DNA of 64,000 nt from Streptomyces sp. 11x1 (GTDB lineage Bacteria > Actinomycetota > Actinomycetes > Streptomycetales > Streptomycetaceae): NCBI RefSeq assembly GCF_032598905.1, contig NZ_CP122458.1, positions 6,535,001-6,599,000 on the forward strand, written 5' to 3'. Made by a program: the position numbers and the translations under genes. The notes under the pieces were generated by a model. That model was not told where the DNA came from, searched no databases, and saw nothing but the letters and a program-made list of their open reading frames with translations. Shown piece by piece: positions 1 through 64,000 of the stretch (the stretch's first letter is position 1; every line of letters starts with the position of its first letter).

Positions 1-1
1 C

Positions 2-424
2 AAGGAGGCCGTGCGCGGCGCCGACGTGTTCATCGGCGTCTCGGCCCCGAACGTCCTCGACGGCGACGACGTGGCCGCCATGGCCGACGACGCCATTGTG
101 TTCGCGCTCGCGAACCCCGACCCCGAGGTCGACCCCGCGGTCGCCCGGCAGACGGCGGCCGTCGTGGCCACCGGCCGCTCCGACTTCCCGAACCAGATCA
201 ACAACGTGCTGGTCTTCCCGGGTGTCTTCCGCGGTCTCCTCGACGCCCAGTCCCGGACCGTCAACACGGAGATGATGCTCGCCGCGGCCACCGCGCTCGC
301 GAACGTCGTCACCGAGGACGAGCTGAACCCGAACTACATCATCCCGAGCGTCTTCAACGACAAGGTCGCGGGCGCGGTCGCCGGGGCGGTACGCGAGGCC
401 GCGAAGGCGGCGGCGTCGGCCTGA
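2..424 (+). CDS. Malic enzyme, C-terminal part (5' end outside window)
   Basis: This is the C-terminal end of an NAD(P)-dependent malic enzyme, which oxidatively decarboxylates malate to pyruvate in the cytoplasm. The frame is open from the left edge of the window, so the gene starts upstream. The visible part contains the family motifs FALANPDPEVDP and ATGRSDFPNQINN, the latter followed by VLVFPGVFRG; these lie in the NAD-binding C-terminal domain. The protein ends in an Ala/Lys-rich tail. It is followed by hupA on the same strand after a 267-base gap, the arrangement I remember from S. coelicolor. The coenzyme preference cannot be judged from this fragment. Confidence 0.9.
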   Translation, partial: KEAVRGADVFIGVSAPNVLDGDDVAAMADDAIVFALANPDPEVDPAVARQTAAVVATGRSDFPNQINNVLVFPGVFRGLLDAQSRTVNTEMMLAAATALANVVTEDELNPNYIIPSVFNDKVAGAVAGAVREAAKAAASA

Positions 425-525
425 GGCCCGCTGTGACGGTGGCCACGGCCCGCCCCATCGGCGCGTCGCGGGGCCGGAGGGCTTGCGCCGCCCTTTAGTG
501 TGGCGGCCAAGCTCAGGCCTGCCAC

Positions 526-588
526 GACTCCCAAGGGTGTTCATATGACTCCCAGGGGTGTTCGTGTGACTCCCAGGGGTGCTGGATT
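526..588 (+). repeat. Three 21-bp tandem repeats upstream of hupA
   Basis: Three head-to-tail copies of a 21-base unit start at 526, 547 and 568. Each begins GACTCCCA(A/G)GGGTG; copies 1 and 2 continue TTC, and copy 3 diverges at its end. A 21-base period is two helical turns, so identical sites would lie on one face of DNA. The array ends 103 bases before the hupA start, where a promoter or regulator site would be expected. A regulatory role is inference. Confidence 0.7.
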
Positions 589-691
589 GGCTTTCCCGCC
601 GCAGGTGAGTGCAGGATGCGTTTCTGGGCGCGAGGGTCTGACGACGGACCCGGGTCCGCCTCAACGGCAAGAAGAACACGGGAGTAACAAC

Positions 692-973
692 ATGAACCGC
701 AGTGAGCTGGTGGCCGCGCTGGCCGACCGCGCCGAGGTGACCCGCAAGGACGCCGACGCCGTGCTGGCCGCGTTCGCTGAGACTGTCGGCGACATCGTCT
801 CCAAGGGCGACGAGAAGGTCACCATCCCCGGCTTCCTGACCTTCGAGCGCACCCACCGTGCCGCTCGCACCGCTCGCAACCCGCAGACCGGCGACCCGAT
901 CCAGATCCCCGCCGGCTACAGCGTGAAGGTCTCCGCGGGCAGCAAGCTCAAGGAAGCGGCCAAGGGCAAGTAA
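692..973 (+). CDS. hupA: HU-family nucleoid protein HupA
   Basis: A 93-residue HU-type DNA-binding protein that dimerises and bends or compacts DNA. The N-terminal helices (MNRSELVAALADRAEV) and the beta-arm region around residues 45-75, including ARTARNPQTGDPI, match the family. The short, non-Lys/Ala-tailed form corresponds to HupA, the vegetative HU, rather than HupS with its long basic tail. The ATG at 692 is preceded by GGGAG at 681. An in-frame extension back to about 500 runs through the tandem repeats and is not credible. A strong bidirectional terminator follows, shared with convergent murA. Confidence 0.96.
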   Translation: MNRSELVAALADRAEVTRKDADAVLAAFAETVGDIVSKGDEKVTIPGFLTFERTHRAARTARNPQTGDPIQIPAGYSVKVSAGSKLKEAAKGK

Positions 974-1021
974 CCTTGCCATCTGTCTCTCACGGGACGA
1001 TGGGGCGCACGTAGGACGCCT

Positions 1022-1061
1022 GATGGGGGCGGCACCTGGTCTTCCGGGTGCCGCCCCCATC
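1022..1061. terminator. Bidirectional terminator between hupA and murA
   Basis: A perfect 15-bp stem (GATGGGGGCGGCACC with its exact complement) and a 10-base loop lie between the convergent ends of hupA and murA. It probably stops transcription from both sides. Confidence 0.85.
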
Positions 1062-1090
1062 GTCGTAGGGATATCTCCAGGGGCGCGGTT

Positions 1091-2437
1091 CTAGCCCAGC
1101 GCCTTGCCCGGCAGTTCCACCTTCGCGCCGAGCTCCATGAGCTTCTCCATGAAGTTCTCGTAGCCGCGGTTGATCAGCTCGATGCCGTGGACCCGGGAGG
1201 TGCCCTGGGCCGCGAGGGCGGCGATGAGGTACGAGAAGCCGCCGCGCAGGTCGGGGATGACCAGGTCGGCACCCTGCAGCCGGGTGGGGCCGGAGACGAC
1301 CGCCGAGTGCAGGAAGTTGCGCTGGCCGAAGCGGCAGTCGGAGCCGCCGAGGCACTCGCGGTAGAGCTGGATGTGCGCGCCCATCTGGTTCAGCGCGGAG
1401 GTGAAGCCGAGGCGGGACTCGTAGACCGTCTCGTGGATGATCGACAGACCCGTGGCCTGCGTCAGGGCAACCACCAGCGGCTGCTGCCAGTCGGTCTGGA
1501 AGCCCGGGTGGACGTCCGTCTCCAGCGCGATCGACTTCAGCTGGCCGCCCGGGTGCCAGAAGCGGATGCCCTCGTCGTCGATCTCGAAGGCACCGCCCAC
1601 CTTCCGGTAGGTGTTCAGGAACGTCATCATCGAGCGCTGCTGGGCGCCCCGGACGTAGATGTCGCCCTCGGTCGCCAGCGCGGCGGACGCCCAGGAGGCG
1701 GCCTCCAGGCGGTCCGGGAGCGCCTTGTGGTTGTAGCCGCCGAGCGAGTCCACACCGGTGATGCGGATCGTGCGGTCGGTGTCCATCGCGATGATGGCGC
1801 CCATCTTCTGCAGGACGCAGATGAGGTCCTCGATCTCCGGCTCGATGGCCGCGTTCGCGAGTTCCGTCACGCCCTCCGCGAGGACGGCCGTGAGCAGCAC
1901 CTGCTCGGTCGCGCCCACCGACGGGTACGGCAGCTGGATCTTCGTACCGCGCAGCCGTCGCGGCGCCTCCAGGTACTGGCCGTCCTCCCGCTTCTCGATC
2001 TTCGCGCCGAACTGCCGCAGCACCTCGAAGTGGAAGTCGATCGGCCGGCCGCCGATGTCGCAGCCGCCGAGACCGGGGATGAAGGCGTGGCCGAGGCGGT
2101 GCAGCAGGGGGCCGCAGAAGAGGATCGGGATGCGGGACGAGCCCGCGTGGGCGTCGATGTCGGCGACGTTCGCGCTCTCCACGTTCGTCGGGTCCATCAC
2201 CAGCTCGCCCGGCTCGTCGCCCGGGCGGACCGTTACGCCATGCAGCTGCAGCAGCCCGCGCACGACCCGTACGTCGCGGATGTCGGGCACGTTGCGCAGC
2301 CGGCTCGGACCGCTGCCGAGCAGCGCGGCGACCATGGCCTTGGGTACGAGGTTCTTCGCACCGCGGACACGGATCTCGCCACTGAGCGGGGTGCCGCCGT
2401 GTACAAGCAGTACGTCGTCAGAGCCGTTGACGGTCAT
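1091..2437 (-). CDS. murA: UDP-N-acetylglucosamine 1-carboxyvinyltransferase MurA
   Basis: A 448-residue enolpyruvyl transferase that adds PEP to UDP-GlcNAc, the first committed step of peptidoglycan synthesis. The conserved Lys28-Asn29 pair is present (RGAKNL). The loop at residues 124-131 reads GGCDIGGR and keeps the cysteine (Cys126) that fosfomycin alkylates; mycobacteria have Asp there. On this basis the enzyme is predicted to be of the fosfomycin-sensitive type. Length is a little above the usual 420-430. It is transcribed towards hupA, with a start at 2437. Streptomyces usually carry a second murA-like gene elsewhere, so essentiality is not implied. Confidence 0.95.
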   Translation of the reverse strand: MTVNGSDDVLLVHGGTPLSGEIRVRGAKNLVPKAMVAALLGSGPSRLRNVPDIRDVRVVRGLLQLHGVTVRPGDEPGELVMDPTNVESANVADIDAHAGSSRIPILFCGPLLHRLGHAFIPGLGGCDIGGRPIDFHFEVLRQFGAKIEKREDGQYLEAPRRLRGTKIQLPYPSVGATEQVLLTAVLAEGVTELANAAIEPEIEDLICVLQKMGAIIAMDTDRTIRITGVDSLGGYNHKALPDRLEAASWASAALATEGDIYVRGAQQRSMMTFLNTYRKVGGAFEIDDEGIRFWHPGGQLKSIALETDVHPGFQTDWQQPLVVALTQATGLSIIHETVYESRLGFTSALNQMGAHIQLYRECLGGSDCRFGQRNFLHSAVVSGPTRLQGADLVIPDLRGGFSYLIAALAAQGTSRVHGIELINRGYENFMEKLMELGAKVELPGKALG

Positions 2438-2748
2438 GGATCTCGCGTTCCGTGGAGTTGGGCAGAGGTGTGTGCGGCGTGTGCGGACGGCCGACGGACC
2501 CGTTGTACGGGGGCCGGCGCGGCGCGAGCCGGAGAGCTAGCGTAATCGCCGCCCACCCCCCTTCCGTAAGCCCAAGTGCCTCTCAACCACGTCATGGATT
2601 GGCCACAACACGAACCGTTCACCACCGGCCACGGGGGGTCACCGTGACGCCCGTGCGCGGGGTGCGCGCCGGTGCGCCCTGAGCTGCGCGCACACCGCTG
2701 GCGGGATTGGCTCCCCGTACCCGGGCAGGATGCGGGATCATGTCTGGC
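2438..2748. other. Divergent murA / yqgE intergenic region
   Basis: This 311-base region must hold the promoters for murA (leftward) and the YqgE gene (rightward). I see an 11-base perfect palindrome, GTCACCGTGAC, at 2638-2648 that could be a small operator. No RNA gene or convincing ORF is visible. Confidence 0.4.
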
Positions 2749-3321
2749 ATGACCGAGGTGTCCTCGCTCACAGGGCGGCTGCTCGTGGCCACGCCCGCCC
2801 TGGCGGACCCGAACTTCGACCGCGCTGTCGTGCTGCTCCTCGACCACGACGAGAAGGGCTCGCTCGGCGTGGTCCTCAACCGGCCCACCCCGGTGGACGT
2901 CGGCGACATCCTGGAGGGCTGGGCGGACCTCGCCGGCGAACCCGGGGTGGTCTTCCAGGGCGGCCCGGTGCAGCTGGACTCGGCGCTGGGGGTCGCGGTG
3001 ATCCCCGGCGGGGGCTCCGTGGACCGGGCGCCACTCGGCTGGCGGCGCGTGCACGGGGCGATCGGCCTGGTCGATCTGGAGGCCCCGCCGGAGCTGCTGG
3101 CCTCCGCGCTCGGCTCGCTGCGCATCTTCGCCGGGTACGCGGGCTGGGGTCCCGGCCAGTTGGAGGACGAACTGGCGGAGGGCGCCTGGTACGTCGTCGA
3201 GTCGGAACCCGGCGACGTCTCCTCGCCCTGCCCGGAACGGCTCTGGCGCGAGGTCCTGCGCCGCCAGCGCAACGAGCTCGCGATGGTGGCCACGTATCCG
3301 GACGACCCTTCGCTCAACTGA
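2749..3321 (+). CDS. YqgE/AlgH family (UPF0301) protein
   Basis: A 190-residue cytoplasmic protein of the YqgE/AlgH family (UPF0301), whose biochemical role is not established. Family hallmarks are an early GRLLVATPAL, GVVLNRPT at about residues 41-48, VVFQGGPV at about 65-72 and the tryptophan-rich FAGYAGWGPGQLE near residue 130. I chose ATG 2749 because the family signature begins directly after it; ATG 2740, three codons upstream, has a slightly better-spaced purine-rich site and is a real alternative. The DUF3039 gene follows after 29 bases and is likely co-transcribed. Confidence 0.9.
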   Translation: MTEVSSLTGRLLVATPALADPNFDRAVVLLLDHDEKGSLGVVLNRPTPVDVGDILEGWADLAGEPGVVFQGGPVQLDSALGVAVIPGGGSVDRAPLGWRRVHGAIGLVDLEAPPELLASALGSLRIFAGYAGWGPGQLEDELAEGAWYVVESEPGDVSSPCPERLWREVLRRQRNELAMVATYPDDPSLN

Positions 3322-3350
3322 CGCGCGTGCGCTTCAGTACCCTGGAGCTC

Positions 3351-3632
3351 ATGAGCACTCTTGAGCCCGAGCGCGGTACTGGTACGGGGACCCTCGTCGA
3401 GCCGACGCCGCAGACGTCGCACGGCGATGGTGACCACGAGCGCTTCGCCCACTATGTCCAGAAGGACAAGATCATGGCGAGCGCCCTCGACGGCACGCCC
3501 GTCGTGGCGTTGTGCGGCAAGGTGTGGGTCCCGGGCCGCGACCCGAAGAAGTACCCCGTGTGCCCCATGTGCAAGGAGATCTTCGAGTCCCTCGGCGCGG
3601 GCGGCGACGACCAGGGCGACGGCAAGAAGTAG
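3351..3632 (+). CDS. DUF3039 zinc-ribbon-like small protein
   Basis: A 93-residue actinobacterial protein of the DUF3039 type. Residues around HERFAHYVQKDKI and VVALCGKVWVPGRDP are characteristic. A CGK...CPMC pattern (ALCGKVW followed by YPVCPMCK) suggests a zinc-binding ribbon, but function is unknown. The ATG at 3351 lies just after CCTGGAGCTC. It sits 29 bases downstream of the YqgE gene on the same strand. A hairpin with a REP core follows and may end the transcript. Confidence 0.85.
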   Translation: MSTLEPERGTGTGTLVEPTPQTSHGDGDHERFAHYVQKDKIMASALDGTPVVALCGKVWVPGRDPKKYPVCPMCKEIFESLGAGGDDQGDGKK

Positions 3633-3666
3633 CCGGGCGCGATCTGCTCGGGGGTCATCGGTTCCT

Positions 3667-3724
3667 CGGCGGGTGCGGGTGGTGTGTGGTTGCTCGCGCA
3701 GTTCCCACTCACCCGCACCCGCCG
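3667..3724. repeat. Hairpin with REP-like core in the loop
   Basis: A perfect 15-bp inverted repeat (CGGCGGGTGCGGGTG at 3667-3681 and its complement at 3710-3724) encloses a partial copy of the REP-like core, CTCGCGCAGTTCCC, at 3693-3706. It lies 34 bases after the DUF3039 stop and may serve as its terminator. The same core recurs at other gene ends in this window. Confidence 0.7.
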
Positions 3725-3772
3725 ACGAATCCGTGCTCCCGAGCTTTGTGGCGCGCTTTTCTGGATCACAAG

Positions 3773-3787
3773 GTGGTTGAGACCTCT
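3773..3787. promoter_or_regulatory. Possible DasR (dre-like) site
   Basis: GTGGTTGAGACCTCT agrees at 12 of 15 positions with the DasR operator core GTGGTCTAGACCACT. It lies 105 bases upstream of a transporter operon that ends in a hexosaminidase, so control by the GlcNAc regulator DasR would make sense. The match is imperfect in the centre and needs a binding test. Confidence 0.35.
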
Positions 3788-3843
3788 TGTGGTCATGTTC
3801 ATGTACTCCATAGCCTCCGGTGTGTTGTGTAGAGCAGAACGCC

Positions 3844-3862
3844 CGTTGCAGAGAATGCAACG
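3844..3862. promoter_or_regulatory. Palindromic operator candidate before the sugar importer operon
   Basis: CGTTGCA and TGCAACG flank five bases (GAGAA), a perfect 7-bp inverted repeat. It ends 15 bases before the GGAGGA ribosome-binding site at 3878. TTGCA/TGCAA half-sites are typical of LacI- or ROK-type sugar repressors. No such regulator gene lies beside this operon. Confidence 0.5.
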
Positions 3863-3891
3863 CTCCGCTCCCCCTCCGGAGGATTCGCTCG

Positions 3892-5193
3892 ATGAAGCTC
3901 GCCGCCCGACTCGCCGCGCCCGTAGCGGCACTGGCCCTCGCCGGGCTGACCGCCTGTGCCCCCCAGACCTCCGACAACTCCTCCACCGGGGAGGACGAGA
4001 AGACCGGCACCCTGCGGGTGTGGCTCTTCCAGGAGGTGAGCAACGAGCCGAAGCAGAAGGTCGTCGACAAGGTCGTCGCCGCCTTCGAGAAGGCGCACGA
4101 CGGCGCGAAGGTCAAGGTCGAGTACATCCCCGTCGAGACCCGCGCCCAGCGCATCAAGGCCGCCTTCAACGACCCCAAGAGCGCCCCCGACGTCATCGAG
4201 TACGGCAACACGGACACCGCCGGCTATGTGAAGGACGGCGGACTCGCCGACGTCACCACGGAGTTCAACGGCTGGTCCGAGGCCAAGGACTCCGATCCGA
4301 CCGCCAAGACCTCCGTGACGGTCGAAGGGAAGGTCTACGGGGCGCCCTTCTTCGTGGGCGTGCGCGCCCTCTACTACCGCACCGACGTCTTCGACGAGCT
4401 CGGCCTCGAACCCCCGAAGACCCTGGACGAGCTGGCCACCACCGCCAAGCAGATCCGCGCCGCCAAGCCGGACCTGTACGGCCTCGTCGTCGGCGGCGCC
4501 TACACCTACGGGGCCATGCCCTTCGTCTGGGCCAACGGCGGGGAGATAGCCGAGGGCAAGGGCGGCTCGTACGCCTCGACCATCGACAGCGTGGCCGCCC
4601 GGAAGGGCATCGAGGCGTACACCTCGCTCTTCGGTGACGACAACTGCCCCGCCGCCAAGTGCGCGAGCATGGGCGGCAACGACACGGTCACCGCGTTCGC
4701 CGCCGGCAAGGCGGGCATGGCGATCGCCGGTGACTTCAGCCACGCGGCCGTGGAGGCCGGCAAGGTCAAGGGCAAGTACGCGGTCGTACCGCTGCCGGGG
4801 GTGAAGTCCGGCTCGGTGGCCCCGGCGTTCGCGGGCGGCAACAACGTCGGCGTCCTGAAGAGCACCACGCACCGCACGCTCGCCGTCGACCTGATGAAGC
4901 GACTGGCGTCCAAGGAGACCCAGGGCGAACTCTTCGACGCGATGGGCTTCCTGCCCACCTACACGGACGTGCGGGCGGAGGCGGCGAAGGAGGAGCCCTT
5001 CATCGAGCCGTTCGTGAAGACGCTGGCCTCCGGCACGAAGTTCGTGCCCGCCTCCCCGGCTTGGGCGCAGATCGACGCGTCGCTGGTGCTGCCGACGATG
5101 TTCCAGGAGGTCGTCAGCGGCAAGAAGGACGTGGCGGAGGCGTCGGAGGACGCGGCGAAGCAGATGAACGATGCGTTCGGCTCCGCCGGTTGA
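3892..5193 (+). CDS. Sugar ABC transporter substrate-binding lipoprotein
   Basis: A 433-residue extracellular solute-binding protein (family 1). The N-terminus is a lipoprotein signal, with a hydrophobic run ending in the lipobox LTAC (Cys about residue 20), then a Ser/Thr/Asp linker. The mature part has the usual RVWLFQEV strand, VDKVVAAFEKAH helix and DVIEYGNTDTAGYV motif. GGAGGA at 3878 fixes the ATG at 3892. It opens an operon with two permeases and a GH20 hexosaminidase, so the substrate is probably a GlcNAc-containing oligosaccharide; that is inference from context. No ATPase is encoded here, as is usual in Streptomyces, where MsiK serves several importers. Confidence 0.92.
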   Translation: MKLAARLAAPVAALALAGLTACAPQTSDNSSTGEDEKTGTLRVWLFQEVSNEPKQKVVDKVVAAFEKAHDGAKVKVEYIPVETRAQRIKAAFNDPKSAPDVIEYGNTDTAGYVKDGGLADVTTEFNGWSEAKDSDPTAKTSVTVEGKVYGAPFFVGVRALYYRTDVFDELGLEPPKTLDELATTAKQIRAAKPDLYGLVVGGAYTYGAMPFVWANGGEIAEGKGGSYASTIDSVAARKGIEAYTSLFGDDNCPAAKCASMGGNDTVTAFAAGKAGMAIAGDFSHAAVEAGKVKGKYAVVPLPGVKSGSVAPAFAGGNNVGVLKSTTHRTLAVDLMKRLASKETQGELFDAMGFLPTYTDVRAEAAKEEPFIEPFVKTLASGTKFVPASPAWAQIDASLVLPTMFQEVVSGKKDVAEASEDAAKQMNDAFGSAG

Positions 5194-5224
5194 GCGGGGG
5201 GCGCCTGAGGGGGTGGGGGGTGCT

Positions 5225-6181
5225 GTGCGTGGGGGGCCTCGGGTTCGTCGTGGCTTGTCGCGCCTACGCGGCGGAGCCGCACATGTCACCGCCTCGCGCC
5301 CCTGTGGGGGCGCCGCAGTCACCCCCTGGCTCTATCTCGGCCCGGCGCTTGTCGTTCTCGGTGGGCTGCTTGTTTATCCCGTTTACCAGCTCGGGCTGAT
5401 CTCGTTCTTCGAGTACACGCAGGCGCAGGTCAGTGGTGGTGAGCCGACGTCCTTCCGAGGGCTCGGGAACTACGCCGAGTTGTTCGGGGACGGGCAGTTC
5501 TGGCAGGTGCTGCTGGCCACCGTCGTGTTCGCGGCGGCGTGCGTGGTGTCCACGCTCGCCGTCGGGTGCGCGCTCGCCGTGCTGCTGACACGAGTACGGG
5601 CCGTGCCGCGGCTCGCGCTGATGCTGGCGGCGCTCGGTGCGTGGGCGACCCCGGCCATCACGGGGTCCACGGTGTGGCTGCTGCTGTTCGACCCGGACTT
5701 CGGGCCGGTCAACCGCGTCCTGGGCCTCGGCGACCACTCCTGGACGTACGGGCGGTACAGCGCCTTCCTCCTCGTCCTGCTCGAAGTGGTCTGGTGCTCC
5801 TTCCCGTTCGTGATGGTGACCGTCTACGCGGGCATCCGCTCCGTACCGTCGGAAGTGCTGGAGGCCGCGGCCCTGGACGGCGCCTCGCAGTGGCGGATCT
5901 GGCGGTCGGTCCTCGCGCCGATGCTCCGCCCGATCCTGGTCGTCGTCACCATTCAGTCGATCATCTGGGACTTCAAGGTCTTCACCCAGATCTATGTGAT
6001 GACGGGCGGCGGCGGAATCGCGGGCCAGAACCTCGTGCTGAACGTGTACGCCTACCAGAAGGCCTTCGCGTCCTCCCGGTACAGCCTCGGTTCGGCGATC
6101 GGCGTGGTGATGCTGGTGATTCTGCTGGCGATCACCCTGGTGTATTTGCGACTGCTGCGCAGGCAAGGGGAGGAGCTGTGA
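5225..6181 (+). CDS. Sugar ABC transporter permease (MalF type)
   Basis: A membrane permease of about 318 residues with six predicted helices. It has the EAA loop that contacts the ATPase, EAAALDGASQWRIWRSVLAP, near residue 225. The start is uncertain: the frame is open from ATG 5171, inside the previous gene, and GTG 5225 is the next usable codon. The first ~30 codons from there fall in repeat-like DNA with a hairpin at 5296-5313, and the first true membrane segment starts at about TPWLYLGPALVV. The stop overlaps the GTG of the next permease. It forms the channel for the sugar bound by the upstream lipoprotein. Confidence 0.88.
   Translation: MRGGPRVRRGLSRLRGGAAHVTASRPCGGAAVTPWLYLGPALVVLGGLLVYPVYQLGLISFFEYTQAQVSGGEPTSFRGLGNYAELFGDGQFWQVLLATVVFAAACVVSTLAVGCALAVLLTRVRAVPRLALMLAALGAWATPAITGSTVWLLLFDPDFGPVNRVLGLGDHSWTYGRYSAFLLVLLEVVWCSFPFVMVTVYAGIRSVPSEVLEAAALDGASQWRIWRSVLAPMLRPILVVVTIQSIIWDFKVFTQIYVMTGGGGIAGQNLVLNVYAYQKAFASSRYSLGSAIGVVMLVILLAITLVYLRLLRRQGEEL
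5296..5313. repeat. Hairpin/repeat inside the 5' end of the permease gene
   Basis: GCGCCCC, a four-base loop and GGGGCGC form a 7-bp hairpin. The preceding sequence (GGCTTGTCGCGCCTACGCGG) resembles the Streptomyces intergenic repeat family. It lies in what would be the N-terminal coding region of the permease. Confidence 0.4.
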
Positions 6182-7020
6182 ATTCACCGGGTTTCGTGCG
6201 GCGGCCCTGGCGGCTCGCCGCGGAGGCGTCCGCCCTGGTCATCGCGGTCGTGGTGGCGTTCCCGCTGTACTGGATGGTGTTGAGCGCCTTCAAGCCGGCG
6301 GGTGAGATCGAGTCGTCCGAGCCCCGGCCGTGGACCCTCGCGCCGACCCTGGATTCCTTCCGGCGTGTCTTCGGGCAGCAGGAATTCGGCCGGTACTTCG
6401 CCAACAGCCTGATCGTCGCCTGCGCGGTGGTCGTCGCCTCCGCGCTCATCGCGTTTCTCGCCGCGACGGCGGTCACCCGATTCCGCTTCCGATTCCGGAC
6501 CACGTTGCTGATCATGTTCCTGGTGGCCCAGATGGTTCCGGTGGAGGCGCTGACCATTCCCCTCTTCTTCCAGATGCGGGACTTCGGTCAACTCAACACC
6601 CTGGGCGCGCTGATCCTGCCGCACATCGCCTTCTCGCTGCCGTTCGCGATCTGGATGCTGAGGGGTTTCGTGAAGGCCGTACCGGAGGCCCTGGAGGAGG
6701 CCGCCTATCTCGACGGGGCGAGCCGTTCCCGGTTCCTCTGGCAGATCCTTTTCCCGCTCGTCTTCCCGGGCCTGGTCGCCACCAGCGTCTTCTCCTTCAT
6801 CTCGACCTGGAACGACTTCCTGTTCGCCAAGTCGTTCATCATCAGCGACACCTCCCAGTCGACCCTGCCGATGGCGCTGCTGGTCTTCTACAAGCCGGAG
6901 GAGCCGGACTGGGGCGGTGTGATGGCCGTCTCCACGGTGATGACCGTGCCGGTGCTGATCTTCTTCGTACTCGTACAGCGGCGCCTGGTCTCCGGACTGG
7001 GCGGCGCGGTGAAGGACTGA
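6178..7020 (+). CDS. Sugar ABC transporter permease (MalG type)
   Basis: A 280-residue partner permease. The start GTG 6178 overlaps the upstream TGA (GTGA) and is preceded by GGGGAGGAG, so translation is coupled. The first helix is VIAVVVAFPLYWMVLSAF, and the EAA loop LEEAAYLDGASRSRFLWQ lies at about residues 180-197. It forms the heterodimeric membrane channel with the previous gene product. The GH20 gene begins four bases after its stop. Confidence 0.92.
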   Translation: MNSPGFVRRPWRLAAEASALVIAVVVAFPLYWMVLSAFKPAGEIESSEPRPWTLAPTLDSFRRVFGQQEFGRYFANSLIVACAVVVASALIAFLAATAVTRFRFRFRTTLLIMFLVAQMVPVEALTIPLFFQMRDFGQLNTLGALILPHIAFSLPFAIWMLRGFVKAVPEALEEAAYLDGASRSRFLWQILFPLVFPGLVATSVFSFISTWNDFLFAKSFIISDTSQSTLPMALLVFYKPEEPDWGGVMAVSTVMTVPVLIFFVLVQRRLVSGLGGAVKD

Positions 7021-7024
7021 CGCG

Positions 7025-8827
7025 ATGCACGCGGACCTGATTCCGGCGCCCCGCGCCGTCGACGCCGCTTCCGGCGGCGTACGGCTGACGGCGCGCTCCC
7101 GCCTCTACGCCGACGAGGGGACCGAAGGTGTCGGCCACTGGCTGCGCACCGCCCTGCGGGAAGCCACCGGCCTGCCGCTGCGTGAGGCGCGGGACCTCGA
7201 CGACACGGACGGGGACGGCATCGGGCTCCGGCTCGACCCCCGACTCGGCCCCGAGGAGTACCGCCTCGTCAGCGACGCCTCCGGGGTCCTCGTCGAGGGC
7301 GGTGGCGCGGCCGGTGTCTTCTGGGGTGTCCAGACGCTGCGTCAGCTCCTCGGCCCCGAGGCGTACCGCAGGGCGCCGGTCGACCGCGACCGCGTCTGGA
7401 CCGTGCCGTACGTCACCGTCGAGGACGCCCCCCGCTTTCGCTGGCGCGGCCTCATGCTCGACGTGGCCCGGCACTTTCTGCCCAAGGACGGGGTCCTGCG
7501 CTACCTGGACCTGATGGCCGCGCACAAACTCAACGTCCTCCATCTGCACCTGACGGACGACCAGGGCTGGCGGGTGGAGATCAAGAGGTACCCCCGGCTG
7601 ACCGAGGTCGGCGCCTGGCGGGCGCGTACGAAATTCGGCCACCGGGCGTCACCGCTGTGGGAGGAGAAACCGCACGGGGGCTACTACACCCAGGACGACC
7701 TCCGGGAGATCGTCGCGTACGCGGCGGAGCGGCACATCACCGTGGTCCCCGAGATCGACGTCCCGGGGCACAGCCAGGCCGCCATCGCCGCGTACCCGGA
7801 ACTCGGCAACACCGATGTCGTCGACACGGCCTCCCTAGGCGTGTGGGACACCTGGGGCGTCAACAAGAACGTCCTCGCCCCCACCGATCACACCCTGCGC
7901 TTCTACGAGGGGGTGTTCGAGGAACTCCTGGAGTTGTTTCCGGCCGACGCCGTCGTGTCCTCGGGGTTTTCGGCGTTCGTGCACATCGGCGGCGACGAGT
8001 GCCCCAAGGACCAGTGGCGGGAATCCGCCGCCGCGCGGGCCCGGATGCGGGAGCTGGGGCTCGCGGACGAGGACGCGCTGCAGTCCTGGTTCGTCCGGCA
8101 CTTCGACAACTGGTTGACCGCGCGTGGGCGTCGCCTGATCGGATGGGACGAGATCCTGGAGGGCGGGAGCCGAGCCGAAGGGCGCGCCCCTGTCGAAAGC
8201 GACGAGGAGGAGGGAGCGGAGCGACCGCTCGACGAGGTGGGGGCGCCCCCGGCCGGAGGCTGGGGGAGTCGACAGGGGATCAGTGCGCCCGGAGGTGAGG
8301 CGACAAGATTCAGCCTTGCGCAGGGGGCTGCCGTGTCGTCCTGGCGGGGGTACGCGGGCGGGGTCACGGCGGCCCGCATGGGCCACGACGTGGTCATGTG
8401 CCCCGAGCAGCAGGTGTATCTGGACCACCGTCAGGACGGCGGCCCCGACGAGCCGGTGCCCATCGGCTGGGTCCGCACTCTGGAGGACGTCTTCCGGTTC
8501 GAGCCGGTACCACCGGAGTTGACGGCCGACGAGGCCCGGCACGTGCTGGGCGCCCAGGCCAACGTGTGGACCGAGGTGATGGAGGACCGCGCCCGCGTGG
8601 ACTACCAGACGTTCCCGCGCCTGGCGGCCTTCGCCGAGGTGGTCTGGAGCCGGCTGCCGGCCCCCGCCGAGCGTGACTTCGGCGACTTCGAGCGGCGGAT
8701 GACGGCCCACTACGCGCGACTTGACGCCCTGGGGGTCGGTTATCGGCCGCCTTCGGGCCCGCGCCCGTGGCAGCGGCGACCCGGGGTGCTCGGACGTCCG
8801 ATCGAGGGGGCGCCCCCGAACGTGTGA
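7025..8827 (+). CDS. Beta-N-acetylhexosaminidase, GH20, with inserted segment
   Basis: A 600-residue glycoside hydrolase family 20 enzyme that removes terminal GlcNAc or GalNAc. The N-terminal GH20b domain (~1-125) is followed by the catalytic barrel starting at FRWRGLMLDVARHF. The catalytic Asp324-Glu325 pair sits in HIGGDECP, and WDEILEGG and SSWRGYAGG are later barrel motifs. No signal peptide is visible, so it probably acts inside the cell on sugars imported by the upstream permeases. Between EILEGG and LAQGAAVSSW about 49 extra residues are present, encoded by an inserted repeat-like element at 8187-8278 and its flanks; the insertion keeps the frame. Whether activity survives is unknown. 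Confidence 0.9.
   Translation: MHADLIPAPRAVDAASGGVRLTARSRLYADEGTEGVGHWLRTALREATGLPLREARDLDDTDGDGIGLRLDPRLGPEEYRLVSDASGVLVEGGGAAGVFWGVQTLRQLLGPEAYRRAPVDRDRVWTVPYVTVEDAPRFRWRGLMLDVARHFLPKDGVLRYLDLMAAHKLNVLHLHLTDDQGWRVEIKRYPRLTEVGAWRARTKFGHRASPLWEEKPHGGYYTQDDLREIVAYAAERHITVVPEIDVPGHSQAAIAAYPELGNTDVVDTASLGVWDTWGVNKNVLAPTDHTLRFYEGVFEELLELFPADAVVSSGFSAFVHIGGDECPKDQWRESAAARARMRELGLADEDALQSWFVRHFDNWLTARGRRLIGWDEILEGGSRAEGRAPVESDEEEGAERPLDEVGAPPAGGWGSRQGISAPGGEATRFSLAQGAAVSSWRGYAGGVTAARMGHDVVMCPEQQVYLDHRQDGGPDEPVPIGWVRTLEDVFRFEPVPPELTADEARHVLGAQANVWTEVMEDRARVDYQTFPRLAAFAEVVWSRLPAPAERDFGDFERRMTAHYARLDALGVGYRPPSGPRPWQRRPGVLGRPIEGAPPNV
8187..8278. repeat. 92-bp element with terminal inverted repeats inside the GH20 gene
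   Basis: The segment begins CCCCTGTCGA and ends TCGACAGGGG, perfect 10-bp terminal inverted repeats. It lies at the point where the hexosaminidase has ~49 residues absent from the usual family alignment. The inserted coding stretch is acidic and glycine/proline-rich, and its downstream flank uses codons such as ACA and AGA that are rare around it. It encodes no protein of its own. Confidence 0.6.
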
Positions 8828-9115
8828 GGCGGGTGCGAAGACGTAGGACCGAAAGCGCGTGCCCTGCGACGGTGGCCGCTCGGGGAACGAGTGGGACAAG
8901 AGGTGCTTGAGTCAACGGAAGGTACCGATGTGCGCCTATGGGCGATGCCGTATCAAATCGGACCATCTCTCGAGTGAGGCGGGCGAATGCCTCCTAGCGG
9001 ACCCCCGCGTTCGGGCCTCGCGAGAATGTGCCAGAGTTGCCACGTCCACCCTGTCAGCACGTACCGTACGGCAACACAGGCGGACCAGGTGGGGCAGTGG
9101 GAAGGGGTAGCCGGT

Positions 9116-10009
9116 TTGACCACGCACGCACCGCAGGCGGCGCAGGCCGTGACCCTGCCCGGCTCGCTGGACGAGGCCGTGGCGGCCCTCGCCGCCATGC
9201 CCTGGGCGGTTCCGGTGGCGGGCGGCACAGACCTCATGGCCGCGGTCAACTCCGGGCAGCTCAGGCCTGCGGCACTGGTCGGCCTCGGCCGGATCAGCGA
9301 GATCCGCGGCTGGCAGTACCAGGACGGGCATGCCCTCCTGGGGGCGGGACTGACGCACGCCCGGATGGGGCGCCCGGACTTCGCGGCGCTCATTCCGGCG
9401 CTCGCCGCCGCCGCGCGCGCCGCCGGACCACCGCAGATCCGCAACGCCGGGACCCTCGGCGGCAACATCGCGACGGCCGCCCCCACCGGGGACGCGCTGC
9501 CCGTGCTCGCCGCCCTGGAGGCCACGCTGATCATCGCGGGCCCGGGCGGGGCCCGCCGCGAGATGCCCGTTTCGCACCTGCTGGCAGGCATGGAAATGTT
9601 GCGACCCGGTGAACTCATCGGCTTCGTGCGCGTGCCGCTGCTGCACGCCCCCCAGGTCTTCCTGAAGGCCACGGGGCGCACCGGCCCCGGCCGCGCGGTC
9701 GCCTCCGTCGCCCTCGTCCTCGACCCCGCCCGGCGCGGGGTGCGGTGCGCCGTCGGAGCCATAGCGCCGATGCCGCTGCGCCCGCTGGACGCCGAGGCGT
9801 GGGTCGGCCAACTGATCGACTGGGACGGCGAGCGCGCCCTGGTGCCCGAGGCGCTCCAGGCCTTCGGCGAGTACGTGGCCGCCGCCTGCATCCCGGACCC
9901 GGCCCCCGAGGTGGACGGCTCCGTGGCACCGCTTCCGCCCGCCGTACTGCACCTGCGGCGCACCGTCGCCGCGCTGGCCCGACGAGCACTGGGGAGGGCG
10001 CTGTCGTGA
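9116..10009 (+). CDS. Xanthine dehydrogenase family FAD-binding subunit
   Basis: A 297-residue FAD subunit of a molybdenum hydroxylase. VAGGTDLMAAVNSGQL (near residue 40) and RNAGTLGGNIATAAPTGD (about residues 115-132) are the two FAD-binding motifs of the PCMH/CO-dehydrogenase flavoprotein fold. I chose TTG 9116 because AAGGGGT lies eight bases before it and the FAD domain begins soon after. The frame is open to ATG 8987, but that extension has no family match. Its stop overlaps the GTG of the Fe-S subunit. It passes electrons from the Fe-S subunit to the final acceptor. Confidence 0.92.
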   Translation: MTTHAPQAAQAVTLPGSLDEAVAALAAMPWAVPVAGGTDLMAAVNSGQLRPAALVGLGRISEIRGWQYQDGHALLGAGLTHARMGRPDFAALIPALAAAARAAGPPQIRNAGTLGGNIATAAPTGDALPVLAALEATLIIAGPGGARREMPVSHLLAGMEMLRPGELIGFVRVPLLHAPQVFLKATGRTGPGRAVASVALVLDPARRGVRCAVGAIAPMPLRPLDAEAWVGQLIDWDGERALVPEALQAFGEYVAAACIPDPAPEVDGSVAPLPPAVLHLRRTVAALARRALGRALS

Positions 10010-11937
10010 CCGACGACCAGCACGGGGAGGGCACCCCGCAGCAGGGGGGCCAGGGCGGCTGGGAGCGGCTGCCGCAGGGCGACTACGACGACGGCGCCAC
10101 CACCTTCGTCCAGCTCCCCGAGGGGGGCATCGACGCGCTGCTCGCCGCCGACAGCCCGCTGGCCGCGCCAGGCCACGGCTACGTGCCGCCGCAGATAGCG
10201 ACGAACTCCATCCACGCGGCCAACCCGGTCCCGGTGCACCCGGGGCAGGTCGGTGACACGGCCCACACCGCCGGTACCGACCCGTCCGTCCCAGGCACCT
10301 GGACGATGCCGGCCGGGGGCGCCGAGTGGCACGACCCGAACGCCGGGCGGCCCTCGCCGCCGACACAGCACGGGTTCACGTACGACCCCGGCTCGACCGG
10401 GCAGTGGACGTTCGATGAGCCGGCCGCCCCGGAAGGCGCCGCTCCCGGTCACGATGTGACCGGTGAGTGGTCGATTCCGGTCGCCGGTGGTGATCTTCCG
10501 GACGAATCCGGTGAGTTCAGCACCTCGGCCCTGGTCGAGCAGTGGGGCGGCACCCCGCCCGCCACGCTCCCCGGCGGAGCCGCCGCGCCCTGGGCGACGG
10601 AGGAGATCGGCACGGCGTGGACCGCGCCGCCGCCCCCCGCACGGACCGAGGAGCCCCCGGCCGATGAGCACCCTGGCGGGGAACGTCCGGCCGAGGGTCC
10701 GGCGGCGGACGGGAGCGCGCCGGGTGCGGCGCCGGACGCGTCCGGTGAGCCCTCCGCGGCTGCCGGGAGCTCCGAGGGCTCTGGGGCCGCGTACGCCGGT
10801 CAGGGGCCGGAGAGCGCCGAGGAGGCCCCGAAAGGCGCCCAGGAGCCCGCTGGGCCGACCGGCGGGGCCGACGACGCGGAGACCTCGGGCCCCGAGCGGA
10901 CCGAGAAGCCGGAGACGGGCGCCGACGCGCCGGGGGCCACCGGGCCCGCCGACTCCGTCCAGTCCGTCGAGCCTTCCGGGGCCGAGGAATCCGCCCCGAC
11001 CCCGCCCCCGCACGACGACCACCCCCTCGCCTCCTACGTCCTGCGCGTCAACGGCACCGAGCGGCCCGTCAGCGACGCCTGGATCGGCGAGTCGCTGCTC
11101 TACGTGCTGCGCGAGCGGCTCGGCCTGGCCGGCGCCAAGGACGGCTGCTCGCAGGGCGAGTGCGGCGCCTGCAACGTGCAGGTCGACGGCCGTCTCGTGG
11201 CCTCCTGCCTGGTGCCCGCGGTCACCTCCGCCGGCAGCGAGGTGCGCACCGTCGAGGGCCTCGCCGCCGACGGCCGGCCCTCGGACGTGCAGCGGGCCCT
11301 CGCCAAGTGCGGTGCCGTGCAGTGCGGTTTCTGCGTGCCCGGCATGGCGATGACCGTGCACGACCTCCTGGAGGGCAACCCCGCCCCCACCGACCTGGAG
11401 ACCCGCCAGGCCCTCTGCGGCAACCTCTGCCGCTGCTCCGGCTACCGGGGCGTCCTCGCGGCCGTCCGTGACGTCGTCGCCGAGCGCGAGGCGCACACGG
11501 CCGCCGAGAACGAGGCCGCCGCCGACACCGACGAGGCCCGCATCCCGCACCAGGCCGGCCCCGGCGCGGGCGGCGTCAACCCGGCGGCGTACGACGCCCA
11601 GCGGACACCCCCGTCGGCCCCGCACGACGCCGACCGGTCCTACGGCGGCCAGGGGCTGTCGTTCACCGGCCCGGACGACTCGTACGGCGGTCAGGGCCAG
11701 TCGTTCGGCGGCAGCGGTGACACCTACGGCGGTCAGGGCCAGTCGTTCGGCGGTCAGGACCAGTCCTTCGGCCAGGACCAGTCGTTCGGCGGTCCCGGCG
11801 ACACCTACGGCGGTCAGGGTCAGTCCTTCGCCGGGCAGGGCGACACCTATGGCGGCCAAGGGCAGTCCTTCGGCGGTCAGGACGACTCGTACGGCGGTCA
11901 GGGCCGGTCGTTCGGCCAGGACGGAGGCCAGGCGTGA
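10006..11937 (+). CDS. 2Fe-2S subunit of a xanthine-dehydrogenase-like enzyme with long disordered tails
   Basis: A 643-residue protein, four times the usual ~160 residues. Only residues ~340-490 form the standard domains: a plant-type ferredoxin fold with GCSQGECGACNV and a later Cys, then the four-helix domain with CGFCVPGM and CGNLCRCSGY. These bind the two 2Fe-2S clusters that link the molybdenum site to FAD. Residues 1-339 are Pro/Gly/Ala/Glu-rich and contain spaced W motifs (GTWTMPAGG, TGQWTF, TGEWSIPVAGG). Residues ~545-643 are six near-repeats of a 14-residue unit built on YGGQGQSFGG. The gene overlaps both neighbours by 4 bases. No signal peptide is visible. Confidence 0.9.
   Translation: MTDDQHGEGTPQQGGQGGWERLPQGDYDDGATTFVQLPEGGIDALLAADSPLAAPGHGYVPPQIATNSIHAANPVPVHPGQVGDTAHTAGTDPSVPGTWTMPAGGAEWHDPNAGRPSPPTQHGFTYDPGSTGQWTFDEPAAPEGAAPGHDVTGEWSIPVAGGDLPDESGEFSTSALVEQWGGTPPATLPGGAAAPWATEEIGTAWTAPPPPARTEEPPADEHPGGERPAEGPAADGSAPGAAPDASGEPSAAAGSSEGSGAAYAGQGPESAEEAPKGAQEPAGPTGGADDAETSGPERTEKPETGADAPGATGPADSVQSVEPSGAEESAPTPPPHDDHPLASYVLRVNGTERPVSDAWIGESLLYVLRERLGLAGAKDGCSQGECGACNVQVDGRLVASCLVPAVTSAGSEVRTVEGLAADGRPSDVQRALAKCGAVQCGFCVPGMAMTVHDLLEGNPAPTDLETRQALCGNLCRCSGYRGVLAAVRDVVAEREAHTAAENEAAADTDEARIPHQAGPGAGGVNPAAYDAQRTPPSAPHDADRSYGGQGLSFTGPDDSYGGQGQSFGGSGDTYGGQGQSFGGQDQSFGQDQSFGGPGDTYGGQGQSFAGQGDTYGGQGQSFGGQDDSYGGQGRSFGQDGGQA
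11638..11934 (+). repeat. 42-bp coding repeats (YGGQGQSF tail)
   Basis: Six copies of a roughly 42-base unit encode (S/T)YGGQGQSFGGxxD. The third copy is expanded by an internal QSFGQDQSFGGPGD duplication, and the last ends SFGQDGGQA. The DNA repeats are close but not identical. Gly, Gln, Ser, Tyr, Phe and Asp make up most of the tail. Confidence 0.9.
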
Positions 11938-14249
11938 GCAACGAAACCGTCATCGCGACGCCCGCGGGCCCCGGCGAGACCGCGCCCGCACCCGAGCAGT
12001 TGCCGCACGGCCTGGGCGCGTCCCTGCCGTCCGCCGACTCCCGGGCCAAGTCGGAGGGCACCTTCCCGTACGCGGCCGACCTGTGGGCCGAGGGCCTGCT
12101 GTGGGCCGCCGTGCTCCGCTCGCCGCACCCGCACGCGCGCATCGTGTCCATCGACACGACCCACGCCCGCGAGATGCCCGGCGTACGGGCCGTCGTCACC
12201 CACGAGGACGTGCCGGGCGTCGCCCTGCACGGCCGCGGCAAGGCCGACCGGCCCCTGTTCGCCTCCGAGGTCGTACGCCACCACGGCGAGCCCATCGCGG
12301 CCGTCGCCGCCGACCACCCCGACACCGCACGGATGGCCGCCGCCGCCGTCATCGTCGAGTACGAGGTCCTCGACCCGGTGATCGACCCGGAGCAGGCCTT
12401 CGAGGCCGAGCCCCTGCACCCCGACGGCAACCTCATCCGCCACATCCCGCTGCGCCACGGCGACCCGAACGCGGCCGGCGAGATCGTCGTCGAGGGGCAG
12501 TACCGCATCGGCCGCGCGGACCCGGCCCCCATCGGTGCCGAGGCCGGCCTCGCCGTGCCCCGCCCCGACGGCGGCGTCGAGCTGTACGTGGCCTCCACCG
12601 ATCCGCACACCGACCGCGACGCGGCCGCCGCCTGCTACGGCCTGCCGCCCGACCGCGTCAAGATCGTCGTCACCGGGGTCCCCGGCGCCACCGCCGACCG
12701 TGAGGACCAGGGCTTCCAGCTGCCGCTCGGACTGCTCGCCCTGAAGACCGGCTGCCCGGTCAAGCTGACGGCCACCCGCGAGGAGTCCTTCCTCGGCCAC
12801 GCGCACCGCCACCCCACCCTGCTGCGTTACCGCCACCACGCGGACGCCGAGGGCAAGCTCGTCAAGGTCGAGGCACAGATCCTGCTCGACGCCGGCGCGT
12901 ACGCGGACACCTCCTCGGAGGCGCTGGCCGCCGCCGTCTCCTTCGCCTGCGGCCCGTACGTCGTCCCCAACGCCTTCATCGAGGGCTGGGCGGTCCGCAC
13001 CAACAACCCGCCCTCCGGCCATGTGCGCGGCGAGGGCGCGATGCAGGTCTGCGCCGCGTACGAGGCGCAGATGGACAAGCTGGCGAAGAAGCTGGGCATC
13101 GACCCGGCGGACCTGCGCATGCGCAACGTGATGTCCACGGGCGACATGCTGCCGACGGGCCAGTCGGTGACCTGCCCGGCGCCGGTCGCCGAACTCCTCC
13201 AGGCCGTCCAGGAGTTCCCGCTGCCGGCCCTGCCCAAGGACACCCCCGAGGAGGAGTGGTTGCTCCCGGGAGGCCCGGAGGGCGCGGGCGAGCCGGGAGC
13301 CGTCCGGCGCGGCGTCGGGTACGGCCTCGGCATGGTCCACATGCTCGGCGCCGAGGGTGCGGACGAGGTGTCCACGGCCACCGTGAAGGTCCACGACGGC
13401 ATCGCGACCGTGCTGTGCGCGGCCGTCGACACCGGCCAGGGCTTCTCCACCCTCGCCCGGCAGATCGTCCAGGAGACCCTCGGCATCGACGAGGTGCACA
13501 TCGCTCAGGTCGACACCGACCAGCCGCCGGCCGGCCCGAGCTGCCGGGGCCGCCACACCTGGGTCTCGGGCGGCGCGGTGGAGCGGGCGGCGAAGATGGT
13601 CCGCACGCAACTGCTGCAACCGCTCGCCCACAAATTCGGCATGTCCACGGAGCTGCTGCAGATCACCGACGGCAAGATCACGTCGTACGACGGTGTGTTG
13701 TCCACCACGGTCGCGGAGGCGATGGACGGCAAGGAGCTCTGGGCCACCGCCCAGTGCCGCCCACACCCCACCGAACCGCTGGACGAGGCCGGACAGGGCG
13801 ACGCGTTCGTGGGCCTCGCGTTCTGCGCGATCCGCGCGGTCGTCGACGTCGACATCGAACTCGGTTCCGTACGGGTCGTGGAGCTGGCCGTCGCCCAGGA
13901 CGTCGGCCGCATCCTCAACCCGGACCAGCTCGCCGCGCGCATCGAGGCGGGCGTCACCCAGGGCGTGGGCATCGCGCTGACCGAGAACCTGCGCACCCCC
14001 CGGGGCCTGGTCCGCCACCCCGACCTGACCGGCTACGCCCTGCCCACCGCCCTCGACGTCCCCGACATCCAGCTCGTCAAGCTGGTGGAGGAACGCGACG
14101 TCGTCGCCCCCTTCGGCGCGAAGGCGGCCAGCGCGGTGCCGGTGGTGACCTCGCCGGCGGCCATCGCGGCGGCGGTACGGGCGGCCACGGGACGCCCCGT
14201 GAACCGGCTGCCGATCCGCCCGCAGGCGGCGGTGGTGACGGGGGCGTAG
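11934..14249 (+). CDS. Xanthine-dehydrogenase-like molybdopterin-binding large subunit
   Basis: A 771-residue large subunit with the aldehyde oxidase/xanthine dehydrogenase a/b-hammerhead domain (~40-150) and the molybdopterin-binding domain after it. Family features include VAAVAADHPDTAR, VRGEGAMQV with KLGIDPADLRMRN, and DTGQGFSTLARQIVQETLG. The start is GTG 11934, overlapping the upstream TGA. At the C-terminus, where active enzymes have GAKGxGE with the catalytic glutamate, this protein has FGAKAASAVPVV, so the base is missing. VRGEGAM also differs from the usual RGFGAPQ. It may use another substrate or mechanism, or be catalytically impaired. A terminator follows at 14257. Confidence 0.85.
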   Translation: MSNETVIATPAGPGETAPAPEQLPHGLGASLPSADSRAKSEGTFPYAADLWAEGLLWAAVLRSPHPHARIVSIDTTHAREMPGVRAVVTHEDVPGVALHGRGKADRPLFASEVVRHHGEPIAAVAADHPDTARMAAAAVIVEYEVLDPVIDPEQAFEAEPLHPDGNLIRHIPLRHGDPNAAGEIVVEGQYRIGRADPAPIGAEAGLAVPRPDGGVELYVASTDPHTDRDAAAACYGLPPDRVKIVVTGVPGATADREDQGFQLPLGLLALKTGCPVKLTATREESFLGHAHRHPTLLRYRHHADAEGKLVKVEAQILLDAGAYADTSSEALAAAVSFACGPYVVPNAFIEGWAVRTNNPPSGHVRGEGAMQVCAAYEAQMDKLAKKLGIDPADLRMRNVMSTGDMLPTGQSVTCPAPVAELLQAVQEFPLPALPKDTPEEEWLLPGGPEGAGEPGAVRRGVGYGLGMVHMLGAEGADEVSTATVKVHDGIATVLCAAVDTGQGFSTLARQIVQETLGIDEVHIAQVDTDQPPAGPSCRGRHTWVSGGAVERAAKMVRTQLLQPLAHKFGMSTELLQITDGKITSYDGVLSTTVAEAMDGKELWATAQCRPHPTEPLDEAGQGDAFVGLAFCAIRAVVDVDIELGSVRVVELAVAQDVGRILNPDQLAARIEAGVTQGVGIALTENLRTPRGLVRHPDLTGYALPTALDVPDIQLVKLVEERDVVAPFGAKAASAVPVVTSPAAIAAAVRAATGRPVNRLPIRPQAAVVTGA

Positions 14250-14256
14250 GGCCGGG

Positions 14257-14279
14257 GGAGGCGGCCGCGAGCCGCCTCC
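14257..14279 (+). terminator. Terminator after the molybdenum enzyme operon
   Basis: GGAGGCGGC, a five-base loop and GCCGCCTCC form a 9-bp GC stem eight bases after the large-subunit stop. Confidence 0.6.
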
Positions 14280-14443
14280 GGCACCGCCCTTGAGGTGCGT
14301 GTTCGCGCGTACGGCAGGTGTTGTCAGTGGGGCGGCGTAAGGTTCTTGGAAGTGGGGACGACGACCGCTCGGCGACTGTTCGGCGGTGCCGTGGTCCCCG
14401 CCGCTGGGGGACGCACGCCGAGAAGCACGTGCCGGGGGGAGCC

Positions 14444-15040
14444 ATGAGCACAATGACGATGGGGACAATGGGCCTGACGGACCTGAACGACCTGCGCGAT
14501 CCGACCCTTTCGAACGACCTGGCGGTGCTGACCGGAGGCCCGGTCACCCGCTCCGGACTGGCGCTGGACCTGCCGGCCCGGCTGCTGGACGAGGAGTTCG
14601 GCCAGAGCAGGGTGTGGCGCTTCGAGGACTTCGACTTCCCGGCCACGCTCACCCACGAGCCGACCCGCCGCTTCCTGCGGGACATGGGTCTGCCCGAGGA
14701 CCACGGCTTCTTCCACCTCGACACGGACATCCCGCTGCCGACCCTCGCCGAGTACTACGCGCATGAGCGCGCCGACGCCCTCACCCCCGGCCGACTCCCT
14801 TCCAGAGCGGCCCACTTGATCCGCCTCGGTCACTTCGTCGAGGGCAACAGCGTCGTGGTGGACGGCACCACCGGCGCGGTCCTCAACTGGAGCGAACCCG
14901 AGTCGACCCTCTGCCCCCTCGACGCCGACCTCTCCACCCTCGCCTTCACCCTCTGGCTCCTCCATCGCGAGAAGCACGAGAAATCGGCAACGGGGTGCTG
15001 GGTGGACCGGCTGCGCAACGAGGCGTGCGCGGAGTTCTGA
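14444..15040 (+). CDS. SUKH-4 family immunity-like protein
   Basis: A 198-residue protein resembling the SUKH-4 (SMI1/KNR4-like) family, whose members often neutralise nuclease or deaminase toxins. Supporting features are RRFLRDMGLPEDHGFFHLDT, LIRLGHFVEGNSVVVDGTTG, the W-containing strand VLNWSEPE and TLAFTLWLLH. It has no signal peptide or membrane segment, so it is cytoplasmic. GGGGGGA at 14434 supports ATG 14444. No toxin gene is next to it, so it may be an orphan or have another role. A strong terminator follows. Confidence 0.7.
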   Translation: MSTMTMGTMGLTDLNDLRDPTLSNDLAVLTGGPVTRSGLALDLPARLLDEEFGQSRVWRFEDFDFPATLTHEPTRRFLRDMGLPEDHGFFHLDTDIPLPTLAEYYAHERADALTPGRLPSRAAHLIRLGHFVEGNSVVVDGTTGAVLNWSEPESTLCPLDADLSTLAFTLWLLHREKHEKSATGCWVDRLRNEACAEF

Positions 15041-15078
15041 CCCTGCCGGGCCGGGCCGCGAGGCCGCCGTGCCACATG

Positions 15079-15117
15079 GCGACGGGCCGACCGCTGGAGA
15101 AGCGGTCGGCCCGTCGC
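15079..15117 (+). terminator. Strong terminator after the SUKH-4 gene
   Basis: A perfect 17-bp stem (GCGACGGGCCGACCGCT and its complement) encloses the five-base loop GGAGA. It separates the SUKH-4 gene from the convergent tRNA-Cys gene and can act on both strands. Confidence 0.85.
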
Positions 15118-15124
15118 CGTAGGG

Positions 15125-15196
15125 AGGCCGTGGCGGGAATCGAACCCGCGTAACTCGCTTTGCAGGCGAGTCCCTAAGCCACTCGGGCACACGGCC
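15125..15196 (-). tRNA. tRNA-Cys (anticodon GCA)
   Basis: Read on the minus strand, a 72-base cloverleaf has acceptor arms GGCCGTG/CACGGCC. The anticodon stem is CTCGC/GCGAG with loop CTGCAAA, giving anticodon GCA. The T-arm GCGGG-TTCGATT-CCCGC and a U discriminator base are present. The CCA end is not encoded. Confidence 0.95.
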
Positions 15197-15473
15197 GGGT
15201 TGGGGGCGGGGCCGGTGGGGCCCTGTCGCTCCGAACTCGATGTGTCGACCGTAGGCGGGGGGTGGGCGGGGGCTCAAGGGTGGTGGGGGTGCTGCAACGG
15301 GACTGCCATACGCCGTTCATGAAGGGTCCGGGGCGGGCGCACGGGTGGGTCGTCGGGTGGGGTCTCCCGGCGGGGGTCTTCGGGCTGGGCGTGGTGGACG
15401 TACGACCAAAGTCCTGGGGGTGAGGGACTTCGGACAGGGGCGAAAGTCCGCTGTGCCCCTTACGCTGGCTCGC

Positions 15474-17000
15474 ATGGCCGCTTCCGAACCGCGTGGCGCT
15501 GGTGTCGCGCAGAGCCCTGCCCCGACGCCTGTCGCCGACGGTGGGGAGAGCGTGCTGAGCCGCTCCTATCGGGGGCTCAGTATCGGGATCGTCTCGGTCG
15601 TGCTGCTGATCGCGTTCGAGGCCATGGCGGTCGGTACGGCGATGCCGGTCGCGGCGCGTGAGCTGGACGGGATCCCGGTGTACGGCTTCGCGTTCTCGGC
15701 GTACTTCACGACCAGCCTGTTCGGGATGGTGCTGGCGGGTCAGTGGGCCGACCGGCGGGGGCCGTTGGGAGCGCTGACGACGGGGATCGGTGCCTTCGCG
15801 GCCGGGCTCGTACTGTCGGGGACGGCCGGCGCGATGTGGCTCTTCATCCTCGGACGGGCCGTGCAGGGCCTCGGCGGCGGGCTGGTGATCGTCGCGCTGT
15901 ACGTCGTGGTCGGGCGCGCGTACCCGGAGCGGCTCCGGCCCTCGATCATGGCGGCGTTCGCGGCCAGTTGGGTCATCCCCTCCGTGGTCGGCCCCCTCGC
16001 GTCTGGCGCGGTGACGGAACAACTGGGCTGGCGGTGGGTGTTCCTGGGGATCCCCGCGCTGGTGGTCCTGCCGCTGGGGCTCGCACTGCCGCAGATACGA
16101 CGGCGCGCTGCCGGGCCGGTCGCTTCGGCTTCCGGGCCGGATGCTTCGGCTTCCGGGCCGGTCGCTCTTCCTTCCGCCCCGGCTTCTGCGTCGGCTTCCG
16201 CTTCCGCCTCCGCCCCCTCCTTCGACCGCCGTCGTATCCGGCTCGCCTTCGGGATCTCGCTCGGGGCCGGGCTGTTGCAGTACGCGGCTCAGGATCTGCG
16301 GTGGTGGTCGCTGGTGCCGGCGGTCGTGGGGGTCGCGCTCCTCGTGCCGGCCGTGTCGGGGCTGCTGCCGAGGGGGACGTACCGGGCGGTGCGGGGGCTG
16401 CCGGCGGTGGTGCTGCTGCGCGGGGTGGCGGCGGGCTCGTTCGTGGCGGCCGAGTCGTTCGTGCCGTTGATGCTGGTGACCCAGCGGGGGCTGTCGCCGA
16501 CGCTCGCCGGATTCTCGCTGGCGGCCGGCGGGGCGACCTGGGCGCTGGGGTCGTGGGTGCAGGCGCGGGCGAGGGTGGAGCCGTACCGGGAGCGGCTGAT
16601 GACGGTGGGGATGGTGCTGGTGGCGGCGGCGATCACCACGCTGCCGGGTGTGCTGGTCGACTCCGTCCCGGTGTGGACCGTGGCCGTCGCCTGGGCGTTC
16701 GGGTGCTTCGGGATGGGGCTCGTGATCGCCTCGACCAGCGTGCTGTTGCTCCAGCTCTCCGCCCCGGAGGAGGCCGGCACCAACTCCGCGTCCCTCCAGA
16801 TCTCCGACGGTCTGTCCAACGCGCTCCTCCTCGCGGCGGGCGGCGCCGCGTTCGCCGCGCTGGGCGGTGGCGCGGTCGGGCACGGGGCCTCCACGACCGC
16901 CGCCGCGTCCCACCCGGCCGCCTTCGTCGTGGTGTTCCTGCCGATGGCGGGGGTGGCGCTGCTGGGGGCTTGGGTGACGACGCGGTTGCGGGCGCGCTAG
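15474..17000 (+). CDS. MFS transporter
   Basis: A 508-residue major facilitator protein with many hydrophobic segments. Motif A-like LAGQWADRRGPLGAL follows the second helix, and LFILGRAVQGLGGGLVIVALYVVVG resembles drug exporters of the 14-helix type, although helix number cannot be fixed by eye. After QIRRR a cytoplasmic linker of Ala/Ser/Pro is partly encoded by near-perfect 21-base repeats (ASASGP...ASASGP). The ATG at 15474 fits the first helix; an upstream in-frame extension lacks family features. It probably exports small molecules; the substrate is unknown. No neighbouring regulator is obvious. Confidence 0.85.
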   Translation: MAASEPRGAGVAQSPAPTPVADGGESVLSRSYRGLSIGIVSVVLLIAFEAMAVGTAMPVAARELDGIPVYGFAFSAYFTTSLFGMVLAGQWADRRGPLGALTTGIGAFAAGLVLSGTAGAMWLFILGRAVQGLGGGLVIVALYVVVGRAYPERLRPSIMAAFAASWVIPSVVGPLASGAVTEQLGWRWVFLGIPALVVLPLGLALPQIRRRAAGPVASASGPDASASGPVALPSAPASASASASASAPSFDRRRIRLAFGISLGAGLLQYAAQDLRWWSLVPAVVGVALLVPAVSGLLPRGTYRAVRGLPAVVLLRGVAAGSFVAAESFVPLMLVTQRGLSPTLAGFSLAAGGATWALGSWVQARARVEPYRERLMTVGMVLVAAAITTLPGVLVDSVPVWTVAVAWAFGCFGMGLVIASTSVLLLQLSAPEEAGTNSASLQISDGLSNALLLAAGGAAFAALGGGAVGHGASTTAAASHPAAFVVVFLPMAGVALLGAWVTTRLRAR

Positions 17001-17008
17001 CTGAATCT

Positions 17009-17047
17009 GGTACCGATGTGACCCCACCCGGTGGTACCGTTTTGGTA
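17009..17047. promoter_or_regulatory. Operator/promoter region of the RHH-Doc pair
   Basis: Two GGTACC hexamers at 17009-17014 and 17033-17038, 24 bases apart, plus a third half-site GGTA at 17044, lie immediately before the antitoxin ATG. RHH antitoxins usually bind such repeated short palindromes to autoregulate. No clear ribosome-binding site precedes the ATG, so the transcript may have a very short or no leader. Confidence 0.5.
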
Positions 17048-17247
17048 TGGCTATGAACCTGCGTCTCCGCGACGACCAGACGGAAGCTCTGAAGCTGCGC
17101 GCCGAGGAGGAGGGCACGAGCATGCACGCCATACTGCTGCGGGCCGTGGACGACTACCTGGCCAGGACGGCTCACGAGGCACTGGTCCGCAAGGCCGCCA
17201 AGGAGCAGACCGTCAAGTGGGCCGAGCTGCTGGAGCGGCTGAAGTGA
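17047..17247 (+). CDS. Ribbon-helix-helix antitoxin
   Basis: A 66-residue protein with a MetJ/Arc-type ribbon-helix-helix fold: the strand MNLRLRDDQTEALKLRAEEE followed by GTSMHAILLRAVDDYLAR. The C-terminal tail (EALVRKAAKEQTVKWAELLERL) would wrap the toxin. Its TGA overlaps the GTG of the Doc-like toxin gene, the typical coupling of antitoxin and toxin. It should neutralise the toxin and, as a dimer, repress its own promoter at the GGTACC sites. ATG 17053 is a second possible start. Confidence 0.88.
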   Translation: MAMNLRLRDDQTEALKLRAEEEGTSMHAILLRAVDDYLARTAHEALVRKAAKEQTVKWAELLERLK

Positions 17248-17624
17248 GCTGTGTCTACCTCTCGGCGGAGGACGTCCTGGCCATCGCCGAACACGCGGTG
17301 GACGACCAGACCGTCGTCGTACGCGACGCCGGCCTGCTGGAGTCCGCCGTGCACCGCCCATCGGCTGCGATGTTCGGACAGGAGGCCTACAGCGACGTGT
17401 TCGACAAGGCGGCCGCGCTGTTGCAGTCGCTGGCGATCAACCACCCCTTCCTCGACGGGAACAAGCGCACGGCCTGGGTGTCCTGCGTCGTGTTCCTCGC
17501 GATGAACGAGGTGCAGTTGCGGCCGGACATCGACGCGGCGGAGCGCCTGGTCATCGCCGTTTCGACCGGCGCTCTCGACGAGGTCAAGGTCATTTCCGAG
17601 GCGCTGCGAGACCTGGCCGAGTAG
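17244..17624 (+). CDS. Doc-family toxin
   Basis: A 126-residue death-on-curing toxin of the Fic superfamily. The motif HPFLDGNKRTAW (residues ~71-82) is the Doc version, HxFx(D/E)GNKR. In phage P1 Doc phosphorylates and inactivates EF-Tu. The start is GTG 17244, four bases inside the antitoxin gene. The catalytic His, Asp, Gly-Asn-Lys-Arg are all intact, so the toxin looks functional. Unlike P1, the partner here is an RHH protein and not Phd. Confidence 0.92.
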   Translation: MSCVYLSAEDVLAIAEHAVDDQTVVVRDAGLLESAVHRPSAAMFGQEAYSDVFDKAAALLQSLAINHPFLDGNKRTAWVSCVVFLAMNEVQLRPDIDAAERLVIAVSTGALDEVKVISEALRDLAE

Positions 17625-17789
17625 CGATGTGACCTCGGTCCCATCCTTGGGCGGCCCGGCGGAATGAGCGCGTTGGCGCGCCCGCCCCGCCGGTAGGGTG
17701 GCCCGGTTGTCATACGTAGCCGAGGTGTCCGCGTCGCTGCGCGAGCCACCCGGGCTGCCCGCCGAGCCGCTCGACCCCCACCGGAGACC

Positions 17790-19586
17790 GTGACTACCAC
17801 CGCCACCTCCTCCTCGAACCACCACCTCTCGCCCGCCTTCCCCGGCCGTGCCCCCTGGGGTACCGCCAGCAAGCTGCGTGCCTGGCAGCAGGGGGCGATG
17901 GAGAAGTACATCCAGGAGCAGCCGCGGGACTTCCTCGCGGTCGCGACCCCGGGCGCCGGTAAGACGACCTTCGCGCTGACGCTCGCGTCCTGGCTGCTGC
18001 ACCACCACGTCGTCCAGCAGGTGACGGTCGTGGCCCCCACCGAGCACCTGAAGAAGCAGTGGGCCGAGGCAGCGGCGCGGATAGGGATCAAGCTCGACCC
18101 CGAGTACAGCGCGGGGCCGCTCAGCAAGGAGTACGACGGGGTCGCGGTCACCTACGCGGGTGTGGGCGTACGGCCCATGCTGCACCGCAACCGCAGCGAG
18201 CAGCGCAAGACCCTGGTGATCCTCGACGAGATCCACCACGCCGGTGACAGCAAGTCCTGGGGCGAGGCCTGCCTGGAGGCGTTCGAGCCGGCCACCCGCC
18301 GGCTCGCGCTCACCGGTACGCCCTTCCGGTCCGACACCAACCCCATCCCCTTCGTCACGTACGAGGAGGGGGCGGACGGCATCCGGCGCTCCTCCGCCGA
18401 CTACACCTACGGCTACGGCAACGCCCTCGCCGACAACGTCGTGCGGCCCGTCATCTTCCTCTCCTACAGCGGCAACATGCGCTGGCGCACCAAGGCGGGC
18501 GACGAGATCGCCGCGCGCCTCGGCGAACCCATGACCAAGGACGCGGTCAGCCAGGCCTGGCGTACGGCGCTCGATCCCCGCGGCGAGTGGATGCCGAGCG
18601 TGCTGCGCGCCGCCGACCAGCGGCTCACCGAGGTCAGGAAGGCCATCCCGGACGCCGGCGCCCTCGTCATCGCCACCGACCAGGACTCCGCCCGCGCCTA
18701 CGCGAAGCTGATCCGGGAGATCACGGGGACGAGCGCGACGGTCGTCCTGTCCGACGATTCCGGTGCCTCGGACCGTATCGACGAGTTCAGCCACAGCACC
18801 GACCGGTGGATGGTCGCCGTGCGCATGGTGTCCGAGGGCGTCGACGTGCCCCGGCTGGCCGTCGGGGTCTACGCCACCACCATCTCCACCCCGCTGTTCT
18901 TCGCCCAGGCCGTGGGCCGGTTCGTACGGTCCCGGCGGCGCGGCGAGACCGCGTCCGTGTTCCTGCCGACCGTGCCCGACCTGCTCACCTTCGCCAACGA
19001 GATGGAGGTCGAGCGGGACCACGCCCTCGACAAGCCGAAGAAGGCGGGCGAGGAGGACCCGTACGCCGAGGAGGACAAGCTCCTCGCGGAGGCGGAGAAG
19101 CAGCAGGACGAGGACACCGGCGAGCAGGACATGCTGCCCTTCGAGGCGCTGGAATCCGACGCCGTGTTCGATCGGGTCATGTACAACGGGGCCGAGTTCG
19201 GTATGCAGGCCCACCCGGGGAGCGAGGAGGAGCAGGACTACCTCGGGATCCCGGGGCTCCTCGAACCCGACCAGGTGCAGCTGCTGCTCCAGAAGCGGCA
19301 GGCGCGGCAGATCGCGCACAGCCGCAAGAAGCCGGACGCCGAGGCCGACCTGGTGGAGCTGCCGGCCGACCGGCGGCCCGTGGTCACCCACAAGGAACTC
19401 CTCGAGCTGCGGAAACAGCTCAACGGCATGGTCGGCGCGTACTCCCACCAGAGCGGCAAGCCGCACGGGGTCATCCACACCGAGGTACGGCGGGTGTGCG
19501 GCGGACCGCCGAGCGCCGAGGCCACGGCGGGGCAGCTGCGCCAGCGGATCGCCAAGGTGCAGGAGTGGGCGACCCGGATGAAGTGA
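17790..19586 (+). CDS. Superfamily 2 DEAD/DEAH-box helicase
   Basis: A 598-residue SF2 helicase. Walker A is TPGAGKTT (residues 53-60), Walker B is DEIH (146-149) and motif III is TGTPFR (175-180). The C-terminal RecA domain has MVSEGVDVPR and the arginine-finger motif AVGRFVRSRR. The C-terminal ~190 residues, charged and Glu/Lys-rich, show no domain I recognise. GTG 17790 follows CCGGAGA. It is similar in style to XPB/SSL2-like repair helicases; this is a conserved Streptomyces gene of unknown target. It follows the TA pair by 165 bases and does not seem to belong to it. Confidence 0.88.
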   Translation: MTTTATSSSNHHLSPAFPGRAPWGTASKLRAWQQGAMEKYIQEQPRDFLAVATPGAGKTTFALTLASWLLHHHVVQQVTVVAPTEHLKKQWAEAAARIGIKLDPEYSAGPLSKEYDGVAVTYAGVGVRPMLHRNRSEQRKTLVILDEIHHAGDSKSWGEACLEAFEPATRRLALTGTPFRSDTNPIPFVTYEEGADGIRRSSADYTYGYGNALADNVVRPVIFLSYSGNMRWRTKAGDEIAARLGEPMTKDAVSQAWRTALDPRGEWMPSVLRAADQRLTEVRKAIPDAGALVIATDQDSARAYAKLIREITGTSATVVLSDDSGASDRIDEFSHSTDRWMVAVRMVSEGVDVPRLAVGVYATTISTPLFFAQAVGRFVRSRRRGETASVFLPTVPDLLTFANEMEVERDHALDKPKKAGEEDPYAEEDKLLAEAEKQQDEDTGEQDMLPFEALESDAVFDRVMYNGAEFGMQAHPGSEEEQDYLGIPGLLEPDQVQLLLQKRQARQIAHSRKKPDAEADLVELPADRRPVVTHKELLELRKQLNGMVGAYSHQSGKPHGVIHTEVRRVCGGPPSAEATAGQLRQRIAKVQEWATRMK

Positions 19587-19730
19587 GGGGTGCGTACCGG
19601 GGCGCGTGCCGAGTGGGCGCCCCGGCTTGCGTGCTCAACGGGCGCTCCAGGGTGGCGTGCGCCTGTCTTGTGGGGTGTGAGGCGTACGTCGTGCGCCCGT
19701 ACATTTCGCGACAAAGCGAAGTAGTCCGTA

Positions 19731-19745
19731 CCGGTCACTGACCGG
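19731..19745. promoter_or_regulatory. 15-bp palindrome upstream of the IclR gene
   Basis: CCGGTCA-C-TGACCGG is a perfect odd palindrome, about 220 bases before the IclR-family start. It is a possible operator. Confidence 0.35.
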
Positions 19746-19850
19746 ATTCTGGACGGAGTCTTCCGCTCAGCGAACCGGCTCGTCTACTGTCCCGCTACGC
19801 ACACGCCCCGTGGCAGCGCCGCCGCGGAGCGCAGCCGTGAAGCGACTCCG

Positions 19851-19865
19851 CCCGGATCATCCGGG
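19851..19865. promoter_or_regulatory. Second 15-bp palindrome upstream of the IclR gene
   Basis: CCCGGAT-C-ATCCGGG is a perfect odd palindrome 101 bases before the IclR start. The rest of the 380-base gap (19587-19966) shows only a small hairpin, TTCGC/GCGAA, at 19705-19720 and no gene. Confidence 0.35.
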
Positions 19866-19966
19866 TTCAGCCGATCGGCGGCCTCTGTAGCGCGTCGCCG
19901 AACGGGACCGGTGACGCATCAGCCGTGACAGGGGTCGCCGCCCTCACCCAAGAAGGAGTGGGCGTC

Positions 19967-20608
19967 GTGACCGCGGAGACCTCTCAGACGCTTGATCGGG
20001 GACTGCGCGTCCTCAAGCTGCTCGCCGACACCGACCACGGGCTGACCGTCACCGAACTGTCCAACAAGCTCGGGGTCAACCGGACCGTCGTCTACCGCCT
20101 GCTCGCCACCCTGGAGCAGCACTCCCTCGTCCGCCGCGACCTGGGCGGACGTGCCCGGGTGGGGCTGGGGGTGCTGAGGCTCGGGCGGCAGGTGCACCCG
20201 TTGGTGCGGGAGGCCGCGCTGCCCGCGCTGCGGTCGCTGGCCGAGGACATAGGGGCGACCGCCCACCTCACGCTCGTCGACGGCACCGAGGCACTGGCCG
20301 TCGCCGTCGTCGAGCCGACGTGGACGGACTACCACGTGGCGTACCGGGCCGGCTTCCGGCACTCGCTGGACCGGGGGGCCGCGGGGCGGGCCATCCTGTC
20401 GGGGCGGCAGCAGCCGGGGGACTGGCCGGGGTACGCGCTCACGCACGGCGAGCTGGAGGCCGGGGCGAGCGGGGCCGCCGCCCCGCTGCTCGGGGTGACG
20501 GGTGTCGAGGGCAGCGTGGGCGTGGTGATGCTGGCCGACGCGGTGCCGGAGCGGGTCGGCCCGCGGGTGATGGACGCGGCCAGGGAAGTGGCCGACGCGC
20601 TTCGGTGA
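19967..20608 (+). CDS. IclR-family transcriptional regulator
   Basis: A 213-residue regulator. The N-terminal winged helix is evident in QTLDRGLRVLKLLAD, LTVTELSNKLGVNRTVVYRLLATLEQH. The effector domain follows from about residue 80 (LPALRSLAEDIGATAHLTLVDG). GTG 19967 is preceded by AGAAGGAG at eight bases; an in-frame GTG at 19925 is less likely. The target is unknown: the downstream hydrolase is on the other strand and has its own MarR regulator. Confidence 0.88.
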   Translation: MTAETSQTLDRGLRVLKLLADTDHGLTVTELSNKLGVNRTVVYRLLATLEQHSLVRRDLGGRARVGLGVLRLGRQVHPLVREAALPALRSLAEDIGATAHLTLVDGTEALAVAVVEPTWTDYHVAYRAGFRHSLDRGAAGRAILSGRQQPGDWPGYALTHGELEAGASGAAAPLLGVTGVEGSVGVVMLADAVPERVGPRVMDAAREVADALR

Positions 20609-20656
20609 CGTGACGCCTTTCCGGTGACGTGACGCCCTTTCGGTGACGTGCACGCC
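20600..20656 (+). repeat. Three ~19-bp tandem repeats at the IclR 3' end
   Basis: GGTGACGTGACGCC occurs twice and a third copy, GGTGACGTGCACGCC, follows, with TTC/TTCC spacers. The first copy contains the end of the IclR gene and its stop codon. The function is unknown. Confidence 0.65.
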
Positions 20657-20668
20657 CTCCGGCAGTCC

Positions 20669-21499
20669 CTAGGGCAGTCGGTTCAGCCAGTCCAGCACGT
20701 GTGCGGTGAAGGTGTCCGGCTGTTCCATGTTCACGTAGTGTCCGGCGCCCTCGACGGCGACGGTGTGGCCCTTCGCGGCGACCGTGGTGACCAGGCGTTC
20801 GGCCATGGCGATGAGGTCGGGGGCGTCCAGGGCGCCGTTGACCGCGAGGGTGGGGACCGTGATCGTGGCGGCGCGGGCCCAGGTGTCCGTGACCGGCACG
20901 TGCCAGTCCCGCTCGCCGACGGTGTGCTTGAGGGCGGTGGCGCGGCTCATCTCCCGTACTCGCCGGACGATGCCGGGGTCCACGTCGTCGACCTCGCGGT
21001 GCGGACCGGCGACCGCCTCGGCGACCACTTCGAGCCAGCCCTCCAGGTCGCCTGACATCAGCGTGCCGTAGTACCGGGCGACGCTGTCCTTGGTCCAGGG
21101 ATCGGTGTACTCGGGCTCGCTGGTGCCGACGCCGCTGACGACGAGGGCGCGTACCAGGTCGGGATGTTCCAGTGCCGTGTCGACCGCCGTGCCGCCGCCC
21201 ATCGACATGCCGACCAGGATCGCCGGGCCCGTGTCCAGGTGGCGCAGCAGCGCGGCGAGGTCGTCGGCGAAGCGGAACGGCTTGCTCGCGTTGGCGGAGG
21301 CGCCGTGCCCTCGCGCGTCCGGGGCGATGACCCGGTGACCGGCCGCCGTCAGCACGGGTACCAGGTCCCGCCACATGGTGTGGTCCGTGAAGCCGCCGTG
21401 CAGCAGTACGAGCGGGGTGCCGGAGCCGGTGTCCAGGTAGGCGAGGGGGCCGTCGTCGGAGGGGAACGTGTGCGGGCGGGCCTGCGAGGCATCAGTCAT
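20669..21499 (-). CDS. Alpha/beta-fold hydrolase
   Basis: A 276-residue alpha/beta hydrolase, probably an esterase or C-C hydrolase. PLVLLHGGFTDH is the oxyanion-hole strand, LVGMSMGGGTA carries the nucleophile Ser, and GAGHYVNMEQPDTF carries the catalytic His. ATG 21499 is chosen because it starts the folded domain and lies at the edge of an operator; an in-frame extension to 21598 would run through the divergent promoter. The neighbouring MarR-family gene is divergently transcribed, with two palindromes between, so the hydrolase is probably induced by a ligand of that regulator. The substrate is unknown. Confidence 0.88.
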   Translation of the reverse strand: MTDASQARPHTFPSDDGPLAYLDTGSGTPLVLLHGGFTDHTMWRDLVPVLTAAGHRVIAPDARGHGASANASKPFRFADDLAALLRHLDTGPAILVGMSMGGGTAVDTALEHPDLVRALVVSGVGTSEPEYTDPWTKDSVARYYGTLMSGDLEGWLEVVAEAVAGPHREVDDVDPGIVRRVREMSRATALKHTVGERDWHVPVTDTWARAATITVPTLAVNGALDAPDLIAMAERLVTTVAAKGHTVAVEGAGHYVNMEQPDTFTAHVLDWLNRLP

Positions 21500-21517
21500 G
21501 ACAACCAAGGTGTCATG
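21497..21517. promoter_or_regulatory. MarR operator candidate O1
   Basis: CATGACA and TGTCATG flank seven bases, a perfect 7-bp inverted repeat that covers the start codon of the hydrolase. Its centre is 31 bases (three helical turns) from the second site at 21538. Confidence 0.65.
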
Positions 21518-21528
21518 TTGGCGAGAAG

Positions 21529-21547
21529 ATGACAACTCAGTTGTCAT
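21529..21547. promoter_or_regulatory. MarR operator candidate O2
   Basis: ATGACAACT-C-AGTTGTCAT is a perfect 19-base palindrome 20 bases before the MarR-family start. It shares the ATGACA half-site with O1. Binding there would block both divergent promoters. Confidence 0.75.
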
Positions 21548-21566
21548 TCTGGGGAGCGGTGGGGGC

Positions 21567-22061
21567 GTGGAAGACAATGAGCCCGTGACAGAGACCAATG
21601 AGCCGCTGCCGCCCGACGCGCTCGCCGGGCGGCTGTCCGAGGTGTTCGCCGTCCTGGGGCCCCTCTACCGGAGGACGACCCGCGCGCTGGAGCTGAAGGA
21701 ACGGAAGGAGGGGTTCCCTGTCGGCGTACGCGCGGTCCTGGAGCTGTTGCGCATGGCCGAGCGGCCGATGACCGTGCCGCAGATGGGGCGCACACTGGCG
21801 CTGAGCAGGCAGTTCGTGCAGCGAATGGTCAACGAGGCGGCCGGGCGGGACCTCGTCGAGGCCATCCCCAACCCCGCCCACCAGCGCTCCTCGCTGATCC
21901 GGCTGACCGACACCGGCCGTACGGCCATCGACGCGCTGGTCGCCCGGGAGAGCGTGCTGCTGAAACAGGCCGGAGGCGATCTGACGGCGGCCGACGTCGA
22001 CTCCTGCGTACGGGTGCTGACGCAGCTCCTCGAACTCTTCGAGGACGTGGACGTCAACTGA
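21567..22061 (+). CDS. MarR-family transcriptional regulator
   Basis: A winged-helix regulator of about 164 residues. PMTVPQMGRTLALSRQFVQRMVNEAAGRDLVE is the recognition helix region and HQRSSLIRLTDTGR the wing. GTG 21567 follows a G-rich site (GGGGAGCGG); GTG 21585 (VTETNEP) is an alternative and would give 158 residues. It is divergent to the alpha/beta hydrolase and probably represses it and itself through the 21497-21547 palindromes. Ligand unknown, likely a lipophilic or phenolic compound as in other MarR proteins. Confidence 0.87.
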   Translation: MEDNEPVTETNEPLPPDALAGRLSEVFAVLGPLYRRTTRALELKERKEGFPVGVRAVLELLRMAERPMTVPQMGRTLALSRQFVQRMVNEAAGRDLVEAIPNPAHQRSSLIRLTDTGRTAIDALVARESVLLKQAGGDLTAADVDSCVRVLTQLLELFEDVDVN

Positions 22062-22167
22062 TGGCTGGGCTCGGCCACTCGCCCGGAACCACGTTGGCCG
22101 CCCGTCGCGGGCCCGAGGGGGACCACCGCCCCCTGGCCGGAAGTACCCCTCGCGTTAGATTGACTCC

Positions 22168-22968
22168 GTGCTCTCTCGTCTCTCCAGTCTTTCGCGTCCT
22201 GTCGCCGTAGCCGTGAGCTCCCTGCCGGTGGTGGGGCTGCTCGTCACGGTGGCGGTCGCGCCGTTGCCGTTCTCCGTGGCGCAGCCGGGGATGACGGCGA
22301 ACGTGCTCGGTGAGAACAAGGGTGAGCCGGTGATCACGATCAGCGGCGCCCAGGCCCGGAAGACCAGCGGCCAGCTGCGGATGACGACGATCGAGGCGAC
22401 GGGACCGGACGCCCGGGTCGGCCTCGGCGACGTGCTCGACGGCTGGTTCCGCAGCGACCAGGCCGTCATGCCCCGCGAAGCGGTCTACCCCAGTGGTGAC
22501 ACCACCGAGGAGATCCAGGAGCACAACGCGGCCGAGATGAAGGAGTCCCAGGACACCGCCACCGAGGCCGCGCTCGCCTACCTCGGCGAGGACTCCGGTG
22601 ACATCGAGGTCACCCTGCGGCTCGCCGATGTCGGCGGCCCCAGCGCGGGCCTGCTCTTCTCCCTCGGCATCATCGACAAGCTCGACGGCGACGGCAGCGG
22701 CGGCGACCTCACGGGCGGCCGGGTCATCGCCGGTACGGGGACCATCGACACCGCCGGCAAGGTGGGCGCGGTCGGCGGGGTCGCCCTCAAGACCCAGGCC
22801 GCCCGGCGTGACGGCGCCACCGTGTTCCTGGTCCCCAAGGCCGAGTGCGCCGACGCGAAAGCCGAACTGCCCAAGGGGCTGCGGCTCATCCCGGTGACGA
22901 CCCTGAAGGGCGCGGTGGGCTCCCTCGTCGCGCTGGAGACGGGCAAGGGGTCCGTACCCAGCTGCTGA
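22168..22968 (+). CDS. Secreted Lon-like serine protease (S16 domain)
   Basis: A 266-residue protein with one N-terminal hydrophobic segment (VAVAVSSLPVVGLLVTVAVA), so it is anchored to the membrane or exported. The C-terminal half is an S16 protease domain: GGPSAGLLFSLG holds the nucleophile Ser159, and GGVALKTQAA holds the general base Lys208. The same Ser-Lys dyad is found in YlbL and Lon. No ATPase domain and no clear PDZ domain are present. Start is GTG 22168. The cleavage target is unknown. Confidence 0.85.
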   Translation: MLSRLSSLSRPVAVAVSSLPVVGLLVTVAVAPLPFSVAQPGMTANVLGENKGEPVITISGAQARKTSGQLRMTTIEATGPDARVGLGDVLDGWFRSDQAVMPREAVYPSGDTTEEIQEHNAAEMKESQDTATEAALAYLGEDSGDIEVTLRLADVGGPSAGLLFSLGIIDKLDGDGSGGDLTGGRVIAGTGTIDTAGKVGAVGGVALKTQAARRDGATVFLVPKAECADAKAELPKGLRLIPVTTLKGAVGSLVALETGKGSVPSC

Positions 22969-23031
22969 CGGCGGCCCTTCAAGCCTTCAGGCCAGTCATG
23001 CCGGTCATGCCAGTGAGGCCGGTCAGGCTGG

Positions 23032-23544
23032 TCAGGCCCTCAGGTCGTCGTCCCCCGAGGTCCGTCCGTCGGTGCGTTCGCGGAGCGCCTCCTGCTCCAC
23101 CAACGGGATGATCCGCAGCGGAACGGGGTTCTCCATCACGATCGCCGTGGCGGCCCGGACGATGCCGTCGATACCGACGACCCGGTCGATCACCCGCTGG
23201 AGATCGGCGTTCGAACGGGCCACCAGCCGGCACAGCATGTCCCCGCTGCCCGTCGTCGTGTGCAGTTCCAGCACCTCCGGCACGGTCGCCAGGTGCGCCC
23301 GTACGTCCGCGCCCTGCCCCTGTCGGATCTGCAGGGTCGCGAACGCCGTGACCGGGTAGCCGAGCGCCGCCGGGTCCACCTCGGGGCCGAAGCCGCGGAT
23401 GACGCCGTTCGACTGGAGCCGGTCGAGCCGGGCCTGCACCGTGCCCCGCGCGACCCCCAGCCGCCGCGACATCTCCAGCACCCCGATCCGGGGCTCGCGC
23501 GCGAGCAGGACGATCAACCGCCCGTCCAGATGATCGATCGCCAC
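23032..23544 (-). CDS. Lrp/AsnC-family transcriptional regulator
   Basis: A 170-residue regulator with an N-terminal helix-turn-helix (LDGRLIVLLAREPRIGVLEMSRRLGVARGTVQARLDRL) and a C-terminal RAM domain (VTAFATLQIRQG, VLELHTTTGSGDMLCRLVA). I take GTG 23544, with GGGAGG just upstream; ATG 23565 and an open frame back to 23637 are less likely. It is divergent to hppD with a 122-base shared promoter. It probably responds to an amino acid and controls tyrosine breakdown; this is inference from position. Confidence 0.87.
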   Translation of the reverse strand: MAIDHLDGRLIVLLAREPRIGVLEMSRRLGVARGTVQARLDRLQSNGVIRGFGPEVDPAALGYPVTAFATLQIRQGQGADVRAHLATVPEVLELHTTTGSGDMLCRLVARSNADLQRVIDRVVGIDGIVRAATAIVMENPVPLRIIPLVEQEALRERTDGRTSGDDDLRA

Positions 23545-23601
23545 CAGACCTCCCGGGGTGGGCATGCTGTGCGGAACGCGCCGCCCGACGCGCCTGCCGC
23601 T

Positions 23602-24830
<1,229 letters not shown>

Positions 24831-24860
24831 GTCGGGCGCTTGATGGCTCGGGGGTGCGGT

Positions 24861-25087
24861 GCGTGGGCGGGTGCGGCTCCGGTGGGGCTTCTCGCGCAGT
24901 TCCCCGCGCCCCTAAGAGACCAGGCCCCTGCGGGCCTGAAGACCACGGCCCTGCGGGCCGGAAGGCGGCGGGGCCGCGGGCCTGAAACGCGGCGGAGCCG
25001 CGGGATGAAAAGCACGGGGCGCAGCCCCTCCTTTTCAGGGGCGCGGGAACTGCGCGAGAAGCCCACCGGAGCCGCACCCGCCCACGC
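24861..25087. repeat. Large inverted REP pair (cruciform-capable hairpin)
   Basis: The left arm at 24861-24913 and the right arm at 25037-25087 are reverse complements over about 51 bases with only two single-base gaps. Each arm contains the REP core CTCGCGCAGTTCCCCGCGCC. The ~120-base interior is full of CCTGCGGGCC-type short palindromes. It lies between the convergent hppD and TPR genes, where it could terminate both. Confidence 0.85.
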
Positions 25088-25105
25088 ACCCGAACCCCCG
25101 CCCCG

Positions 25106-26605
25106 TTACGCGAACCGCCCACCCTCCCCGACATACGGATTCAACCGCCGCGCCTCCTCCAGATGCCGCCGCCCCGCCGCCTCCAACCCCACCGCCCGCT
25201 CGATCACCCCGCGGTGATACGCGTAGGCCGCACTCCGCACCTCCCCACCCCGCGCCCGATCCGTCGCCCGCCGCGCGAACCGCAGCGCCTCCCCGTCCCG
25301 CCCGGCCCGGTGCAATGCCCACCCCAGCGCGTCGGCCACCCGCAGCCCCGGTTGCCGCTCCCACTCCGTCCGCAGCACCCGCACCGCCTCCGCCGGATCC
25401 CCGTGGTCCGCCTCCAGCGCCCCGAGGACGAGCGACTCGTTCACCCCGGACGCGGCGGACCGCGCCACCAGCGCCCGCACCACGCCCCACTGCTTCCGCG
25501 CCTCCCTCGGCCGCCCCAGCGACTCGTACAACTCCCCCAGCCGCAGCGCGACTTCGGCGGACGGCCGCCGCGCCAGTGCCGCCCGGTACGCCCGTACCCC
25601 CTCCGCCGTACGCCCCAGCGCGACCAGCGCCCGCGCCCGGCACGCCCCGGCCTCCGGCTCACCCCCGGCGGAGGCGGCCCCACCGGCCTCGCAGTACCGC
25701 AGCGACTGCTCCGCGTCCCCCCGCTCCCAGGCCAGTTCCCCGGCCCGTACCCACCACGCCGCCCCCGCGGCCGACGGGCCCGCCGCCGAGGTCTCGGCTG
25801 CCGCCGCGTCCGAGAGCGCCGCCGCCGCGTCCTCACGCGCCCCCTGGTCCCAGGAGACCCGCGCGGCCCGCGCCCTGGCCGCCGGCCCGGAGTCGACGGC
25901 GAGCATCCTGTCCCGGGTCGCGCGGGCGGCCTTGTACCGGCCGAGCCCGTCGTACGCGTCGATGAGCAGGGCGTACGAGGTCCAGCGCCCGGGCGCCACC
26001 CCTACGGCCTCCTCGCCCCACCGCTCCGCCGCCCGGAAGTCACGGCGGGCCACCGCGAGGGCGGTGAGGCCCTCGAGGGCGTCCGCGTTGCCGCCCGGCC
26101 GGAGCCGCAGCGAGGTGCGCAGGGCGCGTTCGGCCCGGGGGTAGTCGGTGACGCCACCGGTCCGGCGGGCCCGCTCGACGTACGCCACGCCGAGCACCGC
26201 CCAGGAGACGTGGTCCCCCGGACGGGCCCGCACCCGGGCCTCCCGCTCCCGCACGGTCGCCACCACGTCGGGCAGCGCGGCGGGTACCCCGGCGGACAAG
26301 CGGGCGGGCGCCCCGGCAGCCGCGACGGCCCCGGCCCGCCGGCCCTCGGCCCCGGCCGCCCCCACGACCCGCGCCTCCCGACCGCCGACCCCGTCACCCG
26401 CGTCACCCCCGTCCGGCGGCACCACCATCAGCACACCCCCGAGCACGAAACACCCGACGACGGCTGCCACCACGCCTCCACCGCGCCGCCGGACCCGTCC
26501 CCACGCCTGCCCCCGGTCGGCCACCCACCCCGGCCACGGCACCGAACGCACCGCCCGCCCCGCACCAGCAGCCCGACCCGCCCGCTCCTCGTTCTCCTCA
26601 GACAT
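25106..26605 (-). CDS. TPR-repeat protein with one N-terminal membrane segment
   Basis: A 499-residue protein, not recognised as a named family. One hydrophobic segment (GGGVVAAVVGCFVLGGVLMVV, residues ~41-61) follows a basic N-terminus. From about residue 120 onward it is Ala/Arg-rich helical sequence with tetratricopeptide-like helix pairs, for example WAVLGVAYVERARR, ERALRTSLRLRPGG, LRLGELYESLGRPREA and AYHRGVIERAVGLEAAGRRHLEEA. Probably a scaffold with its TPR part outside the membrane. ATG 26605 lacks a clear ribosome-binding site. Function unknown. Confidence 0.75.
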   Translation of the reverse strand: MSEENEERAGRAAGAGRAVRSVPWPGWVADRGQAWGRVRRRGGGVVAAVVGCFVLGGVLMVVPPDGGDAGDGVGGREARVVGAAGAEGRRAGAVAAAGAPARLSAGVPAALPDVVATVREREARVRARPGDHVSWAVLGVAYVERARRTGGVTDYPRAERALRTSLRLRPGGNADALEGLTALAVARRDFRAAERWGEEAVGVAPGRWTSYALLIDAYDGLGRYKAARATRDRMLAVDSGPAARARAARVSWDQGAREDAAAALSDAAAAETSAAGPSAAGAAWWVRAGELAWERGDAEQSLRYCEAGGAASAGGEPEAGACRARALVALGRTAEGVRAYRAALARRPSAEVALRLGELYESLGRPREARKQWGVVRALVARSAASGVNESLVLGALEADHGDPAEAVRVLRTEWERQPGLRVADALGWALHRAGRDGEALRFARRATDRARGGEVRSAAYAYHRGVIERAVGLEAAGRRHLEEARRLNPYVGEGGRFA

Positions 26606-26700
26606 GCCGTCACTGTGCGTCAATACGACGACCATATCCGGCACCCGAACGCTCGCGCCGACGGGTTCACACCGATGGCCGCGAGTGCGAACCTGTGATC

Positions 26701-28101
26701 ATGAGCCGTATCCAAGCCCCGCCCGACGAGACGACCGGCAACCTCGTCGACCGACTGCTCAGCGGCCTGCCGCCGGAGGCGGTTCTCGTCGACCCGGACG
26801 TCACCACCTCCTACGCGAACGACATGGCGAGCTTCTGCGCGGCCGGTGTCCCGGCGGTCGTCGTCCTGCCCCGGACCGTCGAACAGGTGCAGCACGTCAT
26901 GCGCACCGCCACCGAACTGCGCGTCCCGGTGGTCCCGCAGGGCGCCCGCACCGGCCTGTCCGGCGGCGCCAACGCCTCCGAGGGCTGCATCGTGCTGTCC
27001 CTGACGAAGATGGACCGCATCCTGGAGATCAACCCGGTCGACCGCATCGCCGTCGTCGAACCCGGTGTCGTCAACGCCGCCCTCTCCCGCGCGGTCGACG
27101 AGCACGGCCTCTCCTACCCGCCGGACCCCTCCAGCTGGGAGATGTGCACCATCGGCGGCAACATCGGCACGGCCTCCGGCGGCCTGTGCTGTGTGAAGTA
27201 CGGGGTGACCGCCGAGTACGTCCTCGGCCTGGACGTCGTGCTCGCCGACGGCCGACTGATGTCCACCGGCAGGCGCACCGCGAAGGGCGTCGCCGGTTAC
27301 GACCTCACGCGGCTCTTCGTCGGCTCCGAGGGCTCGCTCGGCATCGTCGTCCGCGCGACCCTCGCCCTCAAGCCGCGGCCGCCCCAGCAGCTGGTACTGG
27401 CGGCGGAGTTCGCGTCGGCGGCCGCCGCCTGCGACGCGGTGTGCCGGATCATGGCCGGCGGGCACGTCCCCTCACTGCTCGAACTCATGGACCGTACGAC
27501 GGTGAAGGCCGTCAACGACCTGGCGCACATGGGACTGCCGGAGACCACCGAGGCGCTGCTGCTCGCAGCCTTCGACACCCCGGACCCGGCCGCCGACCTC
27601 GCCGCCGTCGGCGCGCTGTGCGAGGCCGCGGGCGCCACCCAGGTCGTCCCGGCGGACGACGCGGCGGAATCCGAACTGCTGCTCCAGGCACGGCGGTTGT
27701 CGCTCACCGCGCTGGAGGCGGTGAAGGGCACGACGATGATCGACGACGTGTGCGTGCCGCGCTCCAGGCTCGGCGAGCTGCTCGACGGCGTCGACCGCAT
27801 CGCCGAGAAGTACGACCTGACCATCGGGGTCTGCGCACACGCCGGCGACGGCAACACGCACCCCACCGTCTGCTTCGATGCGGCAGACCCCGACGAGTCC
27901 CGGCGCGCCCGCGAGTCCTTCGACGAGATCATGGCCCTCGGTCTGGAACTCGGCGGCACGATCACCGGCGAGCACGGAGTGGGCATCCTCAAGAAGGAAT
28001 GGCTGGCCCGGGAGATCGGCCCGGTGGGCATGGAGATGCAGCGGGCGGTGAAGTCCGTCTTCGACCCGCTGAACATCCTCAACCCGGGCAAGCTGTTCTG
28101 A
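26701..28101 (+). CDS. FAD-linked oxidase (GlcD/D-lactate dehydrogenase type)
   Basis: A 466-residue flavoenzyme of the glycolate oxidase GlcD / D-lactate dehydrogenase family, which oxidises 2-hydroxy acids. The PCMH FAD domain has VVPQGARTGLSGGANA and TIGGNIGTASGG; the C-terminal domain has the signatures GVCAHAGDGNTHP and TGEHGVGILK. It ends NPLN-like (DPLNILNPGKLF). ATG 26701 is preceded two codons upstream by an in-frame GTG (26695) that could also serve. It stands alone, with no GlcE or GlcF neighbours, so the exact substrate is open. Confidence 0.9.
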   Translation: MSRIQAPPDETTGNLVDRLLSGLPPEAVLVDPDVTTSYANDMASFCAAGVPAVVVLPRTVEQVQHVMRTATELRVPVVPQGARTGLSGGANASEGCIVLSLTKMDRILEINPVDRIAVVEPGVVNAALSRAVDEHGLSYPPDPSSWEMCTIGGNIGTASGGLCCVKYGVTAEYVLGLDVVLADGRLMSTGRRTAKGVAGYDLTRLFVGSEGSLGIVVRATLALKPRPPQQLVLAAEFASAAAACDAVCRIMAGGHVPSLLELMDRTTVKAVNDLAHMGLPETTEALLLAAFDTPDPAADLAAVGALCEAAGATQVVPADDAAESELLLQARRLSLTALEAVKGTTMIDDVCVPRSRLGELLDGVDRIAEKYDLTIGVCAHAGDGNTHPTVCFDAADPDESRRARESFDEIMALGLELGGTITGEHGVGILKKEWLAREIGPVGMEMQRAVKSVFDPLNILNPGKLF

Positions 28102-28126
28102 CGTCCGTGTTCCCGAGGCACGCGCC

Positions 28127-28540
28127 TCACTGGGCGAGGAGTTCGGCCAGGCCGTCGTCGATGCCCAGCATGTCGAACTCCGCGCCCGGCGGGACCATCC
28201 GCAGGGTCCGCTCCAGCCAGGCCGACACCGCGGCCGCCGGCGCTTCGAGCAGGGCGTCCCCGTCCGGCGAGCTGAGCGCCATCAGGACGACGCCGCGGCC
28301 CGACACCTTCGTCGGCCACACCCGCACGTCCCCGTGCCCGCACGGCCGGAACACCCCCTCGACCAGCAGCTCCCGCGCGAACGTCCAGTGCACCGGCCGG
28401 TCGGAGTTGACGTGGAAGGTGATGTGGACGGCGTACGGGTCGTCGCCGCGGTAGACCAGCTTGGCCGGCACGGGGACGCTGCGCTCGGGCGACAGGACGA
28501 GTCTGAGCTCCAGTTCGCGCTCCACGACGGTGTGCCGCAT
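28127..28540 (-). CDS. ssgG: SsgA-like sporulation protein SsgG
   Basis: A 137-residue SsgA-like protein, a family restricted to sporulating actinomycetes. Diagnostic stretches are VPAKLVYRGDDPYAVHITFH, WTFARELLVEGVFRPCGHGDV and LSSPDGDALLEAPAAAVSAWL. By position close to hppD it matches S. coelicolor SsgG, which helps to place septa correctly during sporulation. GAGAGGA precedes ATG 28540. It is convergent with the GlcD-type oxidase with a 25-base gap and divergent from the RDD gene. Confidence 0.9.
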   Translation of the reverse strand: MRHTVVERELELRLVLSPERSVPVPAKLVYRGDDPYAVHITFHVNSDRPVHWTFARELLVEGVFRPCGHGDVRVWPTKVSGRGVVLMALSSPDGDALLEAPAAAVSAWLERTLRMVPPGAEFDMLGIDDGLAELLAQ

Positions 28541-28805
28541 GGTGATCGTTCCTCTCTCGTAGAGGGCTCCGTGTTCGGGCCCGTACGAGTGAGAGGGGCG
28601 TGGACCCCGAAGCATTACGCGGGTTCGCGAAACTCTTTTCCGGACGAGTCCACCGACCGCCCGCGGGCGCCCATGCCGCCCGCTCCGCCGTAGCAGATCC
28701 GTGGGCGAATGGGGCGGGTCCGGAGGCAGCGGTCATGGACCGGGCCGACGTCTGGTAGATCTGGATGCCTCCACCCGACCCACGAGCAGATACGGGACGA
28801 CGGAC

Positions 28806-30515
28806 ATGAGCGCCCCAACCCCGGCCCCCGGCGACGACAGGCCCCGCGAAGGGTATTACCCGGACCCGTCCATTCCTGGATATGTCCGGTACTGGAACGG
28901 CGCGGCCTGGGTGCCGGGTACGAGCCGTCCGGCGCCCTCGGACGGTGAGCCGCTCGCCCCGCCGCCCGGCTCCGGCTCGTCCGGCGCCGTGGAGGAGACG
29001 GGCCCGCACTTCTTCGACGAGGACCCCGCGGGCGACGCGGGGCGGCCGGCCGCCGACAGCGCCCTGCACGGCTCCCGCCCCGAGCCCGCCTCCGCATGGG
29101 GCGCCGACCGCTCCCGGCAGACCGGCTTCGGCGGCGACAACGACCGCCGGGTGTCCTGGGGGTCCGCCCGCGGCGCCGATCCCCGCCTCTCCCTCACGGC
29201 CGGCCCGGGGGACACGGGCGGCGCCGCCGACGGCTCCGCCGTCCCGGCCGCGCCCGTCGGCTCCCCGGGCTTCGGCGACCCCGGGCGGACGGCGAGCACG
29301 GACGGCACGGCGACCATCCCGCCGGCGGATGCCGAGGACGAGGACGGGGCCACACCCGGCACGGTGGTCTTCCGGCGCCCGGCCGCCTCCGGGCGCCCGG
29401 AGGCGGCCGAGAGCGCGGAACCCGCGCCGTCGGACGGCACCATGACGTTCCGTCCGTCCTCGCCCGCGGGGCAGCAGGACGGGGCCGCCGCCGCGGCCCC
29501 CGCCGCCTTCGGCGCGCCCCTGACCCCGGCCCAGGTCGCCGCCCAGCAGGCCCTGGGGCTCGCCCCGCAGTCCTCGTCGCCCACATCGGCGCCGTCCGGT
29601 CCTCGGCAGGGCCCGCAGACGCCGCCCGCCGCGCAGGACCCGTCGGTGCCGCCGCAGGGTCCGCGCTCTGGCCCAGCGGTCCCGGCGGCAGCGGCCTCCG
29701 CCCCGCCCCCGGCTCCCTCGGCCACCGCTCCGGCGGCCCCGGCCGCCCCTGCCGTCCCGGGCCCGCAGCAGCCCCCGTTCGGCGGCGCATTCCCGCCGGC
29801 CCCGCAGTCTCCGCAGGCGGCCCCGGCCTCGAACCTCGCGCCGGGTGTGCCCCCGCAGTCCACCGCCCCGCAGTCCGCCGACACCCCGATGGCCGTGGGC
29901 CTCGGCGGCGGGCAGCCCTCCTGGGCCCAGCAGGTGCACCAGCTGGCCGGGGGCGACGGGGAGCAGCCGGTCGCGCCGTGGAAGCCGGTCGTCGAGGACC
30001 CCTTCCAGGCGGCCGCGCGGCGGCAGGCCGAGGCCAGACCGGCGGGGCTCGGCAGACGGCTGGCGGCCCGGCTGGTGGACAGCCTGGTCGTCGGCGGCGT
30101 CACGGCCGTGGCCGCCGTGCCGTTCGGCACCAAGGCGGTCGACCACATCGAAGAGAAGATCGACGCGGCCAGGCTCTCCGGCGAGCGGGTCACCGTCTGG
30201 CTGGTCGACGGCACGACCTCCGTCCACCTGGGCATCATCCTGGGCGTCCTGTTCCTCGTCAGCGCCCTCTACGAGGTGCTGCCCACCGCCAAGTGGGGCC
30301 GCACCCTCGGCAAGAGGGTGTTCGGCATCGAGGTCAGGGACATCGAGGGCCACGAGCCACCGTCCTTCATGGGCTCACTGCGGCGCTGGCTCGTCCACAC
30401 CGTCTCCGGGCTGCTGGGCATCGGTGTGATCGGCGTGCTGTGGTGCGTGTGGGACAAGCCGTGGCGCCAGTGCTGGCACGACAAGGCGGCCCACACGTTC
30501 GTGGCGGGCGACTAG
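28806..30515 (+). CDS. RDD-family membrane protein with DUF2510 and long disordered region
   Basis: A 569-residue protein. Residues ~15-40 form a DUF2510 motif (EGYYPDPSIPGYVRYWNGAAW). Residues ~50-400 are Pro/Ala/Gly/Ser-rich and probably disordered, with no strict repeat. The C-terminal ~150 residues are an RDD domain: ARPAGLGRRLAARLVDSLVV, then helices and KWGRTLGKRVFGIEV with a final WRQCWHDKAAHTFV. RDD proteins are membrane proteins of poorly known, possibly ion-transport, role. A second RDD gene lies 400 bases downstream. Confidence 0.87.
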   Translation: MSAPTPAPGDDRPREGYYPDPSIPGYVRYWNGAAWVPGTSRPAPSDGEPLAPPPGSGSSGAVEETGPHFFDEDPAGDAGRPAADSALHGSRPEPASAWGADRSRQTGFGGDNDRRVSWGSARGADPRLSLTAGPGDTGGAADGSAVPAAPVGSPGFGDPGRTASTDGTATIPPADAEDEDGATPGTVVFRRPAASGRPEAAESAEPAPSDGTMTFRPSSPAGQQDGAAAAAPAAFGAPLTPAQVAAQQALGLAPQSSSPTSAPSGPRQGPQTPPAAQDPSVPPQGPRSGPAVPAAAASAPPPAPSATAPAAPAAPAVPGPQQPPFGGAFPPAPQSPQAAPASNLAPGVPPQSTAPQSADTPMAVGLGGGQPSWAQQVHQLAGGDGEQPVAPWKPVVEDPFQAAARRQAEARPAGLGRRLAARLVDSLVVGGVTAVAAVPFGTKAVDHIEEKIDAARLSGERVTVWLVDGTTSVHLGIILGVLFLVSALYEVLPTAKWGRTLGKRVFGIEVRDIEGHEPPSFMGSLRRWLVHTVSGLLGIGVIGVLWCVWDKPWRQCWHDKAAHTFVAGD

Positions 30516-30522
30516 GAGACCG

Positions 30523-30621
30523 CTGAAGATCTTGCTCTGGCCGCCCGACTCACCCTGGATTGCCGGTAAATGTCAATCGCCATCAAGTAGGGCAAGCCGG
30601 GCGCATTTTCAAGATCTTCAG
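30523..30621. repeat. 99-bp segment with perfect 12-bp terminal inverted repeats
   Basis: CTGAAGATCTTG at 30523-30534 and its exact reverse complement at 30610-30621 bound a lower-GC interior without a gene. It could be a relic of a small mobile element or a long hairpin terminator for the upstream RDD gene. Confidence 0.55.
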
Positions 30622-30632
30622 GACGCTTCTAG

Positions 30633-30815
30633 GGCCTGTCGTTTGGATCACGCCTGGGCCGCGGGGCTTGGTAAGCACATCTGCCGCGTTGTCGTCAGTT
30701 GCCAACGCTCCGCGTTGACGCCTTCCTCCGCCTTGCAGCTGCACGCACCAAGCCCCGCTCACCGGCAGCCGTCAGGCGCCGTCGCCCGAAGCCGCCGTGA
30801 TCCAAACGACAGACC
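30633..30815. mobile_element. 183-bp MITE-like element with CTAG target duplication
   Basis: The ends are 20-bp inverted repeats: GGCCTGTCGTTTGGATCACG on the left and, on the right, the complement of a version with one mismatch. CTAG flanks both sides (30629-30632 and 30816-30819), a target duplication expected for the IS427 group of the IS5 family. No transposase is encoded, so it would need one in trans. Confidence 0.85.
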
Positions 30816-30916
30816 CTAGCGGGGGGCCACCCCAGCTCCGGCCTCCCCGCCGGAACCGTACTCCGGACGGCCCCGTGCCGGATGCGGAGCCGGGGGGTTC
30901 GCGGTCGACTCGGGCC

Positions 30917-31621
30917 ATGAGTACCGAACCGCCGCCCTTCGGCTCCGGTCAGTCCCCGGACGACGACCCGTTCAGGAAGCAGCAGCCCCCGCCGCGGCAG
31001 GGCGGCGGCTCCCCGTACGACCCGCCGCCCCAGCAGCCGCCGTCCGGGGGAGGCGCCGGGCAACCGCCCTACGGCAGTCAGCCGCCTCCCCCCGGCGGCG
31101 GTCCCTATGGCGGCGGTCCCTACGGCGGTGACCCCTACGGCGGCGGGCCGTACTCCAACGACCCGCTCTCCGGCATGCCGCCGCTCGCCGACAGCGGGAA
31201 GCGGGTGCTCGCGCGGATCCTCGACATGATCCTGGTGGGGATCGTGGTGGGGCTGCTCGCCTGGGCGTTCCGGATCAGCCAGTACACCGTGGACTCGGAC
31301 GACTTCGAGTTCGGCAAGTCCCTGGTCCAGGAGGCGCTGGCGGCGGTCCTCTACATCGCCTACGACACGTACTTCACCGTCCGGAACGGCCAGACGCTCG
31401 GCAAGAAGCTGCTGCGCCTGCGGGTGGCGAACCTCAACGACGGCTCCACGCCCTCCGTGCAGACCGCGCTGTTGCGCGCGGCCGTGCTGTGGATCCCCTT
31501 CGCCTTCTGCTGCGCCTGCATCTGGACGGCGATCGCGGGCGGCTGGAGCTTCTTCGACAAGCCCTACAAGCAGGGCCTGCACGACAAGGCGGCCAAGACG
31601 GTGGTGGTCAGCACCGGTTGA
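30917..31621 (+). CDS. RDD-family membrane protein with Pro/Gly-rich N-terminus
   Basis: A 234-residue protein. The first ~95 residues are Pro/Gly/Gln/Tyr-rich with GGGPYGGGPYGGDPYGGGPY-type repeats; the rest is an RDD domain (SGKRVLARILDMILVGIVVG, NGQTLGKKLLRLRVAN, FDKPYKQGLHDKAAKTVVV) with three or four helices. I take ATG 30917, because the upstream in-frame extension to 30797 lies in the MITE-like element. It is a paralogue of the 28806-30515 protein with a shorter tail. Confidence 0.87.
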   Translation: MSTEPPPFGSGQSPDDDPFRKQQPPPRQGGGSPYDPPPQQPPSGGGAGQPPYGSQPPPPGGGPYGGGPYGGDPYGGGPYSNDPLSGMPPLADSGKRVLARILDMILVGIVVGLLAWAFRISQYTVDSDDFEFGKSLVQEALAAVLYIAYDTYFTVRNGQTLGKKLLRLRVANLNDGSTPSVQTALLRAAVLWIPFAFCCACIWTAIAGGWSFFDKPYKQGLHDKAAKTVVVSTG

Positions 31622-31716
31622 GCGGCGCGAGCGGGCACGGGGGCGCACGACGACGGCGGGTCCGTGGACCACGGGCCCGCCGAAGCGTTTCATCAAGCTT
31701 GTCACCGAGTGCCGGT

Positions 31717-32016
31717 TCAGGAACCCATTCGCTCGTGCACGGGCTCCCGTACGGCCTCGGACCGCGCGGTCACCCGGCTTCGGGCCGGGGCGGCGGCGGA
31801 GGCCCTGGAGCGTGCCGCGGGCCGGGCGGAGGCGCCTGGCGCGGACTTGGGCAGCGGCACCGTCAGCGCGACGAGCAGGCCCAGGGCCAGGGCGGACAGG
31901 GCGATCACCGCGATGCCCGCGCCGGAACTCGTCTGTGACAGCAGCAGCATGGCGAGGGTGGACAAGATCACGGTGCAGGAGCCGTAGGCGAGCTGTGCGG
32001 TCGTCGGACGAGGCAT
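31717..32016 (-). CDS. Small membrane protein, unknown
   Basis: A 99-residue protein with two hydrophobic segments (CTVILSTLAMLLLSQ and GIAVIALSALALGLLVAL) and an Ala/Arg/Pro-rich basic tail. GAGGA precedes ATG 32016. I remember similar 'MPRPTxAQLAYGS' proteins in Streptomyces, but no function. It is convergent with the RDD gene. Confidence 0.65.
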   Translation of the reverse strand: MPRPTTAQLAYGSCTVILSTLAMLLLSQTSSGAGIAVIALSALALGLLVALTVPLPKSAPGASARPAARSRASAAAPARSRVTARSEAVREPVHERMGS

Positions 32017-32465
32017 GGCAATCGTGTCCTCGGGTGGGAATCAAAGGTGAAGCAGTGCAGTCGGCTTGGCTTCTGCCGACCTCCGGCGTTCCGCCAATCG
32101 ACTCTATTCGCCAGGGTGCCCGAGTGGAACGACGGGTAAGCGTGACCTGACACACGGTGCCGGGTGCACAGGGGGCGCACGGATTCATGGGGTCCGGCAA
32201 GTGGACGCATATGCGCGCCGGTTCGAGCGGCGGACGAGAGGGCGGGCGAGCGGTGGACGGCCGCACGCGTAACGACCGGATAACGAACAAGCGCTTCCCC
32301 TGGACGCCGATAATCCACTTGACCTGACCAAGTCAAGATCTGTTTTTTCAGTCGAAACTCCGGTCGAATGGCGCCACTTGACTACACGCGTATACCGCGC
32401 GCGGACTCCTCCACGATCGGGGCCATCCCCCTTCCGCGCGAACGGTACGCGGGGGAGGAACTCAA
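32017..32465. other. Intergenic region before the M6 protease
   Basis: This 449-base region lies between the divergent small membrane gene and the protease, so it should hold both promoters. The only symmetric site I see is CTTGAC (32318-32323) and GTCAAG (32332-32337), separated by eight bases, 128 bases before the protease start. A stretch at 32110-32130 resembles the start of a tRNA but does not fold into one. Confidence 0.4.
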
Positions 32466-34820
32466 GTGACCAGTAGACCCTGGACGTACAGAGCGGCGGC
32501 GATCGGTGTCGCGGTCGCCACCGCGGCGGCGACCATGTCCGCGTTCACCGTGGCGCAGGCCTCGGACACCGCTCCGGCGGCGTCCGCCGACCGGCACGAC
32601 CCGGCGGACCGCGAGCACGCCGACGACCACGACCTCGAAGGGCCCCTGAGCAAAACTCAGGAGGCCCAGCGCGAGGAGGCCCTGCAGCAGGTCATATCCG
32701 GCGACGCCACGGTCAAGGACCGCGACGGCTCGCAGGTCGTGCAGCTGAAGAGCAAGAAGGGCAAGAGCAAGTACGTCGAGCTCGGCCGCGAGAAGACCGA
32801 CAAGATCTTCACGATCCTGGTCGAGTTCGGCGACGAGATCGACAGCCGCTACGGAGGCACCCCCGGCCCGCTGCACAACCAGATAGCCGAGCCGGACCGC
32901 ACCCAGGACAACTCCACGGCCTGGCAGGCGGACTACGACCAGAAGCACTTCCAGGACCTGTACTTCGGCACCGGCAAGAAGACCGAGTCGATGAAGAAGT
33001 ACTACGAGAAGCAGTCCTCGGGCCGCTACTCGATCGAGGGCGAGGTCTCGGACTGGGTCAAGGTCCCCTACAACGAGGCCCGCTACGGCAACAACGCCTG
33101 CGGCCAGAGCACCTGCTCCAGCGTGTGGAACGTGGTCAGCGACGGTCTCACCTCCTGGGTCGCCCAGCAGAAGGCAGCGGGGCGCACCGACGCGGAGATC
33201 AAGGCGGACGTCGCCGAGTTCGACCAGTGGGACCGTTACGACTTCGACGGCGACGGCGACTTCAACGAGTCCGACGGCTACATCGACCACTTCCAGATCG
33301 TGCACGCCGGTGAGGACGAGTCCGCGGGCGGCGGCGTGCAGGGCGAGGACGCCATCTGGGCGCACCGCTGGTACGCGTTCGGCTCGGACGCCGGCGCGAC
33401 GGGCCCCGAGGGCAACAAGCTCGGCGGCGCCAAGATCGGTGACACCGGCATCTGGGTCGGCGACTACACCATCCAGCCGGAGAACGGCGGACTCGGTGTC
33501 TTCGCCCACGAGTACGGCCACGACCTCGGTCTGCCGGACCACTACGACACCCAGGGCGGCGACAACTCCACCGGCTTCTGGACCCTGATGTCCTCCGGTT
33601 CCTGGCTCGGCACCGGCAAGGAGGCCATCGGCGACCTCCCCGGCGACATGACCGCCTGGGACAAGCTCCAGCTCGGCTGGCTCAACTACGACACGGCCAA
33701 GGCCGCGACGAAGTCGAAGCACAAGCTGGGTGTGGCGGAGTACAACACCAAGGACAAGCAGGCCCTCGTGGTCGAGCTGCCGAAGAAGAAGGTCACCACC
33801 GAGATCGTCGAGCCCGCGCAGGGGTCGGCCCAGTGGTGGAGCGGCAGCGGTGACAACCTCGCCAACACGCTCACCCGTTCCGTGGACCTCACGGGCAAGT
33901 CCTCGGCCGCGCTGACCCTGGACGGCTGGTACGACATCGAGGCCGAGTACGACTACCTCTACACCGAGGTGTCGACCGACGGCGGCGCCAACTGGACCGC
34001 CGTCGACGGCACGGTGGACGGCACGGCGATCCCGCGCGACGCCAGCGGCAAGCCCGCGCTGACCGGCTCCTCCGCCGCGTACAAGAAGCTGTCGTACTCC
34101 CTGGACGCCTACGCGGGCCAGAAGTTCGACCTCCGCTTCCGCTACCAGACCGACGGCGGTGTGGCGCCGAAGGGCTTCGCGGCCGACTCGATCACGGTGA
34201 CCGCCGACGGTTCCGCCGTCTTCTCGGACGACGCGGAGAGCGCGGACGCCGGCTGGACCGCCAAGGGCTTCTCCCGCATCGGCGCGTCGATCACGGACGA
34301 CTACGCGCAGTACTACATCGCCGAGAACCGTCAGTACGTGTCGTACGACAAGACGCTGAAGGTCGGCCCGTACAACTTCGGCTTCTCGACCACGCGTCCG
34401 TCCTGGGTGGAGCACTTCCCGTACCAGAACGGTCTGTTGATCTGGAAGTGGGACACCTCGCAGGCGGACAACAACACCAGCGTGCACCCCGGTACGGGTC
34501 TGCTCCTGCCGGTCGACTCGCACCCGGCGGCGCTGAAGTGGGCCGACGGCACGGTGATGCGCAGCCGGATCCAGTCCTACGACTCGCCCTTCAGCCTCTA
34601 CCGCACGGACGGTCTGAAGCTGCACAAGGCGGACGTGCTGACGAAGATCCCGTCGTCGAAGGGTGTGTCCACGTTCAACGACCGGACCAACACCTACTAC
34701 GACGAGGCGACCCCGCTCGCCGGCGTCAAGATCACTGACACCAACACCAAGATCAAGATCGTCAAGGAGGCCAAGGACGGCTCCACGATCTCGGTCCAGG
34801 TGGGCCCCGCGGTGAAGTAA
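32466..34820 (+). CDS. Secreted M6-family metalloprotease (immune inhibitor A type)
   Basis: A 784-residue secreted zinc protease. The N-terminus is a signal peptide (basic start, hydrophobic AAIGVAVATAAATMSAF, Ala-X-Ala cleavage). A pro-region follows, then the M6 catalytic domain with HEYGHDLGLPDH, His348 and His352 as zinc ligands and Glu349 catalytic. An acidic loop DFDGDGDFNESDG (~259-271) looks like a calcium site. The C-terminal part has beta-sandwich repeats of the kind that bind carbohydrate or protein. Start is GTG 32466 behind GGGGGAGGA. It is likely a developmental or nutrient-scavenging protease. Confidence 0.92.
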   Translation: MTSRPWTYRAAAIGVAVATAAATMSAFTVAQASDTAPAASADRHDPADREHADDHDLEGPLSKTQEAQREEALQQVISGDATVKDRDGSQVVQLKSKKGKSKYVELGREKTDKIFTILVEFGDEIDSRYGGTPGPLHNQIAEPDRTQDNSTAWQADYDQKHFQDLYFGTGKKTESMKKYYEKQSSGRYSIEGEVSDWVKVPYNEARYGNNACGQSTCSSVWNVVSDGLTSWVAQQKAAGRTDAEIKADVAEFDQWDRYDFDGDGDFNESDGYIDHFQIVHAGEDESAGGGVQGEDAIWAHRWYAFGSDAGATGPEGNKLGGAKIGDTGIWVGDYTIQPENGGLGVFAHEYGHDLGLPDHYDTQGGDNSTGFWTLMSSGSWLGTGKEAIGDLPGDMTAWDKLQLGWLNYDTAKAATKSKHKLGVAEYNTKDKQALVVELPKKKVTTEIVEPAQGSAQWWSGSGDNLANTLTRSVDLTGKSSAALTLDGWYDIEAEYDYLYTEVSTDGGANWTAVDGTVDGTAIPRDASGKPALTGSSAAYKKLSYSLDAYAGQKFDLRFRYQTDGGVAPKGFAADSITVTADGSAVFSDDAESADAGWTAKGFSRIGASITDDYAQYYIAENRQYVSYDKTLKVGPYNFGFSTTRPSWVEHFPYQNGLLIWKWDTSQADNNTSVHPGTGLLLPVDSHPAALKWADGTVMRSRIQSYDSPFSLYRTDGLKLHKADVLTKIPSSKGVSTFNDRTNTYYDEATPLAGVKITDTNTKIKIVKEAKDGSTISVQVGPAVK

Positions 34821-34847
34821 ACAGCATTTTCGCAGGTCAGAGCATGT

Positions 34848-34880
34848 TCGGCCGTGACCCTCTTGGCGGGTCGCGGCCGG
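34848..34880 (+). terminator. Terminator after the M6 protease
   Basis: A 13-bp stem with one G-T pair (TCGGCCGTGACCC against GGGTCGCGGCCGG) and a seven-base loop, 27 bases after the stop codon. Confidence 0.7.
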
Positions 34881-34955
34881 ACGTGTTTAGGTGCGGGGTG
34901 TGGTCTTCTTATTGACACCGACATCGACTCTGACGCTCACGGGGGTGTGACCTGC

Positions 34956-35318
34956 ATGGCCGCAGGAGGTTTCTGCAAACTGCCGGACGGCAATGTCGTC
35001 GTCGCCCTGAACCTGCCGGGGGCGCAGGCGCCGGGCACGCCGGGCACCAGCTGGGCCCCGGTGGACGACGGCTCCGTACGGGTCCTGGTCCTCGCCGCGA
35101 ACCGGGCCCGGGCCCTGACCCGGCTCCGCAATCTGGGCATGCGAGCGGTCTACCTCCGCGGCAACGCGGCGCCTCCGACCCCGGACGAGATCACGGCCGT
35201 CCTGCACCACCCGGACGGCCTCATATGGCGCACGTCCCCGGTGTGCCCGGCCTCCACGACCCCGGAGCTGTGGCACCCGATCAGAGCGCTTCTGAGGAGG
35301 CCGACGGTACGGGTGTGA
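34956..35318 (+). CDS. Conserved small protein, unknown
   Basis: A 120-residue cytoplasmic protein, no family recognised. It starts MAAGGFCKLPDGNVVVALNLPG and contains RALTRLRNLGMRAVYLRGNAAPPTPDEITAVLHHPDG and ELWHPIRALLRR. I believe similar proteins occur across Streptomyces. ATG 34956 has GGGGGTG eight bases upstream; GTG 34947 is an alternative. It follows the protease terminator, so it is probably transcribed alone. Confidence 0.65.
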   Translation: MAAGGFCKLPDGNVVVALNLPGAQAPGTPGTSWAPVDDGSVRVLVLAANRARALTRLRNLGMRAVYLRGNAAPPTPDEITAVLHHPDGLIWRTSPVCPASTTPELWHPIRALLRRPTVRV

Positions 35319-35587
35319 CCGCCGCCGCCGCCGCCGACCGCAGCGCGGCCGGCGGCATCTCACGGCCACGCTCCGCCGACGGGGCACCGCGGCCACGGTC
35401 GTCCCGTGGGGTTCCTCGGCCACTCCTGTCCGCCGCAGCGGCGATCAGCCATGACGGTGGATCTCGGCGGTGCCGGGCCGGCCGGTGGCCGCGGAGTCAC
35501 CGGCGGCCGGGGCGCGGCTCGGCCGGTGGCTCGCTCACCGGCGCTTGCCGGGGCAGGGGCGCGAACCGGCCGCTACACCACCGACCG

Positions 35588-36175
35588 CTACACCACCGGC
35601 TTGCCCGACAGTTCCACGCCCGCCTCGCGGAGTTCCTCCAGGGCGCGCTCGGTCGTCTCCTCGGCCACTCCGGCCGTCAGGTCCAGGAGGACCTGGGTGC
35701 GGAAGCCCTCGCGGGCGGCGTCCAGGGCGGTGGCGCGCACGCAGTGGTCCGTGGCGATGCCGACGACGTCGACCTCGGTGATGTCACGGGCCCGGAGCCA
35801 GTCGGCGAGGGACGCGCCGTTCTCGTCGGCGCCCTCGAAACCGCTGTACGCCGCCGCGTACGCCCCCTTGTCGAACACGGCGTCCACCGCGCCGGAGGCG
35901 ACCGCCGGGGCGAAGTTCGGGTGGAAGCCCACCCCCTCCGTACCGGCGACACAGTGCGCCGGCCAGGAGTGCGCGTAGTCGGGGTTGTCGGAGAAGTGGC
36001 CACCGGGGGCGATGTGGTGGTCACGGGTGGCCACCACATGCTGGTAGCCGGGGCCGGCCGCCTGGCCGATCAGCTCGGTGATGGCGGCGGCCACATCGGC
36101 ACCGCCGGCCACGGCGAGGCTGCCCCCCTCGCAGAAGTCGTTCTGCACGTCGACGACGATCAAGGCGCGGCGCAT
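35588..36175 (-). CDS. pncA: Nicotinamidase (isochorismatase family)
   Basis: A 195-residue isochorismatase-fold enzyme that converts nicotinamide to nicotinate for NAD salvage. The catalytic triad is Asp9 (VVDVQNDF), Lys103 (FDKG) and Cys145 (ATDHCV); metal ligands Asp52, His54 and His60 lie in RDHHIAPGGHF. pncB, the next enzyme in the salvage route, is 271 bases upstream on the same strand; the gap holds no gene. The region 35319-35587 downstream is GC-rich with no gene visible, apart from a short direct repeat CGCTACACCACCG. Confidence 0.92.
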   Translation of the reverse strand: MRRALIVVDVQNDFCEGGSLAVAGGADVAAAITELIGQAAGPGYQHVVATRDHHIAPGGHFSDNPDYAHSWPAHCVAGTEGVGFHPNFAPAVASGAVDAVFDKGAYAAAYSGFEGADENGASLADWLRARDITEVDVVGIATDHCVRATALDAAREGFRTQVLLDLTAGVAEETTERALEELREAGVELSGKPVV

Positions 36176-36446
36176 GGTGTCGGTGTCCTTACGACTCTTC
36201 GGTTCTCGGGTGTGGGGTGAGTGCGGGTCACGGGTGCGATGGGAAACTGCGAACTTCCGAGCCTAGAGACTTCGAGAGCTGTTCGGGAGGGGGCATCCGG
36301 CGCTCGCCCGATGCGCGGGCCGGAGCACGGGCCCACCACGCGGGCGCCAGGGGGCTCGCAAAGAGAGCGCACCGGACACATTCACTCCGGCCCACCCCCA
36401 GCGTGCGCCCGCCCGCCGCCCGCCGCCCCTCACGTACCCGAGCGGC

Positions 36447-37775
36447 TCAGACGTACTCCGTCGGAATGACCGCCTCGCCGCGCGACAGCTGCGTCGCCGA
36501 CAGCGGCAGACCGGCCCGCGCGGTCGTGTGCCGTTCGCGGACGACGTCCAGGGGCTCCCGGGAGAGCACCCGCCCGTCCTTGACCAGCGGGACCAGCAGC
36601 TGACGGTCCCGGAGGTCGTCCGGCACCGGCCCGGTGCCGATCACCTCGGCCTCCGCCACCCCGTGCTCGTCCAGCCGCCGGGCCGCCCACTTGCGGCCCC
36701 CGGCGGACGTCTTCCCGCCGCTGGACTTCTTCGCCACCGGCACCAGCGGGTCCGTGGGGTCCGCCGACTCCGCCCGGGCGACGAGCTTGTAGACCATCGA
36801 ACAGGTGGGGTGCCCCGACCCGGTCACCAACTGCGTCCCGACGCCGTACGCGTCCACGGGCGCCGCCGCCAGCGAGGCGATGGCGTACTCGTCGAGGTCC
36901 GAGGTCACGATGATCCGGGTGTCCGTCGCGCCCAGCTCGTCCAGCTGCTGCCGCACCCGGTGGGCGACGAGGAGCAGGTCGCCGGAGTCGATGCGCACGG
37001 CGCCGAGCTCGGGCCCGGCGATCTCCACGGCGGTCCGTACGGCCTCGGTGACGTCGTAGGTGTCGACGAGCAGCGTGGTGTCGCGGCCCAGCGAGTCCAC
37101 CTGGGCCTGGAAGGCGTCCCGCTCGCGGTCGTGCAGCAGGGTGAAGGCGTGGGCGCTGGTGCCCACCGTCGGGATGCCGTAGCGGAAGCCGGCGGCCAGG
37201 TCCGAGGTGGAGGTGAAGCCGCCGACGTACGCGGCGCGCGAGGCGGCCACGGCGGCCAGCTCGTGCGTGCGCCGGGCGCCCATCTCGATCAGCGGGCGCC
37301 CCCCGGCGGCGCTGGACATCCGGGAGGCGGCGGCCGCGATCGCCGAGTCGTGGTTGAGGATCGACAGGATCACGGTCTCCAGGAGCACGCACTCCGCGAA
37401 GGTGCCCTCGACCCGCATGATCGGCGAGCCCGGGAAGTACACCTCGCCCTCCTGGTAGCCCCACACGTCCCCGCCGAAGCGGTAGCCGGCGAGCCAGTCG
37501 AGGGTCTCGGCGTTGACGATGGAACGCTCGCGCAGGAAGCCTAGGACGCCCGGGTCGAAACGGAAGTTCTCCACGGCGTCCAGCACCCGTCCGGTGCCGG
37601 CGACCACGCCGTACCGGCGTCCCTCCGGAAGCCGCCTGGTGAAGACCTCGAACACCGATCGCCGCTCGGCCGTGCCCGCCTTCAAGGCGGCCTGCAGCAT
37701 CGTGAGTTCGTAGTGGTCCGTGAAGAGCGCGGTCGAGGGAACGTCGACCGGCAAACCAAGGTCCGCTGTGTTCAT
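36447..37775 (-). CDS. pncB: Nicotinate phosphoribosyltransferase
   Basis: A 442-residue enzyme that makes nicotinate mononucleotide from nicotinate and PRPP. Matching motifs are [48 protein letters not shown] and [10 protein letters not shown]. The start ATG 37775 has only a short leader. A minus-strand -10-like TACGAT lies just upstream, and a perfect palindrome (37799-37811) covers the region above it, so the gene is probably repressed there. Beside pncA it completes nicotinamide salvage. In mycobacteria pncB is also next to clpS. Confidence 0.95.
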
Positions 37776-37798
37776 GGCAAGGGATCGTACTCCCATTT

Positions 37799-37811
37799 CG
37801 TCAGTCTGACG
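37799..37811. promoter_or_regulatory. Palindrome between pncB and clpS
   Basis: CGTCAG-T-CTGACG is a perfect 13-base palindrome, 24 bases upstream of the pncB start and just above its -10-like TACGAT. It may bind a repressor of NAD salvage such as an NrtR-type protein; this is a guess. Confidence 0.5.
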
Positions 37812-37930
37812 ATTTCAGGTCGGTCTCCGGTCGGCCTCCGGTCGATCGCTGGCCGATCCGCGCCGGACCGTTTCTCGTAGCCCCAGGTCGGAGGCCCGCA
37901 TTTGTGCGGGCACCCCCCTGTGGTGGCAGC

Positions 37931-38248
37931 ATGGGCGGTGTGACGGCAGCCGTACCCATGGAGATCGAGAAGACCGAGTCGGCGGAGGAGGTCTTCGCCG
38001 TACCCGAACCCGACGTGCCGTGGGTGACGATCGTCCACAACGACCCGGTGAACCTCATGAGCTACGTGACGTATGTCTTCCAGACGTACTTCGGGTACCC
38101 GAAGGACAAGGCCACCAAGCTCATGCTCGACGTCCACCACAAGGGCCGCGCGGTCGTCTCCAGCGGAACACGCGAGGAGATGGAACGCGACGTGCAGGCC
38201 ATGCACGGCTACGGTCTGTGGGCCACCCTCCAGCAGGACCGGAAGTAG
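37931..38248 (+). CDS. clpS: ATP-dependent Clp protease adaptor ClpS
   Basis: A 105-residue N-end-rule adaptor that binds ClpC and delivers substrates with destabilising N-terminal residues. [20 protein letters not shown] and [20 protein letters not shown] are the family core. The start may be ATG 37931, GTG 37940 or ATG 37958; the folded part begins only after residue 25. The DUF2017 gene begins 11 bases after the stop. The order pncB-clpS-DUF2017 also occurs in mycobacteria. Confidence 0.93.
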
Positions 38249-38259
38249 CGACGCACCTG

Positions 38260-38862
38260 ATGCCAGGACAATTCGAATCGCTCCCCGGCGGCGGCGCGGC
38301 CGTCGCGCTCGACGAGGTCGAGATCTCCATCATCCGCTCGCTGGCGGTGCAGCTCCTGGAGCTGATCGGGCCGGGGCCCGCCGAGGACGCCCCCGACGAC
38401 CCGCTCGCCGAACTCTTCGCCGACGGCCCGAGCGAACCGCCCAAGGACCCCGTCCTGCTCCGGCTGTTCCCGGACGCCTACAGCGACCCCGAGGGCACCC
38501 CGACCGCCCGGGAGGCCGAGGAGCAGCGGGCGTACTCCTCGGAGTTCCGCCGCTTCACCGAGAACGACCTGCGGGCCGGCAAGCGCGACAACGCCCTCGC
38601 GGTGATCCACTCCCTGGACGCGCTGGCCGCGACCGGTGAGGGCGGGGCCGTGCTCAAGCTGTCGACCCAGGAGTCCAGGCAGTGGCTCGGCTGCCTCAAC
38701 GACCTGCGGCTGGCCATCGGCTCCCGCCTCGACGTCGTCGACGAGGAGGACACCGACCTCCTCTACCACCTGCCGGACGAGGACCCGCGCAAGCCGATGG
38801 TGATGGCGTACCTGTGGCTGGGCGGCCTCCAGGACTCGCTCGTCGAGACGTTGATGCCCTGA
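38260..38862 (+). CDS. DUF2017 family protein
   Basis: A 200-residue cytoplasmic protein of the actinobacterial DUF2017 family. Features are ALDEVEISIIRSLAVQLLELI, PVLLRLFPDAYSDPE, FRRFTENDLRAGKRDNA and WLGCLNDLRLAIGSRLDV. Translationally close to clpS, it probably shares its transcript and may work in the same proteolysis pathway; function is unknown. Confidence 0.87.
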   Translation: MPGQFESLPGGGAAVALDEVEISIIRSLAVQLLELIGPGPAEDAPDDPLAELFADGPSEPPKDPVLLRLFPDAYSDPEGTPTAREAEEQRAYSSEFRRFTENDLRAGKRDNALAVIHSLDALAATGEGGAVLKLSTQESRQWLGCLNDLRLAIGSRLDVVDEEDTDLLYHLPDEDPRKPMVMAYLWLGGLQDSLVETLMP

Positions 38863-39284
38863 GACCCGGGAACGCGACCGGGACCCTTCGTCGCCGAGGT
38901 GGTGGTGAAGCGTTTCGACGTGGCCTTTTCATCTTTCTGTCTCTCCGGATTCGTTGCTCGTTCGCTCAGAGAACACTCAAATCCGGATAACGATCCCGTC
39001 ACCGGTCCTGGGCTTCTGTGCCCAGGACCGGATCTGTGTGAGGCAGGTCACTCAAGCGGCAGTAAAGCGTGTGGTAGGACTTCCCAAATCCATTTGCGGC
39101 GCCTCCCCTCGCCGTGAGAAAGAAGGCCGGCAATCGTCGGCGTGCAAGACCGAAAGTGAACCGGGCGGGGCCGCAGGCCGCCACCGCCCGGTCGCCGACC
39201 GGACAACGGCGTTCGCGCCACGATCACAGCCCGCACCGCTGCTGCACCCCGCCAGCAACGTCCCCGCGCCACCGAGGTAACTCG
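38863..39284. other. Intergenic region between DUF2017 and the AgcS symporter
   Basis: This 422-base region contains an inverted pair TCCGGAT (38944-38950) and ATCCGGA (38991-38997), then a perfect terminator hairpin at 39002-39031. The sequence after the hairpin is the likely promoter and leader of the symporter gene. I looked for a glycine riboswitch, common before such genes, and did not see its conserved core. Confidence 0.45.
39002..39031. terminator. Terminator hairpin
   Basis: CCGGTCCTGGG, an eight-base loop and CCCAGGACCGG form a perfect 11-bp stem, 139 bases after the DUF2017 stop. It could end the clpS transcript. Confidence 0.65.
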
Positions 39285-40820
39285 ATGTCACTCGAATCCA
39301 TCACCAACTCCATCGACGACGCCGTCAGCGGGTTCTTCGAACCCGTGGCCGAAAGCGTTGGTGAGGTCGTCTTCTACACCGTAGGTGTCGGCGACACCGA
39401 GCTCCCGCTCATCGTCGCCTGGCTCGTCATCGCCGGCCTGGTCTTCACCAGCTGGTTCGGGCTCATCCAGGTACGCAAGTTCAAGCTCGCCCTGGAAGTC
39501 GTACGCGGCAAGTACGACGAGGACGACTCGCCCGGTGAGGTCAACCACTTCCAGGCCCTGACCGCCGCGGTCTCCGGCACCGTCGGCCTCGGCAACATCG
39601 CCGGTGTCGCCATCGCCGTCTCCATCGGTGGGGCCGGCGCCACCTTCTGGATGATCCTGTGCGGTCTGCTCGGCATGGCGACCAAGTTCGTCGAGGTCAC
39701 CCTCGGTGTGAAGTACCGTGAGCAGCACGCGGACGGCACCGTCTCCGGCGGTCCCATGCACTACCTGCCCAAGGGCCTCGCCGAGCGCTTCGGCAGCCGT
39801 GGCGCGAAGTTCGGCAAGGTGCTCGCCGTCCCCGCCGCCGTCATGATCCTCTTCTTCGGCCTCTTCGGCGGCAACCTCTTCCAGACCAACCAGAGCTACG
39901 CCCAGGTCGCCTCGACCTTCGGCGGCGAGGACGGATTCCTGGCCTCGTCCGCCGGTGCCGTCCTCTTCGGTCTGGTCGTCGCGGCGCTGGTCGGCCTGGT
40001 GCTGCTCGGCGGCATCCGCTCCATCGCCTCGGTCACCAGCAAGCTGGTCCCGGCGATGGCCGGCATGTACATCGTGGCCTGCCTGGTCGTCATCATCGGC
40101 AACGTCACCGCGGTGCCGGGCGCCTTCCAAGAGATCATCCAGCGCGCGTTCGAACCCCAGGGCGTCATCGGTGGTGTGATCGGCGCCCTGATCGTCGGCT
40201 TCACGCGAGCCGCCTTCTCCAACGAGGCGGGCCTCGGCTCCGCCCCGATCGCCCACTCCGCGGTCAAGACCAAGCACCCCGCGAGCGAGGGCCTGGTCGC
40301 TCTGCTGGAGCCGTTCATCGACACCGTCGTCATCTGCACCATGACCGCGCTGACCATCATCATCGCCAAGCCGGACAGCTGGGCCGAGCGCGCCGCGGGC
40401 AACGGGGAAATCGGCGGTGTCACCATCACCTCCGACGCCTTCGCGACCGCGCTGCCCTGGTTCCCGCACCTGCTGACCGTCGCGGTGCTGCTGTTCGCCT
40501 TCTCCACGATCCTGACCTGGGGCTACTACGGCCTCAAGGCCTGGTCGTACCTCTTCGGCCGCAGCAAGGCCAGCGAGGTCACCTTCAAGGCCCTGTGGAG
40601 CGCGTTCGTCGTCCTCGGCGCCCTGATGTCCCTCGGCTCACTGATCAGCCTCGCCGACTCGGCCCTGTTCCTGCTCTCGGTCTTCAACATCATCGGCCTC
40701 TACCTGCTGGCCCCGGTCGTCAAGCGCGAGCTGAACTCCTTCCTGGAGTTCGTCAAGCGCCGCAAGGCCGGCCTGCCGGAAGCCGACGAGACCCAGGCAG
40801 CCGTCAAGGCGCTCGACTGA
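39285..40820 (+). CDS. Sodium:alanine/glycine symporter (AgcS family)
   Basis: A 511-residue membrane protein importing small neutral amino acids with sodium. SGTVGLGNIAGVAIAVSIGG, GPMHYLPKGL, TNQSYAQVAS, RAAFSNEAGLGSAPIAHSA are signature stretches, and about ten to eleven hydrophobic segments are visible. ATG 39285 follows GAGGTA. In mycobacteria the equivalent position between DUF2017 and mec holds a hydrolase, so the symporter is a Streptomyces-type replacement. A strong terminator follows. Confidence 0.93.
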   Translation: MSLESITNSIDDAVSGFFEPVAESVGEVVFYTVGVGDTELPLIVAWLVIAGLVFTSWFGLIQVRKFKLALEVVRGKYDEDDSPGEVNHFQALTAAVSGTVGLGNIAGVAIAVSIGGAGATFWMILCGLLGMATKFVEVTLGVKYREQHADGTVSGGPMHYLPKGLAERFGSRGAKFGKVLAVPAAVMILFFGLFGGNLFQTNQSYAQVASTFGGEDGFLASSAGAVLFGLVVAALVGLVLLGGIRSIASVTSKLVPAMAGMYIVACLVVIIGNVTAVPGAFQEIIQRAFEPQGVIGGVIGALIVGFTRAAFSNEAGLGSAPIAHSAVKTKHPASEGLVALLEPFIDTVVICTMTALTIIIAKPDSWAERAAGNGEIGGVTITSDAFATALPWFPHLLTVAVLLFAFSTILTWGYYGLKAWSYLFGRSKASEVTFKALWSAFVVLGALMSLGSLISLADSALFLLSVFNIIGLYLLAPVVKRELNSFLEFVKRRKAGLPEADETQAAVKALD

Positions 40821-40839
40821 GCCTCCCCGCCCAGCATGT

Positions 40840-40876
40840 GGGCCGTCCCGTACCACTCTTCGGTACGGGACGGCCC
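40840..40876 (+). terminator. Terminator after the AgcS symporter
   Basis: A perfect 15-bp stem (GGGCCGTCCCGTACC and complement) with a seven-base loop, 20 bases after the stop and 20 bases before the mec start. Confidence 0.85.
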
Positions 40877-40895
40877 TCTGCTTATCCTGACGAAC

Positions 40896-41318
40896 ATGCT
40901 GACCATCACCCAGGCCCTCGTCGACCAGATCGTCGCCCACGCGCGCAAGGACCACCCCGACGAGGCGTGCGGCGTCGTCGCCGGACCGGCGGGCTCGGAC
41001 CGCCCGGAGCGCTTCATCCCGATGCTGAACGCGGCCATGTCGCCCACGTTCTACGAGTTCGACTCCGGCGACCTGCTCAAGCTCTACCGCGAGATGGACG
41101 ACCGCGACGAGGAGCCCGTGGTCATCTACCACTCCCACACCGCCACCGAGGCGTACCCCTCGCGCACCGACATCTCCTACGCGAACGAGCCCGGCGCCCA
41201 CTACGTCCTCGTCTCCACCGCCGACACCGACGGCCTCGGCGACTTCCAGTTCCGCTCGTACCGCATCGTCGAGGGCGAGGTCACCGAGGAGGACGTGCGG
41301 ATCGTCGAGGCGTACTGA
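40896..41318 (+). CDS. mec: Mec+-type JAMM metallopeptidase
   Basis: A 140-residue JAB1/MPN metalloprotease. The motif is Glu23 (PDEACG) with His79-Ser-His81, seven residues, Ser89 and Asp92: HSHTATEAYPSRTD. In Mycobacterium tuberculosis Mec cleaves cysteine from the CysO-cysteine adduct, completing CysM-dependent cysteine synthesis. cysO and cysM are 1.4-1.7 kb downstream on the same strand, separated by a broken regulator. In this genome it may also trim the two extra residues at the CysO C-terminus. Confidence 0.92.
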   Translation: MLTITQALVDQIVAHARKDHPDEACGVVAGPAGSDRPERFIPMLNAAMSPTFYEFDSGDLLKLYREMDDRDEEPVVIYHSHTATEAYPSRTDISYANEPGAHYVLVSTADTDGLGDFQFRSYRIVEGEVTEEDVRIVEAY

Positions 41319-41408
41319 ACCGTCGACGCGTACCGGACCGTCGACGGACCACGTTCGCGGCTACGGTGGTCCTGCCCAGGCGTACGCGCGCGCACGCACC
41401 AACTGCCC

Positions 41409-42431
41409 GTGACGGACACGGTGTTGACACAACAGACGCGACGACTGCCCGGCCGGCGCCCCACCCTGGACGACGTGGCACGCGGCTCGGGTGTCTCGAA
41501 GTCCACCGTGTCACGGGTGATCAACGGCGAGGACAAGGTGCGCGCGGAGGTCGTCGAACGGGTCCGGGAGGTCATCGCCGAACTCGGCTACGTCCCGAAC
41601 TCCGCCGCCCGTCAGCTGGTCACCCGCCGCAACAACGCCATCGCCGTCGTCGCCGGCCAGCCGCAGAACCGGCTCTTCATCGACCCCTTCTTCGACCTCC
41701 ACCTCCGGGGCATCCGCAAGGAACTGGTGGCCCACGGCGCCCAGCCCGTCCTGCTCTTCCTGGAGGAGCCCGAGGAGTACCCCCGGGTCGGTGACTTCCT
41801 CGGCGGCGGCCACGTCGACGGCGCCCTGCTGTTCTCCCTGCGCGCCGACGACTCGCTGCCCGGCATGATCGACCGGCTCGGGCTGCCCGCCGTCTTCGGC
41901 GGCCGGCCGCTGGTCCGCGACGGCGAGCCCGCGCACGACCGCGTGTACGTCGACGCCGGCAACCGGGGCGGGTCCCGCGAGGCCGTCCGCCACCTGGTCG
42001 CCCAGGCCGGGAACGCGTCGCCACGATCACACGATCACCGGCCCCGTCGTCCGGGAGGCCTCGGCGCTCGACCGCCTGGACGGCTACCGGGACGTCCTGC
42101 CGGACGCCTCGCCCCTCCTGATCGAACACTCCGACCACACCCGGCAGGGCGGGGCCGACGCCATGACATCGCGCTCCAGGTGCTGCGCGAGCGGGGCCGC
42201 CGGGTGCCGGACGGCGTGGCCGTGGTCGGCTTCGACGACCTCGCGCCCATCGCGCACACCGATCCGCCGCTGACCACCGTCCACCAGGACATCGAGGGCA
42301 TGGGCCGGCTGATGGCCCGGCTGCTGTTCAGCCACGGCGACGACGGCCCGACGGACGGCGGGGCGACGGCGCCCGGCCCCCGGTCGTCGGTGGTCACCCC
42401 GACGCGACTCGTCGTACGGCAGTCCGCCTGA
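41409..42431 (+). pseudogene. LacI-family regulator disrupted by compensating indels
   Basis: The first ~195 codons encode a normal LacI repressor: HTH at PTLDDVARGSGVSKSTVSRV, hinge, and an effector domain up to GGSREAVRHLV. Then a one-base loss near 42008 moves homology to another frame (ERVATIT). An 8-base tandem duplication (ACGATCAC at 42023-42038) moves it again (ALDRLDGYRDVL...GGADAMT), and a deletion near 42165 restores the original frame for IALQVLRERG...VVGFDDL. The 340-codon frame stays open, but ~55 residues in the middle are scrambled and part of the effector domain is gone. Start GTG 41409. It is probably non-functional unless these are assembly errors. Confidence 0.8.
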
Positions 42432-42520
42432 CGTGTGACTGAACAGCCACTGAGGTGCGTGGTCTCACTCCCCGGCCCGAAACCGTCCGGCATGTGGGAT
42501 CACATTCCGGGACCCGGACC

Positions 42521-42547
42521 GGGAATCGATACGATGAGCGCATGGTT
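42521..42547 (+). promoter_or_regulatory. SigR-type promoter upstream of cysO-cysM
   Basis: GGGAAT (42521-42526), exactly 18 bases, then GTT (42545-42547) match the consensus GGGAAT-N18-GTT of the thiol-oxidative-stress sigma factor SigR. Transcription would start around 42553-42558, just inside the leader peptide reading frame. Cysteine genes are sensible SigR targets. Confidence 0.7.
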
Positions 42548-42637
42548 TTTGACGACGTGAGCGAGAAGACGCCGGGCGCACTGCTCGTGGCGCGGCTGCA
42601 CGTCGACCTGTGCAGGCTTGCCAGCGCCATCTGTTGA
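42542..42637 (+). CDS. Cysteine leader peptide upstream of cysO-cysM
   Basis: A 31-codon ORF ending ARLHVDLCRLASAIC then stop. The HVDLCRxxSAxC ending is typical of the short leader peptides seen before sulfur and cysteine genes in Streptomyces. It has two Cys codons, one at 42611 and one as the last codon (42632). Ribosomes slowing there when Cys-tRNA is scarce could alter folding of the leader and free the cysO ribosome-binding site. ATG 42542 lacks a ribosome-binding site; GTG 42557 in frame could be a leaderless start for a SigR transcript. It starts 209 bases before cysO. Confidence 0.8.
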   Translation: MVFDDVSEKTPGALLVARLHVDLCRLASAIC

Positions 42638-42741
42638 CGCCGACCCCTGCCGCCGTACGGCCGTGAGCCGCGGCGCCGACACCTGTGTGACCACGCACTC
42701 CGCGCTGCCGCGCGCCACCGACCCACCACTCCCGACAGGAG
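42596..42741 (+). promoter_or_regulatory. Putative attenuator between leader peptide and cysO
   Basis: Two hairpins can be drawn. CTGCAC (42596-42601) pairs with GTGCAG (42610-42615) across the first Cys codon of the leader. CTCC (42729-42732) pairs with GGAG (42738-42741), which is the ribosome-binding site of cysO. Ribosome position on the leader could decide which forms. The stems are short, and a real fold should be computed. Confidence 0.45.
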
Positions 42742-42750
42742 CCGCACACC

Positions 42751-43029
42751 ATGGCCATCGAGGTCCGCATCCCCACCATCCTCCGCCAGTACACCGACGG
42801 TCAGAAGGCGGTGGAGGGAGCCGGTGACACCCTCGCCGACCTGTTCACCGACCTCGAGAGCCGTCACACGGGCATCCAGGCGCGCATCGTGGACGGCGGT
42901 GAACTGCGCCGCTTCGTCAACGTCTACCTCAACGACGAGGACGTCCGCTTCCTGGAGGGCATCAACACCAAGCTGTCCGACGGCGACAACGTGACGATCC
43001 TGCCGGCCGTGGCCGGCGGTATGGCCTGA
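42751..43029 (+). CDS. cysO: CysO-type sulfur carrier protein
   Basis: A 92-residue ubiquitin-like sulfur carrier. In mycobacteria its C-terminal Gly-Gly is turned into a thiocarboxylate, which donates sulfide to CysM. Here Gly89-Gly90 are followed by Met-Ala, so the end must be trimmed before activation, perhaps by Mec, as in QbsD/QbsE of Pseudomonas. Supporting sequence is VNVYLNDEDVRFLEG and VTILPAVAGG. GGAG at 42738 precedes ATG 42751. cysM begins six bases after its stop. Confidence 0.93.
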   Translation: MAIEVRIPTILRQYTDGQKAVEGAGDTLADLFTDLESRHTGIQARIVDGGELRRFVNVYLNDEDVRFLEGINTKLSDGDNVTILPAVAGGMA

Positions 43030-43986
<957 letters not shown>

Positions 43987-44027
43987 GGGCGCGTTCCGGG
44001 GCGGGGCCTGGGGTGCGTCGGGTGGGG

Positions 44028-44129
44028 CTTCTCGCGCAGTTCCCCGCGCCCCTGAAAAGCCGGGGCTGCGCCCCTGGCTTCTCAGGCCCGCAGGGCCTGA
44101 TCTTTTAGGGGCGCGGGGAACTGCGCGAG
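44028..44129. repeat. Inverted REP pair after cysM
   Basis: CTCGCGCAGTTCCCCGCGCC (44031-44050) and its reverse complement (44110-44129) form an approximately 25-bp stem enclosing ~55 bases with further short palindromes. It begins 42 bases after the cysM stop and may terminate it. Confidence 0.8.
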
Positions 44130-44409
44130 CAACCCCCACGCACCCGCACCCGACAACGCGCCCCCTTCCGCCCCCCGGAACGGCCCCACCACCAGCCGAA
44201 CCGGTGACAGCACAGGTGAGTTCGCCCACAACGGCCCCTGGCGGAGGAGCGACCCACCCTTTTGCGCCTTACGCTCAACGGACCGCACCACTCGTGTTGC
44301 ACCCATGTCCGTCCTTCGCAACCCCGCCACCCGCAATACGCAACCCGTCTGCACGTCACGACTGACACGACTGTCACGACTTCACGCCAGCGCGGAGGTT
44401 CCAGCTCTC
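44130..44409 (+). other. Leader region of the metallo-hydrolase gene
   Basis: This 280-base gap has no gene. Near its end the unit CACGACT(G/T) occurs three times with a nine-base period (44357-44382), 28 bases before the start codon; it could be an operator or a slippage repeat. Confidence 0.4.
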
Positions 44410-45162
44410 ATGAAGCTCACCGTCGTCGGCTGCTCGGGGTCGTTCCCTTCCGCGGAATCGGCCTGTTCGAGCTACCTCGTAGAGGCCGACGGCTTCCGGC
44501 TGCTCCTCGACATGGGCAACGGTGCCCTGGGCGAGCTGCAGCGCCACTGCGGTCTCTACGACCTCGACGCGATCTTCCTCAGCCATCTGCACGCCGACCA
44601 CTGCATCGACATGTGCGCGTATTTCGTCGCACGGTACTACCGCCACGACGGCGGCCGCTGCGACCCCATCCCGGTCTACGGACCCGAAGGCACCGAGCAG
44701 CGCCTGACCACGGCCTACGCAGACACCCCGTCCGCCTCCTCCATGAGCGAGGTCTTCGACTTCCACACGGTCAAGCCGAGCACGTTCGAGGTCGGCCCGT
44801 TCACCGTCCACACGGAACGGGTCGCCCACCCCGTCGAGGCGTACGGCATCCGCATCGAACACGGCGGCCGGGTCCTGACGTACTCCGGGGACACCGGCGT
44901 CACCGACACCCTGGACGAACTGGCGCGCGACGCAGACCTGTTCCTGTGCGAGGCCGCCTTCACGCACGGCAAGGAGAACATCCCGGACCTCCATCTCAAC
45001 GGCCGCGAGGCCGGTGAGACGGCCGCCCGGGCGGGCGCCCGCCGTCTCGTCCTCACCCACGTCCCGCCGTGGACGGACCCCCAGGTCAACCTCGTCGATG
45101 CCCGCGCGGTGTACGACGGCCCGGTGGAGCTGGCGGTGCCCAGGGTGTCGTACGAGATCTGA
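44410..45162 (+). CDS. MBL-fold metallo-hydrolase (Rv1339-like, cyclic-nucleotide phosphodiesterase candidate)
   Basis: A 250-residue metallo-beta-lactamase-fold protein. SHLHADHCID is the metal motif, with GCSGSFPS near the start and TYSGDTGVT, FLCEAAF and RLVLTHVPPW further on. In mycobacteria the gene between cysM and rph, Rv1339, has this fold and has been described as an atypical cyclic-nucleotide phosphodiesterase; the conserved neighbourhood suggests the same here. ATG 44410 lies after GGAGG at 44393; an upstream in-frame extension lacks the fold. RNase Z-like activity is an alternative. Confidence 0.85.
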   Translation: MKLTVVGCSGSFPSAESACSSYLVEADGFRLLLDMGNGALGELQRHCGLYDLDAIFLSHLHADHCIDMCAYFVARYYRHDGGRCDPIPVYGPEGTEQRLTTAYADTPSASSMSEVFDFHTVKPSTFEVGPFTVHTERVAHPVEAYGIRIEHGGRVLTYSGDTGVTDTLDELARDADLFLCEAAFTHGKENIPDLHLNGREAGETAARAGARRLVLTHVPPWTDPQVNLVDARAVYDGPVELAVPRVSYEI

Positions 45163-45187
45163 GGACGCCGCAGGCGATACGCGGTAT

Positions 45188-45229
45188 CCGAGCACGACGT
45201 ACGCGAGGAGCCGAGCACGACGTACGCGA
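45188..45229 (+). repeat. 19-bp direct repeat before the terminator
   Basis: CCGAGCACGACGTACGCGA occurs at 45188-45206 and again at 45211-45229, just upstream of a terminator stem. Probably a local duplication. Confidence 0.8.
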
Positions 45230-45259
45230 AAGGCCCCCGGAGCGGACTCCGGGGGCCTT
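45230..45259. terminator. Bidirectional terminator between the metallo-hydrolase and nagE genes
   Basis: A perfect 13-bp stem (AAGGCCCCCGGAG and complement) with the four-base loop CGGA lies between the convergent genes. Confidence 0.85.
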
Positions 45260-45285
45260 CCTCGTGCTCGGGGGAGCCGTGGCGG

Positions 45286-46563
<1,278 letters not shown>

Positions 46564-46627
46564 AACTTCCTCCATGAGAGCAGGGCGCCGCCCGGGGACG
46601 GGAGAGTGGGGGAGGGGCAGCACGGAG

Positions 46628-46656
46628 AGGTCTACACCATTCAGTGGTGTAGACCT
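46628..46656. promoter_or_regulatory. Double DasR (dre) site upstream of nagE
   Basis: AGGTCTACACCA, a five-base spacer (TTCAG) and its exact reverse complement TGGTGTAGACCT form two dre-like sites in a perfect inverted array. Each half resembles the DasR core GGTCTAGACC. The array ends 65 bases upstream of the nagE start. Confidence 0.85.
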
Positions 46657-46768
46657 GTTGTAGCACGGTGGGGGGTGGCCAAGGAACCCGCGATTCCCGC
46701 TTTATGCCTTCGTGATGTCGCCGGGACTTCGCCCCTTGTTTCCGGGCCCGCTTGGCGGGCATGCCCCG

Positions 46769-46784
46769 CGTGGTGTAGACCAGT
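46769..46784. promoter_or_regulatory. DasR (dre) site upstream of nagF
   Basis: GTGGTGTAGACCAGT matches the DasR consensus GTGGTCTAGACCACT at 13 of 15 positions, 37 bases before the nagF start. Confidence 0.85.
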
Positions 46785-46821
46785 CGCGAACGATTCGCAA
46801 CGGTCATCAGGGAGAGACGCC

Positions 46822-47055
46822 ATGGCCACCAAGGCTGAGAAGATCGTCGCCGGGCTCGGCGGCCTCGACAACATCGACGAGGTCGAGGGCTGCATCACCC
46901 GCCTGCGCACCGAGGTCCATGACGCCTCCCTCGTCGACGAGGCCGCCCTCAAGGCCGCCGGCGCGCACGGCGTCGTCAAGATGGGCACCGCCATCCAGGT
47001 CGTCATCGGTACCGACGCCGACCCCATCGCCGCGGAGATCGAGGACATGATGTAG
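46822..47055 (+). CDS. nagF: N-acetylglucosamine PTS EIIB component
   Basis: A 77-residue EIIB protein. Cys24 in VEGCITRLRTEV is phosphorylated and passes the phosphate to the incoming sugar at the EIIC permease. GGAGAG precedes ATG 46822. In S. coelicolor nagF is followed by a second permease, nagE1; here rph follows after 51 bases, so this locus has only the one divergent EIIC. It is controlled with nagE through the dre sites. Confidence 0.94.
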   Translation: MATKAEKIVAGLGGLDNIDEVEGCITRLRTEVHDASLVDEAALKAAGAHGVVKMGTAIQVVIGTDADPIAAEIEDMM

Positions 47056-47106
47056 GCCCCGAACGCGATGAGGGGGTGTCGCACGACACCCCCTAAGCTC
47101 AGCGGC

Positions 47107-47844
47107 ATGTCTCGAATCGACGGCCGCACGCCCGAACAGCTCCGCCCGGTCACCATCGAACGCGGGTGGAGCAAGCACGCCGAGGGCTCCGTCCTCATCT
47201 CCTTCGGCGACACGAAGGTCTTCTGCACTGCCTCTGTCACCGAAGGCGTCCCCCGCTGGCGCAAGGGCAGCGGCGAGGGCTGGGTGACCGCCGAGTACTC
47301 CATGCTCCCCCGCGCCACCAACACCCGCGGCGACCGGGAGTCCGTACGCGGCAGGATCGGCGGCCGCACCCACGAGATCTCCCGCCTCATCGGACGCTCC
47401 CTGCGCGCCGTCATCGACTACAAGGCGCTCGGCGAGAACACCATCGTCCTCGACTGCGACGTCCTCCAGGCCGACGGCGGCACCCGCACGGCGGCCATCA
47501 CCGGCGCGTACGTCGCGCTGGCCGACGCCGTGTCCTGGGCCCAGGGCAAGAAACTGATCAAGGCCAACCGCCAGCCCCTCACCGGCACCGTCTCGGCCGT
47601 CTCCGTCGGTATCGTCGGCGGCGTCCCCCTCCTCGACCTCCGCTACGAGGAGGACGTGAAGGCCGACACGGACATGAACGTCGTCTGCACCGGCGACGGC
47701 CGCTTCGTCGAGGTCCAGGGGACCGCCGAGGCCGAGCCGTTCGCCCGTGAGGAGCTCAACTCCCTGCTGGATCTTGCCGTTTCCGGCTGTGACGAACTGG
47801 CTGCCCTCCAGCGCAAGGCGCTTGATACGGTCCTCGAAAGGTAA
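47107..47844 (+). CDS. rph: Ribonuclease PH
   Basis: A 245-residue phosphorolytic 3'-to-5' exoribonuclease that trims tRNA 3' ends. [14 protein letters not shown] starts the protein; [19 protein letters not shown] and [21 protein letters not shown] are active-site motifs, and the final helices begin [19 protein letters not shown] 47107 follows CACCCCCTAAGCTCAGCGGC without a strong ribosome-binding site. It is in the conserved rph-rdgB neighbourhood. Confidence 0.96.
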
Positions 47845-48024
47845 AGAAGGGTAAAGGGCGCCCCAAGGGTGACGGCCGCCGGTGGCAACCACCGCGGCCC
47901 CGCCCGCGTCCCTGCACATACGGGTGCACGGCACACCACCGTGCACCCGGCCACACCGCAGTAGCCGTTCATGCACCACACAGGGGGCCGTCAGGCCTGC
48001 ACCCAGTTCCAGGAGGACCGTTCC

Positions 48025-48423
48025 ATGGCCGCGAGTCGCCGACGTCGTACGACCACCATCGCCGGAGCCGTAGCCGCCGTCGCCCTGACGGTCGGGCTCA
48101 CCACCGGCTGCGACGCCGTGAACAAGGCCCTGGACTGCGTCCAGACCGCCGACGCCATCGCCCAGAGCGTGAACGACCTCCAGCAGGCCGTCCAGAACGC
48201 GGCGGACGACCCCACGCAGCTGGAGGAGTCCCTCGCCTCCATCGACAAGAACCTCGACGAGATCGGCGACAAGACCGACAACGCCGACGTCAACAAGGCC
48301 GTCGACTCCCTGCAGAAGGCCGTCACCGACACCCAGACCGCCGTGGAGAACGGGGACACCACCCCCGACATCAGCGGCATCACCGACGCGGCGGGCGAAC
48401 TGACGAAGGTCTGCACGTCGTAA
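48025..48423 (+). CDS. Small secreted lipoprotein, unknown
   Basis: A 132-residue lipoprotein. Basic RRRR start, hydrophobic AGAVAAVALTVGL and lipobox TTGC (Cys about 29) are clear. The mature part is a helical, Asp/Gln-rich sequence (DAIAQSVNDLQQAVQNAADD, ESLASIDKNLDEIGDKT) that may form a coiled coil, ending with a free Cys in VCTS; with Cys38 it might form a disulfide. AGGAGGA at 48011 supports ATG 48025. Function unknown. Confidence 0.85.
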   Translation: MAASRRRRTTTIAGAVAAVALTVGLTTGCDAVNKALDCVQTADAIAQSVNDLQQAVQNAADDPTQLEESLASIDKNLDEIGDKTDNADVNKAVDSLQKAVTDTQTAVENGDTTPDISGITDAAGELTKVCTS

Positions 48424-48525
48424 CCCCGCGGAACCCGGCGGAGCCGGACTCGGCGGAGGCGGAACTCGGCTGGACCCGGTGAAACTCGGCGGAGCCGGGC
48501 GGCGGGGATCGCGATACTGGTGGGC

Positions 48526-49128
48526 ATGACCCGCCTGATCCTCGCCACCCGCAACGCCGGCAAGCTCACCGAACTCAAGGCCATCCTCGCCGACGCCGGT
48601 CTGACCCACGACCTCGTCGGCGCCGACGCCTACCCGGACGTCCCCGACGTCAAGGAGACCGGCGTCACCTTCGCCGAGAACGCCCTGCTGAAGGCCCACG
48701 CCCTCGCACAGGCCACCGGCCTCCCCGCCATCGCCGACGACTCCGGCCTCTGCGTCGACGTCCTCGGCGGCGCCCCCGGCATCTTCTCCGCCCGCTGGGC
48801 CGGCCGCCACGGCGACGACAAGGCCAACCTGGAACTGCTCCTCGCCCAGCTCGGCGACATCGCCGACGAACACCGCGGCGCCCACTTCACCTGCGCGGCG
48901 GCCCTGGCCCTGCCGGACGGCACGGAGCGAGTGGTCGAGGGCCGGCTCAGGGGCGTCCTGCTGCACTCCCCGATCGGCACGAACGGCTTCGGCTACGACC
49001 CGATCCTCCGGCCGGAGGCCGACACAAGGAGCTGCGCCCAGCTGACGGCGGAGGAGAAGAACGCGATCAGCCACCGGGGGCAGGCGTTCCGGGGGTTGGT
49101 GCCGGTGCTGCGGGAGCTGCTGGGCTGA
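48526..49128 (+). CDS. rdgB: Non-canonical purine NTP pyrophosphatase RdgB
   Basis: A 200-residue Ham1/RdgB enzyme that hydrolyses ITP, dITP and XTP to keep them out of nucleic acid. MTRLILATRNAGKLTELK, VTFAENALLKAHA, ADDSGLCVDVLGGAPGIFSARWAG, GTNGFGYDPIL and the final SHRGQAF motif are intact. ATG 48526 follows GGGC without a strong site. The 98-base gap upstream has imperfect CGGCGGAGCCGG repeats. Confidence 0.96.
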   Translation: MTRLILATRNAGKLTELKAILADAGLTHDLVGADAYPDVPDVKETGVTFAENALLKAHALAQATGLPAIADDSGLCVDVLGGAPGIFSARWAGRHGDDKANLELLLAQLGDIADEHRGAHFTCAAALALPDGTERVVEGRLRGVLLHSPIGTNGFGYDPILRPEADTRSCAQLTAEEKNAISHRGQAFRGLVPVLRELLG

Positions 49129-49136
49129 GCCGCAAG

Positions 49137-49166
49137 AGAGGGACCGCCAGATTGTGCGGTCCCTCT
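49137..49166. terminator. Terminator between rdgB and tRNA-Leu
   Basis: AGAGGGACCGC, an eight-base loop and the complement form an 11-bp stem, 9 bases after rdgB. A TTCT run follows on the plus strand. Confidence 0.8.
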
Positions 49167-49176
49167 TCTGCGTGCG

Positions 49177-49261
49177 TGCGGCCGGTGGGACTCGAACCCA
49201 CACGGGTGTGAACCCACTGGGACCTAAACCCAGCATGACTGCCAAATTCCATCACGGCCGC
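49177..49261 (-). tRNA. tRNA-Leu (anticodon UAG)
   Basis: An 85-base class II tRNA on the minus strand. Acceptor arms GCGGCCG/CGGCCGC, anticodon stem CTGGG/CCCAG with loop TTTAGGT (anticodon TAG in DNA), a long variable arm, T-arm GTGGG-TTCGAGT-CCCAC and discriminator A. CCA is not encoded. Confidence 0.95.
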
Positions 49262-49314
49262 TCAAAAACGGTCATCAGGCTCGACCGGCGGCACTCAGTG
49301 TACGGGGCTGTCGG

Positions 49315-50330
49315 CTACCCGGCGAGGGGGACTCGGCCTTTCTGACGGCACCACGTTTCTGTCACGGCATGGCAGTTGGGACACAGGTATCGCAGGTTCT
49401 CCCGGCGATTGTCCCGCCAGTTCCCGTTGACGTGGTCGATCTGCAAGGTGATGGAGCGCCCCCGCCACTCCCCGGTGTTGCCGCACTCCACACATGCGTA
49501 GGGCACCCCGATCTCAGTCAGGGCCTGGTGGAGGCGGCTCCTGTTTTCCGTCCGGCTTGCTCCGGCAGGACCACCAGCACTCGATGCCCGCTGGGTGCAG
49601 GCGCCGGGCGCTCGGGCCGCCCCCAGGACCGGCGCTTGGAGTGGCTGGTGTTGAGATTCAGGCGGGAGGCGGCGCGTCGTACGCGTCGGTGGTTGGTGTC
49701 GTTGATCTCCATGCCAAGACCGCGCATGACGTCGGCGTAACTGGTGGCGGTCCGTACCAGGATCGTCAACTCGTCCTCGGGAATCGCCGTCCGCCGGTGA
49801 GAGAAGTGGCTGATGTCGATGTCTTGGGCCGCCAGCATGCGACTCAGCGTCGCCCGGGAGCGGCTGTCATCGGGAACGCCCAGGGTCCGTGCCACGCCCC
49901 GAACGCTCGTGGCTGCGACTGCGGCCGCCCTGAGCTCCTCCGAGGTGAAGGGCAGGTCCGATTCGGGGCGATCGATGCCGGGGAAATGACCGATGTCGAT
50001 GCCAGCCGCGTGAATGCGGCGCCGGATGTGGGAGAGAGTCCCTGTGGCCGGAGCGGCACCCAGCTTCAGGGCCACTTCCCGCAGCGAGGACGATGAGGCG
50101 GCTGCTTCCGCGATGACCGCGTCGGGGTACTTGCGCCATGGGCTGCGCTTCGCGAAATGGCCCGTGCCAAGTCCGTGGCGCGTTACGTGCTCCTGCAGCA
50201 CCCGCCGTTGGCCGCCACTCGGCTTGAGGCCGAGCCGCCGCAGCAGATCAGCCCAGTTACGGGCCGTGGCAACCTCCGGCGCGAGCCGTTCCCTGCTGTA
50301 TGCATCCGATCGTTTCGATGTGCTCGGCAC
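49315..50330 (-). pseudogene. HNH endonuclease with four HTH-like repeats, split by a frameshift
   Basis: The upstream part (50330 to about 49545) encodes ~250 residues in four ~50-residue units, each predicted helical and ending in GLGTGHF, GIDIGHF, DIDISHF or NLNTSHS; these look like repeated DNA-binding helix-turn-helix modules. The frame then ends at 49518. Another frame carries the continuation NRSRLHQALTEIGVPYACVECG and the HNH domain: ECGNTGEWRG, LQIDHVNG, NLRYLCPNCH. A one-base shift near 49540-49560 joins them. So the intact gene would be a ~330-residue HNH nuclease. Start is GTG 50330 behind GAGGGG. It is either a pseudogene or a sequencing error. Confidence 0.75.
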
Positions 50331-50417
50331 TTCCCTGCACCCCTCCGTTCCGGCCGCCCGTTCGTGGCTCGTACGGAGTAACGAGCCGTAAATCGGACAG
50401 TCACGCCCGGAATGCGG

Positions 50418-50451
50418 AACGGCCCGTACCGGGGAAGCGGTACGGGCCGTT
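50418..50451 (-). terminator. Terminator after bcp
   Basis: AACGGCCCGTACC, an eight-base loop and the complement form a perfect 13-bp stem, 23 bases beyond the bcp stop on the minus strand. Confidence 0.8.
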
Positions 50452-50474
50452 CTCGGGTGGAGAGGGGGGCGGGG

Positions 50475-50942
50475 TCAGATGCCCAGGTCCTTGATGAGTT
50501 TGGCCACGTGGCCCGTCGCGCGGACGTTGTAGAGGGCGTGGGCCACCTTGCCCTCCTCGTCGACGATGATCGTGGAGCGGATGACGCCCAGGTACGTCTT
50601 GCCGTAGTTCTTCTTCTCGCCGAAGGCCGCGTACGCGTCCAGCACCGTCTTGTCCGGGTCGCCGAGAAGGGTGACCTTCAGGGACTCCTTCTCGCGGAAC
50701 TTGGCGAGTTTCTCGGGCTTGTCGGGGGAGATGCCGATCACGTCGTACCCGGCGTCCGCGAGGAGCTCCAGGTTGTCGGTGAAGTCACAGGCCTGCTTGG
50801 TGCAGCCCGGGGTCAGGGCGGCCGGGTAGAAGTAGACGATGACCTTGCGGCCCTTGTGGTCGGACAGGGACACCTCGTTGCCGTCGGCGTCCGGGAGGGT
50901 GAAGGCGGGGGCCACGTCCCCGGGCTGGAGTCGCTCGCTCAT
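50475..50942 (-). CDS. bcp: Thioredoxin-dependent thiol peroxidase (Bcp/PrxQ)
   Basis: A 155-residue peroxiredoxin that reduces peroxides with electrons from thioredoxin. LTPGCTKQACDF carries the peroxidatic Cys (PGCT motif) and a possible resolving Cys five residues later, as in PrxQ. VIVYFYPA and GISPDKPEKLAKF are typical. ATG 50942 is used; an open frame upstream to 51509 crosses the divergent DUF3618 gene and is spurious. Confidence 0.94.
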   Translation of the reverse strand: MSERLQPGDVAPAFTLPDADGNEVSLSDHKGRKVIVYFYPAALTPGCTKQACDFTDNLELLADAGYDVIGISPDKPEKLAKFREKESLKVTLLGDPDKTVLDAYAAFGEKKNYGKTYLGVIRSTIIVDEEGKVAHALYNVRATGHVAKLIKDLGI

Positions 50943-51047
50943 CGGTCCAGCGTAATGGCGGGCCCTGGCGGTCCCGTGCCGGGTGGAGCTGACAGACTGT
51001 GCGGAACCAAGGGATTTCAGGGACAACCGACTACGGGAGGCCGCGCG

Positions 51048-51377
51048 GTGGCGGAGAGCTCGGACATCAGGACCCCGGCCGAGATCGAGGCGGACATCAA
51101 GCGCCGCCGTGAGAACCTCGCCGAGACGCTCGACGAGATCGGCGTCCGGGTACATCCCAGGACCATCGTGGGCGACGCCAAGGCCAAGGTCGCCTCCAAC
51201 ATCGACCACACCCTCGGCGCGGCGTACGTCTCGGTCAACCGTGTGGTCAGTGACGTCAGGGGCCAGTTCGTCGACGAGGACGGCGCGCCCCGGGTCGAGC
51301 GCATCGTGCCCGTCGCCCTCGTGGTCGTCGCGGTGGTGGGGCTCCTCGCCCTCGGCACTCGGCGTCGTCGGGTCTGA
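51048..51377 (+). CDS. DUF3618 membrane protein
   Basis: A 109-residue protein of the DUF3618 type: RTPAEIEADIKRRRENLAETLDEIG is the family core, and one C-terminal membrane helix (IVPVALVVVAVVGLLAL) ends in a basic RRRRV anchor. Likely a cytoplasmic-facing tail-anchored protein of unknown role. GTG 51048 follows GGGAGG. The GroES-like gene starts 22 bases downstream and may be co-transcribed. Confidence 0.88.
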   Translation: MAESSDIRTPAEIEADIKRRRENLAETLDEIGVRVHPRTIVGDAKAKVASNIDHTLGAAYVSVNRVVSDVRGQFVDEDGAPRVERIVPVALVVVAVVGLLALGTRRRRV

Positions 51378-51399
51378 CGGGGACAGGTAGGTTCGGGGT

Positions 51400-51744
51400 G
51401 TGAGCGAGAAGACCCAGCACGACGACAAGTTGCCCATTCGGATGCTGCACGACCGTGTGCTCGTGCGGCAGGACACCGCCGAGGGCGAGCGGCGTTCCGG
51501 CGGCGGCATCCTGATCCCCGCGACGGCGGCCGTCGGCCGGCGTCTCGCCTGGGCCGAGGTCGTCGCGGTAGGCCAGAACGTCCGGACCGTCGAGCCCGGC
51601 GACCGGGTGCTCTACGACCCCGAGGACCGTGCCGAGGTGGAGGTGCGGGGCGTGGCGTACGTCCTGATGCGGGAGCGCGATCTGCACGCCGTGGCCGCGG
51701 ACCGGTTCGAGGGGTCGGAGGACTCCACGGGCCTGTATCTCTGA
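51400..51744 (+). CDS. GroES-like co-chaperonin protein
   Basis: A 114-residue protein with the GroES fold: PIRMLHDRVLVRQDTAEGERRSGGGILIP is the mobile-loop region, and VVAVGQNVRTVEPGDRVLYDP follows the usual pattern. No groEL is adjacent. The C-terminus has an extra acidic tail (DRFEGSEDSTG). It is probably a divergent second GroES paralogue; Streptomyces also keep a groES-groEL1 operon elsewhere. Confidence 0.87.
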   Translation: MSEKTQHDDKLPIRMLHDRVLVRQDTAEGERRSGGGILIPATAAVGRRLAWAEVVAVGQNVRTVEPGDRVLYDPEDRAEVEVRGVAYVLMRERDLHAVAADRFEGSEDSTGLYL

Positions 51745-51805
51745 GATGCGTCTCTGAGATGTATCCATGACTCCGAGATGTATCTCTGCGATGCGTCTCT
51801 GATTC
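51745..51805 (+). repeat. Imperfect TCTCTGAGATG repeats
   Basis: The units GATGCGTCTCTGA, GATGTATC and GATGTATCTCTG are reiterated after the GroES-like gene. This is a local imperfect tandem array with no obvious function. Confidence 0.6.
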
Positions 51806-51818
51806 GCAGGCTGTGACA

Positions 51819-51860
51819 GGCGGTGGGGGCTGGTGAGCATGGTCACCAGCCCCCACCGCC
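51819..51860. terminator. Bidirectional terminator between GroES-like and PBP genes
   Basis: A perfect 18-bp stem (GGCGGTGGGGGCTGGTGA and complement) with a six-base loop lies between the convergent genes. Confidence 0.88.
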
Positions 51861-51871
51861 TTCTGCTTGGG

Positions 51872-54800
51872 CTACCCGAACGGTCCTACGGAGGTGTCGC
51901 CTCCCGAGTTCGCTCCGCCGTCTCCCGTTCCTCCGTCGGCTGTGGCTCCGCCGGTGGAGGAGGCTCCTCCGTCGGCTGTCCCTCCGCCGGCGGAGGTCGC
52001 TCCGCCGTCGGTCGAGGTGCCGCCGGTGGAGGCCGTTCCGCCGTCCGTCGTCGCCCCGCCCGTGGAACTCGTGCCGCCGTCGGTCGTGGGTGTGCCGCCG
52101 CCGGTGGTGGTGCCGTTGTCGGTGCTGTCGTCCGTCGGGCCGCCGGTCTCGTCGTCGCCCGTGGGGCCGCCGGTCTCCTCGTCCCCGGTGGCGCTGGGCT
52201 CCTCGGCCGGGGTGCTGGGCGGGGTGATCACGACGTCCGCGCCGACCTGGAGGTCGAGGTCGAACTCCTTGACCTTCTTGCCCTTCAGGGCGGCCTTGGT
52301 GAACTGCGCCCAGATCTGGGTGGGCGCCCCACCGCCGTTGATGCGGGGCAGGCCCATCGCGCCGTAGAGCGGCTTGTGGATGCCCGTCTTGGGGTCCTGG
52401 CCCATCACGGAGACGACGGTGGCGAGGTCGGGGGTGTAGCCCGCGAACCAGGCCGCCTTGTCCTCCTCGGCGGTGCCCGTCTTGCCGGCGACCGGGTGAC
52501 CGGAGGCCTGCGCGGCGGTGGCGGTGCCGTTCTGGACGACGCTCCGCAGGACGGAGGTGGTGGTGTCGGCGGCCTTGCGGCTGACGGCCTGGGTGGACTC
52601 CGTGCTCGGGAGCTTGATCACCTCGCCGTCCTTGCTGATCTTCTCGATCATCGTGTACGTGCCGTGCTTGCCGTGGTTGGCGAGCGTGGCGTACGCCTGC
52701 GTCATGTCGAGGACGCTCGCGGTGGCGGTGCCCAGGGCGATGGACGGGTACGGGTTCATGTCCGGCGTGTTCTTGGGCAGCCCGAGGTCGATCGCGGTCT
52801 TCTCGATCTTCTCGGGGCCGACGTCCACGGCCATCTGCGCGTACACCGAGTTCACGGAACTCTCGGTGGCCTGGCGGACGGAGATGTTGCCGTAGTTGAC
52901 GTAGTCCTCGTTCTCGGGGGCGTACGCCGGGCCGGGCCAGCCCGTCACGGGGCGCTTGTTGGTGCCGTCGTAGACGGTGTTCGGGGTGATCGCCTGGCCG
53001 CTCTGGGTGTTGGAGGCGTTCTCCACGGCGGCGGTGAACACGAACGGCTTGAAGGTGGAGCCGACCTGGAAGTCGCGGCGGGTCGCGTTGTTGACGTACT
53101 GCTTGGTGTAGTCGATGCCGCCGTACATCGCGATGACCTTGCCGGTCTTCGGGTCGATGGAGACCCCGCCGGCGCGTACGTAGTTGTCGACCTTGCGGTT
53201 CTTCTTGTCGAGCTTGTCCATCAGCTGGTCGTCGACGGCCTTGATGAAGGCGTTCTGCATCTTGGGCTGGATGGTGGTGGTGATGCGGTAGCCACCGCCG
53301 TTCTCCAGCGCCTCCTCGTCGATGATCTTGTGGTCGTAGAGGTACGACTTGATGGCCTCGACGAGGTAGCCGCGCTGGCCGGAGAAGGCGCTGGGCGTGA
53401 TGGCCTGCTTCGGCATCGGGAACTTGGCGCCGGTCCGCTCGGACTGCTTGAGCCAGCCCTCCTTCACCATGCCGTCGAGGACGTAGTTCCAGCGGGCGAC
53501 CGCCGCACCCTTGTTCTCCGGGTGGGCGACGACGTCGTACATGCTCGGCGCGTTGACGAGCGCGGCGAGGTACGCGCCCTGCTCGGCGGTGAGCTCGTCG
53601 GCGTCGACGCCGTAGTAGGCCTGGGCGGCGGCCTGGATGCCGTAGGCGTTGCGGCCGAAGAAACTGGTGTTGAGGTAGCCCTCCAGGATCTCGTCCTTGG
53701 TGACCTCGCGGTCCAGCTTGATCGCGATGAAGAACTCCTTCACCTTGCGGGTGACGGTCTGGTCCTGGGCCAGGTAGTAGTTCTTCACGTACTGCTGGGT
53801 GATGGTGGAGCCGGACTGCTTGCCCTTGCCGGTCGCGGTGTTCCAGCCGGCGCGGACCATCGCCTTGAGGTCGATGGCCGGCTCGGAGTAGAAGTCGCGG
53901 TCCTCGGCGGCCAGTACGGCGTGCTGGGCGGCCTTGGAGACCTTCGACAGCGGGACGTTCTCGCGGTTGACCTCGCCGTCGCGGGCGATCTGGGTGCCGT
54001 CCGCGTAGAGGTAGACGTTGCTCTGCTTGGTCGCGGCGTCCTGTGGCTTGGGGATGTGGACCATGTTGTAGCCCAGCACGAAGGCGCCGACGATCAGCAT
54101 GATGCCGACCACGAAGGCGCCGAGCACCATGCGCCAGGTGGGGATCAGGCGCCTGAAGCCGGTGCGCTTGGGTCGCTTGGGCTTCTTGCCCTTGCCGCCG
54201 CCCGCGGGGGCCGGGGTGATGTCGGGCACGGCGGCGGGTGCGGCGGCGGTCGCGGTGGCGGCAGCGGTGGCGACCGTGGGGCCGGTCCCGGGGGCCGCCT
54301 TCTCGGCGGAGACGACGCCGAGCGCCTGCGTGGGCGTGTCGGCGCCGGGCCGGGCGGAGGCGGGGGTCGACTTCCGGGCGGCCGGGGTGATCCCCAGGGT
54401 GGTGGTGGGGGTGTCGTCAGCGTGCCCGCCCGGCGCCGCACCGGGGGTACGAGGGGTCTGGGCGCCGGTGGACTTGGTGGCGGAGGTCGCGGTGGTGTCG
54501 CCGTCGCGAGGGCCGGCCGGTGTGCCGCCGTCGGCCACGCCTGCGGACCCTGCGGACTCGGCGAGCCCGGCGGCCTTGGCGGCGCGGGCCGCGCGGGCGG
54601 CCCTCGCGGCCCGGGCGTCCGGCACCCCGGCCGCCTTGCCGTCGCGCCCGGCGTCACGGCCGCCTGCGGAGTCGCCACCGCGCACGCCACCGGTCTGGCC
54701 GTCGCGGGCACCGGTGGGCTGACCGTCCCGGGTTCCGGCGGACTGACCGTCCCGAGCGCCTGCGGGCCGGCCGCCGCGACCGCCGGTCTGCCGGCCGTCG

Positions 54801-55360
54801 CGCGCGCCGGTGGACCCGCCGTCGGAGGGTGACGCCGACTCGGTCTGCGGCGCCTGCCCGGCCGCTGCACCGGTCTGCCCGCCGGATGCCGAGGCGGGAG
54901 GGGCGGAGCCGGGCTTGCCGCCGGGCCTCCCGCCGGCACCGGAGGCACCGGAAGAGGCACCGGAAGCACCGGCTGCTTTGCCTGAGCGTGCGCCGGAACC
55001 GGAAGTCGGGTCGGGCTGTCCGCCGGGTGCCGCGCCGGGCCTCCCGCCGCCGGAAGTGCCGGAAGTGCCAGGGCCGCCGGACGCGCCCGAAGCCGTGCCG
55101 GAGCGTGGGCCTGAAGGCGGGGTGGGGTTGCCCTCGGAGGGGGCTCCGGGGCGGGCGCCGGAGGTCGCCGGAGGTCGGCCGTTCGGCTGTCCGTCGGACG
55201 CGGCTCCCTTGCCGGAGGCCGGGCCGGCGTCGCCGGTGGGCGTCTTCCTGGCGGCGTCGGCGTCGGCACCGGGTCCCTGAGGTGTGCCCGGAGTGCGTGG
55301 CTCCGGGTCTCTCGGTGCCCAGCCCGGGCCGGTCCGCTTCGGCTGCGGCTCGTCGCTCAT
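51872..55360 (-). CDS. Class A penicillin-binding protein with very long disordered tails
   Basis: A 1162-residue bifunctional peptidoglycan synthase. A ~395-residue cytoplasmic N-terminus rich in Gly, Ala, Ser and Pro with GARDGQ-type repeats precedes one membrane helix (~411). Then come the GT51 glycosyltransferase (AAEDRDFY, QSGSTITQQYVKN, GYLNTSFFGRNAYGI) and the transpeptidase: nucleophile Ser in GSTFKP (~767), SVN, and KTGTA (~958). The last ~80 residues are Thr/Gly/Asp repeats (GGATTDGG). Typical class A PBPs have 700-850 residues. ATG 55360 is chosen. The gene is divergent from an ABC exporter; the 298-base gap shows no gene. Confidence 0.93.
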   Translation of the reverse strand: MSDEPQPKRTGPGWAPRDPEPRTPGTPQGPGADADAARKTPTGDAGPASGKGAASDGQPNGRPPATSGARPGAPSEGNPTPPSGPRSGTASGASGGPGTSGTSGGGRPGAAPGGQPDPTSGSGARSGKAAGASGASSGASGAGGRPGGKPGSAPPASASGGQTGAAAGQAPQTESASPSDGGSTGARDGRQTGGRGGRPAGARDGQSAGTRDGQPTGARDGQTGGVRGGDSAGGRDAGRDGKAAGVPDARAARAARAARAAKAAGLAESAGSAGVADGGTPAGPRDGDTTATSATKSTGAQTPRTPGAAPGGHADDTPTTTLGITPAARKSTPASARPGADTPTQALGVVSAEKAAPGTGPTVATAAATATAAAPAAVPDITPAPAGGGKGKKPKRPKRTGFRRLIPTWRMVLGAFVVGIMLIVGAFVLGYNMVHIPKPQDAATKQSNVYLYADGTQIARDGEVNRENVPLSKVSKAAQHAVLAAEDRDFYSEPAIDLKAMVRAGWNTATGKGKQSGSTITQQYVKNYYLAQDQTVTRKVKEFFIAIKLDREVTKDEILEGYLNTSFFGRNAYGIQAAAQAYYGVDADELTAEQGAYLAALVNAPSMYDVVAHPENKGAAVARWNYVLDGMVKEGWLKQSERTGAKFPMPKQAITPSAFSGQRGYLVEAIKSYLYDHKIIDEEALENGGGYRITTTIQPKMQNAFIKAVDDQLMDKLDKKNRKVDNYVRAGGVSIDPKTGKVIAMYGGIDYTKQYVNNATRRDFQVGSTFKPFVFTAAVENASNTQSGQAITPNTVYDGTNKRPVTGWPGPAYAPENEDYVNYGNISVRQATESSVNSVYAQMAVDVGPEKIEKTAIDLGLPKNTPDMNPYPSIALGTATASVLDMTQAYATLANHGKHGTYTMIEKISKDGEVIKLPSTESTQAVSRKAADTTTSVLRSVVQNGTATAAQASGHPVAGKTGTAEEDKAAWFAGYTPDLATVVSVMGQDPKTGIHKPLYGAMGLPRINGGGAPTQIWAQFTKAALKGKKVKEFDLDLQVGADVVITPPSTPAEEPSATGDEETGGPTGDDETGGPTDDSTDNGTTTGGGTPTTDGGTSSTGGATTDGGTASTGGTSTDGGATSAGGGTADGGASSTGGATADGGTGDGGANSGGDTSVGPFG

Positions 55361-55658
55361 CGTGCTGCCGTGCTCCTGTTTCCGCGTCGTACGTTCATTT
55401 CCGTACGGACTCGTACGCTTTGCGCCCACTCCGGGCCGGTTCTGCGCCCCTGAGTGAAGACTCTCGTACCGTGCGATCCGTTCCCGGATCCCGGCACGTG
55501 CCCCGCACGCCTCATGAGCGCCACCGTCCGCCCCGCTGTCCGCCCCGGAAACGCGTGGCAGGCCCCTCCGGCCGCGGACTAGGCTTCTTCGCTTCGGCCC
55601 GAATCGGTCCAGGCCTCGGCCTTTCGCCTAACTCTTCGCAGCGGATGGGGGTTTCCTC

Positions 55659-56459
55659 GTGGGCACAGGGCGGTTGTACGCCGCCGTCGCCGCCGGTGGT
55701 TTCAGGCGGTACGCGACATATCGGGTGGCCACCGCCGCGGGGGTGTTCACCAACACCGTCTTCGGCTTCATCCTCGCATACACCTACCTGGCCCTCTGGC
55801 AGGAGAAGCCCGACCTCGGCGGCTACGACCAAGCACAGGCCCTCACCTATGTATGGGTCGGCCAGGCGATGTTCGCGGTCATGGTGCTGGGAAGCGTCGG
55901 CTTCGAGGAGGAGTTGATCGAGCGGATCCGGACGGGTGACATCGCGGTCGACCTGTACCGGCCCGTCGACCTCCAGCTGTGGTGGCTCGCCGCCGACATG
56001 GGCCGCGCCCTGTTCCAGCTGCTGGGACGCGGTCTCGTGCCCATGCTGTGCGGCGCGCTCTTCTTCGACCTGGCCCTGCCCTCCGGCCCGCTGCCGTGGC
56101 TGGCCTGTCTCGTCGCGGTCGCCCTCGGCGCTCTCGTCAGCTTCGCGATCCGTTACATCGTCGCGCTGTGGGCCTTCTGGCTCCTCGACGGCGCCGGAGC
56201 GATGCAGATCACCTGGCTCACCGGAGTCTTCTTCTCCGGGATGCTCCTCCCGCTGAACGTCTTCCCCGGCGCGCTCGGCGACCTCGCCCGCGTCCTGCCC
56301 TGGTCCGCGCTGCTCCAGGCCCCGGCGGACGTCCTGCTCGGCGAGGCCGACCCGCTGGGGACGTACGCCTTCCAGCTCGCCTGGGCGGCGGCCCTGCTCG
56401 CGGTCGGACGGCTGATCCAGTCGGCGGCGACCCGGAAGGTGGTGGTCCAGGGTGGCTGA
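55659..56459 (+). CDS. ABC-2 type exporter permease 1
   Basis: A 266-residue membrane protein with six helices. ERIRTGDIAVDLYRPVDLQ is the cytoplasmic loop typical of ABC-2 permeases of the DUF990 type. GTG 55659 starts after GATGGGGG. Its stop overlaps the next permease start by eight bases; an ATPase follows. Together they make a three-part exporter for an unknown substrate. Confidence 0.88.
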   Translation: MGTGRLYAAVAAGGFRRYATYRVATAAGVFTNTVFGFILAYTYLALWQEKPDLGGYDQAQALTYVWVGQAMFAVMVLGSVGFEEELIERIRTGDIAVDLYRPVDLQLWWLAADMGRALFQLLGRGLVPMLCGALFFDLALPSGPLPWLACLVAVALGALVSFAIRYIVALWAFWLLDGAGAMQITWLTGVFFSGMLLPLNVFPGALGDLARVLPWSALLQAPADVLLGEADPLGTYAFQLAWAAALLAVGRLIQSAATRKVVVQGG

Positions 56460-57333
56460 CGTGGACGAGCGCCCCGTCACGGGCGCCGAGCGGGAGGACC
56501 CGTTCGCCGAGTACGGCACGTACAGCCGTGTCCGCGACGGGCTGCGCGCCTACCGCATGATCGCCGCCATGTGGATCCGCTCCACGATGGCCTACCGCGC
56601 GTCCTTCGCGATGACGACGTTCGGGAACTTCGCGGCGACCTCCTTCGACTTCGTCGCGATCCTGCTGATGTTCTCGCAGGTCGACGAGTTGGGCGGATTC
56701 ACCCTGCCCGAGATCGCCCTGCTCTACGGCACCTCCGCCGTCGCCTTCGGCCTCGCGGATCTGATGATCGGCTCGATGGACCGGCTCGGGCGCCGGGTCC
56801 GCGACGGCACGCTGGACACCCTCCTCGTACGCCCCGTGCCGGTGCTCGCCCAGGTCGCCGCCGACAAGTTCGCGCTGCGCCGCCTCGGCCGGATCACCCA
56901 GGGGCTGTTCGTCCTCGGCTACGCCCTCGTCACCCTCGACATCGCGTGGACCCCGGCCAAGGTGCTGATGATCCCGCTGATGGTGGGCAGCGGCGGGCTG
57001 ATCTTCGGCGCGGTGTTCGTCGCGGGTGCGGCCTTCCAGTTCGTCGCGCAGGACGCCTCCGAGGTGCAGAACGCCTTCACGTACGGCGGCGTGACCCTCC
57101 TTCAGTACCCGCCGGCGCTCTTCGCCAAGGATCTGGTGCGCGGGGTGACCTTCGTCCTGCCGCTCGCCTTCGTCAACTGGGTGCCCGGACTGTACGTCCT
57201 GGGCCGCCCCTACCCCCTCGACCTGCCGGCCTGGCTGGCCTTCGCGCCCCCGCTGGTCGGGGTGGCCTGCTGCGCCCTGGCGGGGGTCGCCTGGCGGGCG
57301 GGGCTGCGTTCGTATCGAAGTACAGGGAGCTGA
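56452..57333 (+). CDS. ABC-2 type exporter permease 2
   Basis: A 293-residue partner permease with six helices. RRVRDGTLDTLLVRPVPVLAQV is the matching cytoplasmic loop; FVNWVPGLYVLGRPYP precedes the last helix. Start GTG 56452 lies within the end of the first permease gene (8-base overlap). Confidence 0.88.
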   Translation: MADVDERPVTGAEREDPFAEYGTYSRVRDGLRAYRMIAAMWIRSTMAYRASFAMTTFGNFAATSFDFVAILLMFSQVDELGGFTLPEIALLYGTSAVAFGLADLMIGSMDRLGRRVRDGTLDTLLVRPVPVLAQVAADKFALRRLGRITQGLFVLGYALVTLDIAWTPAKVLMIPLMVGSGGLIFGAVFVAGAAFQFVAQDASEVQNAFTYGGVTLLQYPPALFAKDLVRGVTFVLPLAFVNWVPGLYVLGRPYPLDLPAWLAFAPPLVGVACCALAGVAWRAGLRSYRSTGS

Positions 57334-57335
57334 GC

Positions 57336-58391
57336 GTGACAGACAGCGCGTTTGCGACAGACGGCGCGTTCGTGGCCGACGGCGCGTTCATCGAACTCGA
57401 CCGTGTCGAGAAGGTCTTCGACGTCCGCAGGAAGACCGGGTTCCTGCGCCGGGAGCGGCGTGAGGTGCGGGCGGTCGACTCGATCTCGTTCAGGGTGGCG
57501 CGCGGCGAGATGGTCGGCTACATCGGGCCGAACGGTGCCGGGAAGTCCACCACCATCAAGATGCTGACGGGGATCCTGACGCCGAGCGGGGGGCGGCTGC
57601 GGGTCGCCGGGATCGACCCGTCCCGGGAACGGACGCGGCTGGCCCGGCGGATCGGGGTGGTGTTCGGCCAGCGGACGACCCTGTGGTGGGACCTCCCCCT
57701 CATCGACTCGTACGCGCTGATGCACCGCATGTACCGCATCCCGGACGCCCGTTACCGCGAGAACCTCGACCGGTGCGTCGAACTTCTCGAACTGGGCGAG
57801 CTGCTGGACGTGCCCGTACGGCAGCTCTCGCTCGGGCAGCGGATGCGCGGGGACATCGCGGCGGCCCTGCTGCACGACCCGGAGGTGCTGTACCTGGACG
57901 AGCCGACGATCGGGCTCGACGTCATCAGCAAGGCCAAGGTCCGCGAGTTCCTCAAGGACCTCAACACCGAGCGGGGCACGACCGTGCTGCTCACCACGCA
58001 CGACCTCCAGGACATCGAGCAGCTGTGCCGCCGGGTGATGGTCATCGACCATGGGCGTCTGATGTACGACGGCCCGCTGACCGGGCTGCACGAGGTGGGC
58101 GAGAGCGAGCGGACGCTCGTCGTGGACCTGGAGCGGGAGCTGCCGCCGATCGAGGCCGCGCCCGCCCGGGTCGTCCGGGTGGAGGGGCCCCGGCAGTGGC
58201 TGGCGTTCCCCGCGTCGGAGTCGGCGGCCCCGCTGGTGGCCCGGATCGCGTCCGCGTATCCGCTGGTGGACCTCTCCGTGCGGGAGCCTGACATCGAGGC
58301 CGTGATCGCCCAGATGTACGCGCAGCAGGCGGAGCGGGTGGGGAAGGGGACGGAGGGAGGGGTGGGGGAGCCCGGGGCGGCTGTGTCGTAG
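57336..58391 (+). CDS. ABC exporter ATP-binding protein
   Basis: A 351-residue ATPase of the ABC-2 exporter. Walker A is GPNGAGKST, signature LSLGQRMRGD, Walker B VLYLDEPTIGLD and the switch His in LLTTHDLQD. The C-terminal ~90 residues form the usual extra domain. GTG 57336 is two bases after the upstream stop with AGGGAG before it. Confidence 0.93.
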   Translation: MTDSAFATDGAFVADGAFIELDRVEKVFDVRRKTGFLRRERREVRAVDSISFRVARGEMVGYIGPNGAGKSTTIKMLTGILTPSGGRLRVAGIDPSRERTRLARRIGVVFGQRTTLWWDLPLIDSYALMHRMYRIPDARYRENLDRCVELLELGELLDVPVRQLSLGQRMRGDIAAALLHDPEVLYLDEPTIGLDVISKAKVREFLKDLNTERGTTVLLTTHDLQDIEQLCRRVMVIDHGRLMYDGPLTGLHEVGESERTLVVDLERELPPIEAAPARVVRVEGPRQWLAFPASESAAPLVARIASAYPLVDLSVREPDIEAVIAQMYAQQAERVGKGTEGGVGEPGAAVS

Positions 58392-58424
58392 CCCCCGTAC
58401 GGGGTTCCTCGTAGGCTGATTCGT

Positions 58425-59279
58425 ATGACGGACGACCTGCCGGATCTTCCGGCCGCCGCGGACCTTCGCGCCTCCGACGCCGATCGTGAACGAGTCTCCG
58501 AGCAGCTGCGGGACGCCCTCGCGGAGGGGCGGCTCGACATGGAGGAGTTCGAGGAGCGGCTGGACGCGACGTACAAGGCGCGGACCTACGGCGAGTTGGC
58601 GCCGATCACCCGGGATCTGCCCGGCGCGGGGGCGGTGGCCCCGCCGGCCGCCGTGCCGCAGCCGCCCGTGTCCCTGGTCAAGGGGTCCGCGGCGGAAGCG
58701 AGTTGGCCGGAGCGGATCGTCGGGGGCGACGGGTCGTCCACCTGGGGTGTGGCGATCATGTCCGGGTTCGAGCGCAAGGGGCGGTGGACCGTGCCCGCGC
58801 GGTTCGACTGCTTCGCGTTCTGGGGCGGCGGGGAACTGGACCTGCGGGACGCGTACTTCGCGGAGCGTGAGGTCGTCATCAACTGCGTGGCGATCATGGG
58901 CGGGATCAATGTGATCGTGCCGCCCGGCGTCGAGGTCGTGGTCCGGGGCATCGGCATCATGGGCGGGTTCGACCACAGTGAGGAGGGGGTGCCCGGGGAG
59001 CCGGGCGCTCCGCGGGTCGTTCTCACCGGGTTCGCGTTCTGGGGCGGGGTCGGGGTGGAACGCAAGGTGCCGAAGGCCGAGCGCCAGCGGTTGAAGGAGG
59101 CGCGCCGGCAGGAGCGGTTGGAACGCCGTGCAGCGCGGCGCGAGTTGCACGTGTCGCATCGCGATCACGCGCATGAGATGCGTGACGCGCATCGCGAGGC
59201 GATGGAGCAGGTGCGGGACGCCCTGCGGGACCGTCGGGACGCGGAGCGGGAGCGGCGGCGGCGGGGGAGAGGGGACTGA
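58425..59279 (+). CDS. DUF1707 / cell-wall-active-antibiotic-response-like protein
   Basis: A 284-residue protein. The N-terminus (LRASDADRERVSEQLRDALAEGRLDMEEFEERLDATYKARTY region) is a DUF1707 domain, and the middle is a repeated beta structure with WGGGELDLRDAYF, AIMGGINVIVPPGVEV and GFAFWGGV, as in the C-terminal domain of LiaF-like proteins. The last 80 residues are a very basic charged helix. No membrane segment. Function unknown, perhaps envelope-stress sensing. Confidence 0.85.
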   Translation: MTDDLPDLPAAADLRASDADRERVSEQLRDALAEGRLDMEEFEERLDATYKARTYGELAPITRDLPGAGAVAPPAAVPQPPVSLVKGSAAEASWPERIVGGDGSSTWGVAIMSGFERKGRWTVPARFDCFAFWGGGELDLRDAYFAEREVVINCVAIMGGINVIVPPGVEVVVRGIGIMGGFDHSEEGVPGEPGAPRVVLTGFAFWGGVGVERKVPKAERQRLKEARRQERLERRAARRELHVSHRDHAHEMRDAHREAMEQVRDALRDRRDAERERRRRGRGD

Positions 59280-59311
59280 GCCGTCTGCCGGGTGCGGCCG
59301 CGTCGTGGTTG

Positions 59312-59365
59312 CTCGCGCAGTTCCCCGCGCCCCTGACGGGCCGCGCCCCTGACGGGCCGCGCCCC
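59312..59365 (+). repeat. REP-like core with tandem GC-rich repeats
   Basis: CTCGCGCAGTTCCCCGCGCC is followed by three copies of a ~16-base unit CCGCGCCCCTGACGGG. It lies between the convergent DUF1707 and SGNH genes. Confidence 0.75.
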
Positions 59366-59383
59366 CCCGTGTCGCAGTGACCG

Positions 59384-60709
59384 TCACAGCTTCGCCGGTG
59401 CCGATCCCTTCAGTTGCTCCAGGTCGAAGACCTCCGCCATGCGCTCGTAGCCCTTGTCGCTGGGGTGCAGGTGGTCGCCCGAGTCGTAGTCGGGGCGCAG
59501 GCTGCGGGGGTCGTACGGGTCGCGCAGGGCCTTGTCGAAGTCCACGTAGGCGTCGTACACGTCGCCGGAGCGGATGATGGCGTTGACGGCCTGGCGGACG
59601 GACTCGCGCTGGTCGGAGTAGCCGCGGTGGCCGTGGAAGGGCATGAGGGTGGCGCCGACGACGCGCAGGCCCCGCGCGTGCGCCTGCTCGACGAGTCGGC
59701 GGAGGCCGTCGGTGATGGCCACGGGGTCGGCCCGGCCGGGGTTCTTCAGGATGTCGTTGACACCGAGGTCGATGACGACGGCCTTGACACCCGTACGGCC
59801 GAGCACGTCGCGCTGGAAGCGGGAGAGGCCGCTGGGGTTCTCGGCGGGCCGTCCGTTGCCGTCGGTCAGGACGCGGTTGCCGCTGATGCCCTCGTTGACG
59901 ACGCTGTAGCGGGGCGCGTCGGAGGAGCCGGCGGCCTCCCGGATCCGTCCGGAGAGGACGTCCGTCCAGCGTCGGTTCTCGTTGACGGTGGAGCTGACCC
60001 CGTCGGTGAGCGAGTCGCCGAGGACCACGACCGTGCCCTCGGACTCGTTGCTCAGCACGTCCAGGGCGGTGACGTACCGCCAGTGCAGTGTCTGTGTGGT
60101 GTACGGCTCACCGGTGGCGTCCGCGACCTGGTCGCCCTCGGCGGTGTAGGAGATCTGCCGCGCGTGCGCGTGGTAGGTCGCCGGGCCGGAGGGGGTCGGG
60201 GAGTAGGTGGTGATCAGTACGTCGCTGTCGTGCGGGATCGGCACCCGTACGGCGTCGCTCACCACTTGCCGGCCGGCCGCGATGACGACCGTCGGGTTGC
60301 CGGCGAAGGTGAGGCGGCGCATGGTCTCGGCCGCCGCGGCCGGGGTGTCGCTCGAAGCGGCGACGGCGAGCGAGGCGTGAGTGATGGTCAACGGCTGCTG
60401 GCCGTAGAGATTGGACAGGGTGACGCGGGCACTCGTACCGGCGGCGGTCGTGTGCACCACGTTGCGCACCGAGCGGCCGGCGAGTCCGTCCCGCTCGGTG
60501 CCCGGCTCGGACCCGCTCGGCGACGCGGCCCAGGCGCCGACCCAGACGCCGGTGGAGGCGGGGGCGGCGCTGTTGCGGGGCGTGCGGGCGAAGGTCTCCT
60601 GCCGCGGGGTGCCGTCGTCGATGCCGACGCCGACGTATATCGCGGCCGAGACGGCCACGATCAGGGCGGCCATGGCCGCCAGAAGTGCATAACCGTGCTG
60701 CTTGGTCAT
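59384..60709 (-). CDS. SGNH/GDSL-family hydrolase, membrane anchored
   Basis: A 441-residue esterase-like protein. One N-terminal hydrophobic segment (LLAAMAALIVAVSAAIYVGV) gives a membrane anchor or signal. VVLGDSLTDGVSS carries the catalytic Ser, GISGNRVL the oxyanion residues, and DHLHPSDKGY the Asp/His pair. The preceding ~200 residues form a beta-rich domain. ATG 60709 is the start. Natural substrates are probably acylated polysaccharides or lipids outside the cell. Confidence 0.88.
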   Translation of the reverse strand: MTKQHGYALLAAMAALIVAVSAAIYVGVGIDDGTPRQETFARTPRNSAAPASTGVWVGAWAASPSGSEPGTERDGLAGRSVRNVVHTTAAGTSARVTLSNLYGQQPLTITHASLAVAASSDTPAAAAETMRRLTFAGNPTVVIAAGRQVVSDAVRVPIPHDSDVLITTYSPTPSGPATYHAHARQISYTAEGDQVADATGEPYTTQTLHWRYVTALDVLSNESEGTVVVLGDSLTDGVSSTVNENRRWTDVLSGRIREAAGSSDAPRYSVVNEGISGNRVLTDGNGRPAENPSGLSRFQRDVLGRTGVKAVVIDLGVNDILKNPGRADPVAITDGLRRLVEQAHARGLRVVGATLMPFHGHRGYSDQRESVRQAVNAIIRSGDVYDAYVDFDKALRDPYDPRSLRPDYDSGDHLHPSDKGYERMAEVFDLEQLKGSAPAKL

Positions 60710-60947
60710 GCGGTGTGTGACTCCTCGGGCTGTGGAGCCCCGAGGCTCCGATGTGATCACCCCATGATGCGTCATGGGATGGGGGTTGCTTGCGAGAACC
60801 CCCATCGGTTCCCCCGCCCGGACAGACGCGGGGAACTCCTGTTCCGTTCCGGGAGTCGGTCATGGAGTAGTCCACATCACGTCACCGAGCGGTGAAGAGA
60901 CGGGAAACGGGACAATGTGTACGGGGGACAGGGAACGGGTGGAGTGA

Positions 60948-62285
60948 ATGGACCGTACGAAAGCGGAAGAAGCGCAGCCCGGGGCGGCGGCGGGCGCCGG
61001 GCCGCGCGCCTCGCACCGCACCATGACCACCTTCAGCGCCGCCGACGAGGAGAAGCAGCGCGGCGTCCGGCAGATGAAGCTCATCGCGGCCGGACTGCTG
61101 CTCTTCGTGGCGCTGGTCTACGTGCTGGCCAAGTGGGCCGCGCACGAGGGCGCGGGCGCCTGGGCCGGCTATGTCGCGGCGGCGGCCGAGGCGGGCATGG
61201 TGGGCGCGCTGGCCGACTGGTTCGCCGTGACCGCGCTGTTCCGGCATCCACTCGGGCTGCCCATCCCGCACACCGCGATCATCCCCACCAAGAAGGACCA
61301 ACTGGGCGTCTCGCTGGGTGAGTTCGTCGGCGAGAACTTTCTCTCCCAGGACGTCGTACGACAGCGGCTGCGGGCCGTCGGCATCGGCAGCCGGCTCGGT
61401 GCGTGGCTCGCCGAGCCGCAGAACGCCGACCGGGTGACGGCCGAACTGGCGACCGCGCTGCGGGGCGCGCTGACCGTGCTGCGCGACTCGGACGTGCAGG
61501 CCGTGGTGGGGGAGGCGATCACCCGGCGGGCGAACGCGCAGGAGATCGCGCCCGGTATCGGCAAGATGCTGGAGAAGGTCGTCACCGACGGCGGCCACCG
61601 GCGGGTCGTCGACCTGATCTGCACCCGCGCCCACGACTGGCTGGTCCTGCACGACACGCAGGTCATGAACGCCGTCGAGGGCGGCGCCCCGGGCTGGACC
61701 CCCCGGTTCGTGGACCGCAAGGTCGGCGAGCGCGTCTACAAGGAACTGCTCCGCTTCGCCACCGAGATGCGCGACTCGCCCACCCACCCGGCGCGCGGCG
61801 CCCTGGACCGCTTCCTCACCGACTTCGCCACCGACCTGCAGTCCGACACGGAGACCCGGGCGCGGGTGGAGCGGCTGAAGGGCGAGGTGCTGGGCCGGAG
61901 CGAGGTCCAGGACCTGATCGCCTCCGCGTGGACGGCCGTACGGGCGATGATCGTGTCCGCCGCCGAGGACGAGCGCAGCGAGTTGCGGCTGCGGGTGCGC
62001 GCGTCCCTGCTGTCGCTGGGGACGCGGATGGCCACCGAGCCGAGCGCGCAGGCCAAGGTGGACAAGTGGGTCGAGGGCGCGGCCGTGCACGTCGTCACCA
62101 CCTATCGCGCCGAGATCACCTCCCTCATCACCGAGACCGTCGCGAGCTGGGACGCCGAGCACACCACGAAGAAGATCGAGGCCAACATCGGCCGTGACCT
62201 GCAGTTCATCCGGATCAACGGCACGGTGGTGGGTTCGCTGGCCGGGCTGCTGATCTACACGGTGTCGCGGGCGCTGGGGGCGTAA
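60948..62285 (+). CDS. DUF445 family membrane protein
   Basis: A 445-residue protein with a DUF445 domain: AAAAEAGMVGALADWFAVTALFRHPLGLPIPHTAIIPTKKDQ-type N-terminal membrane part (residues ~45-110), a long helical middle, and a final C-terminal helix (VVGSLAGLLIYTVSRAL). GGAGTG precedes ATG 60948. DUF445 proteins are membrane proteins of unknown function. Confidence 0.9.
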   Translation: MDRTKAEEAQPGAAAGAGPRASHRTMTTFSAADEEKQRGVRQMKLIAAGLLLFVALVYVLAKWAAHEGAGAWAGYVAAAAEAGMVGALADWFAVTALFRHPLGLPIPHTAIIPTKKDQLGVSLGEFVGENFLSQDVVRQRLRAVGIGSRLGAWLAEPQNADRVTAELATALRGALTVLRDSDVQAVVGEAITRRANAQEIAPGIGKMLEKVVTDGGHRRVVDLICTRAHDWLVLHDTQVMNAVEGGAPGWTPRFVDRKVGERVYKELLRFATEMRDSPTHPARGALDRFLTDFATDLQSDTETRARVERLKGEVLGRSEVQDLIASAWTAVRAMIVSAAEDERSELRLRVRASLLSLGTRMATEPSAQAKVDKWVEGAAVHVVTTYRAEITSLITETVASWDAEHTTKKIEANIGRDLQFIRINGTVVGSLAGLLIYTVSRALGA

Positions 62286-62296
62286 CCGCTGTTCGG

Positions 62297-62318
62297 TCGC
62301 GCAGTTCCCCGCGCCCCT
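62297..62318 (+). repeat. REP-like core after the DUF445 gene
   Basis: TCGCGCAGTTCCCCGCGCCC, 11 bases after the stop, is another copy of the REP core found at other gene ends. Confidence 0.75.
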
Positions 62319-62420
62319 TTGGGCGCGGCTCCGGTCGGCGTCTTCTGGGTATGGGGGAGTAGGGCGGTCTGAGTATCCGTACTCTGTCGGGTCGGCTCCC
62401 GGGCCGGAAACCTCGTACGC

Positions 62421-62969
62421 ATGACCGAGAAGCTGCTCCGCCCCCTGCGCACGCGCCCCTGGCCGGAACGCTGGCTGACCCGCCTGCTCGGCGCCGCGCT
62501 CGCCGCGGCCGCGTACCGCCTGTGCCTGCCCTGGGATCTTCGCGACCGCCCCGAGCTGGAGGGCTCCCTCACGGAGACGACGCCCGTGACCGTCACGGGC
62601 GTCGTCGTCCTCGCCCTCGTCCTGCTGCTCCTCGCGGCCTACTTCGGCCACCGGGACGCCCTGGCCTGGCCCCTGCTCCTGGTCGCCGTCCCGCCGTCCG
62701 CCCTGATGTACGTGTCCTTCCACGCGCCCCCCGAGCCTCCGGACGCGGACGTATGGCCGCTGTCCTGGGCCTTCTTCACGCTGGTGCTCGGCGCGTGGGT
62801 GCTGGTCGCGTCCTCGGTGGCACGCCGGTTCCGGACGGATCCGGTGGACGAGCGGTGGCTGATCCACAGCCGGTCCCAGGGCGGTAGCCGGTCCCAGGAC
62901 GGTTCGGTCACCGCCCGGTTCGCCGAGCAGCCGCCGCCGGGCCGCCGTGCGGGCGCCCGTCAGCCGTAG
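62421..62969 (+). CDS. Membrane protein, unknown
   Basis: A 182-residue protein with four hydrophobic segments (LGAALAAAAYRLCL, VVVLALVLLLLAAYF, WPLLLVAVPPSALMYVSF and WAFFTLVLGAWVLVASSVA) and a hydrophilic tail. ATG 62421. It is convergent with the next gene and their ends overlap by 10 bases. No family recognised. Confidence 0.75.
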   Translation: MTEKLLRPLRTRPWPERWLTRLLGAALAAAAYRLCLPWDLRDRPELEGSLTETTPVTVTGVVVLALVLLLLAAYFGHRDALAWPLLLVAVPPSALMYVSFHAPPEPPDADVWPLSWAFFTLVLGAWVLVASSVARRFRTDPVDERWLIHSRSQGGSRSQDGSVTARFAEQPPPGRRAGARQP

Positions 62970-63460
62970 AAGTACTGCCGGGCCTTCTGCTCGAAGAACG
63001 ACGAGTAGGCGAGGCCGATGGCCGGGGTGCCGCGGTACGAGCCCACGTACTGCTGGGTGCTGTCGACAACCACGGGGCGGGCCATGCACGCCCACTTGTT
63101 GCGCTGCTGGGCCTCCGCCCAGCGGACGGCCGCCGGGTCCACCCGGTCGCTGACCAGCACCGGGAACGCGCCGATGCCGTTCTGGATCCCGGCCGGCAGA
63201 CCGCCCTTGGTCTTCTTCGCGTACGTCAGCACCTGGTCGGTGAAGGTCTCGATGGTCGGGATGGTTATCTCCTGGACGGCCGCCGCGACCGTGAACAGGT
63301 GCAGCTTCGTCCCCATCCACCTCCACCGGAAGTCGGCCCGGCGCCCGACGAGCACGGGCACCCCGGCCCACTCCTCCCACCAGGTACGGCACTCGTCGGC
63401 GGCGAGACGGGCGGCCACGGAGGCGAGGTAGGTCTGGGAGGGCGTCTGCTGAGGATGCAT
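62960..63460 (-). CDS. Conserved protein of unknown function
   Basis: A 166-residue soluble protein with distinctive WWEEWAGVPVLVGRRADFRWRW and WACMARPVVVDSTQQYVGSYRGTPAIGLAYSSFFEQKA stretches. ATG 63460 is the start, GTG 63475 an alternative. No family recognised; the strong composition pattern and codon use suggest a real gene. Confidence 0.7.
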   Translation of the reverse strand: MHPQQTPSQTYLASVAARLAADECRTWWEEWAGVPVLVGRRADFRWRWMGTKLHLFTVAAAVQEITIPTIETFTDQVLTYAKKTKGGLPAGIQNGIGAFPVLVSDRVDPAAVRWAEAQQRNKWACMARPVVVDSTQQYVGSYRGTPAIGLAYSSFFEQKARQYFYG

Positions 63461-63497
63461 GGCGGGATCATGCACCCGCCAGAGCCGTGCTGGGAAG

Positions 63498-63929
63498 TCA
63501 GGCGCCCGTGGTCGAACCGGGCCGCACGATCATCAGGATCGTGACCGTGGCCCACAGCAGGTCGAACACGCCGGTGAACATGGCGAGTCGGACGGTGGCC
63601 CCGGCACCGGCACCGGCCCCGGCACCGGCACCGGCACCGGCACCGGCACCGGTGCCGGTGCCGACGGCGGTGCCGCCGAGTCCCTCCAGGATCTCCTCCT
63701 GCCGGGGCAGCACCAGCGCCAGCAGAACCATCGCCGCGAGGGCGGTCAGCAGCATCGACACGATCAGCCAGGCGTCCTTCAGCACCCCCATGCTCAGCGC
63801 CGTGGCGAACCCGAGCACGGGCACCGCGATGCCCAAGGGTGGTGGGAACGAGCCCGTACGCGTACCGGAGGGCGTTCCGGGGGGAGGGGAGTGGGCCGCG
63901 GGGGAGCTAAAGGGGGCGCAGCCCTCCAA
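63498..63929 (-). CDS. Small membrane protein with Gly-Ala repeat
   Basis: A protein of up to 143 residues with three hydrophobic segments (LGIAVPVLGFATAL, AWLIVSMLLTALAAMVLLALVL and LLWATVTILMIV) and a (GA)n loop encoded by a hexanucleotide repeat. The start is uncertain; the first 30 residues may not be translated. Function unknown. Confidence 0.55.
   Translation of the reverse strand: MEGCAPFSSPAAHSPPPGTPSGTRTGSFPPPLGIAVPVLGFATALSMGVLKDAWLIVSMLLTALAAMVLLALVLPRQEEILEGLGGTAVGTGTGAGAGAGAGAGAGAGAGATVRLAMFTGVFDLLWATVTILMIVRPGSTTGA
63597..63660. repeat. GGCACC hexanucleotide microsatellite
   Basis: About ten copies of GGCACC (CCGGCA phase), with one GGCCCC variant, within a coding region. Copy changes keep the reading frame. 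Confidence 0.9.
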
Positions 63930-63987
63930 GGCCGCGGCACTCGGGGCCGTGCCCCTCCCCAGCTGTGCCGTGTTAGGGGCCGTGCCC

Positions 63988-64000
63988 CGTCAGGGGCGCG
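63988..64000 (-). repeat. Partial REP-like sequence at the right edge
   Basis: TCAGGGGCGCG at the window end is the start of a REP-like core on the minus strand, cut by the edge. The preceding bases 63930-63987 have GGCCGTGCCCC-type repeats and no gene. Confidence 0.5.

Follow-up and report, generated by a model that had tools for sequence, protein, structure and literature searches.

Two overlapping promoters probably start RNA on separate in-frame start codons of a cysteine leader upstream of cysO-cysM in Streptomycetaceae

Introduction

Leaderless, cysteine-rich leader ORFs reportedly occur in mycobacteria, with the Ms5788A and Ms4527A families as examples. Mycobacterial leader ORFs of this kind are described in Shell 2015 (PMC4633059). 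In M. tuberculosis, mec-cysO-cysM is under direct SigH control, and SigH starts coincide with annotated start codons or lie 3' of them (PMC4803200). For S. coelicolor, cysM is described as hardly expressed without diamide and as diamide-induced with or without ndgR, and an oxidative-stress RNA-seq study reports upregulation of SCO2910-SCO2912. At sigR itself, transcription from a SigR-dependent promoter yields an isoform that is longer because it begins at a start codon further upstream (PMC5472188, PMC4921905).

Here we examine a cysteine leader upstream of a cysO-like gene and cysM in Streptomyces sp. 11x1, where a SigR-type promoter overlaps the start of the leader. A reading made from the sequence alone (hereafter the sequence-only reading) had proposed that oxidative-stress transcripts begin inside the leader, a coupling of which it had seen no description. 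Two overlapping promoters, each on its own in-frame start of one leader, were not found among the titles and abstract openings of the papers listed in searches of the open-licence literature. Control of cysO-cysM by SigR/SigH, in contrast, has been reported before, and diamide induction of cysM, SCO2910-SCO2912 upregulation, mycobacterial Cys-rich leaders and SigR isoforms are already known as well.

Comparative set

The window is a 64,000-nucleotide stretch of the Streptomyces sp. 11x1 genome, to which all coordinates below refer. We gathered 229 cysO upstream regions from Streptomycetaceae: 80 named loci with the best scores among 544 candidates, 30 loci (one of them, L089, is the window) drawn from 150 genomes of the genus to which the window belongs, 60 more of those 150 genomes, mostly the most divergent, and 29 loci from a family-wide search of 61 genomes, followed later by 30 more that formed a test set. 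The family part takes in 50 of 51 other-genus genomes, with G180 omitted because its sole match was a 59% paralogue, and certain genomes are counted twice in the set of 229. A leader was found in register 20 nt after GGAAT in 219 of the 229 loci, or 213 after removal of identical regions; since the leader search was anchored on this motif, GGAAT is universal by selection in the 213. The remaining ten loci are L037 (which contains Ns), L119 (a diverged leader that retains ATG and GTG), L044 and L113, L271, L120, L121, L124, L125, and L195. An earlier, stricter count comprised 183 distinct regions with exact GGGAAT. Numbers of changes refer to a tree of 130 taxa drawn from the leader regions, and other families were represented by their 22 best-scoring loci, which are not a random sample.

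Results

Layout of the locus

The features of the locus, all on the + strand, are as follows.

42498-42512, +: NdgR-like operator GATCACATTCCGGGA, 8 nt 5' of GGGAAT
42521-42526, +: SigR-type -35 element, GGGAAT
42530-42535, +: housekeeping (HrdB-type) -10 element, TACGAT, ending 6 nt 5' of ATG 42542
42542-42544, +: ATG, start 1 of the leader, where the housekeeping transcript is predicted to begin
42542-42637, +: cysteine leader ORF MVFDDVSEKTPGALLVARLHVDLCRLASAIC, 31 codons plus stop (42635-42637), ending in HVDLCRLASAIC; NF042934 match
42544-42551, +: possible anti-Shine-Dalgarno GGUUUUUG, whose complement CAGGAGCC lies at 42736-42743
42545-42547, +: SigR-type -10 element, GTT, which is codon 2 of the leader
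42553-42562, +: 5' arm of the leader hairpin, CGACGUG plus AGC, pairing with 42599-42605 and 42595-42597
42557-42559, +: in-frame GTG at codon 6, start 2 of the leader, where the SigR transcript is predicted to begin
42595-42605, +: 3' arm of the leader hairpin, GCUGCACGUCG, with a bulged G
42611-42613, +: first Cys codon, TGC, codon 24
42632-42634, +: second Cys codon, TGT, codon 31
42736-42743, +: cysO Shine-Dalgarno (SD) region CAGGAGCC
42751-43029, +: cysO-like gene, ThiS/MoaD family sulfur carrier (Pfam PF02597, 64.6 bits)
43036-43986, +: cysM, cysteine synthase (NCBIfam TIGR01136, 363.8 bits, above cut-off)

The 31-residue leader scores 38.1 bits, over a cut-off of 27, with NCBIfam NF042934, a model of putative leader peptides (cis_reg_atten). 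Its Cys codons are conserved, as is characteristic of a cysteine attenuator, with TGC in 211/213 regions at the first position and TGT in 208/213 at the second, where the other five have a stop codon. No Rfam family matched between 40000 and 45500 at gathering score, and no terminator-like site was detected on the leader strand, the sole one lying on the other strand. The cysO gene is preceded by GGAG in all 183 distinct loci scanned (AGGAG 157, GGAG 22, GGGAG 4). The operator GATCACATTCCGGGA matches GATCACACTCCGGAA, which is given in Table 1 of PMC4340878, at 13 of 15 positions, and the exact GATCACACTCCGGAA 15-mer lies 8 nt 5' of GGGAAT in L039, L045, L051 and L056. Following the S. coelicolor precedent, NdgR would bind just upstream of both promoters.

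Several further observations concern the surroundings. An ORF for a LacI-type regulator (41409-42431), between a JAMM protease gene and the leader, is LacI-like at both ends, whereas its middle resembles LacI when read in a different frame only, a pattern that a pair of compensating indels would leave. Between the flanks, no match to the segment is present in the relatives L011, L015, L021 and L027. Directly 3' of cysM, at about 44020-44140, lies a long inverted repeat, CGCGCAGTTCCCCGCGCCCC ... GGGGCGCGGGGAACTGCGCG, perhaps a bidirectional terminator. A second gene for a CysO-like protein, 58% identical, is found elsewhere in the genome (G000:C1:5790753-5791025). The last Cys codon is TGT in all 208 leaders that have one and in five other leader-like loci of this genome (L231-L235), in contrast to the TGC of the first; a slow codon or pairing are candidate causes of the TGT preference.

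A SigR-type promoter overlapping the leader start

The sequence-only reading had noted GGGAAT-N18-GTT as an exact SigR fit overlapping the start of the leader, and the motif is indeed present across ATG 42542, in agreement with the consensus GGAAT-N18/19-GTT of SigR/SigH-type promoters. Genes for SigR (360 bits) and RsrA (104 bits) stand next to each other in this genome. Within its 10.67 Mb, the pattern occurs 27 times, against 4 for the reversed pattern, and one of the other 26 sites is located 290 nt 5' of the sigR match, which supports the reading of the pattern as a SigR site. Across the GGAAT-anchored regions, the -35 element is GGGAAT in 208/213 and A/T/C-GGAAT in five, and GTT follows after N18 in 183 regions and N19 in 30.

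A transcript start inside the leader, near the GTG, had also been proposed, and published spacing leads to the same place. In PMC10012870, promoters of the orthologous SigH with the form GGAAT-N18/19-GTT are numbered with the fifth base of GGAAT at -31; applied here, this numbering puts +1 at 42557, the first base of the GTG, possibly one base off since spacers of 18 and 19 are pooled in that source. Its table includes SigH/SigE promoters at distances of 0 and 1 nt from a start codon. Where the spacer is N19 (30 loci), GTT stands 8 nt from codon 6, and with numbering from GTT the start would be shifted into the codon by one base. Elsewhere in the genome, ATG or GTG is seen 9 nt after GTT at none of the 26 exact SigR-type sites, at 8 nt in three (L002, L242, L256) and at 7 nt in three. 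Taken together, the comparison supports a conserved SigR-type promoter with an expected start inside the leader, near 42557.

A housekeeping-type -10 element and the first start codon

The sequence-only reading had overlooked TACGAT at 42530-42535, a TAnnnT hexamer. A TAnnnT lies six bases 5' of codon 1 in all 213 regions and also in L271, and codon 1 is itself a start codon throughout (ATG 211, GTG 2). GGAG, GAGG or AGGA occurs within the six bases between hexamer and start in only one of the 213. A -10 element six or seven nt 5' of the start with no SD between, as seen here, is the arrangement expected of a leaderless mRNA. According to PMC10012870, sigma-A-type transcription starts 7 nt below the -10 element, and this rule, applied to TACGAT, gives 42542, the first base of the ATG. 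Hence, ATG 42542 is likely a leaderless start served by a housekeeping-type -10 element. A promoter scan of 42400-43100 returned no sigma-70-type promoter, and no TTGAC-like -35 element for TACGAT was seen by inspection.

A probable second start codon at codon 6

Codon 6 is GTG in 206 regions and ATG in seven, with no other codon among the 213, and lies exactly 15 nt from codon 1 in every one. The base preceding codon 6 is a pyrimidine in 212/213 and that preceding codon 1 in 213/213. On the tree, codon 6 shows 0 changes, compared with 8 to 33 per base in the hypervariable codons 3-4 (28/21/29 for codon 3), and the length from the codon-6 GTG to the core changed 13 times. As a control for codon bias, the Val codon right before the core is GTG in 149, GTC in 21, GTT in 5 and GTA in 2 of 183 regions. 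Other core codons are invariant too, namely CAC, and TGC in 183/183, so that invariance alone does not prove that a codon is a start. Codon 7 begins with A in 201/213 regions, which was not used as evidence because codons 9 and 10 are A-rich as well. The ATG variants make a stronger point for a start codon than invariance does: all seven come from the test set, fetched after the idea had formed, and belong to two genera (four and three loci). The short leaderless leader that the sequence-only reading had suggested from this GTG is thus favored in so far as the codon behaves like a start codon, its actual use being inferred.

The same reading had offered as an alternative that stress transcripts skip the normal start. 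That they bypass the leader as a whole was discarded, because both Cys codons lie downstream of 42557 and would still be encoded by an RNA beginning there.

Loss of the leader and of single elements

In five loci (L120, L121, L124, L125, L195) the leader has been lost. GGAAT and TAnnnT are kept in all five and GTT in four (not in L120), while codon 1 is no longer ATG in any (ACG, ACG, ACC, AGG and, in L195, GTG) and codon 6 no longer provides an in-frame start 2 (GAA, GCA, GGG, ACG, TGA). L195 retains GTG at start 1 and has GTGAGC 8 nt after GTT. As a separate observation on L195, this GTG, 8 nt after the SigR -10 element, opens a stop-free frame into the cysO-like gene, so that a CysO with an N-terminal extension could be made from a SigR transcript. 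The identical loci L044 and L113 keep the promoter, the ATG and the codon-6 GTG in an ORF of 11 codons without a Cys codon.

The opposite case is L271, where GGAAT and GTT are absent at their usual places and TACGAT, the ATG and the first Cys codon are kept in a leader ending in RRHLDLCRLASAL. Its codon 6 is GCC, i.e. in the comparison the second start is gone from the sole leader without a SigR element, which again favors the GTG as a start codon. L271 is a single locus and cannot separate a start codon from a hairpin as the reason for codon 6, since its hairpin arms were lost together with the SigR element.

Beyond the family, motif search found the leader in none of the 22 best-scoring loci, while six of these 22 have a SigR-like site 65-104 nt 5' of cysO. 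By this comparison, the leader seems to have been added within Streptomycetaceae to a SigR-type promoter of a kind present in other families too.

Possible pairing of the leader 5' end with the cysO ribosome-binding site

Whether stress could release cysO-cysM translation from cysteine control, the "override" of the sequence-only reading, depends on what the SigR transcript would lack. GGUUYY at the beginning of the ATG transcript is able to pair with GGAGCC of the cysO SD, and an RNA starting at 42557 is shorter by 15 nt that comprise this possible anti-SD and part of the hairpin 5' arm, which offers a possible mechanism. Several computed values fit such a release: the duplex of anti-SD and own SD averages -8.04, versus -7.74 (sd 0.06) with SDs permuted among the 183 loci and -5.53 with SD letters shuffled; pairing of the SD with the 5' part of the RNA is 0.369 over the first 30 nt, and drops to 0.049 in the shorter RNA over its first 15 nt; and the three stem pairs left without the 15 nt have a probability of 0.04. 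However, the computed exposure of the SD (unpaired) rises merely from 0.113 to 0.160 between the ATG and GTG RNAs; it is higher in 143/213 regions, with changes above 0.2 upward in 22 and downward in three. The covariation is likewise uneven. Permutations match the real value in 0/200 cases for the GTT class, but in 170/200 for the CGT class, and although codon 2 and SD correspond by class (GTT with GGAGCC, CGT with GGAGCGC, TGT with GGAGCAC), a large part of this match is confounded with genus. In loci from genera other than that of the window, the SD type fails to follow codon 2, as 12 of 18 GTT loci there carry GGAGCGC or GGAGTGC. We regard the anti-SD covariation as suggestive, and confounded with phylogeny. 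The stress leader would also retain both Cys codons, which would be odd if control were simply dropped. Such a release under stress is a tentative proposal that we would not favor, although it is compatible with the two-promoter model and would add to it.

A hairpin within the leader

Codon 6 could also be conserved for RNA structure alone, with YGACGUG of codons 4-6 complementary to CACGUCG, the His-Val-Asp codons of the core; the GTG would then never be a start, and the SigR 5' end would simply happen to lie at this place. The pairing itself is well conserved: all seven core pairs can form in 196/213 regions, six in 13, five in three and four in one, around a loop of variable length. In the ATG-to-TGC segment, its probability is 0.88 over the 213 regions (above 0.5 in 199), and 0.91 versus 0.001 in shifted registers over the first 183. 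The six leaders with Ile (ATC) for Val in the 3' arm all have GAT at codon 5, which occurs in only 18/213, with fewer than six independent events because part of these loci come from one genus. Every change within the codon-6 GTG breaks a pair, and GACGTG is found within 200 nt in none of the five other leader-like loci of the genome, where the His-Val codons vary.

Still, codon 6 is exclusively GTG or ATG, at the position of the start predicted from published spacing, and the seven ATG variants break a pair because the His codon is CAC in 213/213. Three of them, L287-L289 from one genus, have no computed hairpin left (0.0) and keep the start codon. On these seven pair-breaking cases, we rejected the hairpin as the sole cause, and consider it improbable that the GTG serves pairing only. 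The leader hairpin, with its covarying pairs, accounts for part of the codon-6 conservation, and pairing is the main alternative to a start codon. Its role is uncertain, since whole-leader folds give the hairpin a probability of 0.10 with longer-range pairs instead; the leader folds no better than shuffled sequences (z +1.80 and +0.64).

Least probable, and in our judgement quite unlikely, is a plain SigR promoter that overlaps the leader incidentally, with all useful transcription SigR-dependent and TACGAT non-working: the low cysM expression without diamide in S. coelicolor and the six SigR-like sites of other families, which by motif search have no leader and point to SigR-type control without one elsewhere, would agree with it, whereas TAnnnT and a codon-1 start persist in all 213 regions and in L271 without its SigR element, the ATG is gone from the five leader-less loci, and the ATG would be left with no evident transcript to begin on if TACGAT were not there.

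Discussion

The reading we prefer, with a probability of roughly two in three, is that two overlapping promoters each start RNA on their own in-frame start codon of one cysteine leader. It draws on the conservation and spacing of promoters and starts across the aligned regions, the loss of starts where the leader is lost, the covarying hairpin, and the missing second start of L271. Counting against it are the start codons retained in L195, L044 and L113, the GTT spacing of the N19 loci, the three other genomic SigR-type sites with ATG or GTG at 8 nt, the lack of a hit in the sigma-70 promoter scan and of a TTGAC-like -35 element, the hairpin arm around codon 6, and the weak folding of the leader with no terminator on its strand. 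The housekeeping promoter would start at ATG 42542 and give a leaderless leader of 31 codons, and the SigR promoter, with its -10 element inside codon 2, would start within about one base of GTG 42557 and give a leaderless leader of 26 codons; the exact 5' ends and the sigma factors involved are inferred. Under low cysteine, ribosomes would stall at the Cys codons, and stalled or queued ribosomes would prevent the 5' end and the hairpin from folding back on the cysO SD, so that this site would become exposed and translation of cysO-cysM would rise. Because both forms keep the Cys codons, cysteine could still act through leader translation on the stress RNA. The housekeeping RNA would carry the full 5' element, the SigR RNA the sensor codons without it, and with more reserve, we suggest that the stress form may be attenuated less for want of the 15 nt of hairpin arm and possible anti-SD. 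One could speculate further, at rather long odds, that the sigma-factor switch re-cuts the attenuator: thiol stress would shift the RNA start 15 nt downstream in the same frame, delete the anti-SD and part of the hairpin arm, keep the Cys codons, and thereby give another set-point.

If the two-promoter model is true, promoter choice and leader-peptide control operate within the same 15 nucleotides, an arrangement kept across a bacterial family. The locus would be a compact, testable case of a cell combining the signals "oxidised" and "short of cysteine", and one could test directly whether an ECF sigma factor makes use of a leaderless GTG start.

By score, the leader is a member of the NF042934 leaders (38.1 versus 27 bits). 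Six leader-like loci are present in this genome (L230-L235, four above the cut-off), and a GGAAT-type SigR site lies within 300 nt of the core only here. As an observation apart, L234 (25.5 bits, below the cut-off) has GGAAC-N19-GTT 216 nt 5' of its core. The leader resembles the mycobacterial Ms5788A and Ms4527A leaders in being short, in having its Cys codons close to the end of the ORF, and in preceding sulfur genes; leaderless translation is seen in those leaders and predicted here. It scores 16.3 and 16.0 bits against the two mycobacterial models, below the cut-off of 45. Unlike the mycobacterial leaders, it has two Cys codons seven apart rather than a cluster, two promoter elements, two conserved in-frame starts, and a SigR-type -10 element within the ORF. 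The mec-cysO-cysM locus of M. tuberculosis shares the cysO-cysM genes and an orthologous stress sigma factor, SigH, but the available passages of PMC4803200 do not describe a coupling to a leader such as is proposed here. A parallel in logic is sigR itself, where promoter choice under thiol stress likewise decides which in-frame start is used, with the difference that stress lengthens a protein there, whereas here it would shorten a regulatory leader whose two starts would both be leaderless.
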